NCBI GenBank assembly: GCA_018606805.1
Contig: JAGYWI010000022.1
Span: 1 to 49,634 of the forward strand
DNA: 49,634 bases
From: Candidatus Magnetomicrobium cryptolimnococcus
Lineage (GTDB): Bacteria; Nitrospirota; Thermodesulfovibrionia; Thermodesulfovibrionales; Magnetobacteriaceae
Reading direction: 5' to 3'
Shown here: positions 1 to 49,634 of the stretch, piece after piece
How the letters are laid out: every line of letters starts with the position of its first letter
How positions within the stretch are numbered: position 1 is the first letter of the stretch
Translations under genes and position numbers: made by a program
The notes under the pieces: model-generated
The model's database searches: none
Told to the model about the DNA's origin: nothing
The model's input: only the letters and a program-made list of their open reading frames with translations

Positions 1-356
1 TAATTTTTGTTACCTATTAAATCGAAATGCGCTAATGACAAATAGACTCAAAATAAATACACCGTGAAAGTGTTTTTAACTGTAACTATACCATCAGCAT
101 AATTAATGCCGAACGGTATTGAGGAAACACAGATGAAAGAAACAATACATTATAGAGTTTTTTTTCATTACTAATAGCATTAAATTTTTTCTTGATGTCT
201 TTAAGCGACATTGTACTTTACCTTGCCCCAAATGGAGGATTGCGTATTGGACAAACTGGTACTTCCTCGGTTTTACAAAAACCCAGTGGACAAATCTCCA
301 CACATTATTATCACTATTATTTTTTAAAGGAATTTATATAAATAAGGAGACTAAAC
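1..356. other. Non-coding left end with inverted-repeat arms
   Basis: I see no convincing gene here; the short open frames lack a ribosome site and resemble nothing I recognise. Bases 1-20 are the exact reverse complement of 48822-48841, and 106-122 of 49513-49529. Around 20-33 lies a piece of the family also seen at 2359, 16227 and 49566. A 12-bp perfect palindrome at 332-343 (ATTTATATAAAT) sits just before the ArsR-type gene. Confidence 0.6.
332..343. promoter_or_regulatory. Candidate ArsR operator palindrome
   Basis: ATTTATATAAAT is a perfect 12-bp palindrome immediately before the Shine-Dalgarno AAGGAG (344-349) of the ArsR-type gene. ArsR repressors normally bind AT-rich inverted repeats in their own promoter, so it could be the autoregulatory site. 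It is short, in very AT-rich DNA, and could be chance. Confidence 0.3.
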
Positions 357-671
357 ATGCACAACAAATTGATATTAAAAATAGCGCATATGCTTAAAAT
401 CTTAGGACATCCTACAAGGATAACGATTATACAAATACTAAGCGAAGGGCAACGCTGTGTATGCGAAATAATGGCTCTTATTAATGAAGAACAATCTACC
501 ATATCTAAGCATCTTGCTGTACTAAAAAATGCGGGGCTACTTGAATCTAGAAAGGAGGGACTAAGCGTATTTTATAACATTAAAGATAAAAACATAAGCA
601 ACATTATTAGTATTGCAGAAGATATATTAAAAAATGAAATTTTAGAAAATATGGAGATATTAGAAAAATAA
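357..671 (+). CDS. ArsR/SmtB-family metal-responsive repressor
   Basis: A 104-residue winged-helix protein of usual ArsR length. The helix 3 region carries the ArsR-type metal signature CVCE near residues 36-39 (family: ELCVCDL), followed by the recognition helix QSTISKHLAVLKNAGLL and a beta-hairpin wing (SRKEGLSVFYNI). Family members repress an efflux operon and release DNA on binding As(III) or other thiophilic metals. An AAGGAG Shine-Dalgarno at 344-349 supports the ATG at 357. The permease gene follows after 16 nt, so the two are almost certainly co-transcribed. The inducing metal cannot be read from sequence; the paired cysteines fit a soft metal or metalloid. Confidence 0.9.
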   Translation: MHNKLILKIAHMLKILGHPTRITIIQILSEGQRCVCEIMALINEEQSTISKHLAVLKNAGLLESRKEGLSVFYNIKDKNISNIISIAEDILKNEILENMEILEK

Positions 672-687
672 GTTGGAGGTAAAATCA

Positions 688-1989
688 ATGGATTGGAAAA
701 TAGAATGGAAACATGCTCTATCGTTAGTAATAGTGTTTGTAATTTTTTATTATTTGCCGATAGGCACAAGCCGGTTTGATAATGCACTAATGGAGTCTCT
801 TTATCTAATTAAATGGTATGTTCGGGAACATGTTATACTATGTTTGATTCCAGCTTTTTTCATTGCAGGGGCTATTTCAGTGTTTATAAACCAAGAGCAC
901 ATTTTAAGGTATCTTGGCTCTAAGGCAAATAAAATTTTTGCCTATGGTATTAGTTCCATATCTGGCACAATACTTGCCGTATGTTCATGTACAGTGCTTC
1001 CACTATTTGCTGGAATACATAAAAAAGGGGCTGGCCTTGGTCCTGCCATATCATTCTTATATTCAGGTCCTGCCATAAATGTTATGGCAATAATACTTAC
1101 AGCACGTATTTTGGGCTTTGAAATAGGAATAGCACGTACTATTGGCGCTGTTGGTTTTAGTGTAATTATCGGGTTACTTATGGAAATCATTTTTCAGGAA
1201 GACAAACCCTCAACTGCAAACTCAATTGAAAACAAAGGTTACGAAGATAAATCACGCGAATACTTATGGAAAAATGCACTTTATTTCGGATTAATGATAC
1301 TAATATTAGTTTTTTCCACATGGAGCAAACCAGATAATACTACAGGGCTGTGGCACACTATTTTCGTTCATAAGTGGTTGATTACAGCAGTGTTAGCCAT
1401 GTTATTTTCCATTGTGTTAGTAGTTTGGTTTAATATCAAATGGTGGATGATGGGCATATCTATTATTCCTGCTGTTGCTGTGGCATTACTGTTGCCAAAT
1501 GAGCCAGTCGCCGTATTTTTATTAGGAGTTTTAGCACTTTCTATCAGTTGTTTAACAAGCAAAGGAAAACCTACTCAATGGTTTAATGTATCGTGGGATT
1601 TTGCTAAACAAATATTTCCTTTATTGTTAATTGGTGTATTTATTGCTGGTTTTCTCTTAGGACGTCCGGGCGCGGAGGGGTTAATACCATCAAAGTGGAT
1701 TAATTATGCGGTAGGTGGTAACTCAATTTTTAGTAATTTTTTAGCCTCAGTGGCAGGTGCCTTTATGTACTTTGCAACTTTAACAGAAGTACCCATCGTG
1801 CAGGGACTAATTGGCTCTGGTATGGGCAAAGGTCCTGCACTTTCTTTATTGCTTGCAGGTCCTGCACTTTCTCTTCCTAGTATGTTGGTAATAAATACAG
1901 TGCTTGGGGCTAAGAAAACCATTACATACATATCACTGGTTATTGTTATGGCAACAATAACAGGCAAGTTATATGGGTATTTTTTTTAG
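688..1989 (+). CDS. DUF318/ArsP-like permease
   Basis: A 433-residue polytopic membrane protein with about ten hydrophobic segments. It has the hallmark of UPF0718/DUF318 permeases twice: CSCTVLPLFAGI followed by GAGLGPAISFLYSGPAINV in the first half, and a related TLTEVPIVQGLIGSGMGKGPALSLLLAGPALS in the second half. Members, including ArsP of Campylobacter, export organo-arsenicals or are linked to metal resistance. I place the start at ATG 688, preceded by GGAGG at 675-679; an in-frame TTG at 673 overlaps that ribosome site. It lies between the ArsR gene and a small thioredoxin, the usual neighbourhood of this family. The substrate is inferred. Confidence 0.85.
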   Translation: MDWKIEWKHALSLVIVFVIFYYLPIGTSRFDNALMESLYLIKWYVREHVILCLIPAFFIAGAISVFINQEHILRYLGSKANKIFAYGISSISGTILAVCSCTVLPLFAGIHKKGAGLGPAISFLYSGPAINVMAIILTARILGFEIGIARTIGAVGFSVIIGLLMEIIFQEDKPSTANSIENKGYEDKSREYLWKNALYFGLMILILVFSTWSKPDNTTGLWHTIFVHKWLITAVLAMLFSIVLVVWFNIKWWMMGISIIPAVAVALLLPNEPVAVFLLGVLALSISCLTSKGKPTQWFNVSWDFAKQIFPLLLIGVFIAGFLLGRPGAEGLIPSKWINYAVGGNSIFSNFLASVAGAFMYFATLTEVPIVQGLIGSGMGKGPALSLLLAGPALSLPSMLVINTVLGAKKTITYISLVIVMATITGKLYGYFF

Positions 1990-2020
1990 TAACAATAAAA
2001 TAATTTTAAAAGGAGAAGTT

Positions 2021-2254
2021 ATGAAAAGAATAGCAATTTTAGGCACAGGGTGTCCAAAGTGCAAACAATTAGCTAAAAATGTAGAAGATGCTGTTAAGAT
2101 AATTGGTGAGGATATTGAAATTAAAAAGATAACGGACATAAAAGATATAGTTGAATATGGTGTCTTATCTTTACCAGCTTTAGCAGTAGATGGAAAGATT
2201 GAAAGCGCTGGCCAAATACCTTCCGTAGATGAATTAAAAATAATGTTAGGGTAA
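2021..2254 (+). CDS. Small thioredoxin-like redox protein
   Basis: A 77-residue thioredoxin-fold protein of the glutaredoxin-like/thioredoxin_3 group. The redox motif is CPKC near residues 11-14 (GTGCPKCKQL) and the cis-proline loop is SLPALAVDG. AGGAG at 2011-2015 precedes ATG 2021. This group is routinely encoded right after DUF318 permeases; its likely job is to shuttle reducing equivalents to, or keep cysteines reduced in, the permease system. No signal peptide, so cytoplasmic. Confidence 0.88.
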   Translation: MKRIAILGTGCPKCKQLAKNVEDAVKIIGEDIEIKKITDIKDIVEYGVLSLPALAVDGKIESAGQIPSVDELKIMLG

Positions 2255-2337
2255 AAAAATAATGAAAAACACACATGCTAAACTATGTAAAACACTACAA
2301 GACATACTAAAACTACATAAATATAGCACATTAGGCT

Positions 2338-2385
2338 CCCCTATTTTTATGTGTCACTATCAAATCAAAATGCGCTATAATAACT
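2338..2385. repeat. Intergenic repeat, family B (diverged copy)
   Basis: CCCTATTTTTATG... followed by TATCAAATCAAAATGCGCTAT matches, in reverse orientation and with a deletion, the element at 16227-16290 and 49560-49634. It lies between the thioredoxin and cytochrome genes. Confidence 0.55.
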
Positions 2386-2408
2386 AAAAAAACATGGAGG
2401 GATTAAAA

Positions 2409-2753
2409 ATGGAACGAATATTTAGAAGTTCAGTAGTTTTGTTTTTTGTTTTATTGTTATTGACAGGTTTATCATTTGCACAAAATGTGGAAAATGGTAA
2501 AAAACTCTTTAATGATCCGTCTTTTGGCAGCAGCACTAATGATAAAAGCTGCAATAGCTGTCATCCTAACGGTAAAGGACTTGAGCAGTCGGGTAAAAAA
2601 GAAAAAATAATTATTATGGGCAAAGAATTACACTCTTTAGAAGAAGCTGTTAATATGTGCATTGAAGGGCCACTATCAGGAAAGGCTATTAAAATAGACT
2701 CTCAAGAGATGAAAGACATCGTTGCTTATATTAAATCTTTAACAAAGAACTAA
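2409..2753 (+). CDS. Exported monohaem c-type cytochrome
   Basis: A 114-residue protein with a Sec signal peptide (MERIFRSS, a hydrophobic stretch of about 15 residues, then SFAQ) and one CxxCH haem motif (SCNSCHPNGKG). The C-terminus ends in a helix typical of small class I cytochromes (EMKDIVAYIKSL). It should reside in the periplasm as an electron carrier. GGAGGG at 2396-2401 places the start at ATG 2409, not the ATG at 2394 that overlaps it. It follows the permease/thioredoxin genes with a 154-nt gap containing a repeat, so it may be a separate transcript. The partner oxidoreductase is unknown. Confidence 0.85.
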   Translation: MERIFRSSVVLFFVLLLLTGLSFAQNVENGKKLFNDPSFGSSTNDKSCNSCHPNGKGLEQSGKKEKIIIMGKELHSLEEAVNMCIEGPLSGKAIKIDSQEMKDIVAYIKSLTKN

Positions 2754-2783
2754 TTTTATACTAAATTGTAAACCAAAGAGACA

Positions 2784-2827
2784 GGGGAGCGCCTTTGCAC
2801 TTTTAAAGGTAATCCCCATATTTTTTT
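2784..2827 (+). terminator. Intrinsic terminator after the cytochrome gene
   Basis: A stem formed by GGGGA (2784-2788) with TCCCC (2813-2817), reinforced inside by CCTTT/AAAGG, is followed by a T-rich run ending at 2827. It should end the transcript of the cytochrome gene. Confidence 0.65.
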
Positions 2828-2872
2828 CCTTTTTATCATAGAATAATGTTCAGTAAACCTAATGTGTTTTGG

Positions 2873-2878
2873 TATAAT
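2873..2878 (+). promoter_or_regulatory. -10 box giving a near-leaderless cimA transcript
   Basis: A consensus TATAAT lies only 9 nt before the cimA ATG (2888) and there is no Shine-Dalgarno. Transcription would start about 2-3 nt before, or at, the start codon. The -35 region is weak. Confidence 0.5.
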
Positions 2879-2887
2879 ATAAATACT

Positions 2888-4453
2888 ATGAGAAAAATAG
2901 AGATATTTGATACAACACTAAGGGATGGTTCGCAGGCAGAGGATGTATCCATGTCTGTTGAGGACAAATTAAGAATCACGGAAAAATTGGATGAGCTTGG
3001 GGTTCATTATATAGAAGGCGGCTGGCCCGGCTCCAATCCAAAGGATGCCTTGTACTTTGAAAAGGTTAAAACACTTAAGTTAAAAAACGCAAAGATTGTT
3101 GTATTTGGCAGTACTATAAGAAAAGGCAATACGGTGCATAATGATCCCAACATGCAGTCCTTACTTAAAGCGGAAACCAGCATTATTACTATGTTTGGTA
3201 AAACGTGGGACATGCAAGTAACTGACGCATTAAAGATAAGCATAGAGGAAAATCTTGATCTCATACACGATTCCATAAGCTTTTGTAAACACAATGTGGA
3301 TAAGGTGTTTTTTGATGCCGAACACTATTTTGATGGTTACAAGAGTAACCCGCCTTATGCTATAAAATGTATTCAAGCAGCAGATGAGGCGGGTGCTGAT
3401 TGTATCGTTTTATGCGACACAAATGGTGGCTGCCTGCCAGATGATATAAAACGTATTACAACTGAAACTAAAAAAAGCGTTAATACTCATATCGGCATAC
3501 ACGTACACAATGACTCAGACTGTGCCGTGGCTAATTCAATAATAGCCGTTGAAAACGGGGCAGTACATGTGCAGGGCACTATTAACGGTATAGGAGAGCG
3601 GTGTGGTAATGCTAATTTATGCTCAATAATCCCAAATCTTGAACTAAAGTTGGGTTATAAGTGCATAGGTCGTGAGCGTTTAAGGCTAATAAGGGAAGTC
3701 TCACGCTTTGTTAATGAAATAATTAATATACCACACAACAAAAAGCAACCGTACACAGGCGACAGCGCATTTGCCCATAAAGGCGGTATGCACGTAAATG
3801 CAGTACAAAAAAGGACTGATACGTATGAGCATGTCAATCCGGAGCTAGTTGGCAACTCACGGCGCATACTTATATCCGACCTTGCCGGCAAGAGTAACAT
3901 CTTGCGCAAAGCTGAAGAGTTTGGTATGAGTTTAGATAAGGATAAGAAAGTAGCAGAACTTTTAGAAAAGCTCAAAGAGCTTGAAAGCAAAGGCTATCAG
4001 TTTGAAGGGGCTGAGGCCTCTTTTGAGTTGCTTATGAAAAAAGAAATGGGGCAATACGAGGAGACTTTTGAGCTTTTGGATTTAAAGGTTATAACGGAAA
4101 AGCAAACGCACGATAATAGTTTTGTTAGTGATGTCATGATAAAGGCACAGTTTCCAGATGGAACACAAATACACACGGCAGCCTCCGGTAATGGCCCAGT
4201 CAATGCCATTGATAATGCCTTAAAAAAGGTTATGATGCGGTATTATCCTCAAATTGAAAACGTAGTCCTACATGACTATAAGGTACGGGTTTTATCCGCA
4301 GGTAAAGGCACCGCTACCGGTGTACGAGTACTAATAGAGTCCGGCGATGGTAAACACAGATGGGCAACTGTTGGCTTTAGCGAAAACGTTATAGAGGCAT
4401 CGTGGGAAGCACTACTTGATAGCTATGAATATAAGATATTAAAAAAATATTAA
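2888..4453 (+). CDS. cimA: (R)-citramalate synthase
   Basis: A 521-residue protein of the isopropylmalate/citramalate synthase family. The TIM-barrel catalytic domain opens with [13 protein letters not shown] and contains the divalent-metal motif [13 protein letters not shown] and [12 protein letters not shown]. The C-terminal half holds a LeuA-type allosteric domain (about residues 390-515). [13 protein letters not shown] is typical of the CimA branch rather than LeuA. It condenses pyruvate and acetyl-CoA to citramalate, the threonine-independent entry to isoleucine. I choose ATG 2888 because homology begins there; the upstream ATG at 2846 would add 14 residues unlike the family. Confidence 0.92.
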
Positions 4454-4492
4454 TGTTCACACACTTTTGCTTAAATTTACACCCTGTTATAT

Positions 4493-4498
4493 TATAAT
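4493..4498 (+). promoter_or_regulatory. -10 box for the HD-GYP gene (leaderless)
   Basis: TATAAT ends 5 nt before ATG 4504; an overlapping TATATT is at 4488-4493. There is no Shine-Dalgarno, so the transcript probably begins at or within a few nucleotides of the start codon. Confidence 0.5.
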
Positions 4499-4503
4499 AA
4501 AGA

Positions 4504-5790
4504 ATGAACCTTTACGGATATGAACAAATAAATCTAAAGGACCTGCTGATTACCTTTTCAAAGGCTTTAGATTTTATTGATTACCACATTGCTAACCACC
4601 ATTTAAGAGTAACTGTGATTGCCGATGAAATAGCAACAGAGCTTGGGTTACCGCAAGAAGAAAAGCAACAATTAGTAATTGCTGCTATGCTACATGACAT
4701 CGGCGTTTTCACATTAGCCGATAAATTACGCCTTGTTGAATACGAACTTACAAATCCTTACGAACACGCCGAAAGAGGATATTTGTTGATAAAGGATTTT
4801 GAAATATTTCGTAATATTGCTGATATAATACGCTACCATCATATTCGCTGGAATTATGGCAATGGACAGTACGCTGATGGCAAAGAAGTACCGATTGGCT
4901 CACATATCTTGCATCTTGCCGATAGAATTGAAATACTTATAAAACGGGAAAAAGAGGTCTTGATGCAAAAAGACAAAATTCTCTCCTCAATTCAAAATAG
5001 TGGGGAAAAATTCTTTAATCCTAAAGTATTAAAGGCATTCTATAGCGTGTCACGAAGGGAGTGTTTCTGGTTTGAGGCAACACATCTTAACATAGAACAA
5101 GTTATACTGGATAGAGAGGCACTGCCAATTAAAATCCTCAGTTTAAATGAGCTTTATGAATTAACAAAGTTTATAAGCCATATAATAGACTACAGAAGCA
5201 GATTTACAGCCGTGCACTCTGCCGGCGTTAGTGCTGTTGCAGGGCTACTAGCGCAGCTATCCGGTTTTTCTGCTATTGAGTGTCAATTGATAAGAGTTGC
5301 TGGTTTTTTACACGATATTGGTAAGCTTGCCATACCGGTTGAAATCATTGAAAAACCATCTAAGCTAACTGAACCAGAATATAATGTCATGAAAAGCCAC
5401 GTGTACCATTCATATAGAATAATAAAGGGTATTAAAGGACTTGAAGGCATTAACACATGGGCATCTTTTCATCACGAACGCATGAACGGAGACGGCTACC
5501 CTTTTCACCTAAAAGGCAACACGCTGCCAATTGGTGCAAAGATTATGGCCGTAGCTGATGTATTTACAGCCGTATCAGAGGATAGACCATACAGAAAAGG
5601 TATGGATATGGATAAAGCATTACTTACTGTTGAGTCAATGGTACAATCTGGAAACCTCGACGGCGATATTGTGTTAACCACCAAAAACTATTTTGATCAT
5701 CTAAACGATATTAGGATTTATACACAGGAAAAAACTCTCAGGGAGTACCTTACCACAAAATATGTTGATGAGATAAAACAAAATGATTAA
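4504..5790 (+). CDS. Tandem HD / HD-GYP protein, likely cyclic-di-GMP phosphodiesterase
   Basis: 428 residues with two metal-dependent HD domains. The N-terminal one (about 25-170) has LHDIG and a downstream HH pair (RYHHIRWNYG). The C-terminal one (about 235-405) is a full HD-GYP: FLHDIGKLAIP, HHERMNGDGYP and ADVFTAVSEDRPYR. HD-GYP enzymes hydrolyse cyclic-di-GMP; the N-terminal HD lacks the GYP segment and may be regulatory. No sensor or receiver domain and no membrane helix are visible, so it is cytosolic. Its stop overlaps the start of aroD by 8 nt. Confidence 0.85.
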   Translation: MNLYGYEQINLKDLLITFSKALDFIDYHIANHHLRVTVIADEIATELGLPQEEKQQLVIAAMLHDIGVFTLADKLRLVEYELTNPYEHAERGYLLIKDFEIFRNIADIIRYHHIRWNYGNGQYADGKEVPIGSHILHLADRIEILIKREKEVLMQKDKILSSIQNSGEKFFNPKVLKAFYSVSRRECFWFEATHLNIEQVILDREALPIKILSLNELYELTKFISHIIDYRSRFTAVHSAGVSAVAGLLAQLSGFSAIECQLIRVAGFLHDIGKLAIPVEIIEKPSKLTEPEYNVMKSHVYHSYRIIKGIKGLEGINTWASFHHERMNGDGYPFHLKGNTLPIGAKIMAVADVFTAVSEDRPYRKGMDMDKALLTVESMVQSGNLDGDIVLTTKNYFDHLNDIRIYTQEKTLREYLTTKYVDEIKQND

Positions 5791-6454
5791 TATTGGAAAT
5801 CTTACACTAACCCACAAACCAATAATAGTAGTGCCATTTAAAGATAGCGACGTTACTGTCGTAAATAATGTACATATCATAGAGCTAAGAATTGATATGT
5901 TTAAAAATATGACAAGTATCCACAATACGTTTACTACAGCTAAATCAAAGTACGGGTTACCCATTATAGCCACATTTAGGGCTCCATATGAAGGCGGATT
6001 GCGTATTGTCTCTGAGGAAGAGCGCTTTTATACAATTACAAACATTATAGACATATGTGATGCCGTAGATATTGAAATCAATGCCCCTATAGCAAAGCAA
6101 ACTATAGACATTACACATGAATATAAAAAAACATCTATAGCGTCTTTTCACAATTTTAATAGTACACCAGACATAAAGGAACTTGAGCATACTTTTAGTA
6201 AAGGTAAGGCACTTGGTGCACAAATAATAAAAATAGCTGTTATGCCAAACAATTCAGCTGATTTAAGAACTATTACGGCATTTACCATTAACCACTGCAA
6301 TGATGATATTGTTACAATTGCAATGGGCAAACTTGGCCGGGCTTCACGGATTTTGCTACATCAAATAGGCTCTCTCTTTACATTTGCAGCAATAGATACA
6401 GTAAGTGCCCCCGGTCAGATGTCTGTTGATGAGTTGAACAAATTTTTTATTTAA
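5783..6454 (+). CDS. aroD: Type I 3-dehydroquinate dehydratase
   Basis: A 223-residue class I dehydroquinase that converts 3-dehydroquinate to 3-dehydroshikimate via a Schiff base. Visible motifs: ELRIDMF, IATFRAPYEGG, SFHNF (catalytic His), IIKIAVMP (Schiff-base Lys), IAMGKLGRASRI and SAPGQMS near the C-terminus. The length fits the short single-domain form. The start overlaps the HD-GYP gene by 8 nt, so translation is likely coupled; flgE follows after 12 nt with its own strong Shine-Dalgarno. Confidence 0.93.
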   Translation: MINIGNLTLTHKPIIVVPFKDSDVTVVNNVHIIELRIDMFKNMTSIHNTFTTAKSKYGLPIIATFRAPYEGGLRIVSEEERFYTITNIIDICDAVDIEINAPIAKQTIDITHEYKKTSIASFHNFNSTPDIKELEHTFSKGKALGAQIIKIAVMPNNSADLRTITAFTINHCNDDIVTIAMGKLGRASRILLHQIGSLFTFAAIDTVSAPGQMSVDELNKFFI

Positions 6455-6466
6455 GGAGGTATCCTT

Positions 6467-7651
6467 ATGATATCAGCACTCTACACATCGTTAACCGGTA
6501 TAAATTATAACAGTCGTGTATTCCAACAAAGTGCAAATAACATAGCAAACCTAAATACCGTTGGCTATAAAGGTGGGAGCTCACAGGCAGGGGCATTTAT
6601 AAGCACAGGCAATGTCTTGGATTTAGCTATAAATGGAAACAGCTATTTTGTCGTAGAGGATGCAAATAACAACAAGGTTTACACCAAAAACGGTGAATTT
6701 ACTCTTGATAAAGATGGATACCTTGTTACTCCGTCTGGGTTAAAAGTGCAAGGCTATAATGCAGACTCTTCAGGGGTAATATCATCGTCTCTTACAGATA
6801 TACAAATAGATACAGGGTTAACATCACCAAATAAGACTCAAAACGTCAATATTTCTATTAACTTAGATGCTGAGACTGAAACTTACACTGAAGGATTTAG
6901 TATTGAAAATAATAAAGCCCAAAATTACAATTACTCAACCTCCATAGAGGCATACGATTCACTTGGCGGTAAACATAGTGTTACAGCTTATTTTACTAAG
7001 GTTGATTCAAACAAGTGGGAAGTTAATTATACAACAGAGGCCGACGACGGTAGCGAACAACTTATTCAAGCATCAAGTACTCAGGTCTTACAGTTTGATG
7101 AAAATGGTGAACTAATAGCAGGTGCAACAGAAACAATATCCTTTGACTTTGCTAATAGTTCTGAAACCCCACAAGAGATATTGTTTAACTATAGTGCTGG
7201 ATTAACTGAGGACGGAAATACGCTAAGTGGTACAAGTCAATATGCCTCAGAGTTTCAACTACTTGGACTTAATGTAGACGGTAATGCAACAGGCAATATG
7301 GTTAACATGCAAATTGGACAAGACGGTGTAATAAAGGGCACATTTACAAATGGCCAAACAAGAGTACTTGGACAAGTAGCTGTTGCAAGCTTTACTAACC
7401 CATCCGATCTCACAGGGCTTGGCGGTAACCTATATGCCCAATCTCAAGCCTCAGGACAGGCACTTATAGGGGGAGCAAATGCTGCATCAGGTGCAATCCT
7501 TTCAGGAACACTAGAGACAAGTAATGTTTCTCTGGCATCAGAATTTGTCAACATGATGGTCTCAGAGTATGGTATAACAGCAGGGGTTAAAACCATTCAG
7601 GCAACCGATGAGGTTATGGAATCACTTTTAAGTCTTAAAAATAATAAATAA
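6467..7651 (+). CDS. flgE: Flagellar hook protein FlgE
   Basis: 394 residues of the FlgE/F/G rod-hook family. The N-terminus has the conserved QQSANNIANLNTVGYKG, then GNSYFVVED and YTKNGEFTLDKDGYLVT; the C-terminus SNVSLASEFVNMMVSEYGI and ATDEVMESLLSLK is the axial helix pair. The central FlgE-type D1/D2 region and the length favour FlgE over FlgF or FlgG. AGGAGG at 6454-6459 marks the start. No other hook genes are adjacent, so it is an isolated copy, though FlgO-type genes follow after a repeat element. Secretion is by the flagellar type III apparatus. Confidence 0.88.
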   Translation: MISALYTSLTGINYNSRVFQQSANNIANLNTVGYKGGSSQAGAFISTGNVLDLAINGNSYFVVEDANNNKVYTKNGEFTLDKDGYLVTPSGLKVQGYNADSSGVISSSLTDIQIDTGLTSPNKTQNVNISINLDAETETYTEGFSIENNKAQNYNYSTSIEAYDSLGGKHSVTAYFTKVDSNKWEVNYTTEADDGSEQLIQASSTQVLQFDENGELIAGATETISFDFANSSETPQEILFNYSAGLTEDGNTLSGTSQYASEFQLLGLNVDGNATGNMVNMQIGQDGVIKGTFTNGQTRVLGQVAVASFTNPSDLTGLGGNLYAQSQASGQALIGGANAASGAILSGTLETSNVSLASEFVNMMVSEYGITAGVKTIQATDEVMESLLSLKNNK

Positions 7652-7676
7652 AAATAACGAAGGAAACAAATACAGA

Positions 7677-7874
7677 GTGAGGGCGCTGCCCCAATACCAT
7701 TAAGTTAAGAAAAGAAAAGAGCGGGGGGAAACCCTTTTAGACAAAAGTGTTATCCCCCCGCACCCCCTTTCCTAAAACTTTTGGACTGCAATTTCTTTAG
7801 TTATCCCTCTTATCTTTTGCTACATTTTTACTGCAATTTTCCTTAACTTAATGGCATTGGGGCACTGCCCTCAC
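7677..7874. mobile_element. MITE-like element (family A) with ~33-bp terminal inverted repeats
   Basis: Left arm 7677-7709 and right arm 7842-7874 are reverse complements at 30 of 33 positions. The core carries GGGGGGAAACCCTTTTAG and no reading frame of note. Partial copies occur at 16441-16485, 19830-19930 and 42472-42561. Such small non-coding inverted-repeat elements are typically mobilised in trans by a transposase; none is in the window. Confidence 0.7.
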
Positions 7875-7964
7875 ACCCTTAAACCCCAAAAACACTATAT
7901 TCTATTACGCATCTTTTTGCCAAAAAAGGTTTTCCCCCACGCCTCTATACTTTTTCTTTTTTTC

Positions 7965-7993
7965 TTGCTTTTTTTTTAAAATTTTGGTATATT
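7965..7993 (+). promoter_or_regulatory. Promoter of the FlgO-type lipoprotein operon (leaderless)
   Basis: TTGCTT (7965-7970), a 17-nt spacer and TATATT (7988-7993) form a good sigma-70-like promoter. The ATG at 7999 begins 5 nt after the -10, so the mRNA should start at the start codon. The same TTGCTT-17-TATATT pair occurs before rpsF. Confidence 0.6.
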
Positions 7994-7998
7994 AATCT

Positions 7999-8673
7999 AT
8001 GTTTAGAATTTTATATATATTCATGATTGTTAATATTTGTTCTTATGGATGTCAATTGCATAATACTTCTTCTGAGTATGATATGATGTATGGCAATGGA
8101 GGGGGTAATATTTATGCTTATTCCGATTCTGCTTATTCCAATGACGGCTTAGGGACAAACTATTTACTTGAACAAGTAGATATGTATAGTCGTTTTAATA
8201 GGTCAGAGCATAAATTAATTGTTACAACCTTTATGGATGTTAGTAATTTGCGTCAAACGAGCATGTTTGGTCAGACTATCGCGGAGCAGTTGATTTCTGG
8301 CTTGCATATGAGAGGATATAGGGTTGTAGAAATACGGCATACAAAGGTTATCAAGCTTGTGGAAGAGGTAGGAGAGTTGTTTTTAGCTAGGGACAACGTG
8401 GTTCCGGGTAAGGCGGAGAGGGTGGTTTTACCACCTGATACAAGGGAAGATTTTGTTGGCAATTATGTGCTGGTTGGGACTTATCAGGTAACACCGTGTT
8501 GTGTTTATGTTAATGCAAGGGTAGTGGACCCTTTTGAATCTGAGGTATTATCCGTCAGTTCTTTTCGAATTCCGAGGACACCGCTTATTAATGAGCTTTT
8601 GAGTAAAGTGTCTGAGGTGGTTGTACCGTTGCCTCCGACTCCAATGCCTAAGATAGGGATTCGGCAGGGATAG
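7999..8673 (+). CDS. FlgO-family exported lipoprotein (copy 1)
   Basis: 224 residues. The N-terminus is a signal peptide ending in SYGC, a probable though atypical lipobox. The core (about 72-195) matches the FlgO domain: LIVTTFMDVSNLRQTSMFGQ, AEQLISGLHMRGYRVVEIR, then YVLVGTYQVTPCCVYVNARVVD. In Vibrio FlgO is an outer-membrane protein needed for stable flagella. A Pro-rich tail (PLPPTPMPK) ends the protein. It is the first of three adjacent genes: its TAG is followed directly by the ATG of copy 2. The position downstream of flgE supports a flagellar role. Confidence 0.8.
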   Translation: MFRILYIFMIVNICSYGCQLHNTSSEYDMMYGNGGGNIYAYSDSAYSNDGLGTNYLLEQVDMYSRFNRSEHKLIVTTFMDVSNLRQTSMFGQTIAEQLISGLHMRGYRVVEIRHTKVIKLVEEVGELFLARDNVVPGKAERVVLPPDTREDFVGNYVLVGTYQVTPCCVYVNARVVDPFESEVLSVSSFRIPRTPLINELLSKVSEVVVPLPPTPMPKIGIRQG

Positions 8674-9333
8674 ATGGGCATTATTAACATTATAGAAAGA
8701 GGAAAGCTCTTAGTTAGCGTTGCTTTTTTATTAAGTTATGGGTGTTATAGTTATACAGGTACGCCAGTGGTTCAGCACGTGCCTTTTGACGATCCTGTAT
8801 ATATCAAATATACAAATCCTATGAGTAAGAAATTCCTCAACATAACATCTGCGGCTGATGATATGGCGCTTGGTCTTTTCTGCAATGGTAGTGTTGAGGC
8901 GGTTAGTTGTAATAGGAAGGTTTCACCATTACTTGTTACAACGTTTGTGAATTTAAATACACTTAAGAAGACCTCTCCTTTTGGTAGGGCATTTTCAGAG
9001 TTATTGATGACTCAGTTGCAAGGCAGGGGTTACGTTATAACTGAGATGAGAGTGGGTAATGTTATAGATATAAAGAATGATTCTGGGGAGTTTGTACTTA
9101 CAAGGGATGTTAAGGACCTTTTAGTTTCTCACAGTGCCAATGCTATTGTTGCTGGTACATATACTATAACAAAGGAATCTGTAATATTAAATGGAAGGCT
9201 TATAAGCCTTACTGATAATAGTATTATTGCGTCATGGACGAATAGCGTGGTACGTACGAAGGAGATTAATTCGCTATTGACTAATCCAGATTCTGGTGAT
9301 GTGTCTGTTTATGAGAGGGTGCCTCATAAATGA
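8674..9333 (+). CDS. FlgO-family exported lipoprotein (copy 2)
   Basis: 219 residues, clearly paralogous to the preceding gene: signal peptide with the same SYGC cleavage context, then LLVTTFVNLNTLKKTSPFGR, LMTQLQGRGYVITEMR, and IVAGTYTITKESVILNGRLISL. The ATG starts immediately after the upstream stop, so translation is coupled. The two copies share the FlgO core but have different N- and C-terminal extensions, suggesting an old duplication with different partners. The likely site is the outer membrane, periplasmic face. Confidence 0.8.
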   Translation: MGIINIIERGKLLVSVAFLLSYGCYSYTGTPVVQHVPFDDPVYIKYTNPMSKKFLNITSAADDMALGLFCNGSVEAVSCNRKVSPLLVTTFVNLNTLKKTSPFGRAFSELLMTQLQGRGYVITEMRVGNVIDIKNDSGEFVLTRDVKDLLVSHSANAIVAGTYTITKESVILNGRLISLTDNSIIASWTNSVVRTKEINSLLTNPDSGDVSVYERVPHK

Positions 9334-9977
9334 TTAAGCGATATGGTTTGGTTGTTGCAATTGGGTTATTATTTTTGAACCTATCTGCTTGTCATGATGT
9401 AACAAGGGATGTAGAGCAGTATGGGATAAGAAAACGTACGCTTATGGAATCTAAGCTTGAAAACCCTACTTGTGAAAATAGAATTTTTATAGAGCCGAAG
9501 GTTGCCCTTGGTCATAAGAAACACGTAGTAGTTTTTCAGATAAAATCCCCGCTTGATGCTAAGCCAATAGCTACGAGTATGACTGACAGTTTGCGGGATA
9601 ATCTACTTACAAAACAGACATTTCGAGTGGTTGAGGCTAATTATGAGATATTTAATAGCCTTGATGATTATTTTCAATATGCAAGGAAACTTAACTATGA
9701 TTATATAATTATTAGTGAGATTACAAATATTGTAGATGGTGGGACACACAGGCAATCTATGATGACATTAAAGACACGCTTGATTGAGCCTAATAGAGAA
9801 GTTACTCTTTTATATATGGAAAACTGCATTACAGCAGACCCTTCCACATTTCTTTCATACTACGAGCTAAAGGCGTCGGCTATGCCGGCTCCATCGCCTC
9901 AAAAATTGGGGGAAGCTCTGGTATCGAAGGCCTCAAAAATTATAGATGATTTTTCCTCTGGATTACCTGTTGAATAG
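9330..9977 (+). CDS. Lipoprotein, possible third FlgO/TolB-N-like member
   Basis: 215 residues with a classical lipoprotein signal peptide (LNLSAC, Cys near residue 21). The mature part has a pattern like FlgO/TolB-N nucleotide-binding-like folds: VVVFQIKSP, then SMTDSLRDNLLTKQTFRVVEAN, YDYIIISEITNIVDGG, and a strand-rich LKTRLIEP. It overlaps the previous gene by 4 nt, so the three lipoproteins form one translational unit. The function is unknown; by position it could be a flagellar outer-ring or surface-assembly partner. The family assignment is weaker than for the two preceding genes. Confidence 0.6.
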   Translation: MIKRYGLVVAIGLLFLNLSACHDVTRDVEQYGIRKRTLMESKLENPTCENRIFIEPKVALGHKKHVVVFQIKSPLDAKPIATSMTDSLRDNLLTKQTFRVVEANYEIFNSLDDYFQYARKLNYDYIIISEITNIVDGGTHRQSMMTLKTRLIEPNREVTLLYMENCITADPSTFLSYYELKASAMPAPSPQKLGEALVSKASKIIDDFSSGLPVE

Positions 9978-9985
9978 TTTTTTAC

Positions 9986-10021
9986 TTGTCGTTTTTTTCT
10001 AAATTAAGATAATCATTGAAA
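9986..10021 (+). promoter_or_regulatory. Promoter with Fur-like half site before the DtxR gene
   Basis: TTGTCG (9986-9991), 16 nt, then GATAAT (10008-10013) form a plausible promoter. The -10 lies inside GATAATCATT, which matches ten contiguous positions of the Fur box consensus. This suggests iron-dependent control, but only half of the box is good. Confidence 0.35.
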
Positions 10022-10061
10022 TAACGTGTAGTGATGCAGGTTTTTGTATAGGAGGTTATAT

Positions 10062-10796
10062 ATGACTAATGAACTCAATATTGATGAATTTTTAGAAAGA
10101 TTGTGGTATATGAAGGAAGATGACAAGAGTACCCTTGTTGAATTACAGGAATTAATGGAAGGTAATTATGATAACTCAATGGTATATGAGCTTCAAAGAA
10201 AAGGGTACGTTGATATTTATGACAATAATGAAAGGATAACGTTAACTGATACTGGCATGGAATATGCTAAGAGAATAATTAGGGCACACAGATTAGCAGA
10301 GCGGTTATTATATGACGTCATTGGTACGAATATAGAAAAAGGGGCTTGTGAGTTTGAGCATACGGTAACGCCTGAGCTTGTGGATAGCATATGTATTTTA
10401 CTTGGGCATCCTCGTGAGTGTCCGCATGGGCTGCCTATCCCGTCGGGGGATTGTTGTATGAATGCCGAGAAGGTTGTTAAGAGTTCTGTTAAACACCTGC
10501 ACGAGATGGATATTGGGCAGGAAGCACGCATAGCATATATTAATTGCTCAAATGATGTACAACTGCACAGGCTTAATGGTTTACAGGTGCGGCCGGGGGT
10601 TGTTGTTAGGCTTCATCAGAAATATCCGTCTTTTGTCATTGAGTGTGATGGGTCTAGTATTGCTATTGATGAAACGATTGCTGATAATATATGTGTATGG
10701 ACTACTAACTTACAAGATGGAGGGAAGGTGAAGCGTACAAGGTCAAGACACAAAAGTGGTCTTTTAACTTCACTTTTTAATTGTAGAAAGCGATGA
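10062..10796 (+). CDS. DtxR/MntR-family metal-dependent regulator
   Basis: 244 residues. An N-terminal winged helix (MVYELQRKGYVDIYDNNERITLTDTGMEYAKRI) is followed by the dimerisation/metal domain (HRLAERLL, EFEHTVTPELVDSI, HPRECPHGLPIP) and a C-terminal FeoA/SH3-like domain (about 150-215, LHRLNGLQVRPGVVVRLHQKYPSF). A basic tail ends the protein. Such proteins repress iron or manganese uptake genes when metal-bound. AGGAGG at 10051-10056 fixes the start at ATG 10062 rather than an upstream in-frame codon. The CDF-like transporter follows after 43 nt and is a natural target. Confidence 0.85.
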   Translation: MTNELNIDEFLERLWYMKEDDKSTLVELQELMEGNYDNSMVYELQRKGYVDIYDNNERITLTDTGMEYAKRIIRAHRLAERLLYDVIGTNIEKGACEFEHTVTPELVDSICILLGHPRECPHGLPIPSGDCCMNAEKVVKSSVKHLHEMDIGQEARIAYINCSNDVQLHRLNGLQVRPGVVVRLHQKYPSFVIECDGSSIAIDETIADNICVWTTNLQDGGKVKRTRSRHKSGLLTSLFNCRKR

Positions 10797-10839
10797 GAGG
10801 TATTTACAACAATAATTAACTAAAAATGGAGTACGGTAT

Positions 10840-11532
10840 ATGGATATTGTAGAGGAGAGTTTTTTAAAGACAAAGGAAAATGCGCTTAAGTTAGCCGTTG
10901 TTTTATCAATAATAACAATATTTTATAACATAGCAGAAGGGATTGTCGCTGTATTTTTTGGTATATCTGATGATACGCTGGCTCTTTTTGGTTTTGGTCT
11001 TGATTCCTTTGTTGAGGTTATTTCGGGAGTGGGAATCTTTCTTATGTTGATGCGGATGAATAATGCCGGTCATCTAAGAGGTATATTAAATGATAAGGAT
11101 AATATGTTTTTTTTTGAAAAACAGGCATTGAAAATCACGGGGATTGCATTTTATTTGTTAAGTGCAGGCCTTGTACTGTCAGCTATATATAACATCTATG
11201 CAGGCAACAAGCCTAAAACCACGTTTTGGGGGATTGTAATTGCCCTTATTAGTTTGATTTCCATGTGGTTATTAATTCATTATAAATTAAAGGTAGGCAA
11301 AATCTTAGACTCTCAAGCAATTTTATCTGATGCTGCATGTACTAAGACTTGTATGTATCTGTCTTTAGTGTTGCTTATTGCAAGTGCTGGGTATAGCCTT
11401 ACTGGCATTGGCGGCATTGATTCAATTGGTGCAATTGTGATTGCGTGGTTATCGTTTAAGGAAGGTAAAGAGGCATTTGAAAAGGCAAATGGACATCTGT
11501 CATGTTCATGTGCATGTGGTTGTAAGAATTAA
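10840..11532 (+). CDS. CDF-like cation transporter membrane protein with Cys-rich tail
   Basis: 230 residues with about six membrane segments. The layout resembles cation diffusion facilitators: GFGLDSFVEVISG in the second segment and ILSDAACTKTC where CDF proteins have HxxxD. The cytoplasmic C-terminal domain of classical CDF proteins is absent; instead the protein ends in a cysteine-rich CSCACGCKN tail that could bind a soft metal. It lies behind a DtxR/MntR-type regulator, suggesting metal export controlled by it. The substrate is not determinable. Confidence 0.7.
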   Translation: MDIVEESFLKTKENALKLAVVLSIITIFYNIAEGIVAVFFGISDDTLALFGFGLDSFVEVISGVGIFLMLMRMNNAGHLRGILNDKDNMFFFEKQALKITGIAFYLLSAGLVLSAIYNIYAGNKPKTTFWGIVIALISLISMWLLIHYKLKVGKILDSQAILSDAACTKTCMYLSLVLLIASAGYSLTGIGGIDSIGAIVIAWLSFKEGKEAFEKANGHLSCSCACGCKN

Positions 11533-11548
11533 AAATATTTAAGCAAAG

Positions 11549-12115
11549 TTACCTTATAAGCGGTATAAATATATATTTTTCTATATATTCATTATAGATG
11601 TTTGGATAATTTAGCTTTAGCTGATTTATAGCATTTTGAGACTCATAGGATTCATAACTAAATGGTCCATTTTGTCCTTTGGTGGTTATTTTTATAGTGC
11701 CAAGGTTTACTAATTTTCCCATAGGAACTTTAAAACTAAATAATGTTTCTGCCGTTGCTGTGGTTGATAGTGTATCACGTAAATGCCTAGACAATAGTGT
11801 ACATTCTTCCTTACATATAGCATACGTACCTTGTTTTACTACATATGCAAAAGAGTATGAGTATTTCGTTTCAGAAGGATTATTGATGTTAAGTGCAGCA
11901 AGAATTTTTCCCCCTCCATCCTCACAGAGGGATAATTTGCAGCCTTCGTTATCCTGTAATTTATTGTCTTTAACGTAGGCAACAACTATAGAATCTGCTT
12001 TATGTAATGTATCTATAGTAATATGACTTTTATCATTAGCGCATCCTGTTAGTATAGTTGTAATTATAAAAATACTGAAAATTATAGACACCGCTTTAAA
12101 ACTATTTATAGACAT
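11549..12115 (-). CDS. Hypothetical lipoprotein
   Basis: 188 residues. The N-terminal signal peptide ends in a good lipobox (ILTGC, Cys about 25). I do not recognise the mature domain. It is rich in beta-strand-like segments (SIVVAYVKDN, SYSFAYVVKQGTYAIC) with several cysteines that could form disulfides. AAGAGG before ATG supports the start. It follows the chemoreceptor gene by 14 nt on the same strand, so they are probably co-transcribed; a periplasmic partner of the chemoreceptor is possible but untested. Confidence 0.65.
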   Translation of the reverse strand: MSINSFKAVSIIFSIFIITTILTGCANDKSHITIDTLHKADSIVVAYVKDNKLQDNEGCKLSLCEDGGGKILAALNINNPSETKYSYSFAYVVKQGTYAICKEECTLLSRHLRDTLSTTATAETLFSFKVPMGKLVNLGTIKITTKGQNGPFSYESYESQNAINQLKLNYPNIYNEYIEKYIFIPLIR

Positions 12116-12129
12116 AAACGCATACCTCT

Positions 12130-14040
12130 TTATCGTTCAATAGCAATAGGTTTTTTCTGGTTAGCAATATAATTTTTAAGTTCCTCTAAGTTTGCTATGA
12201 TTTGTTTAGAGACTGCTTCAAGTTCAGCGTAAAGCTCGCGTGCCCGTTGAACATTTCCTTTGTTATACATACTAACAGCCTCTATGCCTAAGGCGTGCAG
12301 CTTTTTATGTGGTTGTTCGATATTTCTAAAGTTTTGGATATGGCCATATAGCTCTTTTCCTTCAGAGTAATACCAATTACCAAGACGGCACAGTGTGTGG
12401 TCTGAAAGTGTGTTTGTAGCTATATGCTCACCTCCTTTTACACAACTAGCTATGCGGTTAATCCACAGGCGATGATCTGTTTTAGCCAAATCAAAAATAA
12501 GCAGCTCACTCCATTTTGTTTTAAAGCCGGTCGTGAACTTTCTAAGTTCTTCTGCTGTTGCTATCATTTTACTTACTTCCTTTTGAACTTCGTTTGATTC
12601 TGTATTCATATCTTGAGAAACGTTAGATGTTTTCTCCGCATTGCTAACAATATCCTCTGCCGTTTCAGTTTGCTCATCCAAGGCGGTAGCTATTACCGAT
12701 ACCTGATTTTTAACATCTTGTGCAGCAGTAACGATTTCGCTAAGGGCACTGCCTACTTGATTTATCAGCGTTGTTGCCCTTGTTACCTCATCGGCTGCGT
12801 TTTTCATTGATGATGTGGTACGATTTGCCTCCGATTGAACAGCTATAATCTTGTCTGAAATCTCCGTAGTGGCCGTTTTAGTCTTTTCAGCAAGTTTTCG
12901 CACCTCATCGGCAACCACTGCAAAACCGCGCCCTTGCTCTCCGGCTCGTGCCGCTTCTATCGCAGCGTTTAGAGCAAGCAGATTGGTTTGGTCTGCTATG
13001 TCGTTGATTACTCTAAGAATATCTCCTATCTCGTTAACCCTTTTATTTAATGTGGTTATCAATAAAGATAGCTTGGAGGTGGTCTCGTGTACACCGCGTA
13101 CTGTGTTTACGGCATCTGTTGCTATTTTGTTACCACTTTGGGCTGTGTTCATAGCATTTGTAGAGGTTTCTGTTGCTTTAGATGTGTTGCGAGCTATGTT
13201 TATTATCGTTTGCCTCATTTGTTCAACAGAGGCGGCTATTTGTAATGCTTGCAAGTGCTGTTCTTTGGCACCATCGGTTGTTATTTCAGTTTTGGTTTTT
13301 ACTATATCCATCGTGTTTACTACATTATTTACGGACATTATTGTACCGTTTATTACCTCATTAAAAAAATCTGTCATCTGGTTTATCTCGTTTGCGAGTT
13401 CTCCTATTTCATCTTTAACATTATAGTCCATGGAAACACACAGGTCTTTGTTAACTATACTGTTAATATGTCCTTTTAATATTGCAATGGGTTTTAGGAT
13501 TTTTCTTTTTGTTGTAATCCATACAGCGCCAAGTATTATAATGTTTAACACTAATAAAACCAATTGATGCCTCTGAGCATAGATGACATTATTGTATGAA
13601 AGCCCTTCTGCTGATAAAGTAGCTTCATTTGTTAATTTAAAAAACTCTTCACTTTCAAGCACCATTTTAGGGCGAATGACAGGGTTTGTCCTTGCTTCAT
13701 TTATCGTGTCTTTAAGTACATTCCAAACTTGAGCAACAGTGTGCATCTGCTTTATAAAGTCTTCATCTTTTGCCTTTGGTAGACCCTCAGAATTGTCACC
13801 CTCGATTAGACCGTTTATGTATTTATCTAATGTTACTATAAGCTTATCGCCTTCAGTGTAATTTTTTGCTAACTCCAGTTTGATTAGCCTTTGACTACCG
13901 CCGCGCACTATCCCTACAAAATTAACCACCTTACCATCAAACACCATCTTTACTAAAGAACTACGCACTAACAGTCCACTAATAAGTGTAAAACTTATTA
14001 ATAACGCCAACGTGATGCTTAAAGCAGTGCTTATTTTCAT
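12130..14040 (-). CDS. Methyl-accepting chemotaxis protein with CZB domain
   Basis: 636 residues. TM1 (about 8-28), a periplasmic PilJ/NIT-like four-helix sensor ([16 protein letters not shown]), TM2 near 160-175, HAMP (about 178-230), then the signalling hairpin with the tip [25 protein letters not shown]-terminal to it (about 520-615) is a chemoreceptor zinc-binding CZB domain: [26 protein letters not shown], giving the 3 His + 1 Cys zinc set. CZB receptors sense zinc and hypochlorous-acid-type oxidants. AAGGAG precedes the ATG. No CheA/CheW is nearby. Confidence 0.92.
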
Positions 14041-14183
14041 TGATGTCGTGCTCCTTACTTAAGCGTTTATAAATGTTAACATTTTGCTACAATCCTATTA
14101 CTTTCTTTTAGATTATACTTTAAGCTGTTGAAAAAAACAATTAACATTACAACAACTATCGGTGTTTATATTATTAAAACTTA

Positions 14184-14213
14184 TTGACACAAAAGGAGTG
14201 TTTTATGTAAAAT
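14184..14213 (+). promoter_or_regulatory. Sigma-70 promoter of htpG
   Basis: A consensus TTGACA (14184-14189) is separated by 18 nt from TAAAAT (14208-14213). The expected start, about 14220, lies at the first arm of the CIRCE operator. Confidence 0.7.
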
Positions 14214-14217
14214 ACTG

Positions 14218-14244
14218 TCAGCACTCGCTATTAATGAGTGCTAA
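14218..14244. promoter_or_regulatory. CIRCE operator (HrcA binding site)
   Basis: TCAGCACTC, nine nucleotides, GAGTGCTAA: eight of nine bases of the left arm and all of the right arm match the CIRCE consensus TTAGCACTC-N9-GAGTGCTAA. It overlaps the predicted transcription start, so HrcA binding would block htpG. Confidence 0.92.
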
Positions 14245-14313
14245 TAAGGGATTTGAGCGCTAATAAATATCTAATAATAAATTATAAATATAGTTTAAGG
14301 AGGCACTACTTTA

Positions 14314-16215
14314 ATGTCACTTCAGAGTTTAGAGTTTAAAACTGAAATTAATCAAATTCTCGACTTAGTGGTCAATTCGTTATATTCCCATAAGGAGGTT
14401 TTCTTAAGAGAACTCGTATCTAACGCATCCGATGCCATAGACAAGGCACGTTATGAGTCGTTAACCAAACCTGAGTTACTTGAAGGCGGTGAGGCTTGGA
14501 AAATAAAAATTGTGGCTAACAAAGAGGCAAATACGCTTACAATTAGTGATAATGGTATAGGCATGGATATGCAAACGGCTATTAATGAACTGGGCACCAT
14601 TGCCCATTCAGGGACGAAGGAGTTTGTAGCAGCTATTAAAAACAGAGAGCTAAAGGATAACCCAGAGTTAATTGGACAGTTTGGTGTTGGCTTTTACTCG
14701 GCATTTATGGTTGCTGATAAGGTTATGCTTATTTCCAGACCAGCTGGTAGCACTGATAAAAAAGGCGTTAAATGGGAATCCTCAGCAAAAGGGACATATA
14801 CCGTAGAGGATGTAGAAAAAGAAACTAAAGGAACTGATGTAATATTGCACATCAAAGACGATGAGAAAAAGTTCCTCGATGAGTGGGAAATCAGGAAAAT
14901 TATTGAAAAGTACTCAGACTACATTGAACATCCTATTGTTATGGAAGTGGAAAGAGAGAAAGAAAGCCAGATAGATAAATCGCAAAAGGTGAAGGTTAAA
15001 GAAGAGGAAACCCTTAACTCCCAAAAGGCTATTTGGCTAAGAGATAAGGCTGAAATCACAGATGAAGATTACAACCAATTTTATAAACATATATCGCATG
15101 ATTTTACAGACCCAGCTAAAATAATACACTATAAGGCTGAGGGTACTTCTGAGTTTACTGCACTTTTGTACCTGCCATCAAAATTGCCTTTTGATATTTT
15201 TTTCAAGGAATATAAAATAGGTCCAGCCTTGTACGTTAAACGGGTGCAAATCATGGACCACTGCGAGGAGCTAATTCCCGTCTACCTGCGCTTTATTAAA
15301 GGCGTTATTGATTCTTCAGACCTTCCGCTTAACGTATCACGGGAAATGCTCCAAAATAACCGTCAAGTAGACGTCATTAAAAAAAGCGTTACTAAAAAGA
15401 TACTAGATACACTTCTTGAGATGAAAAAGAATGATTACGAGAAATATGTGATATTTCATAAAGAATTCGGTAAGGTACTTAAAGAAGGTATACATTTTGA
15501 TTTTTCAAAAAGAGAAAATATCGGAGAGCTTATACTGTTTGCCTCAACAATGGTGGAAAAAGATAAGTACAGAACCCTTGATGACTATATAAAGGATATG
15601 CGCGACGGACAAGAACACATATACTATCTGACGGCAACCAGTTATGACGAAGGAATAAAGTCCCCTCACCTTGAAACATTTAAAAAGAATGGCTATGAGG
15701 TGCTCATTTTAACAGATGAAATAGACGATGTGATTTTTGGTGCCTACCAGTACAAAGAAAAAATGTTTAAATCTGTCATTAGGGGCGACATCTCGCTAGA
15801 TAAAACCGAGGAAAAAGAAAAGCAAAAAAGCGTTGAAAAATACAAAGGCCTTCTTGAATTTATTAAACTACAGTTAATTGATGACGTAAAAGATGTACGC
15901 CTTTCAGGACGCCTTACGGACTCGCCCTGCTGTTTGGTAGCAGAGGAAGGGCAGATTGACCCTGCTATGGAGAGAATGTTGAAGGCTATGGGACAGGCAG
16001 TACCAGAAACTAAGCGTATTCTTGAAGTAAACCCAAATCACCCCTTAACCGAAACCTTAAATATAATGTACGAAAAAGACAAAAAAAGTAAAAAGTTTGA
16101 AAATTACGTTGCTATGCTTTATGAGCAGGCTTTGCTTATAGAAGGCGTAAAACCAAAGGACCCGTCAGCCTTTGCAAAGGCTATTGCGGATTTGATGGTT
16201 AATAGCAGTTTTTAA
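14314..16215 (+). CDS. htpG: HtpG, Hsp90-family chaperone
   Basis: 633 residues, normal for bacterial Hsp90. The N-terminal GHKL ATPase has ELVSNASDAIDKARY, DNGIGM and GQFGVGFYSAFMV; the middle domain has the LNVSREMLQNN loop; the C-terminal dimerisation domain ends in a serine-rich tail without MEEVD. AAGGAGG lies 10 nt before ATG 14314. It is monocistronic, with its own promoter and CIRCE operator, so it should be induced by heat or misfolding through loss of HrcA. Confidence 0.97.
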   Translation: MSLQSLEFKTEINQILDLVVNSLYSHKEVFLRELVSNASDAIDKARYESLTKPELLEGGEAWKIKIVANKEANTLTISDNGIGMDMQTAINELGTIAHSGTKEFVAAIKNRELKDNPELIGQFGVGFYSAFMVADKVMLISRPAGSTDKKGVKWESSAKGTYTVEDVEKETKGTDVILHIKDDEKKFLDEWEIRKIIEKYSDYIEHPIVMEVEREKESQIDKSQKVKVKEEETLNSQKAIWLRDKAEITDEDYNQFYKHISHDFTDPAKIIHYKAEGTSEFTALLYLPSKLPFDIFFKEYKIGPALYVKRVQIMDHCEELIPVYLRFIKGVIDSSDLPLNVSREMLQNNRQVDVIKKSVTKKILDTLLEMKKNDYEKYVIFHKEFGKVLKEGIHFDFSKRENIGELILFASTMVEKDKYRTLDDYIKDMRDGQEHIYYLTATSYDEGIKSPHLETFKKNGYEVLILTDEIDDVIFGAYQYKEKMFKSVIRGDISLDKTEEKEKQKSVEKYKGLLEFIKLQLIDDVKDVRLSGRLTDSPCCLVAEEGQIDPAMERMLKAMGQAVPETKRILEVNPNHPLTETLNIMYEKDKKSKKFENYVAMLYEQALLIEGVKPKDPSAFAKAIADLMVNSSF

Positions 16216-16226
16216 ATAAAATATAT

Positions 16227-16380
16227 AACGCATTTCGATTTGATTAAGAACACAAAGTGTAGATAATAAAAATAGGGCAGCCTCATAGGTCTGCCCCTAC
16301 GCATCTATTTGTAGGGACGAACCTATGTGAGGGAGGGTGTGTAGGCACACCTCCCTGTGCGCCTTCGCATCTTCGCCCTT
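16227..16380. repeat. Intergenic repeat, family B, with hairpins
   Basis: It begins 11 nt after the htpG stop with ACGCATTTCGATTTGAT, then a segment shared almost base for base with 49566-49634 (AAAGTGTAGATAATAAAAAT). It continues with GGGCAG...CTGCCC, a hairpin, and TTTGTAGGGACGAAC, also present at 40847. Further short palindromes follow. It may act as the htpG terminator. Confidence 0.65.
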
Positions 16381-16440
16381 GTTTTGGTTATAATTACAAC
16401 ACATGATTATTTGTCAACTTAAAAAAACTTGATCATCGAG

Positions 16441-16485
16441 TAAAAGGGTTTCCCCCCGCTCTTTCCTTAACTTAATGACATTGGG
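16441..16485. repeat. Partial family A (MITE) copy
   Basis: The stretch CTAAAAGGG-like to CCTTAACTTAATGACATTGGG is the reverse complement of the left half of the element at 7677-7874, with a few changes. Together with the family B copy upstream it fills the gap between htpG and the ispG stop; I see no gene there. Confidence 0.6.
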
Positions 16486-16538
16486 ACGCTTCCCTTCCCC
16501 ACTTTTCTTCTATGTTTTTATCTGCTAATTTTTATTTG

Positions 16539-17594
16539 TTAATCACTACTATTAATCAAGCCTATAAGACTTTCAAGCATTTCTTCCTCTTTAACCTTGC
16601 CAATGACTTGTCCTTTTTTAAATAAAATCCCCTCACCAGTGCCGCTAGCTATACCATAATCAGCCTCTTTAGCCTCACCTGGCCCGTTTACCTCACATCC
16701 CATTATGGCAACTGTAACGTTTTTATCAATATTCATAAACTTCCTTTCAGCGTCAGCTACCACTTGCATAAGATTAACGCGAGTACGTCCGCAAGTAGGA
16801 CAAGACACAATGTTAACTCCGTGCTGCCTGATATTTAACGATTTCAATATCTCATAGGCAACCCGCACCTCCTCAAATGGTTGTGCCGTTAACGAAACGC
16901 GCATGGTATCACCAATACCCTCATTTAAAAGAATCCCAAGCCCTACGGCACTTTTAACCATACCACTAAAGGCAGGCCCGGCTTCGGATATTCCAATATG
17001 TAACGGGTAATCGTATTGTTTAGAAAATAGCCTATAAGCCTCCACAGTTGTGCTTACATTTGAAGCTTTAAGGGATACCTTGATTTTACTAAAAGCCAGT
17101 GTTTCAAGGATTTCTATATGCCGCATAGCGCTTTCAACGATTGCTTCCGGTGTGGGATGACCGTATTTATTAAGTAATTCCTTTTCTAATGAGCCGGCAT
17201 TAACCCCTATTCTAATAGGAATATCTTTATCCTTACACATTTCAACAAGCTCTTGCACCTTCCATTGAGCACCGATATTGCCGGGATTTATACGAAGACC
17301 ATCTATGCCGTTAGATATAGCCTTTTTTGCAAGTTTCCAATCAAAGTGTATATCGGCAACCATCGGGATTGATACCTGTTGTTTTATTTCCAAAATGGCA
17401 TCAGCCGCCGATTCATTTAAAACAGCAAGACGTACTATTTCACACCCTGCCTTTTCAAGCTCCACTATCTGCCTTACTGTTGCATTTACGTCCCGTGTAT
17501 CGGTCTTTGTCATAGATTGCACTGAAATAGGTGAATCCCCTCCAATATTAACAGTGCCTATATTTATCTTTTTTGTACTTCTACGCTTTATCAT
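16539..17594 (-). CDS. ispG: 4-hydroxy-3-methylbut-2-enyl diphosphate synthase (IspG/GcpE)
   Basis: 351 residues, the short bacterial form. The TIM barrel begins with VQSMTKTDTRDV and DIHFDWKLA, GLRINPGNIG; the C-terminal [4Fe-4S] domain has SCPTCGRT and GCEVNGPGEAKEAD, giving three Cys plus the Glu ligand. It reduces MEcPP to HMBPP in the MEP isoprenoid pathway. It is the last gene of a minus-strand operon (SIR2-like, mltG, ispG), 15 nt after mltG, so its expression probably depends on the upstream promoter near 19.8 kb. Confidence 0.96.
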   Translation of the reverse strand: MIKRRSTKKINIGTVNIGGDSPISVQSMTKTDTRDVNATVRQIVELEKAGCEIVRLAVLNESAADAILEIKQQVSIPMVADIHFDWKLAKKAISNGIDGLRINPGNIGAQWKVQELVEMCKDKDIPIRIGVNAGSLEKELLNKYGHPTPEAIVESAMRHIEILETLAFSKIKVSLKASNVSTTVEAYRLFSKQYDYPLHIGISEAGPAFSGMVKSAVGLGILLNEGIGDTMRVSLTAQPFEEVRVAYEILKSLNIRQHGVNIVSCPTCGRTRVNLMQVVADAERKFMNIDKNVTVAIMGCEVNGPGEAKEADYGIASGTGEGILFKKGQVIGKVKEEEMLESLIGLINSSD

Positions 17595-17609
17595 TATTAC
17601 ATGTTTCCT

Positions 17610-18599
17610 TTATTTTTTTTTAACCTGTGCAATAGCCCTTTTATGTTCAGAGTATGTCTCAGAAAAATAATGAGTACCATCTCCTTTTGCAACAAAATAT
17701 AAGTATGTGTCTTTTGTTGGATTTAGGGCAGCCTCTATAGAAGCCTCAGAAGGTGATGCTATTGGCCCTGGTGGTAAGCCTTTGATTATATAAGTATTAT
17801 ATGGTGTATTGTTTTTAAGGTCTGTAGCAGTTACACCGTAACGATAAAGCTTAACCCCATAAATAGCCGTAGGGTCTGCCTGTAAAGGCATATTTACCCT
17901 TAACCTATTATGATACACAGAAGAAATAATAGCGCGCTCTTTGGCGTCAACCGCCTCTCTTTCTATGATTGAGGCAAGTGTCAATACCTCATTTTCTGAC
18001 ATTCCTATAAGCTCTAGTTTATCTTTAAAAAAGCCTTCCGGATACCTTATCCGCCGAGTTTTAACAATCTCCCTTAAAGCATCTCTTATAGCGGTACCCT
18101 TATCAAAAAGATATGTAGCCGGATACAAATATCCCTCAATGCTAGGTGCGCTTATGGCTAAAGAATCCAAAAACGCTCGGTTGCGTACAAGTGTTAAGAA
18201 CTCGTCCTCTGCAACCATAACATTAAAACGTTTTGCAATATCCCAGATAGTAAAGCCGGGTATTATGTCAATTTTGAGTTTTACGGTATCGTGGCGTGCA
18301 AACTTCCGTAATATCTCCCTTTGAGTGATGCCACTTTTAAATAAATAATATCCGGGTTTTAATTTCCTACCAAGCCCAGCGTAAACTCCTACTAAATAAA
18401 GCAGCGTAAAATCCCCCCCCTTGGCCTCCTTAGAAAGCTTCCGCACTACAGCTTTATACGCCGCCCCCTTAGATACATATATCTCAACCTCACCACTTGT
18501 AAAGACCACTGGGTGAAAAAACTGAAACAATAGATACAAAAGATAACCGGATATAACAAAAAAAACGACAAAGAAAATGATAAATATCTTTTTAATCAT
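17610..18599 (-). CDS. mltG: Endolytic murein transglycosylase MltG (YceG-like)
   Basis: 329 residues. A single N-terminal membrane anchor (about 5-27), a LysM-like region, and the YceG catalytic domain with EGYLYPATYLF, LASIIEREA (catalytic Glu), LQADPTAIYG and GLPPGPIASPS. MltG cuts nascent peptidoglycan strands near the inner membrane and sets glycan length. The ATG lies 10 nt after the SIR2-like stop, with AAAGGAA just before it. Confidence 0.95.
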   Translation of the reverse strand: MIKKIFIIFFVVFFVISGYLLYLLFQFFHPVVFTSGEVEIYVSKGAAYKAVVRKLSKEAKGGDFTLLYLVGVYAGLGRKLKPGYYLFKSGITQREILRKFARHDTVKLKIDIIPGFTIWDIAKRFNVMVAEDEFLTLVRNRAFLDSLAISAPSIEGYLYPATYLFDKGTAIRDALREIVKTRRIRYPEGFFKDKLELIGMSENEVLTLASIIEREAVDAKERAIISSVYHNRLRVNMPLQADPTAIYGVKLYRYGVTATDLKNNTPYNTYIIKGLPPGPIASPSEASIEAALNPTKDTYLYFVAKGDGTHYFSETYSEHKRAIAQVKKK

Positions 18600-18609
18600 T
18601 TCCTTTAAC

Positions 18610-19761
18610 TTATTCTTTTCCTTCTACTAAATCCCACAGGTTATCCTGTCCCACCTTGCCGTCTATATGAAACACCCTGTCTGCAAAATTCCTCTGCAAA
18701 ATACGGAAACCGGAATCCGGTGGAAACCATGGCGTAAATACATATATCTTTAAATTATCGTTGGCTGCCAGCGATTGCAGAATCAGAGTATTAATATATA
18801 CATCTCTAAAGGAATAACCAATAACCATAAGCTGTTCTGTTTTAAGTAGCCGTTGGGCAAATAGGTAGTGCAAACTCCTAAAAGGTTCTTTTTCTGGAAT
18901 CCCCCTATATCCGGGATAAATAAATGCAGGGACTTCCGGGTCCTTTGGCAGCCTTGCAGCACCTCCCATGAATACATAACCGTTTAGCTCATCCCAGTTG
19001 AGTGAACCATGTAATTTGTATATCTCCACAGTACCATCAGGCGGCTGTTGAAACTTTGGTTCAAATATAAAAAATAATATGCGAAATTGAAATCCTAGAT
19101 ATATATTTTCAACTTTATATTCAGCCCATTCTTGACGTATACCCCTTGGTGTATTGAAAACGTTTTCCAAAATCAAGTCATAATTAGTTGTAAATATAGT
19201 AAGTTTACCGTTTTGCTTTTTTAGAACTGGTGCAAATATTGGTTCATACACAGAGATAGCCTTATCTGCTTCAAAACGTGAAAAAGCAGTGTATACATAA
19301 TGCTTAATATCCTTATCCAGCTGTCTGGATTTCTCCGAAAGCTCCTCAAGAGCTTCGGCAACGTTAGAGGCTGTTTTAACCTTTTCACTGCCCTTAACTA
19401 AGGCATTGACATCCGTTGATGTTGAAGTTGAAGTTGCAAAGGCATGTAGGGCACTAAAGGCTGGGTTAAAGTGTTGGTATATATTTTTGCTAGCGATTCG
19501 GAAAATTTCCCCTGATTGAAAGGCTTGACGTAAAAAATTTAGTTCTACATTTGAAGATATGTCCTTGTAAAATGAAAGCAGCGCAAACACTGCTTCAAGG
19601 TCAAGCTCTTCTTTTTTGTTGTCAGCTAAACAGTTACATATAAAATTAAACAACGGACTCAACGTTGGCGGTGGATTATAATTGCTAAAAAAACCCTTTG
19701 TTACAGGTAAACCCAGCGGCTGTGAAGCTCCAGCACCTAATAAAAACATTGTATCAGACAT
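18610..19761 (-). CDS. SIR2-like (SIR2_2) domain protein
   Basis: 383 residues with the NAD-binding signature set of stand-alone SIR2-like proteins: FLLGAGASQPLG at the N-terminus, FTTNYDLILENVF (Asn/Asp of the active site), YKLHGSLNWDELNG (His), and MVIGYSFRDVYIN at the C-terminus. Homologues in Thoeris, Dsr and short-Ago systems cleave NAD+ during phage defence, but many stand-alone members are uncharacterised. A four-Cys zinc ribbon of deacetylase sirtuins is absent. It is the promoter-proximal gene of the mltG-ispG operon, which is unusual for a defence gene. The function is inferred only to the family level. Confidence 0.8.
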   Translation of the reverse strand: MSDTMFLLGAGASQPLGLPVTKGFFSNYNPPPTLSPLFNFICNCLADNKKEELDLEAVFALLSFYKDISSNVELNFLRQAFQSGEIFRIASKNIYQHFNPAFSALHAFATSTSTSTDVNALVKGSEKVKTASNVAEALEELSEKSRQLDKDIKHYVYTAFSRFEADKAISVYEPIFAPVLKKQNGKLTIFTTNYDLILENVFNTPRGIRQEWAEYKVENIYLGFQFRILFFIFEPKFQQPPDGTVEIYKLHGSLNWDELNGYVFMGGAARLPKDPEVPAFIYPGYRGIPEKEPFRSLHYLFAQRLLKTEQLMVIGYSFRDVYINTLILQSLAANDNLKIYVFTPWFPPDSGFRILQRNFADRVFHIDGKVGQDNLWDLVEGKE

Positions 19762-19791
19762 AAATCACCCTTCTGTTTTTTTTATTTTAAA

Positions 19792-19821
19792 AGTATAACA
19801 CCTAAACACATTTATTGTAAA
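19792..19821 (-). promoter_or_regulatory. Promoter of the SIR2-like/mltG/ispG operon
   Basis: On the minus strand TTTACA (19821-19816), 18 nt, TATACT (19797-19792). The predicted start is about 25 nt before ATG 19761, preceded by GGGTGA. Confidence 0.5.
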
Positions 19822-19829
19822 GCTTATAG

Positions 19830-19932
19830 ATGACAGGGCAAAAGTTTTAGGAAGTGTGTAGGCGCACTCCAGTAAGGGGTGCGGGGGTTTGGGAGTACGC
19901 CTACGCACCTTTTGCCTAAAAGGGTTTTTCCC
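19830..19932. repeat. Family A repeat overlapping the end of lpxK
   Basis: In reverse orientation this contains GGGAAAAACCCTTTTAG followed by an inverted repeat whose arms are 19856-19870 and 19892-19908. The same block stands at 42503-42561. The CCC-TTT-TAG of the repeat encodes the last two residues and the stop of lpxK. Confidence 0.65.
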
Positions 19933-20884
19933 TGTTATTAATTTTCTCAAAAACCTTTTCATAAAATACATTGCTAACGCTAAACTCTATTGAAAGTGCC
20001 AGCATATTTTTGGCATATTCTTTAATCTTTACCATATCCTTTTCTGTTGTTATGACAAGTTCAGCATTAATGCTTTTGCTCAATTTTAAAATACTTTCAA
20101 TATCACGCAAAGAGTATTTATAATGATCCTTGAAGGTTTTAAAGCCAACAATATTAGCGCCTATACTAATTAAGCTTTCTTTAAATGCCAAAGGGGCAGC
20201 TATTGCACAAAATGCAAAGACAGTTTTCCCTAAAAGGTCTTTTAGCGGATAGAGAGTACCTTTATTGTTTATTAGATATGCTGGTGTGTGGTTAGCTGTA
20301 AAAATTCTTTCTTTTGGAAATTTGCGTAAAAGATTACATTGCCCAGCATCGTTTGTCTTTGTTATAAGGACAAAGTCCGCTCGCCTTAGCTCACCAAGAG
20401 GTTCCCTTAAAGGACCAAATGGCAGGAGCCTACCATTACCAAAACCGCGTTTACCATCCACTAACAAGATGTCCACATCCCTGTGGAGTTTAAAGTGCTG
20501 AAAGCCATCATCAAGGATAAAAAAATCCGCCTCCTTTGCTATTAATCCAGCCGCATAGCGATTTTTCCCTTTAATTATAGGCACACCTTGCAACTTACTT
20601 GCCATTAATACGGGCTCATCGCCTACAGTCTTGACATCAGAGTCTGGAAGCACAAAACATGAACCCAGTTTTGTCCCTTTATAGCCTCTAGTTAGTATAC
20701 AGGGCATCAACTGCCGTCTAAGTGCTTCCTTTGCCAAGGCAATAGTGGCTGGTGTTTTTCCTGTACCACCCACTGTTAAGTTGCCAATACTAACGACCAT
20801 TCTGTCAAGTTTTTGCTTAGACATTAATGATACTTTCTTTTTTAACAGATAACCGACATAATATGGGTACTCTATAAAAATCAT
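19916..20884 (-). CDS. lpxK: Tetraacyldisaccharide 4'-kinase LpxK
   Basis: 322 residues. The signature SIGNLTVGGTGKTPAT is a Walker A P-loop; ILTRGYKG, VGDEPVLMA, FILDDGFQHFKLHRDVDILLVDG and FGNGRLLPFGPLREPL are all LpxK landmarks. It phosphorylates the lipid A disaccharide precursor at the 4' position, evidence for a lipopolysaccharide-containing outer membrane. The N-terminal membrane-associated region is short but present. The last seven residues and the stop codon lie in a dispersed repeat, so the native C-terminus may have been replaced. No other lpx genes adjoin it. Confidence 0.95.
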   Translation of the reverse strand: MIFIEYPYYVGYLLKKKVSLMSKQKLDRMVVSIGNLTVGGTGKTPATIALAKEALRRQLMPCILTRGYKGTKLGSCFVLPDSDVKTVGDEPVLMASKLQGVPIIKGKNRYAAGLIAKEADFFILDDGFQHFKLHRDVDILLVDGKRGFGNGRLLPFGPLREPLGELRRADFVLITKTNDAGQCNLLRKFPKERIFTANHTPAYLINNKGTLYPLKDLLGKTVFAFCAIAAPLAFKESLISIGANIVGFKTFKDHYKYSLRDIESILKLSKSINAELVITTEKDMVKIKEYAKNMLALSIEFSVSNVFYEKVFEKINNREKPF

Positions 20885-20940
20885 GATTATATATAATACA
20901 ACAAACAGCTTTTTATTACGCTATTTCTTATAAAAAAGCT

Positions 20941-20946
20941 TATACT
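20941..20946 (+). promoter_or_regulatory. -10 box for the hybrid kinase (leaderless)
   Basis: TATACT ends 6 nt before ATG 20953 and no Shine-Dalgarno is present. The -35 region is poor. Confidence 0.4.
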
Positions 20947-20952
20947 ATTAAG

Positions 20953-23712
20953 ATGACTAAAAATCAAGATACCTACTATTTAAGTATAGCAAAATACACT
21001 AAAGAAGCAGCATTTGTATTGACTGGCGACACATTTGAGTACTTGAACCCGGCTGCTATGAAGGCTATGGACTGTGAAGATATAGTAGACCTTAAGCCAA
21101 TACAATTAAAAGATATGATAAATCCGGACTTTGGCAAACCGATTACTGAGCTTATTCAAACAGTAATAGCACAGGGGTGTAATATACTGGATGTTGAGTT
21201 TTCTGTGAGGACTCTAAAAGGGGTTTATAAGTACTTTAGTGGGTCTTTCTATCCATTACCAAAACTCAATAGTGTTTTAGTAATGACAACAGAGTATCAA
21301 ATCCAACAAATGCCAAACGAAAGACAAAAACTATTTGCAGTCCTTGATGCCATGCCAGCTATAGTTTTATTAGCAGGGGCTGATCGCTCTATACGCTTTA
21401 CAAACAGCATGTTTAGAGAGCACTTTGGTACTGACACTAATAAACCATGCAATGAAGTTCTAGGCTGTATTAAAGAAAGTACTTCCAAATGCCTCGCAAG
21501 CAATAATGTTGACATGGATAACAAACTTGTAAACTGGCAATGGTCGGACACAAACAGTGGCCGTACCTATCAAGTATATGAGTATCCTTTTGTTGAAAGT
21601 GATGGAACGTTTTTATCGTTAAAAATGGGAATTGATATTAGCGAGGCTAAAAGGGCAGAAAAAAAAATCAAGACACTAAATAAGCTGCATGCAATGCTAA
21701 GTGCAATCAATGAGGAGATTGTCAGAATACACACAAAAGACAGGCTCTTCCATGCGGTTTGCAGTTTAACGGTTGAATTTGGCGGGTTTGCTATGTCATG
21801 GATTGGCCTTCTTGGAAGAACTGGCTTTGACAAGATGACAATGGTCACTGGATGCTCATTAAAAGGTAAACATTATATAACAAAGAGCTTTCTTGCTGTA
21901 AAAACGCCACATTCTTTAGTCAATATCATAAATGCTATAGAAAAAAACGGATACTATCTCTCAAGACAACCAGCCAATTACCTATCTGATTTCGACACTA
22001 AATGGGAGGCTACAAATACAGACAATACTGTAATGGCATCCTTTGCCCTAAAGAAAGAGGGTAGACTTTCAGGTATAATCTCTTTTTACAGTAATGAGCA
22101 TGACTTTTTTGATACAGAGGAAATCCAGATACTTGATAAACTGGCAGCTGACATATCCTTTGCCCTTCACTATATTGAAATGGAAAATCAAAAGAAAATG
22201 GCCTTTGAAAAAATCCGTGAGCTTTCTCAAGCCGTTGAACAAGGCTCAAACATTGTTATGATAACTAGTAAAACTGGTAAAATTAAGTACGTTAATCGCA
22301 GATTTATAGAAGTAACCGGCTACACAAAGGAAGAGGTTATGGGCAAAAACCCAAGCTTTCTTAAATCTGGCAAAACCCCCACCGTAATCTATAAACAACT
22401 GTGGGAAAATATTTTAAGTGGAAAGGACTGGCACGGTGAGTTTCAAAATAAGAAAAAAGATGGCTCTCTATACTGGGAATCAGCCACAATATCACCCATT
22501 AAAAATGACTCTGGCAGAATCACTAATTTTTTAGCTATTAAAGAGGAAATAACCCTTAAAAAATTTTTAGAAGAGCGACTAAAATATACAAATAGAGTTG
22601 AGGCAGTCGGACAACTAGCTGCTGGCATTGCCCATGATTTCAACAATATACTATCAGCCATTAACGGTTACGTGTATGTCCTACAGATGAAGATACCGCA
22701 CGATGATCCTATGCGTAATTTTATAGACAAAATACATCTATCAACGGATAGGGCTGCTAAACTCGTACAAGGACTTTTGGCTTTTAGCAAAGAACAGACA
22801 AGTCATATGAAGGTAATAGACCTAAATGATATTGTCAAGATGATGGATAAATTGCTTGTAAAGTTTACAGGTGAGGAGATTGACTTTAAAACGAAATTTT
22901 CCGAAGAACCTCTTCCTATAATGGCTGATATGGCACAAATTGAACAAATAATAATAAATCTAACATCAAATGCTAAAGACGCTATGCCAGAGGGTGGGAC
23001 ATTTACAATAGAAACCCAAATGGTAGAGCTTTGCCCTTTTGATATAAGTAATAAAGCATCTCAATACGCACTACTGATTGTCTCCGACACAGGTAGCGGT
23101 ATGGATACTAACACGCAACAAAGGGCTTTTGAGCCTTTCTTTACTACTAAGCAAGTTGGCAGTGGCGTTGGTCTTGGTCTTTCCAGCGTTTATGGGATAG
23201 TGGAAAGCCATAAGGGATATATTAACATAGTAAGCCAGCAAGGACACGGTACAGTATTTGAAATATATCTTCCTATTTATTATTATAATTACCAGCCCTA
23301 TGAAGAGGACAAATCCACAGTTGCTGAAAACGTTACGGACACTAAAAAGGAAACAATACTTATAGCAGAAGACGATCACGATGTAAGAAAAATTATGAAG
23401 AAAATCCTTGAACGCGAAGGCTACAGGGTAGTTGAGGCAGAAGACGGTCTTGACGTTGTCCAAAAGTTTAAAGAAAATAAAGACAATATAAATATACTAA
23501 TATTAGACGTAATCATGCCAAAACAAAACGGCAACAAGGCATACGAAGACATTAAACTCATTAGACCAGATATTAAAGCGTTATTTACAAGCGGGTATAG
23601 TGATGACGTTATAATTAAAAAAGGAGTGCTCGGCGATAATGTCAATTTCATAATAAAACCAGTATCACCCGCATCACTTTTGATGAACATTAAACGTTTG
23701 CTTAAAGGATAA
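20953..23712 (+). CDS. Cytosolic hybrid histidine kinase (PAS-PAS-GAF-PAS-HK-REC)
   Basis: 919 residues, no membrane segment. Order: PAS-like (1-115), PAS (about 120-230), GAF (about 250-410, with HAVCSLTVEFGGFAMSWIGLL), PAS/PAC (about 420-545, NRRFIEVTGYTKEEVMGKNP), HisKA with AAGIAHDFNNILSAI (His near 562), HATPase (NLTSNAKDAMPEGG, DTGSGMD, FEPFFTTKQVGSGVGLGLSSVYG) and a receiver (about 798-915; DD pair EDDHD, phospho-Asp in LILDVIMPK, SGYSD, IIKPV). The NtrB-like HDFNN H-box suggests intramolecular phosphotransfer to its receiver. No output regulator is adjacent, so the target is unknown. Confidence 0.93.
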   Translation: MTKNQDTYYLSIAKYTKEAAFVLTGDTFEYLNPAAMKAMDCEDIVDLKPIQLKDMINPDFGKPITELIQTVIAQGCNILDVEFSVRTLKGVYKYFSGSFYPLPKLNSVLVMTTEYQIQQMPNERQKLFAVLDAMPAIVLLAGADRSIRFTNSMFREHFGTDTNKPCNEVLGCIKESTSKCLASNNVDMDNKLVNWQWSDTNSGRTYQVYEYPFVESDGTFLSLKMGIDISEAKRAEKKIKTLNKLHAMLSAINEEIVRIHTKDRLFHAVCSLTVEFGGFAMSWIGLLGRTGFDKMTMVTGCSLKGKHYITKSFLAVKTPHSLVNIINAIEKNGYYLSRQPANYLSDFDTKWEATNTDNTVMASFALKKEGRLSGIISFYSNEHDFFDTEEIQILDKLAADISFALHYIEMENQKKMAFEKIRELSQAVEQGSNIVMITSKTGKIKYVNRRFIEVTGYTKEEVMGKNPSFLKSGKTPTVIYKQLWENILSGKDWHGEFQNKKKDGSLYWESATISPIKNDSGRITNFLAIKEEITLKKFLEERLKYTNRVEAVGQLAAGIAHDFNNILSAINGYVYVLQMKIPHDDPMRNFIDKIHLSTDRAAKLVQGLLAFSKEQTSHMKVIDLNDIVKMMDKLLVKFTGEEIDFKTKFSEEPLPIMADMAQIEQIIINLTSNAKDAMPEGGTFTIETQMVELCPFDISNKASQYALLIVSDTGSGMDTNTQQRAFEPFFTTKQVGSGVGLGLSSVYGIVESHKGYINIVSQQGHGTVFEIYLPIYYYNYQPYEEDKSTVAENVTDTKKETILIAEDDHDVRKIMKKILEREGYRVVEAEDGLDVVQKFKENKDNINILILDVIMPKQNGNKAYEDIKLIRPDIKALFTSGYSDDVIIKKGVLGDNVNFIIKPVSPASLLMNIKRLLKG

Positions 23713-24112
23713 AATAATTTGTGAGTAGAAAATCTTGTTTGATAACAACTGACCGTCTAATGACAGACATTTACTACCTAAGCATCGAGTATAAAGAATA
23801 AATAAAATCATAAAGAAGGGGGTATATTTGCCCTTCTTTATGTCGTAACCCCTGTTGTTTCTTTAAATATATTGCCCTTTATTGTGTATTTATATAAACC
23901 TCCTACACGGACAACCAATTGTTTTTATACTATCTATAATTGCATTTTCTATACCAAAATAAACGACCGATTTGTTTAATAATTTAAAAGCACAAAAATC
24001 CATAATATGTCATTTTCTGTCACATATTGACAAAATCTGTCATTTGGTGGGTTACAATTTCTCCTCCATTATAATTCCACCTTTTTTCTTTTTCTATGCT
24101 ATAATCATCCCT
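23713..24112. other. 400-nt non-coding gap with hairpin and TGTCA cluster
   Basis: No gene seen. An 11-bp perfect hairpin stands at 23810-23841 (ATAAAGAAGGG with CCCTTCTTTAT, 10-nt loop) without a T-run, so termination of the kinase transcript is only possible. Between 24009 and 24043 there are three TGTCA and one TTGACA in 35 bp, which could be an operator with a -35 box ahead of the ferredoxin gene. Confidence 0.5.
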
Positions 24113-24298
24113 ATGTATTTTATCGAGATAGATGTTGAAAACTGTGATGGTTGTATGAAGTGTTACTATATGTGTCCGAAGATGGTCTTTGAAATAAAAG
24201 AAGGCAAGGCTGCTTTATTTGATGCTGCAAATTGCTCAGGTTGTATGAGTTGTGTAGAGATTTGCCCGTCTATGTCTATTTCAATAAGACAAATTTAG
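24113..24298 (+). CDS. 2[4Fe-4S] ferredoxin
   Basis: 61 residues with two full cluster motifs: CDGCMKCYYMCP (first, about 12-23) and CSGCMSCVEICP (second, about 43-54). This is the compact clostridial-type low-potential ferredoxin fold with a near twofold symmetry. It is cytosolic and would carry electrons between oxidoreductases not present here. I choose ATG 24113, where homology starts; a TATAAT (24100-24105) lies 7 nt before it and no Shine-Dalgarno is seen. It stands alone, convergent with the glycan operon. Confidence 0.88.
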   Translation: MYFIEIDVENCDGCMKCYYMCPKMVFEIKEGKAALFDAANCSGCMSCVEICPSMSISIRQI

Positions 24299-24307
24299 GG
24301 ACATTAT

Positions 24308-25234
24308 TTATTCGTTATTGGTGTGTTTAGTATCTACTTTATATAAAAAATAATAAACAAGGCCTATAATGCTTACTACTGTGTAAGACAAAAACCAAGC
24401 AAATGAAATAGCAACAGCCATATTTTCTTTAACACCAACGATGCCAAGAAAGATAACAAATGCGCTTTCTCTAATGCCAATACCGGAAATTGATATAGGT
24501 ATAGATGTCAATGTAATAATTACAGGTAAAAAGATTAATATATCAAACAGGCGGATATTAGCACCAAGTCCAACACATATTAGATATGCAGCGTTTATTA
24601 CTATTAATTGTACAACAACAGAAAGTAGTATTGAAGCAGCTATTATCTTTTTTTGTTTCATATACATGTGAAAATAATCATAAAACGCCGCAAGTCTTGG
24701 AAAACGCCTACCAATACGAAGACCAAAAATAATTACGCTTGACACAAAAAACATAATAAACAAGGAAGGTATGAAAAATTCAACCCCTGTACCAACAAGA
24801 CTTTTATAACCAAAGAGAAAGGAAACAAACCCTATCGTTATTAACGAAAACAACCCTATATATCTGTCCATAAAGACTGATGCAGCAGAGAGTACTCCCT
24901 TTCCAGTATGTTTGTATATGTAATATAATTTAACGGCATCCCCTCCAGTAGCACCAGGCAGGAGATTATTAAAAAAAGCCCCTATCATATTTAAAGCAAA
25001 AAGCTTACTAATAGCGATATTATCTTCAATAAAAAACCTCAACCTTATAGACGAAATATACATGGCAAAAAGATAAGCTATCGAGGCTGACGAAAAACAC
25101 ACTATATCCATGCCTTTAAGTGTGGTGATAACTTCTTTTAAGCCTATTTTTCTAAATAAGAAATATAGAATTACAATGCTAACGACGGCTTTTATTAAAA
25201 AAGTTAGTAGCTTCTTACCTGTTGTCCGTTCCAA
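24308..25234 (-). CDS. UPF0104/LPG-synthase-TM family membrane protein
   Basis: 308 residues with about eight membrane spans. The family signature NMIGAFFNNLLPGATGGDAVKLYYIYKHTG is present, as is the ISGIGIRESAFVIFLG motif near the C-terminus. These proteins (AglD-associated, MprF N-terminal domain) are thought to move lipid-linked sugars or lipids across the membrane. Its start overlaps the preceding polyprenyl-phosphate glycosyltransferase gene by 20 nt, a common pair. It is the last gene of the glycan operon. Confidence 0.82.
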   Translation of the reverse strand: MERTTGKKLLTFLIKAVVSIVILYFLFRKIGLKEVITTLKGMDIVCFSSASIAYLFAMYISSIRLRFFIEDNIAISKLFALNMIGAFFNNLLPGATGGDAVKLYYIYKHTGKGVLSAASVFMDRYIGLFSLITIGFVSFLFGYKSLVGTGVEFFIPSLFIMFFVSSVIIFGLRIGRRFPRLAAFYDYFHMYMKQKKIIAASILLSVVVQLIVINAAYLICVGLGANIRLFDILIFLPVIITLTSIPISISGIGIRESAFVIFLGIVGVKENMAVAISFAWFLSYTVVSIIGLVYYFLYKVDTKHTNNE

Positions 25235-26177
25235 TTATCTTCTTAATCACATAGATAGGTTTTCGTTGACTTTCGTGATATATTCGAACGAGTATTTCAC
25301 TTAAAAGCCCCATACCTATAATCTGTATACCAACAATTATAAGCAGTGCCCCTAATAATAGCAATGGCCTTCCGCCTATTGACTCAACAAAAATAAGCTT
25401 ACGGAAGGTTAAATATAGTAAAAATAAAAAACCAACTAAACTACTAGTAAGTCCAAGTGGACCAAAAAACTGTATCGGCCTTGTAGAATAGCTTTGTAAA
25501 AACTTCACAGTCAAAAGATCAAGTATAACCTTTACTGTCCTATATAATCCATACTTCGATGTACCTCGTAGGCGCGGTTGATGAGAAATAACTACTTCTC
25601 CGACCTTGATTCCATACCAGCTGGCAACAGCTGGTATAAACCTGTGCATTTCTCCATATAAACGCAAATTCTTAATAACGTCTCTTTTATATGCCTTAAG
25701 CGAACAACCATAATCATGCAGTTTAACACCAGTGACAACACTAATTATCCAGTTTGCAACCATAGAAGGAATCCGTCTACTAAATAGTGGGTCTTTCCGT
25801 TCCCTTCTCCAACCACTTACCAAATCATATGTACTAACCTGCTCTAAGAGTTTTTTAATATCAGCCGGGTCATTTTGCAAGTCGCCATCCATAGTAACAA
25901 CCACATCACCTCTGAAAAAATCAAAACCAGCTGCTAATGCCGCCGTTTGACCAAAATTCCTCCTTAAACTTAAAACTACAACTGTACTATCTGACGCTTG
26001 TATGGACTCCAATATTGATAACGTACTATCAGTGCTTCCATCATCAACGTAGACAATTTCATAATCATCCAGCTCACCTACACTGTCAAGCTTATCAAGT
26101 GCGCTTTTCAATTTAGTATGAAGAAGCTGTATATTTTCTTCTTCATTATAAAACGGAATTACCACCGATAATCGCAT
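25215..26177 (-). CDS. GT2 family polyprenyl-phosphate glycosyltransferase
   Basis: 320 residues. GT-A fold: VVIPFYNEEENI, EIVYVDDGSTDST, RNFGQTAALAAGFD, VVTMDGDLQNDP (the DxD-like metal site) and VSGWRRERKD. Two C-terminal membrane helices (about 235-255 and 270-295) are typical of ArnC/GtrB/DPM1-like enzymes that load a sugar on undecaprenyl phosphate at the cytoplasmic face. The next gene, overlapping by 20 nt, encodes a flippase-like protein. The donor sugar is unknown. Confidence 0.88.
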   Translation of the reverse strand: MRLSVVIPFYNEEENIQLLHTKLKSALDKLDSVGELDDYEIVYVDDGSTDSTLSILESIQASDSTVVVLSLRRNFGQTAALAAGFDFFRGDVVVTMDGDLQNDPADIKKLLEQVSTYDLVSGWRRERKDPLFSRRIPSMVANWIISVVTGVKLHDYGCSLKAYKRDVIKNLRLYGEMHRFIPAVASWYGIKVGEVVISHQPRLRGTSKYGLYRTVKVILDLLTVKFLQSYSTRPIQFFGPLGLTSSLVGFLFLLYLTFRKLIFVESIGGRPLLLLGALLIIVGIQIIGMGLLSEILVRIYHESQRKPIYVIKKIIGTDNR

Positions 26178-26285
26178 TAAAACCCTTCCTCTAACAACTA
26201 TAGTTACAACCTAAGTATTATATATCTTATTACTAATTAAAATCAACTAAACTGAAAAAAAACAATTATAATTTAGGCAAAGTTT

Positions 26286-27317
26286 TTAAGTTATAAAAAG
26301 TATTTCAATACTTTTTTTATAAACTACATCAACTGTGATATAATCCATACAAAACGGCATATCGCACTTACCAAACAGCTCATTACCGTAGCAGGGGCTG
26401 CAAGTGGCAGTGCTTTGAATTGAAAAACACACGGTGTCATCAGGGCACAGTAGTTCCGAATTACTTGGACCAAAAATACCGATTGTTGGCACCTTCTGTG
26501 AGTAGGATATGTGAAATGGGGCGGAATCATTAGATATAAACACCTTACACATCCTGACAAGGAACCCCGCCTCTTGTATTGCATACATACCGCTTAGGTC
26601 AAACGCTCCATCATGTAAACTATCTTTAACTAACTGGTTTACATCTTTATCGGCAGCAGAGCCAAAGAGTAAAATCCCATATCCATCTACCGATAGACGC
26701 TTACCAAGTTCTATAAAACTTTCAGCATGCCAACGCTTAGCATAAACCACGTCGCGTGGATTTTGACCGCCACCACAAAAAAAGCCTACTATCTTTGATT
26801 TATAAATATCAAGAAAATGTGCTAATTCAGTAGTTAGTACCGGTTTTTTAGTTTGAAAATCAAGATGATTGCCAACCGCCTTTATATTTAGTGGCACAAG
26901 TAGGGCATTAAAGGCATTTGCTGCATACTGTTCCTTAAGCACTAACGGGTCTACCCCATGGGTTAAAAATGGGGAAGAGGCGTTTAAAAACCCTACCCTT
27001 TTCTTGGCACCTATTAGATAACCTATTAAGTGAACAAAACGTGAGGCACTAAACATTAAAATCGTATCAAATCTGTAAGCCCGCAGCCTCAATATATATG
27101 GTATAAGCTTATAGGTTTTATAATTAAAAAGTGCATCATCTGGCACCGTTATAACACCCTTAAGGTATGGATTATCAGAAAGTGCATGAGCCGACCAATT
27201 GCCTGTAAGATAATAAATCTCATCATACTTACGACTTTCATATATAGAGCGAATGGCAGGTGTTGTCAACAAAACATCGCCAAGGGCATGGGTCTTCATT
27301 AAAAGTATCCTGCCCAT
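26286..27317 (-). CDS. GT9 (heptosyltransferase-like) glycosyltransferase
   Basis: 343 residues with the GT-B fold of family 9: MKTHALGDVLLTTPAIRSI at the N-terminus, KKRVGFLN, ILLFGSAADKDV, DLSGMYAIQEAGFLVRMCKVFISNDSAPFHISYSQKVPTIGIFGPS in the C-terminal nucleotide-sugar domain. GT9 proteins add heptose or other sugars to lipopolysaccharide core or surface glycans. Two cysteines pairs near the end (CSPCYGNELFGKC) occur in many members. It follows the acyltransferase by 4 nt; a 108-nt gap precedes the GT2 gene. Confidence 0.87.
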   Translation of the reverse strand: MGRILLMKTHALGDVLLTTPAIRSIYESRKYDEIYYLTGNWSAHALSDNPYLKGVITVPDDALFNYKTYKLIPYILRLRAYRFDTILMFSASRFVHLIGYLIGAKKRVGFLNASSPFLTHGVDPLVLKEQYAANAFNALLVPLNIKAVGNHLDFQTKKPVLTTELAHFLDIYKSKIVGFFCGGGQNPRDVVYAKRWHAESFIELGKRLSVDGYGILLFGSAADKDVNQLVKDSLHDGAFDLSGMYAIQEAGFLVRMCKVFISNDSAPFHISYSQKVPTIGIFGPSNSELLCPDDTVCFSIQSTATCSPCYGNELFGKCDMPFCMDYITVDVVYKKSIEILFIT

Positions 27318-27321
27318 TGCT

Positions 27322-28305
27322 TTACACTATAATTTTACCAATTGCGGGCACTGATGTAACATTTTTATACAAAAACCACGCATAGTGGCTTGGATATTTT
27401 TTTATGTATAACTCCATACGTTTTGCAAAGCCCTCAAGAACTGTCTTTTCAAAGCCCGCAGCTCCTTTAGAGCTATCACCCACCTCGATCGCCTTTTCTA
27501 TGATGAGGTTGTGGCGGTTATCCTTCTTACGCACCGTAAATACTGGGTGTATGGCGGAGCCGGTTTTTAGCGCTAGCTTTGTAATTGCAGCAGATAGACG
27601 TATCTTTTTATTTAAAAGTGGCACAGTAACCCGTTTTGGGTCTATAACGCCATCTGCTGACATCACGAGTATTTCATTATTTTGAAGCACCCTATACATC
27701 TGCCTTGGTGAGGTCTTCCCTATATATATAAACTCTGCTGGTAAACCCCTTTCACATTCATATTCTATGTTCATCGTTATATTTCGAATAACTGATTCTG
27801 TTGGACTGATAAAATCTGTTGGATTTGCAGCTACTTGTGTTATACGATAGCCCTTATAAGCCAAAGCTGGCAATAACATCTTATATAACCCAAAGTGGCA
27901 AAGCATGATTATTACGCCATTTCCTTTTTTAAGTGAACTATCTAAATGCTCAAGCCCTTCAATATAACACATGTCCTCTATTTGAGCCTTATTTATATGT
28001 AAAAAAGACCATGTTTCAAATAATTCTTTTCTAAAATTTGCAAGCGTTTGCCGTACTATTTGCTTTATTTCTCCCTCTGTTAACGTACCACTGCCAAGTA
28101 GTTCCTGCAACTCATTTGAAATCACGGCATACTTTTCCCCTCTGGCAGTCAAAATGGCAAGTACATCGCTAAACCTATGTTGCACCTTTAACGACAAACG
28201 GGGAATAATATACCGTAGGGTATATAAAAAAACCACCTTTGGCAAGTCCTTTACTTGCCACTTACCACCTAAAACTTTTCTTAAACTTGGTTTATCACTA
28301 TCCAT
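27322..28305 (-). CDS. LpxL/HtrB-like lysophospholipid acyltransferase, active-site variant
   Basis: 327 residues of the Lip_A_acyltrans family, with GNGVIIMLCHFGLYKMLLPAL, the glycine-rich region and a C-terminal PSHYAWFLYK that corresponds to the PEQWLW-type ending. Lipid A acyltransferases have His-x4-Glu/Asp; here His137 is followed at +5 by Lys142, so the usual acidic partner is missing. No N-terminal membrane anchor is evident. The gene overlaps the Wzz-kinase gene by 25 nt within the glycan operon, so it may acylate a glycan precursor or have a divergent role. Confidence 0.78.
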   Translation of the reverse strand: MDSDKPSLRKVLGGKWQVKDLPKVVFLYTLRYIIPRLSLKVQHRFSDVLAILTARGEKYAVISNELQELLGSGTLTEGEIKQIVRQTLANFRKELFETWSFLHINKAQIEDMCYIEGLEHLDSSLKKGNGVIIMLCHFGLYKMLLPALAYKGYRITQVAANPTDFISPTESVIRNITMNIEYECERGLPAEFIYIGKTSPRQMYRVLQNNEILVMSADGVIDPKRVTVPLLNKKIRLSAAITKLALKTGSAIHPVFTVRKKDNRHNLIIEKAIEVGDSSKGAAGFEKTVLEGFAKRMELYIKKYPSHYAWFLYKNVTSVPAIGKIIV

Positions 28306-30293
28306 AGTTTCTTTCCACTTTGTTTAAAAGACTCATCCATCAGTATCTTAATTGCAACATTGACATCCTCTTTAACTGTCTTACAAGCTTCTGCCACCAC
28401 AACTACGGCACTTACAGCACGTGCCGCCAATAGGGCATCATTATATTTTATTAAAGGCGGCGTATCCACCACTATATAATCATAGTCAAGCCCTGCAAAG
28501 GTGTCTACTATATTTTCGGTCAAAACATTATTAACCTTAATGTCTTTTAAGCTGCACTCATAAAGCCCATTTATTGAGCCCGGTTTTATAACGCTTCTAA
28601 TATCAGAGCTACCACCTTTTATACTGCTAAATGCCTGACAATAATCAAAAAAGAGTACCTTTTTGCCAATACCGGATAGCTCAGCTGCATATAACATAGA
28701 AAGCCTACTAGCCCCCACGCCATCACTAACCCCCATAAAGAGTGTTATTCTTGGCACCTCTGCATTATTACCTGCCCTTATACCAGTAATGATATTCCAC
28801 ACTGCCCTTTTTACCTTTTCACTATTAAACCTCTTTCGTTTAAATCTACCTGTCGGTATACCCGCCAACACACTAAACATTGGATAAGTTTCCCTTGCAT
28901 CAAAGAGGCTTCTTATTGTCTTATCCATCCCTTCAAGAAGCAATATTATTGCAAAACTAATGGAAAACCACAAAAACAGCAAAAAAGCCAATATCTTTTT
29001 CTTATCAGGAAAATAAGGTGATTCCACATCCATAAAATCCGTCGAGGCGTAATTTAACACCGAGACATTCGACGGCTTCATCTCAAGGAGCGCTTTAACC
29101 CTATCAATACCACCTTGCAGTTGCGTGTACTCCTCATTAAGTGCCGTAAGGTTACGGGTTAGCTCCTGCAAGGACAGGCTTACTTCCTGCAGCTTTATCA
29201 ACTTAGTCTTTGAATTATTCAAAAGTGTTGTTAACGACTGCTGCTCTATCTTAAGCACTTCTAAGTCTATCTTAGCATCATACTTACGTTTCATCAATTC
29301 CGTGTGGTAAGAATTCCTTGAAGTGGTTTCCTTTGAAAGCACACGCCCTTGTTCTTCTTTAATAGCATCTTGTACAGTTTTAATCTGCTCTTTAAGAGCT
29401 ACCACATCCGGGTGCTTTTCCTTAACATCAACAAGCAGCTTCTTTAATGAGGTTTCAAAGGTTAAGATTTGATTTTTATAACTATCAATGATTGTATTTC
29501 TATCAACTTCCTTCGATGCCAATTGTAGCTCTGGAATACTCCGTATGATCTCATTTACTATTTCAAGGCTTTCCTTACTTTTAGCAAAAGATGTAACGCT
29601 CGTATGATAAAGTTGCAGATAATCGTAATATTTTGTAAGGGCAAGCTCCCTTTCAAGTGAAATGTCAACTATGAAATTTTTACTAAGAACGTTAAATTTC
29701 TCCGTTTCAAGCTTTTCAATTTGCCGATTAACAGCAGCTATCCTTTTATTAAAAGCCCCAAGGGCATCCCTTGCCCTTTCTTTAAATATCTGAGCATTTA
29801 AATCTATGAAGGCATTCGTTGCCGCATTTGCTATATCAACAGCCTTATTAACTTCCTTCGAATAACCATTAATTTCTATAATCTCCGCTCCACTATCCGT
29901 CAGTGAAACGCCAAGCCCCTCATCTTTTAAAAACAGGTTTAACATGCTGCTAATTAGTACATCATCATATCTTAAATATTTGCCTTCATCGTCAACCAAT
30001 CCAACCATCCTTATAACCTTTTCAACGGCTATCGGATTTTTCACTAAATCAAAAAACGTATCATCCACCTTGCTATCTTCCACGTATTCGAAAATACCGA
30101 TTCTATCCGGCATGTTTGTGTAGTACTGTGAGCCACTATCTCGATAAATGATTTTTAACTGTGCTGAGGCTTTATATACAGATGAGTACTTAAAAATAAA
30201 TAAAAACGGAGCAACCACCGTAAACAAAAATGCAAGCATTATTGTATACTTATACCTTAAGAGTATTTCTACATATTCCTTCAAACTAAGCAT
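28281..30293 (-). CDS. Wzz / tyrosine-kinase-like polysaccharide co-polymerase
   Basis: 670 residues. N-terminal Wzz domain with TM1 (about 17-35), a long periplasmic coiled coil (about 175-400), TM2 (about 440-462), then a CpsD/BY-kinase-like cytoplasmic domain. The P-loop is degenerate: GVSDGVGASRL (about 519) lacks the conserved Lys, and Walker A' is FFDYCQA instead of a DxD. The Walker B-like IVVDTPP is kept. It therefore resembles a kinase-dead co-polymerase controlling chain length. The C-terminus has no tyrosine cluster. It follows the ligase/polymerase by 22 nt. Confidence 0.85.
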   Translation of the reverse strand: MLSLKEYVEILLRYKYTIMLAFLFTVVAPFLFIFKYSSVYKASAQLKIIYRDSGSQYYTNMPDRIGIFEYVEDSKVDDTFFDLVKNPIAVEKVIRMVGLVDDEGKYLRYDDVLISSMLNLFLKDEGLGVSLTDSGAEIIEINGYSKEVNKAVDIANAATNAFIDLNAQIFKERARDALGAFNKRIAAVNRQIEKLETEKFNVLSKNFIVDISLERELALTKYYDYLQLYHTSVTSFAKSKESLEIVNEIIRSIPELQLASKEVDRNTIIDSYKNQILTFETSLKKLLVDVKEKHPDVVALKEQIKTVQDAIKEEQGRVLSKETTSRNSYHTELMKRKYDAKIDLEVLKIEQQSLTTLLNNSKTKLIKLQEVSLSLQELTRNLTALNEEYTQLQGGIDRVKALLEMKPSNVSVLNYASTDFMDVESPYFPDKKKILAFLLFLWFSISFAIILLLEGMDKTIRSLFDARETYPMFSVLAGIPTGRFKRKRFNSEKVKRAVWNIITGIRAGNNAEVPRITLFMGVSDGVGASRLSMLYAAELSGIGKKVLFFDYCQAFSSIKGGSSDIRSVIKPGSINGLYECSLKDIKVNNVLTENIVDTFAGLDYDYIVVDTPPLIKYNDALLAARAVSAVVVVAEACKTVKEDVNVAIKILMDESFKQSGKKLWIVINQV

Positions 30294-30315
30294 ATCTTAA
30301 TTTCACCTAACAATT

Positions 30316-31746
30316 TCAAATCAACCTCTCCTTCTGCAAAACATTAACCAAGGCATAACCAGCGCCTATTATAAACCATATAGGTAAAAAAAAGTGCGTC
30401 TCAGACGTAAGCCCATTAAATATAAGTGTAATATATGAAGCAAGATAGATAAGCAACCAATCCTTGCCCTTACCTTTTGGATAATTTTTGTAAGCAATAA
30501 AAAATTTATACCCTGAAACCAGTAAAAACCAAAGCCACAACCAAAGCCCAATAAACCCGTAATCAAAAAACACCTGAAAATAAGAGCTATCAAGTAATTG
30601 CGCAGGTTCAACAAATGCACGAAACCCCCCAGCCCCTACACCAATGCCATAGGTATTATAAACAGCATCAATAGCCTTAGACCACCTAATTATCCGTGAA
30701 CCAAGCGACGACGTTTCACTTGACGAAGACGTAGCTGTTTGCGAGGTATAATCCACGGCCTTATTTATATCTCCAAAAATAATGCGCGGCACTATAAACG
30801 CCACAACAACTAATACAATAAAAATCACCCACGACGGTATAAAATTCTTCTTTAATGCTGGGATTTCCACACTCAACAGTAAAGCCCCAACAAATAAGGA
30901 CAAAAGCGGTCCCTTACTTAACGTAGTCATCAGGGCACTTAACAGCATAAACGACATTATCCCAAACCCCAACGCCCTATAACCCCTTGACATATACGTA
31001 TACCCAAACATAAACACTATAGAAAGCGATAGGTAATATGCAGTCTTTAACGGGTGCATAAACCCCTGCCCTCTTAACATTTGCTCTGGATTAAACCAAA
31101 AAGTTACATAATGATTTTTCGTATGAAATATAACATCATTATAAGATTGGCCTGATGACAATATAACGTAAAAACACAAAATACCGTTTATTATACCCAT
31201 TAAGACAAAAAGCATTATTGCAAACTTAAACCTATCTATACTATCCACATATGCAACCGTTAAAAAAAACAACAGTATGCCACATAAATGTAAAAACATG
31301 ATATAATATCCATACCACTGCTCACCTGACCACAATATGGAAATTAAACCATAAATAAAAAGTAAAATAATAGGAATTTCAACCCCTGTTTTTACATAGG
31401 TGCTAACCCTACCCTTTTTGCCAAGCCTATATAAAAGCCATATCATAAAACTCGCTATTATGGCAGGCTCTACAAACGATATGTAAAGCTGAAAATCCCC
31501 CCAAAGCCAGATAACAACACTTCTAAAGGATATAAGCAAAATAGTTACATAAAAAAGCACATGCGGTTTCACCAAAAATAATGCCAAGACCAATATGCCA
31601 AAAAATACAAAGCCATACCTATAATCAACATTAGCCTCAATTGACAATAAAACCGCAACAGCAAAAATAACTACTACAACTGATATGAAAAGCACTTCTG
31701 AAGGTTTTTTATTAAAGACAGAATAAAGCGGTAATCGCAAATTCAA
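30316..31746 (-). CDS. O-antigen ligase/polymerase family protein
   Basis: 476 residues, about 11-12 membrane segments, with a large periplasmic loop (about 330-390) carrying SSETSSLGSRIIRWSKAID and GIGVGAGGFRAFVE, typical of the WaaL/Wzy Wzy_C domain. It would polymerise or ligate the lipid-linked repeat units. The start is TTG at 31746, overlapping the upstream gene's TGA; no ATG lies near. Overlap and 22-nt spacing to the Wzz-like gene argue for one polysaccharide operon. Confidence 0.85.
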   Translation of the reverse strand: MNLRLPLYSVFNKKPSEVLFISVVVVIFAVAVLLSIEANVDYRYGFVFFGILVLALFLVKPHVLFYVTILLISFRSVVIWLWGDFQLYISFVEPAIIASFMIWLLYRLGKKGRVSTYVKTGVEIPIILLFIYGLISILWSGEQWYGYYIMFLHLCGILLFFLTVAYVDSIDRFKFAIMLFVLMGIINGILCFYVILSSGQSYNDVIFHTKNHYVTFWFNPEQMLRGQGFMHPLKTAYYLSLSIVFMFGYTYMSRGYRALGFGIMSFMLLSALMTTLSKGPLLSLFVGALLLSVEIPALKKNFIPSWVIFIVLVVVAFIVPRIIFGDINKAVDYTSQTATSSSSETSSLGSRIIRWSKAIDAVYNTYGIGVGAGGFRAFVEPAQLLDSSYFQVFFDYGFIGLWLWLWFLLVSGYKFFIAYKNYPKGKGKDWLLIYLASYITLIFNGLTSETHFFLPIWFIIGAGYALVNVLQKERLI

Positions 31747-33620
31747 GGCAGATATTCAACATAAAGAGGAATTTTAGTTACCGTTAACGGTATAGTTTTG
31801 TTTGTTGATTTTACAGTCTTGGTATTAAAAATATTATTGTCAGACGATTTTATAGATTCACCATTTTTATATTTAGGCACACCTTCTTGTATAGAAAATT
31901 TACCATCTACTGGCAACCGGTGCTCAAACTGTACCCCATCTTTATCCTTTTCTGTACAATTTTCATAATCCAACCAAACAACATCCACAAAACCATTTTC
32001 CTTTTTAAATCTATAGGCGTACACATTATTTGTCCCTTCTGAAAGCGGTTCTATTTTTTTCAAATCAATCCCATCAAGCTTATAGATTAGTTCTTTATAG
32101 GTATAATAGGCAAGTTTCTTAACACCGTAACCGGGGTCCCCGTCACAATAGCCATCATATATGAGCGCTGTATCATCAAAAAACGACTTACAGTTAAAAG
32201 GCGGAAAGCCCTCTATCAATCCCCAAGCCCAAAACACCTTCTTAACTCCATAAGTTAAGGGATACACCATACGTCTTACTAAATCAATCGCCTGCTTGTC
32301 CTCACCTTCTAAACTACTTTCACCAACTTCCGTCATCCATATATCTACAACACTAAACCCATTGTCATCAAGAGCTGTTCTTATTTTTTTATACAAAACA
32401 GCAGAGTCCTTCCACACACCAAACCAATGAAAATCAAACACATCAATATATTTACCTGCAAGCTCCTGTAAAAGCGGCTGCCAAAACTTATCAATCGAGT
32501 CAAACTCCCTATCTATTGAATCCGGCAAGGCGCCAAAAACACCGGCGCCAAGCACTATCGCTTCACTATCTGCACTTTTTATAGCCTCGTAGCTTATCTT
32601 TTGGAAATCGCTATAGTTTTGCCAGTCATAATTATCAGACTCTACAGTGCTACTGCCCTCTTGCCTAACTGCTCGACCAAACGGGCCAGGCGCATCAAAA
32701 GGCCGACCGGGCGGCACACCAAAGGGCGGTCTATCAAATTCGACACCGTCTGGAAGAGGTGGCGGTCCAAAATCCACACCCTCTGGCGGTAACTCTCTAA
32801 ACGGCGGTGGTGGCGGTCCATCAACTACATCCGTCAATGACTCATCACCTTCTGACGGCATCACCGCTGCTGACTTTACACTACCACTACTCGCCTTCTT
32901 TTTTGCACTCTTCGTAGCACTCCCCTTCTTGGCAACACTTGCCCTTGGGTTAAACGTCGGCTCATTTTCCACTTGCCAGTACTTTACTGGGTTTTTAAGC
33001 CCCGGCATATCATCCACTCCATCACCATCATAACGCTCAACCGTCTTTTGCACAAACTTTACATACATATCTGCAACATCCTGTATATCACTTGAAAATT
33101 GCCACGTACCAGGTATCATATACTGGTCTTTACTTACATCAAAGGTTACAACTATGTTTAAACCATGCGGAATCCGCATAAGAAAATTATCCGACGTCAT
33201 CCAATCATACACGCCATCTTTTAAATTATCCTTATCCTTTTGCACAAACGACCACGATATAACTGGATTGGTTGGTCTTTCCCAAAGAATACCCAAATCA
33301 GTGGCTGTAGAATATGCTACTGTTTCACTACTTTTACCGTCAAAACTCTTCATTTTGCGGCTTAGCTCAAGCTTTTTCATATCCCGATATGGCGGATAAA
33401 ACGACGTGTGCATACCAAAAGGGGAATCCTTCTTGGCTTGCGCCCTAACTTTCCTTACCACCTCTGCTACTTTTACGGTATTGGAATCTACGCTTGTCAC
33501 GGTACTACCATTGACAATCCCTTCATCTTTACCGTGCATATTAAATACAACATAAAAAAATAAAAAGAAAATTATCAACACATGCTCATATCTTTGAAAA
33601 AGGTTTCTTATTAAAACCAT
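31743..33620 (-). CDS. Membrane-anchored glycoside-hydrolase-like protein with Pro-rich insertion
   Basis: 625 residues: an N-terminal membrane anchor (about 12-28), then a TIM-barrel hydrolase core of the GH-A clan, with YWQVENEP (acid/base Glu220) and WMTEVGES (nucleophile Glu431) placed as expected. Between them, residues 225-330 are a low-complexity insert, Lys/Ser-rich then Pro/Gly/Phe-rich (PPPPPF, PPPLPDGVEFDRPPFG). This is inserted directly after the acid/base motif, unusual for a glycosidase. It probably trims or processes the exopolysaccharide outside the inner membrane. Confidence 0.75.
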   Translation of the reverse strand: MVLIRNLFQRYEHVLIIFFLFFYVVFNMHGKDEGIVNGSTVTSVDSNTVKVAEVVRKVRAQAKKDSPFGMHTSFYPPYRDMKKLELSRKMKSFDGKSSETVAYSTATDLGILWERPTNPVISWSFVQKDKDNLKDGVYDWMTSDNFLMRIPHGLNIVVTFDVSKDQYMIPGTWQFSSDIQDVADMYVKFVQKTVERYDGDGVDDMPGLKNPVKYWQVENEPTFNPRASVAKKGSATKSAKKKASSGSVKSAAVMPSEGDESLTDVVDGPPPPPFRELPPEGVDFGPPPLPDGVEFDRPPFGVPPGRPFDAPGPFGRAVRQEGSSTVESDNYDWQNYSDFQKISYEAIKSADSEAIVLGAGVFGALPDSIDREFDSIDKFWQPLLQELAGKYIDVFDFHWFGVWKDSAVLYKKIRTALDDNGFSVVDIWMTEVGESSLEGEDKQAIDLVRRMVYPLTYGVKKVFWAWGLIEGFPPFNCKSFFDDTALIYDGYCDGDPGYGVKKLAYYTYKELIYKLDGIDLKKIEPLSEGTNNVYAYRFKKENGFVDVVWLDYENCTEKDKDGVQFEHRLPVDGKFSIQEGVPKYKNGESIKSSDNNIFNTKTVKSTNKTIPLTVTKIPLYVEYLP

Positions 33621-33625
33621 CTACC

Positions 33626-34963
33626 TTACCCCCTTTTCAGTAATTTTTTTAACCTCTGTGCAAACATTACTATATACCGCACACGCTTATTCATAGCAGC
33701 TAAGGACTTATTGTAGTAAAAAAATGATTTTATCTCCTCACTGCCCTGCTGCAAAAGGCTTTTTTCTCTATTAATAACGCCAGATTCAAGAGCTATCTTA
33801 TAGAGCTCCGTACTTGGTTCAATCCTTATCCAATTGAAAGATACAATAAAGCGTCTACCCATAAATATTTTAACCAAAAGCGCAGTAAATTTGTATATTA
33901 AAATCTTAACCATCCCCCAAGTAGTCTCACCAGGGGTATTTATAAACATAAACATGTACACTTCTATATCTTTTAGCTCAGGCGTAAACGTAAAGAGTTT
34001 TAAAACCGCCCACACATCACTTTCCTTTATCCCCTTATTAAGCGACATTAGCGAACTACTGGAAAGCCCATCTGGCGAAAACGAAACACCAACACACCCA
34101 GCCTCTTTTAGTAAAAGCAGAAGCTCCTTAGTCGTATTTTTAATATCAAGCCAACATATCCAAGACGCCTTAATCTCCCTTTTTATAATCTCACGACATA
34201 TGGACTCCGCATGCTTTACAGGCAGATTAAAAACCGAATCCGCAAAGATAAACTCCTTAACCTTATACCGGTTAACAAGCTCCTCCACCTCATCAACAAC
34301 CCCTTTAGCCTCCCGCAGCCTCGACACCGCCCCATTCAACGTCGGGTAATTACAATAACTGCACTTAAGCGGGCAACCCCTTTTCGTCTGCACACCAATT
34401 GACACTATATGACTTTTATACTTATCTATATCAAAGAGGTCTCTCCTTGGCGCAGGAAAAGACTTAAACTCCTCTACCTGAGCATAGCCGGTAAAATATA
34501 CCTCTTCGTCTTTTCTATAATAAAGACCCTTGATACTTTCCGGTGTCTTTATATTTTCAAGAAATGTCGAAAAAGTCTTCTCAGCCTCAAGCGCTATACC
34601 AAAATCTATATGCGGATTGGCCTTCATAATATCCATAGCAAACATAGAAAACCCCGCCCCACCAACCACTATCGGTATTGCACCGTAACGGCTCTTTATC
34701 TGCACTGAAAGCGCCCTAAAATCCCCATAATAATCCAACGGGTGAAAAGGGTTCTGATTATCAATGTTTCTTAAAGATATACCTATAATATCCGGTCGGA
34801 AGGAATCAATTATATTCCATAAATTAGATTCTTCCTCCACGTTTGTATCATAAATTCGCACCTCGTGGTTATTTAAAAATGCCGCAAGGTAAGCTAATCC
34901 TAAAGGAAAAATAGGGGCATCAATGTTTCCCTTAAGAGGTGATTGAACTAATAAAATTTTCAT
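33626..34963 (-). CDS. B12-binding domain radical SAM protein
   Basis: 445 residues. N-terminal cobalamin-binding region (about 1-150; VGGAGFSMFAMDI), then a radical SAM barrel with CPLKCSYC (CxxxCxxC, about 198-205) and an extended C-terminal part. Such class B enzymes methylate or rearrange natural products, lipids or sugars. A ribosome site GGAAGGGA precedes the ATG. It is first in the exopolysaccharide operon, 5 nt before the hydrolase-like gene, suggesting it modifies a sugar or lipid carrier; the reaction is unknown. Confidence 0.88.
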   Translation of the reverse strand: MKILLVQSPLKGNIDAPIFPLGLAYLAAFLNNHEVRIYDTNVEEESNLWNIIDSFRPDIIGISLRNIDNQNPFHPLDYYGDFRALSVQIKSRYGAIPIVVGGAGFSMFAMDIMKANPHIDFGIALEAEKTFSTFLENIKTPESIKGLYYRKDEEVYFTGYAQVEEFKSFPAPRRDLFDIDKYKSHIVSIGVQTKRGCPLKCSYCNYPTLNGAVSRLREAKGVVDEVEELVNRYKVKEFIFADSVFNLPVKHAESICREIIKREIKASWICWLDIKNTTKELLLLLKEAGCVGVSFSPDGLSSSSLMSLNKGIKESDVWAVLKLFTFTPELKDIEVYMFMFINTPGETTWGMVKILIYKFTALLVKIFMGRRFIVSFNWIRIEPSTELYKIALESGVINREKSLLQQGSEEIKSFFYYNKSLAAMNKRVRYIVMFAQRLKKLLKRG

Positions 34964-34998
34964 TTATCCCTTCCATTAACAAAAAAAAACAACGGAAA

Positions 34999-35055
34999 GG
35001 GGGCGAGCTCTGCTCTCCCCCTCACCCCCTAACGCAAGGGAGGTAGGCCTCCCTT
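34999..35055. repeat. Two GC-rich hairpins between glycan genes
   Basis: 34999-35021 pairs GGGGG/CCCCC and GAGC/GCTC; 35036-35055 is a perfect 8-bp stem AAGGGAGG/CCTCCCTT with a 4-nt loop. They lie between the phosphodiesterase stop and the radical SAM gene and may terminate the upstream transcript, or be relatives of the dispersed repeats. Confidence 0.55.
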
Positions 35056-35085
35056 GACCCACCATACCGCAGGCTATTTACCACA

Positions 35086-36705
35086 TTACAAATATCCAAG
35101 GTCTTTAAGCTTCTCCGCCACTAACTGCGCATTTTCTTCTGTGTAAGGCGCACTTTCACCCCTAAAAGAACAGGTCTTACCACCACCAGAATATTTAATT
35201 GGTCTTTGCTCAAGGGTATCTCTCTTAAAGGCTTTAGTTATAACAGTTCCATCTAAATGAGTTGGAATCTCAAGGCCAAGCATATAATAAAGCGTTGGAC
35301 AAATGTCTAAAATATTTGCATTTAATCCTTTCGTAGCAGAAAGAACCAATGGGGATTTAATTACAAAGATACCATCCATGGTATGGTCTGCAGATATTCC
35401 CCTTGGAGGTTTAAATACACCGCCATCAATGCTACTGTTTTCTTTTTTAGTAAAACGCTCAACTATAGATTTAACCGAAGTATAATTATTTTGCCAAAGC
35501 ACAAGCAAGTCCGGCGCTCTACTGACAAGCTCCCCTTTATAAATGTCCTCTCTTTTTAAAACATCCTTAACCACCAGTGCTCCATTTAATGGATCAACAA
35601 GTGCCTTTAGACCACAAATAATCCCCTCTCTTATATCATCATAGTCCTTACCGTAGTCAACGATTCCCCACGGAAACCGGCCTTTCGTATTTATATAAAT
35701 ATTCCCCCATGACCCTAAATGATAAGCCTTCGTATTTTTCCAGTCAATGTATTGGCTTGAGCGAAGCAAAGCAGCACCTTTTTTAAATAATCGGCGTTTA
35801 ACACCCATATAGACCCTATTCATTTGTCCCTTTAAGTTACTCACAAGAGACATATCCTTAAAGCGCAAATAACCGTTTAGTTCAAGCCACCTATTAATAT
35901 CAACGCTGCGATATACAGCATCCATACCGTGATCGGACATTACAATTATGTGTTCAACGGAAGGTACTGCCTCTAAAATCTCACCGATTGCCTTGTCAAC
36001 TTCCCTGTAAACATCAAGGATTGCATCTTCAAAGCCGGGCTTAAACTCAGGGGCATTACTATCCAAGCACTTCCAAAGCCCATGCTGCGCCCTATCTGTT
36101 GCCGTAAATACTATTGTAAATAGGTCTATAGCGGTTTTTTTCAACAAAAATAAGGCTGCTTTCTTACGAATCTTTACCATTTCAATTAGCTGCGCCCGAT
36201 ACACACTAGGTGTAGCAGATAAGTCATTGTCTATCTCTATAAGGTATTTACCATCCAGCGCCTTTAAAAATTCTCCTTTGAGTTCATATGGATAAACAAA
36301 ATCAGAATCCGTACCCGGGCTCCCAAGACCAGCTACCATAAACCCTTTTAATTTATCCGGCGGAAAGGTCATCGGTAAATTAATTATGCCAGTACGAATG
36401 CCTTTTTTATTTAAATGTGCCCAAAAAGGCTCTACACGACAATCACTTAAATTATTAAACTTAATAGCCGATGGATTATCGTTGCCCTGTGGCACTACAA
36501 AATCAAAAATGCCGTGCTTGCCGGGATTAACACCGGTAAAAAACGTCGGCCACGCAACAGGGCTCAGAGGCGGCAAGGAGGACTCCAACACACCGCTAGC
36601 CCCGCCTTCAATTAAGGACTTCAGGTTTGGAAGCTCACCACGGTCAAGCCACGCACCAATCAACTTAAAAGTTGCAGCATCTATACCAATTATTATTGTT
36701 TTCAT
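35086..36705 (-). CDS. AlkP-superfamily phosphodiesterase/nucleotide pyrophosphatase
   Basis: 539 residues. The N-terminal metal site and nucleophile region are IIIGIDAATF and LSPVAWPTFFTGVNPGKHGIFDF (Thr nucleophile). Metal ligands recur as DRAQHGLW, IVMSDHGMDAV and SADHTMDGIFVI. Related enzymes hydrolyse phosphodiesters or transfer phospho-groups on lipid-linked glycans, and many stand in polysaccharide loci. I start it at ATG 36705, 5 nt after a TATATT on the minus strand; the longer form from 36726 would add seven residues. No signal peptide, so it may be cytosolic. Confidence 0.82.
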   Translation of the reverse strand: MKTIIIGIDAATFKLIGAWLDRGELPNLKSLIEGGASGVLESSLPPLSPVAWPTFFTGVNPGKHGIFDFVVPQGNDNPSAIKFNNLSDCRVEPFWAHLNKKGIRTGIINLPMTFPPDKLKGFMVAGLGSPGTDSDFVYPYELKGEFLKALDGKYLIEIDNDLSATPSVYRAQLIEMVKIRKKAALFLLKKTAIDLFTIVFTATDRAQHGLWKCLDSNAPEFKPGFEDAILDVYREVDKAIGEILEAVPSVEHIIVMSDHGMDAVYRSVDINRWLELNGYLRFKDMSLVSNLKGQMNRVYMGVKRRLFKKGAALLRSSQYIDWKNTKAYHLGSWGNIYINTKGRFPWGIVDYGKDYDDIREGIICGLKALVDPLNGALVVKDVLKREDIYKGELVSRAPDLLVLWQNNYTSVKSIVERFTKKENSSIDGGVFKPPRGISADHTMDGIFVIKSPLVLSATKGLNANILDICPTLYYMLGLEIPTHLDGTVITKAFKRDTLEQRPIKYSGGGKTCSFRGESAPYTEENAQLVAEKLKDLGYL

Positions 36706-36710
36706 TTGTA

Positions 36711-36716
36711 AATATA
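36711..36716 (-). promoter_or_regulatory. -10 box for the phosphodiesterase gene (leaderless)
   Basis: TATATT on the minus strand ends 5 nt before ATG 36705, in the same GGTATATT context as the -10 at 7986-7993. There is no Shine-Dalgarno. The flippase gene diverges from here. Confidence 0.45.
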
Positions 36717-36766
36717 CCATATTCATGTTACAATATTCCTTTTTATATTATCAAGATGTAAATTCT

Positions 36767-38098
36767 ATGATACTTTTAAGAAAGATACTTAATAAATTAA
36801 AAGAAAAAGAGCTACTTAAATGGAGCAGCGTATCACTATTAGTAAGAGTAGGCGGTATCGCCTCGGGTTATCTGCTGACTTTAATCATCGCTAGATACTA
36901 CGGCCCATTTGCAATGGGAATATACACGCTTTCACTAACAGCCCTAAACCTTATATCCGTCATTGGCAATCTCGGCTTTGATACAACCGCCGTACGCCTC
37001 GTCTCCGAATACTCATCCAAGACGAACAGTACGGCTGCTATTAGGAATGTGTATTTGAAATCATTAATCGTTGTAGTGCCCTTTTGTATAGCCCTAAGTG
37101 TATTGTTTTTTTCAATATCTTCTTATATAGCAGAAACAGTGTTTCACAAAGGCGGATTTGCCCCATACCTTAAATTAATAGCCCTGTGCATACTTCCCTT
37201 TACGCTTATAGCCATACATGCAGAAGGTCTGCGGGGTCTAAAGAAAATTTTTCACTACTCCTTGCTTCATGATACACTGTTACCATTTGTTTGTCTTATT
37301 GTTATAAGCATAGGGGGGATTTTTTTTAAGAAATCTGACTTTATACCAGTTATAGCATACGTGGTAAGCATATTTGCAGTTTCCATTTACGGATTAATTT
37401 TATGGTTTAAATATGTAAAAATACGTGGCACTTCAAAAAGATATAAAGGCATTACGTGGCGTGAGCTTTTTTCCATGTCAATACCAATGTTTTTCACCTC
37501 ATTTTTCATATTAACCCTAAACTGGGTAGATAAACTCATACTTGGCATCTACGTAAGCGAAAGTGAAGTGGGCATTTATAACGTTGCATTTAAGCTTTCA
37601 GCCGTAACAAGTCTCTTTTTGTTATCTATAAACAGTATATCTGCCCCTAAATTTGCACAATATTACGCAAACGGCGATATGAAAAGACTTGAACTTACAG
37701 CTAAACAAGCCGTTAAACTGCTCTTTATAAGCTCCACTCCCATACTTGCAATACTATTTATATTTAGCGACCCAATATTAGGTATATTCGGCACACCATT
37801 TAAAGACGGGCATTACGCCCTTTTAATGTTAACATTTGGACAGTTTGTAAACTCCATATGCGGCTCCGTAGGGCTTATACTGCTTATGACTGGAAAAGAA
37901 AAGACTCTAAGAAATATATTGTTTTTTTGCGTCATAGTAAGCATATTATTACACGTAGTATTGATACCACACTTCGGTATAAACGGCGCAGCATTTTCAA
38001 CCGCTGTTGGATTCATTTTAGCAAATTTGCTGGCTGTTTTTTATATTAAACAACACTATGGTTTTTACACCTTTGCTTTTTTGAAAAGATCAACATGA
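36767..38098 (+). CDS. Wzx-type oligosaccharide flippase
   Basis: 443 residues with about 12-14 membrane helices of the MOP superfamily polysaccharide transporters: LLVRVGGIASGYLLTLIIARYYG at the start, WVDKLILGIYVSESEVGIYNVAFK in the middle, and the C-terminal half repeating helices. It would flip lipid-linked repeat units for the neighbouring locus. Homology begins at ATG 36767 (MILLRKILNKLKEKEL); a long upstream frame is the antisense of the phosphodiesterase gene. Its TGA overlaps the next gene's ATG. Confidence 0.88.
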   Translation: MILLRKILNKLKEKELLKWSSVSLLVRVGGIASGYLLTLIIARYYGPFAMGIYTLSLTALNLISVIGNLGFDTTAVRLVSEYSSKTNSTAAIRNVYLKSLIVVVPFCIALSVLFFSISSYIAETVFHKGGFAPYLKLIALCILPFTLIAIHAEGLRGLKKIFHYSLLHDTLLPFVCLIVISIGGIFFKKSDFIPVIAYVVSIFAVSIYGLILWFKYVKIRGTSKRYKGITWRELFSMSIPMFFTSFFILTLNWVDKLILGIYVSESEVGIYNVAFKLSAVTSLFLLSINSISAPKFAQYYANGDMKRLELTAKQAVKLLFISSTPILAILFIFSDPILGIFGTPFKDGHYALLMLTFGQFVNSICGSVGLILLMTGKEKTLRNILFFCVIVSILLHVVLIPHFGINGAAFSTAVGFILANLLAVFYIKQHYGFYTFAFLKRST

Positions 38099-38835
38099 TA
38101 CATCCTAATCCCAATTTGCACTCAATCAAAGATAGTATATTAAGAAAGCTCCAAAATGCAGGTATAGCAGGTTTAAACATACAGCTAATAAAAAAAAATT
38201 TTGCAAATGTAGATACTAACCACTTAACTGCAATATTAAATGAACTTGAAAAAGAAAACCAAATAGTTACACTAAAACATGCCGCTACCTCTCATCATTA
38301 TTTCTTAAAAGAAATATTAGATACCCATATTGCTACTTTAACTAATTATATTGAAACACAATTTTTTTTAAAAACAGATTTAATCTCTATTAAATCAATA
38401 CATAAAGATATTAAAATTTATTTAAAAAATGAATATTCAAAACATGCTACACAAATTATAATAGACAAACTTATTAATGAACATATACTTATCCCACTAA
38501 AATATGCAAACAACTTTCTATACACTCACATATCAAAGCTAATACCATATACTACTCAAAAACAAACCACTCAAATCAATAGGGATAAAGTACTAAGTGC
38601 ATACAATAAATTAGTAAAGACCTCAAGAGGCATCAAAACAGTTGAAATATACAAACTACAAAAGGAGCTTAACGTACCAATAAAACAGTTATGGAATTTT
38701 ATCATGGATGAAAACAGCAGCGGTAACGCTGAACTTCACAAAGGCGACCTATCAGAATCAACCGAGGAGGCACGCCTAGCCGCTATAGAAATCAATGGAG
38801 GCAAGTTCTTACTTGTAAAGTTTAAAAATGAATAA
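38095..38835 (+). CDS. Unrecognised protein with winged-helix-like repeats
   Basis: 246 residues, Lys/Ile/Asn-rich. I do not recognise the family. The predicted secondary structure suggests two or three helical winged-helix units: HSIKDSILRKLQNAGIAGL..., TNHLTAILNELEKENQIVTL, and later ATQIIIDKLINEHILIPL and RDKVLSAYNKLVKTSRGIKTVEIYKLQKEL. It starts within the flippase stop (ATGA) and overlaps the ATPase gene by 8 nt, so the two form one unit. A DNA-binding or adaptor role for the ATPase is plausible, not shown. Confidence 0.6.
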   Translation: MIHPNPNLHSIKDSILRKLQNAGIAGLNIQLIKKNFANVDTNHLTAILNELEKENQIVTLKHAATSHHYFLKEILDTHIATLTNYIETQFFLKTDLISIKSIHKDIKIYLKNEYSKHATQIIIDKLINEHILIPLKYANNFLYTHISKLIPYTTQKQTTQINRDKVLSAYNKLVKTSRGIKTVEIYKLQKELNVPIKQLWNFIMDENSSGNAELHKGDLSESTEEARLAAIEINGGKFLLVKFKNE

Positions 38836-40753
38836 AAAAGTAAAAGAAACTAACTGCAACCCGATAGACCCTTTTAAAAATAATATCGTATACGATCCAA
38901 GGAAAATAACTGGCTCCGTTAAAAGCCTAAATAACGAAATCCTAAGTACGCTAATAGAGCGTTTCAAGCGGCTAATAATAAATGATAAAATCCCCGTAAC
39001 AGACAGCAGCATTCATGCACAATTGGTCATATCCCCAAACGCCGGCTACGGTAAATCCCACTTACTTGGCAACCTGTTTGAACTCCTAAACCAAAAGGCT
39101 ACCTTTGTATACCTAAGACCATTCGTTGACCCTGCTACATGCTGGAGGTCCATATTGTTTAAAATTATACAGGAACTGGATTTTCCCGATAGACTAAACA
39201 CCGATACCCACGACGTTGACGGACCTACACAGCTTGAGGTTTTCACAAATGAAATACTCGTTCATTTCATGATAAAGGCTATTGAAAACGGCAAAATCAA
39301 GACAAACGACAATCAACCTTTTTTAGAATTACTCAAACAACCGGAAAACTCTAAACTCACAAATACAAAGAAGTGGTACGGATGGGTAAGGAAATATTTT
39401 GATATAACAAACACTAAAAACTTCCAAATACTCGATAAATGGTTTCATGAGGAAGTTAAACACTTAGCATTAAATTTCAGCCCCAATAGCTACCTAAAGG
39501 CCTTTTTTATATATACGTTTTTTTCACATGATAATGATGACTTAAGGCAGGCATGTCTTGATTGGCTAAAAGGTGAGAGCTTCGATGAAAACTTTATCCC
39601 AAGCATAGAGATTACTCCAAAAGACCTCGTCCCACCTGAAACAACCAGTGCTGAAAAAAATGGCATCTGTAGAGATAGGATAATAGATATTTGTAAGTTG
39701 GCTGGATTTTTCCGCCCATTCGTTTTTTGCTTTGACCAAACCGAGTACTACTGTAATAAAAAAGAGCTGGTTGACGCCCTTGGTTGTATTATCGAGGGTA
39801 TCATGGCGGATTGCCCAAACCAGCTAACAATCATTACAGCTAATCAACTGTCATGGTTTAACGAAATTGAACCTTTTTTAAAACAGGCATACATTGATAG
39901 GATAGAAAGCCCACACTTTGAACTTGAAGGGTTAAATAAAGGGCAAGGGATGGAACTCATCAACATCAGGTGTAGTGAATCCAGTTGTGAAAAAAAGATA
40001 AAAGGCGCTTTTTTAAAAAATAAAAAATGGCTAACTACCCTCTTTGAAAAAGAAACTGTCATGGGGGTACGGGATTTCCTGAAAGAATGCAGCCTTCAAT
40101 GGAATCATTTTAGGAATCATTTTAGGAATCATTTTAGGAATCATTTTAGGAATCATTTTAGGAATCATTTTAGGAATCATTTTATTAATAATACTCCTAA
40201 AGAAAGTATACCACAAAAATACAACACATACATTAATAAAATTACAGCACAATCCAAACGACACATTTTTTCAGCCGACATCCTTTTTGTCATAATTAAG
40301 GATATAGCTGCCTCTATACCTAAGATAAAAATTGAGCCTTTTAGTGATAAAAGTGGCAGCAAAGACTATTTTTCATTAAAATGGAACATTGACGATAAAA
40401 CACTGCTCTTTGGCTTTGAAAATAACTCAAATAACAGCAGGTGGATAGCTATTACCAAACGGGCACAAACACTTTTTGACTCTAAAGAAATAACAAAAGC
40501 GGTTTTTTTAAGAACCCCAGACCTCAAAGAAATCCCGCCAAAAAGCTGGAAAGTCAATGCTTTACAAATAAATCAAGCAAAAGAAACATTTCTAAATATT
40601 ATATATCTTAGTAATGATAAAATGCTGAGACTTTATGCAGCATATGATTTCTATATAGACGCCATTGAAGGCAATATCGAAGACACTAAACAAGAAGTAG
40701 CAGCATTCTTAGTTAATGAACTACAATGGCTATGGAATAAAATAACAAACTAA
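38828..40753 (+). CDS. P-loop AAA/STAND-like ATPase with NHFR tandem repeat
   Basis: 641 residues. Walker A is SPNAGYGKSHLLGNL (about 69-83) and a Walker B-like FVFCFDQTEYY is near 300; NPIDPFKNNIV at the N-terminus resembles the NPF-type openings of large conflict-system ATPases. Residues 426-453 are seven perfect units of Asn-His-Phe with Arg (last unit Ile), encoded by seven identical 12-bp repeats. It overlaps the upstream wing-helix-like gene. The family may be related to Orc1/KAP-type or phage-defence ATPases; I cannot name the system. Confidence 0.6.
   Translation: MNKKVKETNCNPIDPFKNNIVYDPRKITGSVKSLNNEILSTLIERFKRLIINDKIPVTDSSIHAQLVISPNAGYGKSHLLGNLFELLNQKATFVYLRPFVDPATCWRSILFKIIQELDFPDRLNTDTHDVDGPTQLEVFTNEILVHFMIKAIENGKIKTNDNQPFLELLKQPENSKLTNTKKWYGWVRKYFDITNTKNFQILDKWFHEEVKHLALNFSPNSYLKAFFIYTFFSHDNDDLRQACLDWLKGESFDENFIPSIEITPKDLVPPETTSAEKNGICRDRIIDICKLAGFFRPFVFCFDQTEYYCNKKELVDALGCIIEGIMADCPNQLTIITANQLSWFNEIEPFLKQAYIDRIESPHFELEGLNKGQGMELINIRCSESSCEKKIKGAFLKNKKWLTTLFEKETVMGVRDFLKECSLQWNHFRNHFRNHFRNHFRNHFRNHFRNHFINNTPKESIPQKYNTYINKITAQSKRHIFSADILFVIIKDIAASIPKIKIEPFSDKSGSKDYFSLKWNIDDKTLLFGFENNSNNSRWIAITKRAQTLFDSKEITKAVFLRTPDLKEIPPKSWKVNALQINQAKETFLNIIYLSNDKMLRLYAAYDFYIDAIEGNIEDTKQEVAAFLVNELQWLWNKITN
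40101..40184 (+). repeat. Perfect tandem repeat, 7 x 12 bp, inside the ATPase gene
   Basis: The unit GGAATCATTTTA is repeated seven times without a single change. It is read as Asn-His-Phe-Arg, so changes in copy number stay in frame. Perfect identity suggests a recent expansion or ongoing length change. Confidence 0.9.
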
Positions 40754-40789
40754 GTACCAAGTAAAAATATTCTTCTATCAAATATATAC

Positions 40790-40909
40790 AAAAACAAATG
40801 AAGGCAGACACACAAGTCTACCCATACGCATTCATTTGTAGGGACGAACTTAGGTGCAAGCCCTTCATTTTTTTTTGTAATACTGCTGCTTTATCAAAGT
40901 GCACTATAA
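40790..40909. repeat. Dispersed repeat fragment (family B relative)
   Basis: GGCAGACACACAAGTCTACC followed by ATTTGTAGGGACGAAC repeats the hairpin and tail seen at 16275-16322. It stands between the convergent ATPase and selD genes and may terminate both; the T-run at 40868-40876 would serve the ATPase gene. Confidence 0.55.
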
Positions 40910-41920
40910 TTAATAAACTACAATCTTACCACTTCCCTCAATAACGGTCCCAACTTGTTTATAAAATATATTATTGGTCTCAAAATACTTAAGATATTCT
41001 TTCTTAAGTGTAATTAAAAGTCCTCCTGAGGTTTGTGGGTCTGATAAGATTAATTTTTGCTCTTCTGAAATGGCTGTGTTAAAAATAGTATTCTCCCGCG
41101 CAAAATTCAGATTTCGATATGTCCCTTCTGGACACATCCCAAAGTCTACCATCTCCGTAACATTCTCTAAAAGCGGAACACTGCCAAAGTCAATCATAAA
41201 GTCAATCGGTAATCCTTTAACCATATTTATAGCATGGCCAAGCAGTCCAAACCCTGTTACATCAGTGCAAGCTGTAGCATTTGAAAATAGCGCAGCTTCA
41301 GAGGCAGTTTTATTTAACATTGTCATCCATCGAATAGCAATATCAAAAACTTCCTGTGTTATCTTTCTGCCCTTAAGCGCTGTACTTAAAATGCCATTTC
41401 CAATAGGCTTAGTAATTATAATAACATCCCCAACCTGAGCACCCTTACTGGATAAAATATTTTTCTTCTCAACTACACCAGTAACCGATAGACCAAACTT
41501 TAGCTCACCATCTTCAATTGAATGTCCTCCGATAAGTGCAACCTTTTCCCCTCTAAGAACTTGACTTGCCCCGTCAAGTATATCTCTTAGTACACAACTA
41601 TCAAGCTCACGAGCAGGAAAACCGCAAAAGGCAAGAGCCGTCACCGGTTTACCACCCATAGCGTAGACATCACTTAACGAATTGACAGCACTTATAACGC
41701 CAAACGTAAACGGATCATTAACAATAGGTGTTATCACATCTATTGTTTGCACTAACAGCGTGTTGTCTAATTTATACACTCCACCATCATCACCAGGACC
41801 TATGATTAGATTAGGAGAGTTAAATACATTTAGATCAAAAAGTATATTTTCAAGGTCCGCCGGACCTAACTTTCCTCCTCAACCAGCCGCCTTCACCCTT
41901 TCGGTTAACCTGTAATCCAT
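40910..41920 (-). CDS. selD: Selenide, water dikinase with in-frame Sec (UGA) codon
   Basis: 336 residues if UGA is read as selenocysteine. It makes selenophosphate from selenide and ATP. The N-terminus from ATG 41920 reads KAAGUGGKLGPADLENIL, the exact family motif with Sec at residue 14 (TGA at 41881-41879). Then GPGDDGGVYKLDN, TPIVNDPFTFGVISAVNSLSDVYAMGG, LIGGHSIEDGELKFGLSVTG, CTDVTGFGLLGHA and LSDPQTSGGLLI follow. A conventional caller would begin near 41779 and lose the catalytic N-terminus. Sec in SelD implies that SelA, SelB and tRNA-Sec are encoded elsewhere. Confidence 0.95.
41853..41867 (-). promoter_or_regulatory. Bacterial SECIS hairpin in selD
   Basis: On the minus strand AGGTCCGGCGGACCT forms a stem (AGGTC/GACCT or one pair longer) with a CGGCG-type loop, starting 11 nt after the UGA at 41881-41879. 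Position and size fit a bSECIS recruiting SelB. It is read in frame as part of KLGPADL. Confidence 0.65.
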
Positions 41921-41963
41921 AAAAATAAACAATAAAGCATTTTATATTATATAAAACCCTCTA

Positions 41964-42272
41964 TCACTCTACTCCTATCACTTTTACTGCGTCCAAATAG
42001 GCATAATACTCACCCATAACATCCTTTAACCGTCCCGAGTCTTTTAGTCCTGCAGCCGACTCAATAGCCTCACCAAACTCAACGATTTTAGCAAGCCCTA
42101 ATTTGTTGGCATTATTTTTTATACTTTTCCCTACTAATTGCAAACCAGCATAATCTCCTTTTGATATATCTTGCTTTAAATCATCTACCTCTCTTTTTTT
42201 CTTGCCTACGAATACTTCAACCCGGTCGCGCATCTTATAATTTACTTCTACAATAATTTGCTCTCCACTCAT
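41964..42272 (-). CDS. HPt-like protein lacking the phospho-histidine
   Basis: 102 residues, mostly helical. The segment GLQLVGKSIKNNANKLGLAKIVEFGEAIESAA aligns by pattern with the HPt core (AHSLKGSA-NLGA-L--L---LE-AA) but the phosphorylatable His is replaced by Lys (GKSIKN). It would be a pseudo-HPt: a binding module that cannot accept phosphate at that site. AGGAGG before the ATG confirms the start. The 43-nt gap to selD suggests possible co-transcription, though a link in function is not obvious. Confidence 0.5.
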   Translation of the reverse strand: MSGEQIIVEVNYKMRDRVEVFVGKKKREVDDLKQDISKGDYAGLQLVGKSIKNNANKLGLAKIVEFGEAIESAAGLKDSGRLKDVMGEYYAYLDAVKVIGVE

Positions 42273-42597
42273 GTCAATCCTCCTAATTTATGGTAAAAAG
42301 ACAACCCCGCTTATAGGGACAACTATTATTAAAAAGTTAAAAAAATATTTTATAGCATGTTATTTCAAAATGTCAATGAGATATTGAAATTCTATAATAA
42401 CCACTGGTGCACTTGCGCACCAGACAAAGAAAAGAGTCAGAGGAGGTCTTTTTAAGAGGGAGTGCTTCTTTCCAATGCCATTAAGTTAAGGGAATAGAAG
42501 AACGGGGGAAAACCCTTTTAGATAAAAGGTGAGTAGGCGCACTCCCAAACCCCGCTCACCTTCTTCTATATTTTATCTTCTATCTTTTTCAAAAAGA
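42273..42597. other. 325-nt non-coding gap with family A repeat
   Basis: No gene seen. 42472-42490 matches the inner left arm of the element at 7677-7874 (CCAATGCCATTAAGTTAAG), and 42503-42561 matches the block at the end of lpxK, including GTAGGCGCACTCCCAAACC. The inverted pair GGTGAG/CTCACC flanks it. Confidence 0.6.
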
Positions 42598-42888
42598 TTA
42601 CAAGCACATTTCTTGTAAACTTTCCATATATTGTGTCCATTCGTGCGGCAAACTATATTTTTTCTTATTATTACATTCCTTACAGGCAGGTACAACGTTG
42701 GATTTTTCAGACATACCACCACGTGATATGGGGATGACGTGGTCCATAGTAAGCTCATTGGGGTAAACACCTTTACTACAGTAATAACATCTTCCGTGAG
42801 CACACTTGCGCTTCCACCAAGTTGTTTTTCGTAATATTCTACCTTTTTGCTTTTGTTTATTTATAAAAATATCAGAAATATAAATCAC
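42598..42888 (-). CDS. HNH endonuclease
   Basis: 96 residues with a full HNH zinc-finger nuclease: CYYC, TMDHVIPISRGGMSEKSNVVPACKECNNKK, that is the His-Asn-His core plus two CxxC zinc pairs. Stand-alone small HNH proteins of this type occur next to DUF507 and ribosomal genes or as parts of mobile elements; a housekeeping role is unknown. The start is GTG 42888 with a weak ribosome site. It follows the second DUF507 gene by 17 nt. Confidence 0.85.
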   Translation of the reverse strand: MIYISDIFINKQKQKGRILRKTTWWKRKCAHGRCYYCSKGVYPNELTMDHVIPISRGGMSEKSNVVPACKECNNKKKYSLPHEWTQYMESLQEMCL

Positions 42889-42905
42889 AACTAAAAAACA
42901 AACCT

Positions 42906-43181
42906 TTATAATTTTCCTTTTTTATTTTCCTCTTCTTCAAAATACTTTTTATAAAGTATATCCCATTCAGCGCTTCCTTCAACAACACTCCTTGAAAGTG
43001 AATTAATTTTACGTTTAACAACACCATCAATTTCATCATTTATCTTTAGATAACCGTAGATAGTCCGTTTTATCTCTCGCCTAACGGCGGATTCGTCTTC
43101 TTCAAGCACAATCAACCCCTTTTCTTTTAGTCCTTCAAGGAGCACGTGTGATATATGATTTATTTTATCATCAGAGAGCAT
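42906..43181 (-). CDS. DUF507 family protein (copy 2)
   Basis: 91 residues, DUF507: LSDDKINHISHVLLEGLKEKGLI, then EIKRTIYGYLKINDEIDGVVKRKINSLSR, and an acidic/lysine-rich C-terminus after EWDILYKKYFEEE. The function of DUF507 is unknown; it is soluble and helical, and common in Nitrospirota, Aquificota and deltaproteobacteria, usually as adjacent pairs. Its ATG overlaps the stop of copy 1 by 1 nt. Confidence 0.8.
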   Translation of the reverse strand: MLSDDKINHISHVLLEGLKEKGLIVLEEDESAVRREIKRTIYGYLKINDEIDGVVKRKINSLSRSVVEGSAEWDILYKKYFEEEENKKGKL

Positions 43182-43468
43182 TATATAACAATATTCCGTT
43201 CTTTAATAAGCTTCTTTTTTGTTAATTCAAACAATCCCTTATAGTCAAGATGTTTCTTTTCAATTTCGCCTTCAAACGATTTAAGTATCTCCCTTACCTC
43301 TTCATTAACCCTGTCTTCTGCCATAAGCTCATCAAGCATTATTTCTTCAGCGTAGTGCATAAGCTCTTCTTCCGATACTTTGTAATCCACCTCATCCATC
43401 TTGGTTATTTTATTAACTATTTCCCTTGCCATAACAGGCACCCACGATTTCGGTATACGCATAATCAT
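43181..43468 (-). CDS. DUF507 family protein (copy 1)
   Basis: 95 residues, the partner DUF507: [55 protein letters not shown]. It starts inside the rpsR stop (ATGA, 4-nt overlap), so it is translationally coupled to ribosomal protein S18. The two DUF507 copies differ enough to be distinct subunits. The tight link to the S6-SSB-S18 operon hints at translation or replication, but this is only context. Confidence 0.8.
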
Positions 43469-43725
43469 TTTTCCATGAAAGATAATATAGCTATGTTTCT
43501 TGCCCTTTTTATAGCGGTAGTGAGTTCTCTTTGGTGTTTTGCGCAGGTACCAGTCATTCTACTTGGTAGGACCTTACCTCGTTCGGTTATATATCCTTTG
43601 AGTGTTTTTACATCCTTATAGTCTATAAAGTCCGTCTTATCAGCACAAAACCGACAAAACTTTTTTCTTGTAAATCTCTTGAATTTCATATTATCTGTCT
43701 GCATCGTTGTCTTCATTTGAGCCAT
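43465..43725 (-). CDS. rpsR: Ribosomal protein bS18
   Basis: 86 residues. [70 protein letters not shown] is a typical bS18 with four cysteines or Cys/His able to hold zinc. AAGGGAG precedes ATG 43725; a shorter start at Met13 would give the more usual N-terminus. Third gene of the rpsF-ssb-rpsR operon. Confidence 0.96.
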
Positions 43726-43757
43726 TTATAGTTAACTCCCTTTAGTTTTTTACTTTA

Positions 43758-44150
43758 TTAAAAAGGTTCTATATCAGTAGTTTCTTCTGGTGGTAAGGAA
43801 TTATCCTCAAAATTTGTCCGTCCAGAGCCCTGCTTCTTCGGTAGAAACTGAATATCTTGAGCTACTATTTCAAATTTACTTTTTTGTTGTCCCTCGGACT
43901 CCCATTTCCTTTCTCTTAAGCGTCCATCAACAATAACGCCACTTCCTTTATTTAAGTACTCGCTACATGTCTCAGCGCGCCTACCAAATATCACCACATT
44001 TATAAATAACACTTCATCCTTCCACTCATCGCCAACCTTCACCTTTGAATTAGCAGCCATACCAATAGTAGCGACAGCAGTACCTTGTGGCGTATACCGG
44101 AGTTCAGGGTCTCTTGTTAAAAATCCTACTAAGATTATTTTATTAAACAT
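43758..44150 (-). CDS. ssb: Single-stranded DNA-binding protein
   Basis: 130 residues. OB-fold: MFNKIILVGFLTRDPELRYTPQGTAVATIGMA and GSGVIVDGRLRERKWESEGQQKSKFEI; the acidic C-terminal tip ends in EPF, close to the DDxPF-type tail that recruits repair proteins. Sits between rpsF and rpsR, the usual arrangement. The 16-bp tandem duplication before its ATG carries two AAGAGG ribosome-site copies. Confidence 0.95.
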   Translation of the reverse strand: MFNKIILVGFLTRDPELRYTPQGTAVATIGMAANSKVKVGDEWKDEVLFINVVIFGRRAETCSEYLNKGSGVIVDGRLRERKWESEGQQKSKFEIVAQDIQFLPKKQGSGRTNFEDNSLPPEETTDIEPF

Positions 44151-44182
44151 TTAAATCAAACCTCTTTTAAATCAAACCTCTT
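44151..44182. repeat. 16-bp tandem duplication at the rpsF/ssb junction
   Basis: TTAAATCAAACCTCTT occurs twice without a gap (44151-44166 and 44167-44182). On the coding strand each copy contains AAGAGG, and the second ends at the rpsF stop. It looks like a slippage duplication of the ssb ribosome-binding region. Confidence 0.85.
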
Positions 44183-44609
44183 AGCTATTTACCTCTTTAG
44201 GCGTATTTTCTGGTACTATTTCTTCTGCTGACTCAGACACTACATTTTCACTTTCTACCTTACTTGCAGCTGAAGCAGATTTGCTCGTTTCAAGTGACTT
44301 CTCAAGTGCCTTTATTTCCTTCTTACCGAGCTTTATTACCATAAACTTAAATATATTATCGTTTACTTTAAAAAAATTCTCCAACGACTTTATAGTACCA
44401 GAAGGTGCTTTAAAGACAAACAGTATATAGTAACCCTTTTCCTGCTTATTAATAATATAAGCAAGTTTTCTGCGTCCCCAGCGTTCTACGTTGAGCATCT
44501 GACCCGCTGATTTTTCTATTGTCTCGGTTATTTTTCTTTCTGCAATATCAACACCTTCATCATCCAAAGCCGCATTGAGTATCACTATATTTTCGTAATA
44601 ATTCATCAA
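44181..44609 (-). CDS. rpsF: Ribosomal protein bS6
   Basis: 142 residues. MNYYENIVILNAALDDEGVDIAERKI, GRRKLAYIINKQEKGYYILFVFKA and IFKFMVIKLGKK give the ferredoxin-like fold; the Ser/Glu-rich tail from residue 110 is an extension longer than E. coli's. AAGGGGG precedes the ATG. First of the operon rpsF-ssb-rpsR-DUF507-DUF507 with a promoter at 44665-44693. Confidence 0.95.
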   Translation of the reverse strand: MMNYYENIVILNAALDDEGVDIAERKITETIEKSAGQMLNVERWGRRKLAYIINKQEKGYYILFVFKAPSGTIKSLENFFKVNDNIFKFMVIKLGKKEIKALEKSLETSKSASAASKVESENVVSESAEEIVPENTPKEVNS

Positions 44610-44664
44610 TCCCCCTTAATATTTACACTAAAGAACATTCCTCTATAGTATTTCAAAAAACAAA

Positions 44665-44693
44665 AATATAACATAATTTACAATATAAAGCAA
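44665..44693 (-). promoter_or_regulatory. Promoter of the rpsF operon
   Basis: On the minus strand TTGCTT (44693-44688), 17 nt, TATATT (44670-44665). The leader would be about 50 nt. The same box pair stands before the FlgO-type genes at 7965-7993. Confidence 0.6.
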
Positions 44694-44860
44694 TATAATA
44701 ATAAAAAAACTTACTAAACCATGCTAATTATAACATAAGAAAAATAGCCCTGTAAATCTTTAAAATCGTTACATCAACATTTTATTTTCGGAATCCGATA
44801 ATTATCCAAATAGGCACACGACAATTAAAACAAATTATTAAAAAGTATTTCAATAATTTG

Positions 44861-44877
44861 TATAGTATGTTACTATA
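44861..44877. promoter_or_regulatory. Inverted repeat before clpS
   Basis: TATAGTA-TGT-TACTATA is a perfect 7-bp inverted repeat 61 nt before the clpS ATG. It can be a regulator site or simply AT-rich promoter DNA; TATAGT can serve as -10. Confidence 0.35.
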
Positions 44878-44937
44878 AAAAGAGCGTGGAGTAAGCAGGT
44901 TAGTAATGAAGCAATCTTTGTAAGGAGGAAATTGGCA

Positions 44938-45252
44938 ATGTCAATAGAGGGACCCGGGTTTAAGGAGCTGATAGAGCAAAAAACTTATCAGAAACTTAAA
45001 CCTCCAGTAATGTACAAAGTAATTCTCCTAAATGACGACTACACAACGATGGAGTTTGTCGTTTATGTCTTAGAAGATGTGTTTCATAAGAATAACGATG
45101 AGGCAAACCAGATTATGATGCTTGTACATAAAAAAGGCTCTGGGCTTTGTGGTATCTACACAAAAGACATAGCAGAAACTCGGATTAAAAGGGTCAATGA
45201 ATTGGCAATACAACACGACTTTCCGCTTAAATGTATAATGGAAAAGGATTAG
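44938..45252 (+). CDS. clpS: ClpS adaptor
   Basis: 104 residues. KVILLNDDYTTMEFVVYVLEDVFHKNNDEANQIMMLVHKKGSGLCGIYTKDIAETR is the ClpS core with the Asn-Asp pair that holds the N-terminal amine of N-degrons and the EDVF region contacting ClpA. Here the second half of the family's VHxxG motif is present (VHKKGSG). AAGGAGG (44922-44928) favours ATG 44938 over an in-frame TTG. It starts the clpS-clpA-aat cluster. Confidence 0.95.
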   Translation: MSIEGPGFKELIEQKTYQKLKPPVMYKVILLNDDYTTMEFVVYVLEDVFHKNNDEANQIMMLVHKKGSGLCGIYTKDIAETRIKRVNELAIQHDFPLKCIMEKD

Positions 45253-45360
45253 TCGTAGAACCAGAAGTAATCGTTCACTCACACCTATACACACCTATAA
45301 TAGAGGAGAGATAAAGGTGCGCTGGCTTAAACGGTTACAATCAGAGAAGGATAAGAGGAT

Positions 45361-47634
45361 ATGATTAACAAAGATTTTGAAGTAAGCCTGGATGAAACCA
45401 TTAAAAGCGCTAAAAAGAGCCGTCATGAGTATTTATCTATAGAGCATATATTGTTTGCAGTGCTTTGTGACAGAAAAGGGGCTGAAATTATAGCGAATTG
45501 CGGGGGAGAGCTTAACAGGTTAAGGCACTCATTAGAAGACTTCTTTGAAAAGTACATACCCAAATTACCAGAAAATAACGACGAATACCCACAGCCAACT
45601 GTTGGGTTTCACAGGGTTTTGCAAAGGGCGCTTATGCACATCCAATCAGCCGGTAAAATGGAAGTAGATGCAGGGGACCTTTTGGCAGCTCTTTTTTTTG
45701 AAGAAGACTCACACGCAGTGTATTTTCTTAAAAAAGAAGACATTAGCCGTCTTGATATTTTAAATTATATATCACATGGAATATCAAAGGTAATGCCAAC
45801 TGAGGACGACGGGGTAGAGCTTGAGCAGGAGGAAGGTGGCCAGAACTTTGAAGAAAGACGGCCTATCAAAAACCCTCTGGAACTTTTCACAGAGGATATG
45901 GTAGAGCAGGCTAAAAAAGGTAATATTGATAAGCTTGTAGGGCGGGCTGCTGAAATAGAAAGGACTGTCGAGATACTAAGCCGCAGAAGAAAAAATAACC
46001 CTATACTAGTCGGAGAACCAGGGGTTGGTAAAACTGCCATTGTTGAAGGATTAGCCCTTCAGATAGCAGGAAATGCCATACCGGATATATTAAAAAAAGC
46101 ACGTATATACAAACTTGACCTTGGTGGGCTTCTTGCCGGTACTAAATACAGGGGCGAGTTTGAAGCAAGACTAAAGTCTATTATTGACGCTATCATAAAG
46201 AAACCAGATGCAATACTCTTTATTGACGAAATACATAATATAGTTGGCGCTGGAGCTACCAGCGGAGGCTCCATGGATGCCTCTAATATATTAAAACCAG
46301 TACTAAATTCAAATAAGCTCAGGTGTATTGGTGCCAGTACATATGAGGAATACAAAAATTATTTTGAAAAAGATAGGGCACTTTCAAGGAGATTCCAAAA
46401 AATCGAGGTTCAAGAACCAAGCGTTGAGGATGCTCACGAAATCCTCAAAGGGCTTAAGCCATATTATGAAGAATTTCACGGTGTAACCTATACTGTAGAT
46501 GCACTTAAAACAGCAGCAGAGCTTTCTTCTAAATACATTAACGATAGGCATTTACCAGATAAGGCAATTGACGTTATTGACGAAACAGGTGCATTTGTAA
46601 AATTAGCGTCATCAAAACGGGTTAAAATAGTTGACGCTAAAGACATTGAAAAGGTTATAGCCAAAATTGCCAAGATACCAACACAAAGCGTATCATTATC
46701 AGATACTGAAAAACTAAAAGGGCTTGAAGACGAACTGAAGGCTGTTGTCTTTGGACAAGATAACGCCATAAGCTCACTGGTCATTTCTATAAAAAGGGCA
46801 CGGGCAGGATTAAGCATACCGGGTAAACCAGTAGGGTCTTTTTTATTTACAGGTCCAACTGGCGTTGGCAAAACCGAAATAGCACGACAGCTTGCTCTAA
46901 GCCTTGGTGTTAAGTTCATTCGCTTTGATATGAGTGAATATATGGAAAAACACACGGTTGCACGGTTAATCGGGGCACCGCCCGGATACGTTGGGTTTGA
47001 TCAAGGGGGACTTTTAACAGACGCAATAAGAAAAAACCCTTACAGCGTCCTTCTTTTTGATGAAATAGAAAAGGCACATCCGGACTTGTACAGCATATTG
47101 CTACAGGTCATGGACTATGCTACCTTAACCGATAATAATGGAAAAAAGGCTGACTTTAGAAATGTCGTCCTTATCATGACCTCAAATGCTGGCGCTCAAG
47201 ACATGGATAAAGACTCCATTGGCTTTGCAAAATTGAGAGAAGCCAAAAGACAGGAAGATAGAGCCCTAAAGGGTAAAGATGCTATTAAAAAGGTATTTAG
47301 CCCAGAATTTAGAAATAGACTAGACGATACAATCATGTTTAACTCCCTAACTCCTGAGATAATGATAAAGGTCGTTGATAAGTTCATTTATGAAATGGAA
47401 ACCCAACTTAAGGCTAGAAACATCGGCTTAGCTATCTCAGATACAGCAAAGGAATATCTGGCAAAAAAGGGGTATGACGACACCTACGGTGCAAGACCAC
47501 TTGGGCGGCTCATACAAAAGGAAATCAAAGCCGCTATTGCAGATGAAATACTCTTTGGCTGCCTTAAAAAAGGCGGTAAAATCATTATAGATTTTCACTC
47601 AGAACAACTGAACTTTGAATATGCAAAGGCTTAA
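45361..47634 (+). CDS. clpA: ClpA, AAA+ unfoldase of ClpAP
   Basis: 757 residues. N domain (about 1-145), NBD1 with GEPGVGKTAIVEGLA (about 218-232) and FIDEIHNIVGAG, NBD2 with GPTGVGKTEIARQLA (about 497-511) and LLFDEIEKAHPD; the loop DSIGFAK carries the IGF tripeptide that docks ClpP. It unfolds ClpS-delivered N-degron substrates. It follows clpS by 108 nt, with a weak GGAT ribosome site. ClpP itself is not in the window. Confidence 0.96.
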   Translation: MINKDFEVSLDETIKSAKKSRHEYLSIEHILFAVLCDRKGAEIIANCGGELNRLRHSLEDFFEKYIPKLPENNDEYPQPTVGFHRVLQRALMHIQSAGKMEVDAGDLLAALFFEEDSHAVYFLKKEDISRLDILNYISHGISKVMPTEDDGVELEQEEGGQNFEERRPIKNPLELFTEDMVEQAKKGNIDKLVGRAAEIERTVEILSRRRKNNPILVGEPGVGKTAIVEGLALQIAGNAIPDILKKARIYKLDLGGLLAGTKYRGEFEARLKSIIDAIIKKPDAILFIDEIHNIVGAGATSGGSMDASNILKPVLNSNKLRCIGASTYEEYKNYFEKDRALSRRFQKIEVQEPSVEDAHEILKGLKPYYEEFHGVTYTVDALKTAAELSSKYINDRHLPDKAIDVIDETGAFVKLASSKRVKIVDAKDIEKVIAKIAKIPTQSVSLSDTEKLKGLEDELKAVVFGQDNAISSLVISIKRARAGLSIPGKPVGSFLFTGPTGVGKTEIARQLALSLGVKFIRFDMSEYMEKHTVARLIGAPPGYVGFDQGGLLTDAIRKNPYSVLLFDEIEKAHPDLYSILLQVMDYATLTDNNGKKADFRNVVLIMTSNAGAQDMDKDSIGFAKLREAKRQEDRALKGKDAIKKVFSPEFRNRLDDTIMFNSLTPEIMIKVVDKFIYEMETQLKARNIGLAISDTAKEYLAKKGYDDTYGARPLGRLIQKEIKAAIADEILFGCLKKGGKIIIDFHSEQLNFEYAKA

Positions 47635-47661
47635 AACGTAACTACTGACAGTTATTAAGCC

Positions 47662-48369
47662 ATGCCTATTTATAGATTAACGGAAGATATAGTATTCCCT
47701 CCACCTGAGCTTGCCGAAGAAGATGGTATGCTTGCGGTGGGAGGGGACCTTTCGGTAGAACGGCTGTTATGTGCCTACACAATGGGCATATTCCCATGGT
47801 ATATGGATGATTCACCTATTTTGTGGTGGGCGCCAAATCCGAGGCTAATACTAATACCAAGTGAGTTAAAAGTTTCAAGAAGCCTCCGCCAAGAAATTAA
47901 AAAAAATACCTTCTCAATTACGATGGATGAGGATTTTAAAGGTGTCATTACGGCATGCTCAAACACAAGAAGAGATAACAAAGAAGGGACCCAAAAAAGT
48001 ACATGGATAACAACTGAAATGATAGACGCCTATATCCGTTTATATGAAATCGGCGTTGCCCACTCTGTGGAAAGCTGGTATAACGGTGAACTCGTGGGAG
48101 GCCTCTACGGAATTTCCATGGGAAAGGCTTTTTTCGGTGAATCTATGTTTACAAAACATACAAATGCCTCTAAAGTTGCATTTGTACATTTAGTTAACCA
48201 TCTTATAAAATGGGACTTTATATTAATAGATTGCCAAGTAAAAACTAATCATCTTATGAGCTTTGGAGCAAGAGAAATACCTATTGGCATTTTTTTAAGG
48301 TTGCTCGATAAAGCACTAGATTACCACACAAAAACAGGTAAATGGACATTTAATAGTGATTTCGATTGA
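47662..48369 (+). CDS. aat: Leucyl/phenylalanyl-tRNA-protein transferase
   Basis: 235 residues. FPPPELAEEDGMLAVGGDLSVERLL, YTMGIFPWYMDDSPILWWAPNPRLIL, HSVESWYNGELVGGLYGISMGKAFFGESMFT and HLIKWDFILIDCQVKTNHLMSFGA are Aat signatures. It adds Leu or Phe to N-terminal Lys or Arg, creating N-degrons recognised by ClpS. Placement right after clpA gives a complete N-end-rule module. Its stop overlaps the next gene's start by 14 nt. Confidence 0.96.
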   Translation: MPIYRLTEDIVFPPPELAEEDGMLAVGGDLSVERLLCAYTMGIFPWYMDDSPILWWAPNPRLILIPSELKVSRSLRQEIKKNTFSITMDEDFKGVITACSNTRRDNKEGTQKSTWITTEMIDAYIRLYEIGVAHSVESWYNGELVGGLYGISMGKAFFGESMFTKHTNASKVAFVHLVNHLIKWDFILIDCQVKTNHLMSFGAREIPIGIFLRLLDKALDYHTKTGKWTFNSDFD

Positions 48370-48811
48370 TAAAGAATTTATTAAAAACCACGCAGTTAAC
48401 AGCTACCCCCATGAGTGTATAGGTATAATCACTACAAATGGAAAGCAACTCTTTTATTACCCGCTTAATAATACTCAAAACGAAGTCCACAAAAAAGAAC
48501 CAGCAAAATACCCATGGAAAGCCGAAATAGCATATACTGTAGATAGAATAGAATTTGACAAATTAATTAAGGAAGTATCAAAACAAGGAGAAAAACTCAT
48601 AGCCTTTTACCATTCCCATCCAGACCATGAAGCATACTTTTCAGAAATAGATAAAGAGGCTCAAACAGTCTTTGGAGAACCTGAGTTTCCTGATGCAATT
48701 CATATAGTTATTTCCATACGTATGGGAATACCTAATAATATTCGCTGTTATCAGTGGAATAAAAATACTTATGATTTTGATGAAATAAAAACCTACCTCT
48801 TGATAACATAG
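48356..48811 (+). CDS. JAMM/Mov34 (M67) metallopeptidase
   Basis: 151 residues. Glu in HECIGII, then HSHPDHEAYFSEID gives the HxHx7Sx2D zinc site of JAMM peptidases. Bacterial homologues remove C-terminal residues from sulfur-carrier or ubiquitin-like proteins. Start GTG 48356, 14 nt inside aat, so translational coupling is likely. No ThiS/MoaD-like gene is nearby, so the substrate is unknown; a protein-turnover role beside clpS-clpA-aat is possible. Confidence 0.85.
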   Translation: MISIDKEFIKNHAVNSYPHECIGIITTNGKQLFYYPLNNTQNEVHKKEPAKYPWKAEIAYTVDRIEFDKLIKEVSKQGEKLIAFYHSHPDHEAYFSEIDKEAQTVFGEPEFPDAIHIVISIRMGIPNNIRCYQWNKNTYDFDEIKTYLLIT

Positions 48812-48878
48812 CACATTTAATTTAATAGGTAACAAAAATTAAGGGCGAACACGTAGATTACCACTACGGACAGATATT

Positions 48879-48928
48879 AAGAAAGCCGTTTTTTGACTTT
48901 CTTTATTGAGCGCAATTCCGCTTAATAA
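48879..48928. terminator. Hairpins between the JAMM and toxin genes
   Basis: AAGAAAG (48879-48885)/CTTTCTT (48897-48903) and TTATTGAGCG/CGCTTAATAA (48903-48928, one mismatch) lie between two convergent genes and may act as a bidirectional terminator. Confidence 0.4.
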
Positions 48929-49188
48929 ACTTCGTCGTGCGTGCCTATGTCCAAAATATGAATAACATTATCGTCAATCTTGAATATTATCCTCATATCA
49001 TTTGTTAAAAAACAGGCATACTTGCCTTTTAACTGACCGCTTAGCGCATGAGTTTTTAGTGATTGGTCAAATGGATTTTGCCGTAGTAACTTTGTCGCTT
49101 TTAAAATTTTCTCTTGTAAGTCTGGATTATTTTTGATTAACTTAAAGGATTTATGGGAAAATGATTTCTCAGCTTTTATTTTTGGCAA
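48922..49188 (-). CDS. RelE/YafQ-type toxin
   Basis: 88 residues. The pattern SFKLIKNNPDLQEKILKATKLLRQNPFDQSLKTHALSGQLKGKYACFLTNDMRIIFKIDDNVIHILDIGTHDEVY is typical of the RelE/ParE superfamily, YafQ-like: a basic mid region and the RIIF...DIGTHDEVY end containing the catalytic-type His/Asp. A ribosome-dependent mRNA interferase is expected. It starts at TTG 49188 directly after the antitoxin stop. Confidence 0.85.
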   Translation of the reverse strand: MPKIKAEKSFSHKSFKLIKNNPDLQEKILKATKLLRQNPFDQSLKTHALSGQLKGKYACFLTNDMRIIFKIDDNVIHILDIGTHDEVY

Positions 49189-49443
49189 TCATTCACTCCA
49201 GTTTACAATGGCTTCAACTAAATCTTCGGCTGTATCAAATTCGACATAATCTGGATTGGCTTCAATTACCAGTATTCTTTCAACAAACTCTTTGTGTTTC
49301 TTTTCTTTTTCTAACAAAAAGACTACATACTCATAAAGGGAATCTATCAGTTTTGGTGATAACTCTTTAAGTGCTTCTTTAATAGCCTCTATCTTGTATG
49401 CTTCTGTTTGTTCAACAGGGTTTTGAATTATAGTTGTTTCCAT
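49189..49443 (-). CDS. Antitoxin of the RelE/YafQ-type pair
   Basis: 84 residues, acidic, mainly helical. It lacks a recognised DNA-binding fold at the N-terminus but is encoded just upstream of the toxin on the same strand, the classic antitoxin-first order. It ends in ...EAIVNWSE with TGA adjoining the toxin TTG. The C-terminal acidic helices probably wrap the toxin. Confidence 0.75.
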   Translation of the reverse strand: METTIIQNPVEQTEAYKIEAIKEALKELSPKLIDSLYEYVVFLLEKEKKHKEFVERILVIEANPDYVEFDTAEDLVEAIVNWSE

Positions 49444-49477
49444 TTAGTTAGTTTAACATAAAATATAGACTTATTAC

Positions 49478-49529
49478 TGTATACCAAAATAAAAATGGTT
49501 TGCAAAAAATAATCAATACCGTTCGGCAT
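49478..49529 (-). promoter_or_regulatory. Promoter and imperfect palindrome before the TA operon
   Basis: On the minus strand TTGCAA (49505-49500), 16 nt, TATACA (49483-49478). Just upstream, 49516-49529 (ATRCCGWWCGGYAT) is an imperfect palindrome also present, inverted, at 106-122. It could be the operator for TA autoregulation or part of a dispersed repeat. Confidence 0.4.
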
Positions 49530-49559
49530 AAATATTGTTTAAATAAAATTTCACAAATT

Positions 49560-49634
49560 TATAACACCTTTCGATTTGATAAGGACAAAGTGTAGATAAT
49601 AAAAATAGGGCAGACACTCGAAAGGTCTGCCCCT
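49560..49634. repeat. Family B repeat (continues past the window)
   Basis: From CTTTCGATTTGATAAGG through AAAGTGTAGATAATAAAAAT to a GGCAGAC...GTCTGCC hairpin, this matches 16233-16305 closely. Confidence 0.75.

Follow-up and report, generated by a model that had tools for sequence, protein, structure and literature searches.

The window (the whole 49,634-nt stretch of DNA analysed) almost certainly carries, on its minus strand, a gene for a selenocysteine-containing selenophosphate synthetase (SelD), in which an in-frame UGA near the start of the frame is followed directly by a bacterial SECIS hairpin. The genome also holds the machinery for selenocysteine (Sec) insertion and two further genes with a TGA at a known Sec site.

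The selD gene and its product

The features of the locus are as follows.

40910-41920, minus strand: selD (selenophosphate synthetase; selenide, water dikinase), from TIGR00476, the match to 2yye and translation with TGA read as U
41879-41881, minus strand: in-frame TGA, predicted Sec codon (residue 14), aligned with the Cys/Sec of SelD proteins
41853-41867, minus strand: core of the bacterial SECIS hairpin, AGGUCC-GGC-GGACCU, from folding, a bSECIS model scan and covariation in UGA genes
40910-41779, minus strand: truncated ORF of 289 aa with a GTG start, the expected output of a standard gene caller

The selD frame begins with ATG at 41920 and ends with a TAA stop at 40912-40910, giving 337 codons including the stop and a product of 336 aa. 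Its sole internal stop is the TGA at 41881-41879 (codon 14), and when this is translated as U the N-terminus reads MDYRLTERVKAAGUGGKLGPADLENILFDL, which confirms the in-frame UGA within a KAAGUGGK motif that an earlier note had placed upstream of the apparent start. Without recoding, only the listed ORF from 41779 to 40910 is obtained. There is no obvious ribosome-binding site upstream of the ATG at 41920. A small HNH endonuclease gene lies upstream on the same strand (42598-42888).

The TIGR00476 profile matched the product over residues 4-308 with 330.3 bits (cut-off 125), and the match to structure 2yye had an E-value of 6.6e-79. This is the SelD of Aquifex aeolicus (PDB 2yye, 2zod, 2zau), the closest solved structure by sequence, and nearly its whole chain aligns. 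The two proteins have the active-site motif G-C/U-x-x-K in common, which reads GCAAK in the solved Aquifex chain and GUGGK here, so that the Sec/Cys-xxK signature of the SelD N-terminal loop is present as U14 and K17. Judged by this alignment, the TGA occupies the active-site Sec/Cys position of the family and the gene is predicted to be an ordinary SelD with an active-site selenocysteine. One other match to this protein in the genome was partial (28%, 8e-8) and there were no further ones, so that no second SelD was found.

Conservation of the UGA codon

The family search covered 19 genomes of the taxonomic family to which the organism belongs. In-frame-TGA SelD genes were found in 14 of these, the present genome included, the matches in G001 and G014 being split or partial, and reading at the nucleotide level showed TGA at the same codon in all 14 detected family SelD genes. 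When both searches were taken together, the site was TGA in 81 of 92 relatives and a Cys codon (TGT/TGC) in the other 11, a ratio that is not a population frequency, as the query was of the Sec type and only its best-matching relatives were retained. UGA thus stands where homologues hold Cys, and the statement of the earlier note that many SelD proteins have Sec at this site agrees with the well-documented Sec-type SelD. A published survey reports Sec in 19% of its reference-set SelD genes (PMC4561486).

Two simpler accounts of the TGA can be weighed against these data. That the TGA arose from a Cys codon through an error of sequencing or assembly is extremely improbable: TGT and TGC are each one base away and Cys SelD genes do exist among the relatives, but the TGA is in register in every detected family gene and in most relatives across many phyla, it is followed by a SECIS-like hairpin with covariation, and the full Sec machinery is present in the genome. 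The same TGA in so many independent genomes excludes in practice the error that the earlier note had named as a way in which it could be wrong. There is equally little to be said for the UGA as a true stop, with a working protein made from the GTG at 41779 without the catalytic loop, or with the locus a pseudogene. The 289-aa ORF is indeed what a standard caller would report, but in the family the peptide encoded by the 13 codons before the TGA and by those after it is conserved, and the ATG lies at an equal distance across the orthologous set. SelD requires its Sec/Lys loop, which the truncated form would lose.

One family genome, G003 (92% complete), had no match above the cut-off to SelD, selA or tRNA-Sec, a pattern as expected from joint loss of the whole trait or from absence from the assembly. 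A quick tree built from 91 SelD proteins placed the sequence described here with ten family members and two named Nitrospirota genomes (SH-aLRT 99), which suggests that the host is one of the Nitrospirota and that descent was mostly vertical. The SelD proteins of G002 and G007 fell elsewhere, apart from the other family members. These divergent copies (L110 and L109, respectively) are 38-39% identical to the present one, and in both the TGA is followed by a longer and differently built hairpin, which in G007 is GUCCGACA-GUUC-UGUCGGAC.

The SECIS hairpin

The hairpin stem starts exactly 11 nt past the UGA, as the earlier note had it, and the loop begins at 17 nt. Folding of short stretches gave -8.6 to -8.9 kcal/mol for AGGUCC-GGC-GGACCU. 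Published limits for bSECIS elements are a stem of 4-16 bp, a loop of 3-9 nt, G in its first two positions, a distance of 16-37 nt from the UGA to the loop, and a minimum free energy of -7.5 kcal/mol or lower (PMC13188914); the selD hairpin, with 6 bp, a 3-nt GGC loop, 17 nt and about -8.7 kcal/mol, lies within all of them. Compared with dinucleotide shuffles the fold does not stand out (z -0.6 to -1.2), and an Rfam search of the window matched no family, so the case for the hairpin rests on comparison.

Two sets of sequences were compared. Among 32 hand-picked relatives, which were selected for similar hairpins and so weigh less than the unselected set, the six base pairs are intact in 91.7% of cells, compared with 11-60% when one side is slid, and two of the pairs show two-sided changes. 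The unselected set comprised all 78 distinct UGA sequences, and in it pair 18-26 occurs as U-A, C-G, A-U and other variants. These two columns are complementary in 50 of the 63 UGA genes with GPxxL (permutation p about 5e-5, a value that ignores relatedness) and in one of six Cys genes, a small sample drawn entirely from one Bacilli clade. The wobble base of the Gly codon is U in 42 of 46 UGA genes with GPxDL and is A, A, A, G, U and C in the six Cys genes that have this peptide. The peptide is therefore kept but the wobble base is unfixed once the UGA is gone, which argues for a role at the RNA level. A synonymous-codon control, in which z averaged -1.5 in the UGA genes and -0.6 in those with Cys, is suggestive only.

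These comparisons leave an even chance that the hairpin of a Sec-type SelD dictates protein sequence as well, a constraint that would be lost once Cys replaces Sec. The residue set by the hairpin, three codons past the Gly of GP, might then be Asp, Gly or Val, whichever keeps one base pair, a proposal we consider evenly balanced. Its pairings, about which we are likewise in two minds, would be GAC with Gly GGU, GGC with Gly GGC, and GUC with Gly GGA.

Sec machinery and other selenoproteins

The earlier note had proposed that the organism decodes UGA as Sec, and that absence of selA, selB or tRNA-Sec would count against this. All three are present in the genome (98.5% complete): one tRNA-Sec gene with a UCA anticodon (71.6 bits), one selA (575 bits) and one full-length selB (377 bits). 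Together with the conserved TGA and its hairpin, they support Sec decoding. They also speak against a genome-wide reassignment of UGA to another amino acid (e.g. Trp, code 4), which we regard as very unlikely. The frame is open through the UGA, as reassignment would have it, but six of the 33 listed ORFs of the window end in TGA, and the selD frame is the only one in the window whose TGA extension resembles the continuation of a gene.

The expectation that further selenoproteins would be mis-called also held good. Two formate dehydrogenase genes each contain a single in-frame TGA, which lies at NCARV-U-HAPT on contig C80 and at NCARL-U-HTPA on contig C9, and bSECIS-model hairpins lie behind the TGA in both. 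On C9 the formate dehydrogenase that comes next carries Cys at this position (NCARL-C-HTPA). The two adjoining genes (G000 contig C9:28873-33896; L129, L130 and L141), which lie outside the window, resemble known Sec/Cys FdhA pairs in having a TGA copy and a Cys copy at NCARL-x-HTPA, and are possibly a selenium-dependent and selenium-independent pair.

Selenouridine synthase (TIGR03167) was not found in the genome, which leaves Sec as the only known use of the SelD product here. None of the TusA, FlpD and AhpC/TSA matches in the genome has an internal stop, and a search for Rdx (SelW-like) found none.

Other features of the window

A scan of the window for further TGA-extended frames gave no convincing second selenoprotein. 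The longest such frame, before the SIR2-like gene at 19761, was rejected, as that gene's own ATG begins just past the TGA. The gene itself (18610-19761, minus strand) encodes a 383-aa SIR2_2-domain protein that resembles SIR2-type defence proteins in PADLOC, and it adjoins the housekeeping genes yceG and gcpE. A 12-bp repeat that encodes repeated NHFR is present in seven perfect copies at 40101-40184, inside a 641-aa ORF (38828-40753). Neither this ORF nor its upstream neighbour (38095-38835) matched a Pfam or PADLOC family.

Proposed mechanism and significance

By analogy with the known family, the mechanism would be the standard one. The ribosome would initiate at the ATG at 41920, and SelB, held by the hairpin that starts 11 nt past the UGA at 41881, would deliver Sec-tRNA(UCA) at this codon, after which translation would continue to the TAA at 40910. 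The enzyme would convert selenide and ATP to selenophosphate, with two residues of its mobile N-terminal loop, Sec14 and Lys17, as the probable participants, and SelA would use the selenophosphate to make the Sec-tRNA on which synthesis of SelD itself depends, along with that of at least two formate dehydrogenases. That a Sec-type SelD needs its own product for its own synthesis is a known property of such enzymes.

Sec-containing bacterial SelD proteins have already been documented (PMC1794560, PMC4561486, PMC13188914). In the portions of two of these accounts that bear on the comparison (PMC1794560, PMC4561486), they have the same single Sec position in the N-terminal loop with a bacterial SECIS directly behind it, and the same co-occurrence with selA, selB, tRNA-Sec and Sec formate dehydrogenase; nothing fundamental differs from the present case, and the SelD of this lineage is not singled out in those portions. 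The arrangement of UGA and hairpin is already known and widespread, and the finding is correct but ordinary. For general biology it is one more example in a well-documented family, and the most unusual detail of the locus is the apparent constraint of the hairpin on the protein. For the organism, the selD product should be annotated as 336 aa with Sec14 in place of the 289-aa fragment. UGA is almost certainly recoded in this organism, and at least two other genes, the formate dehydrogenases, would then be mis-called too.
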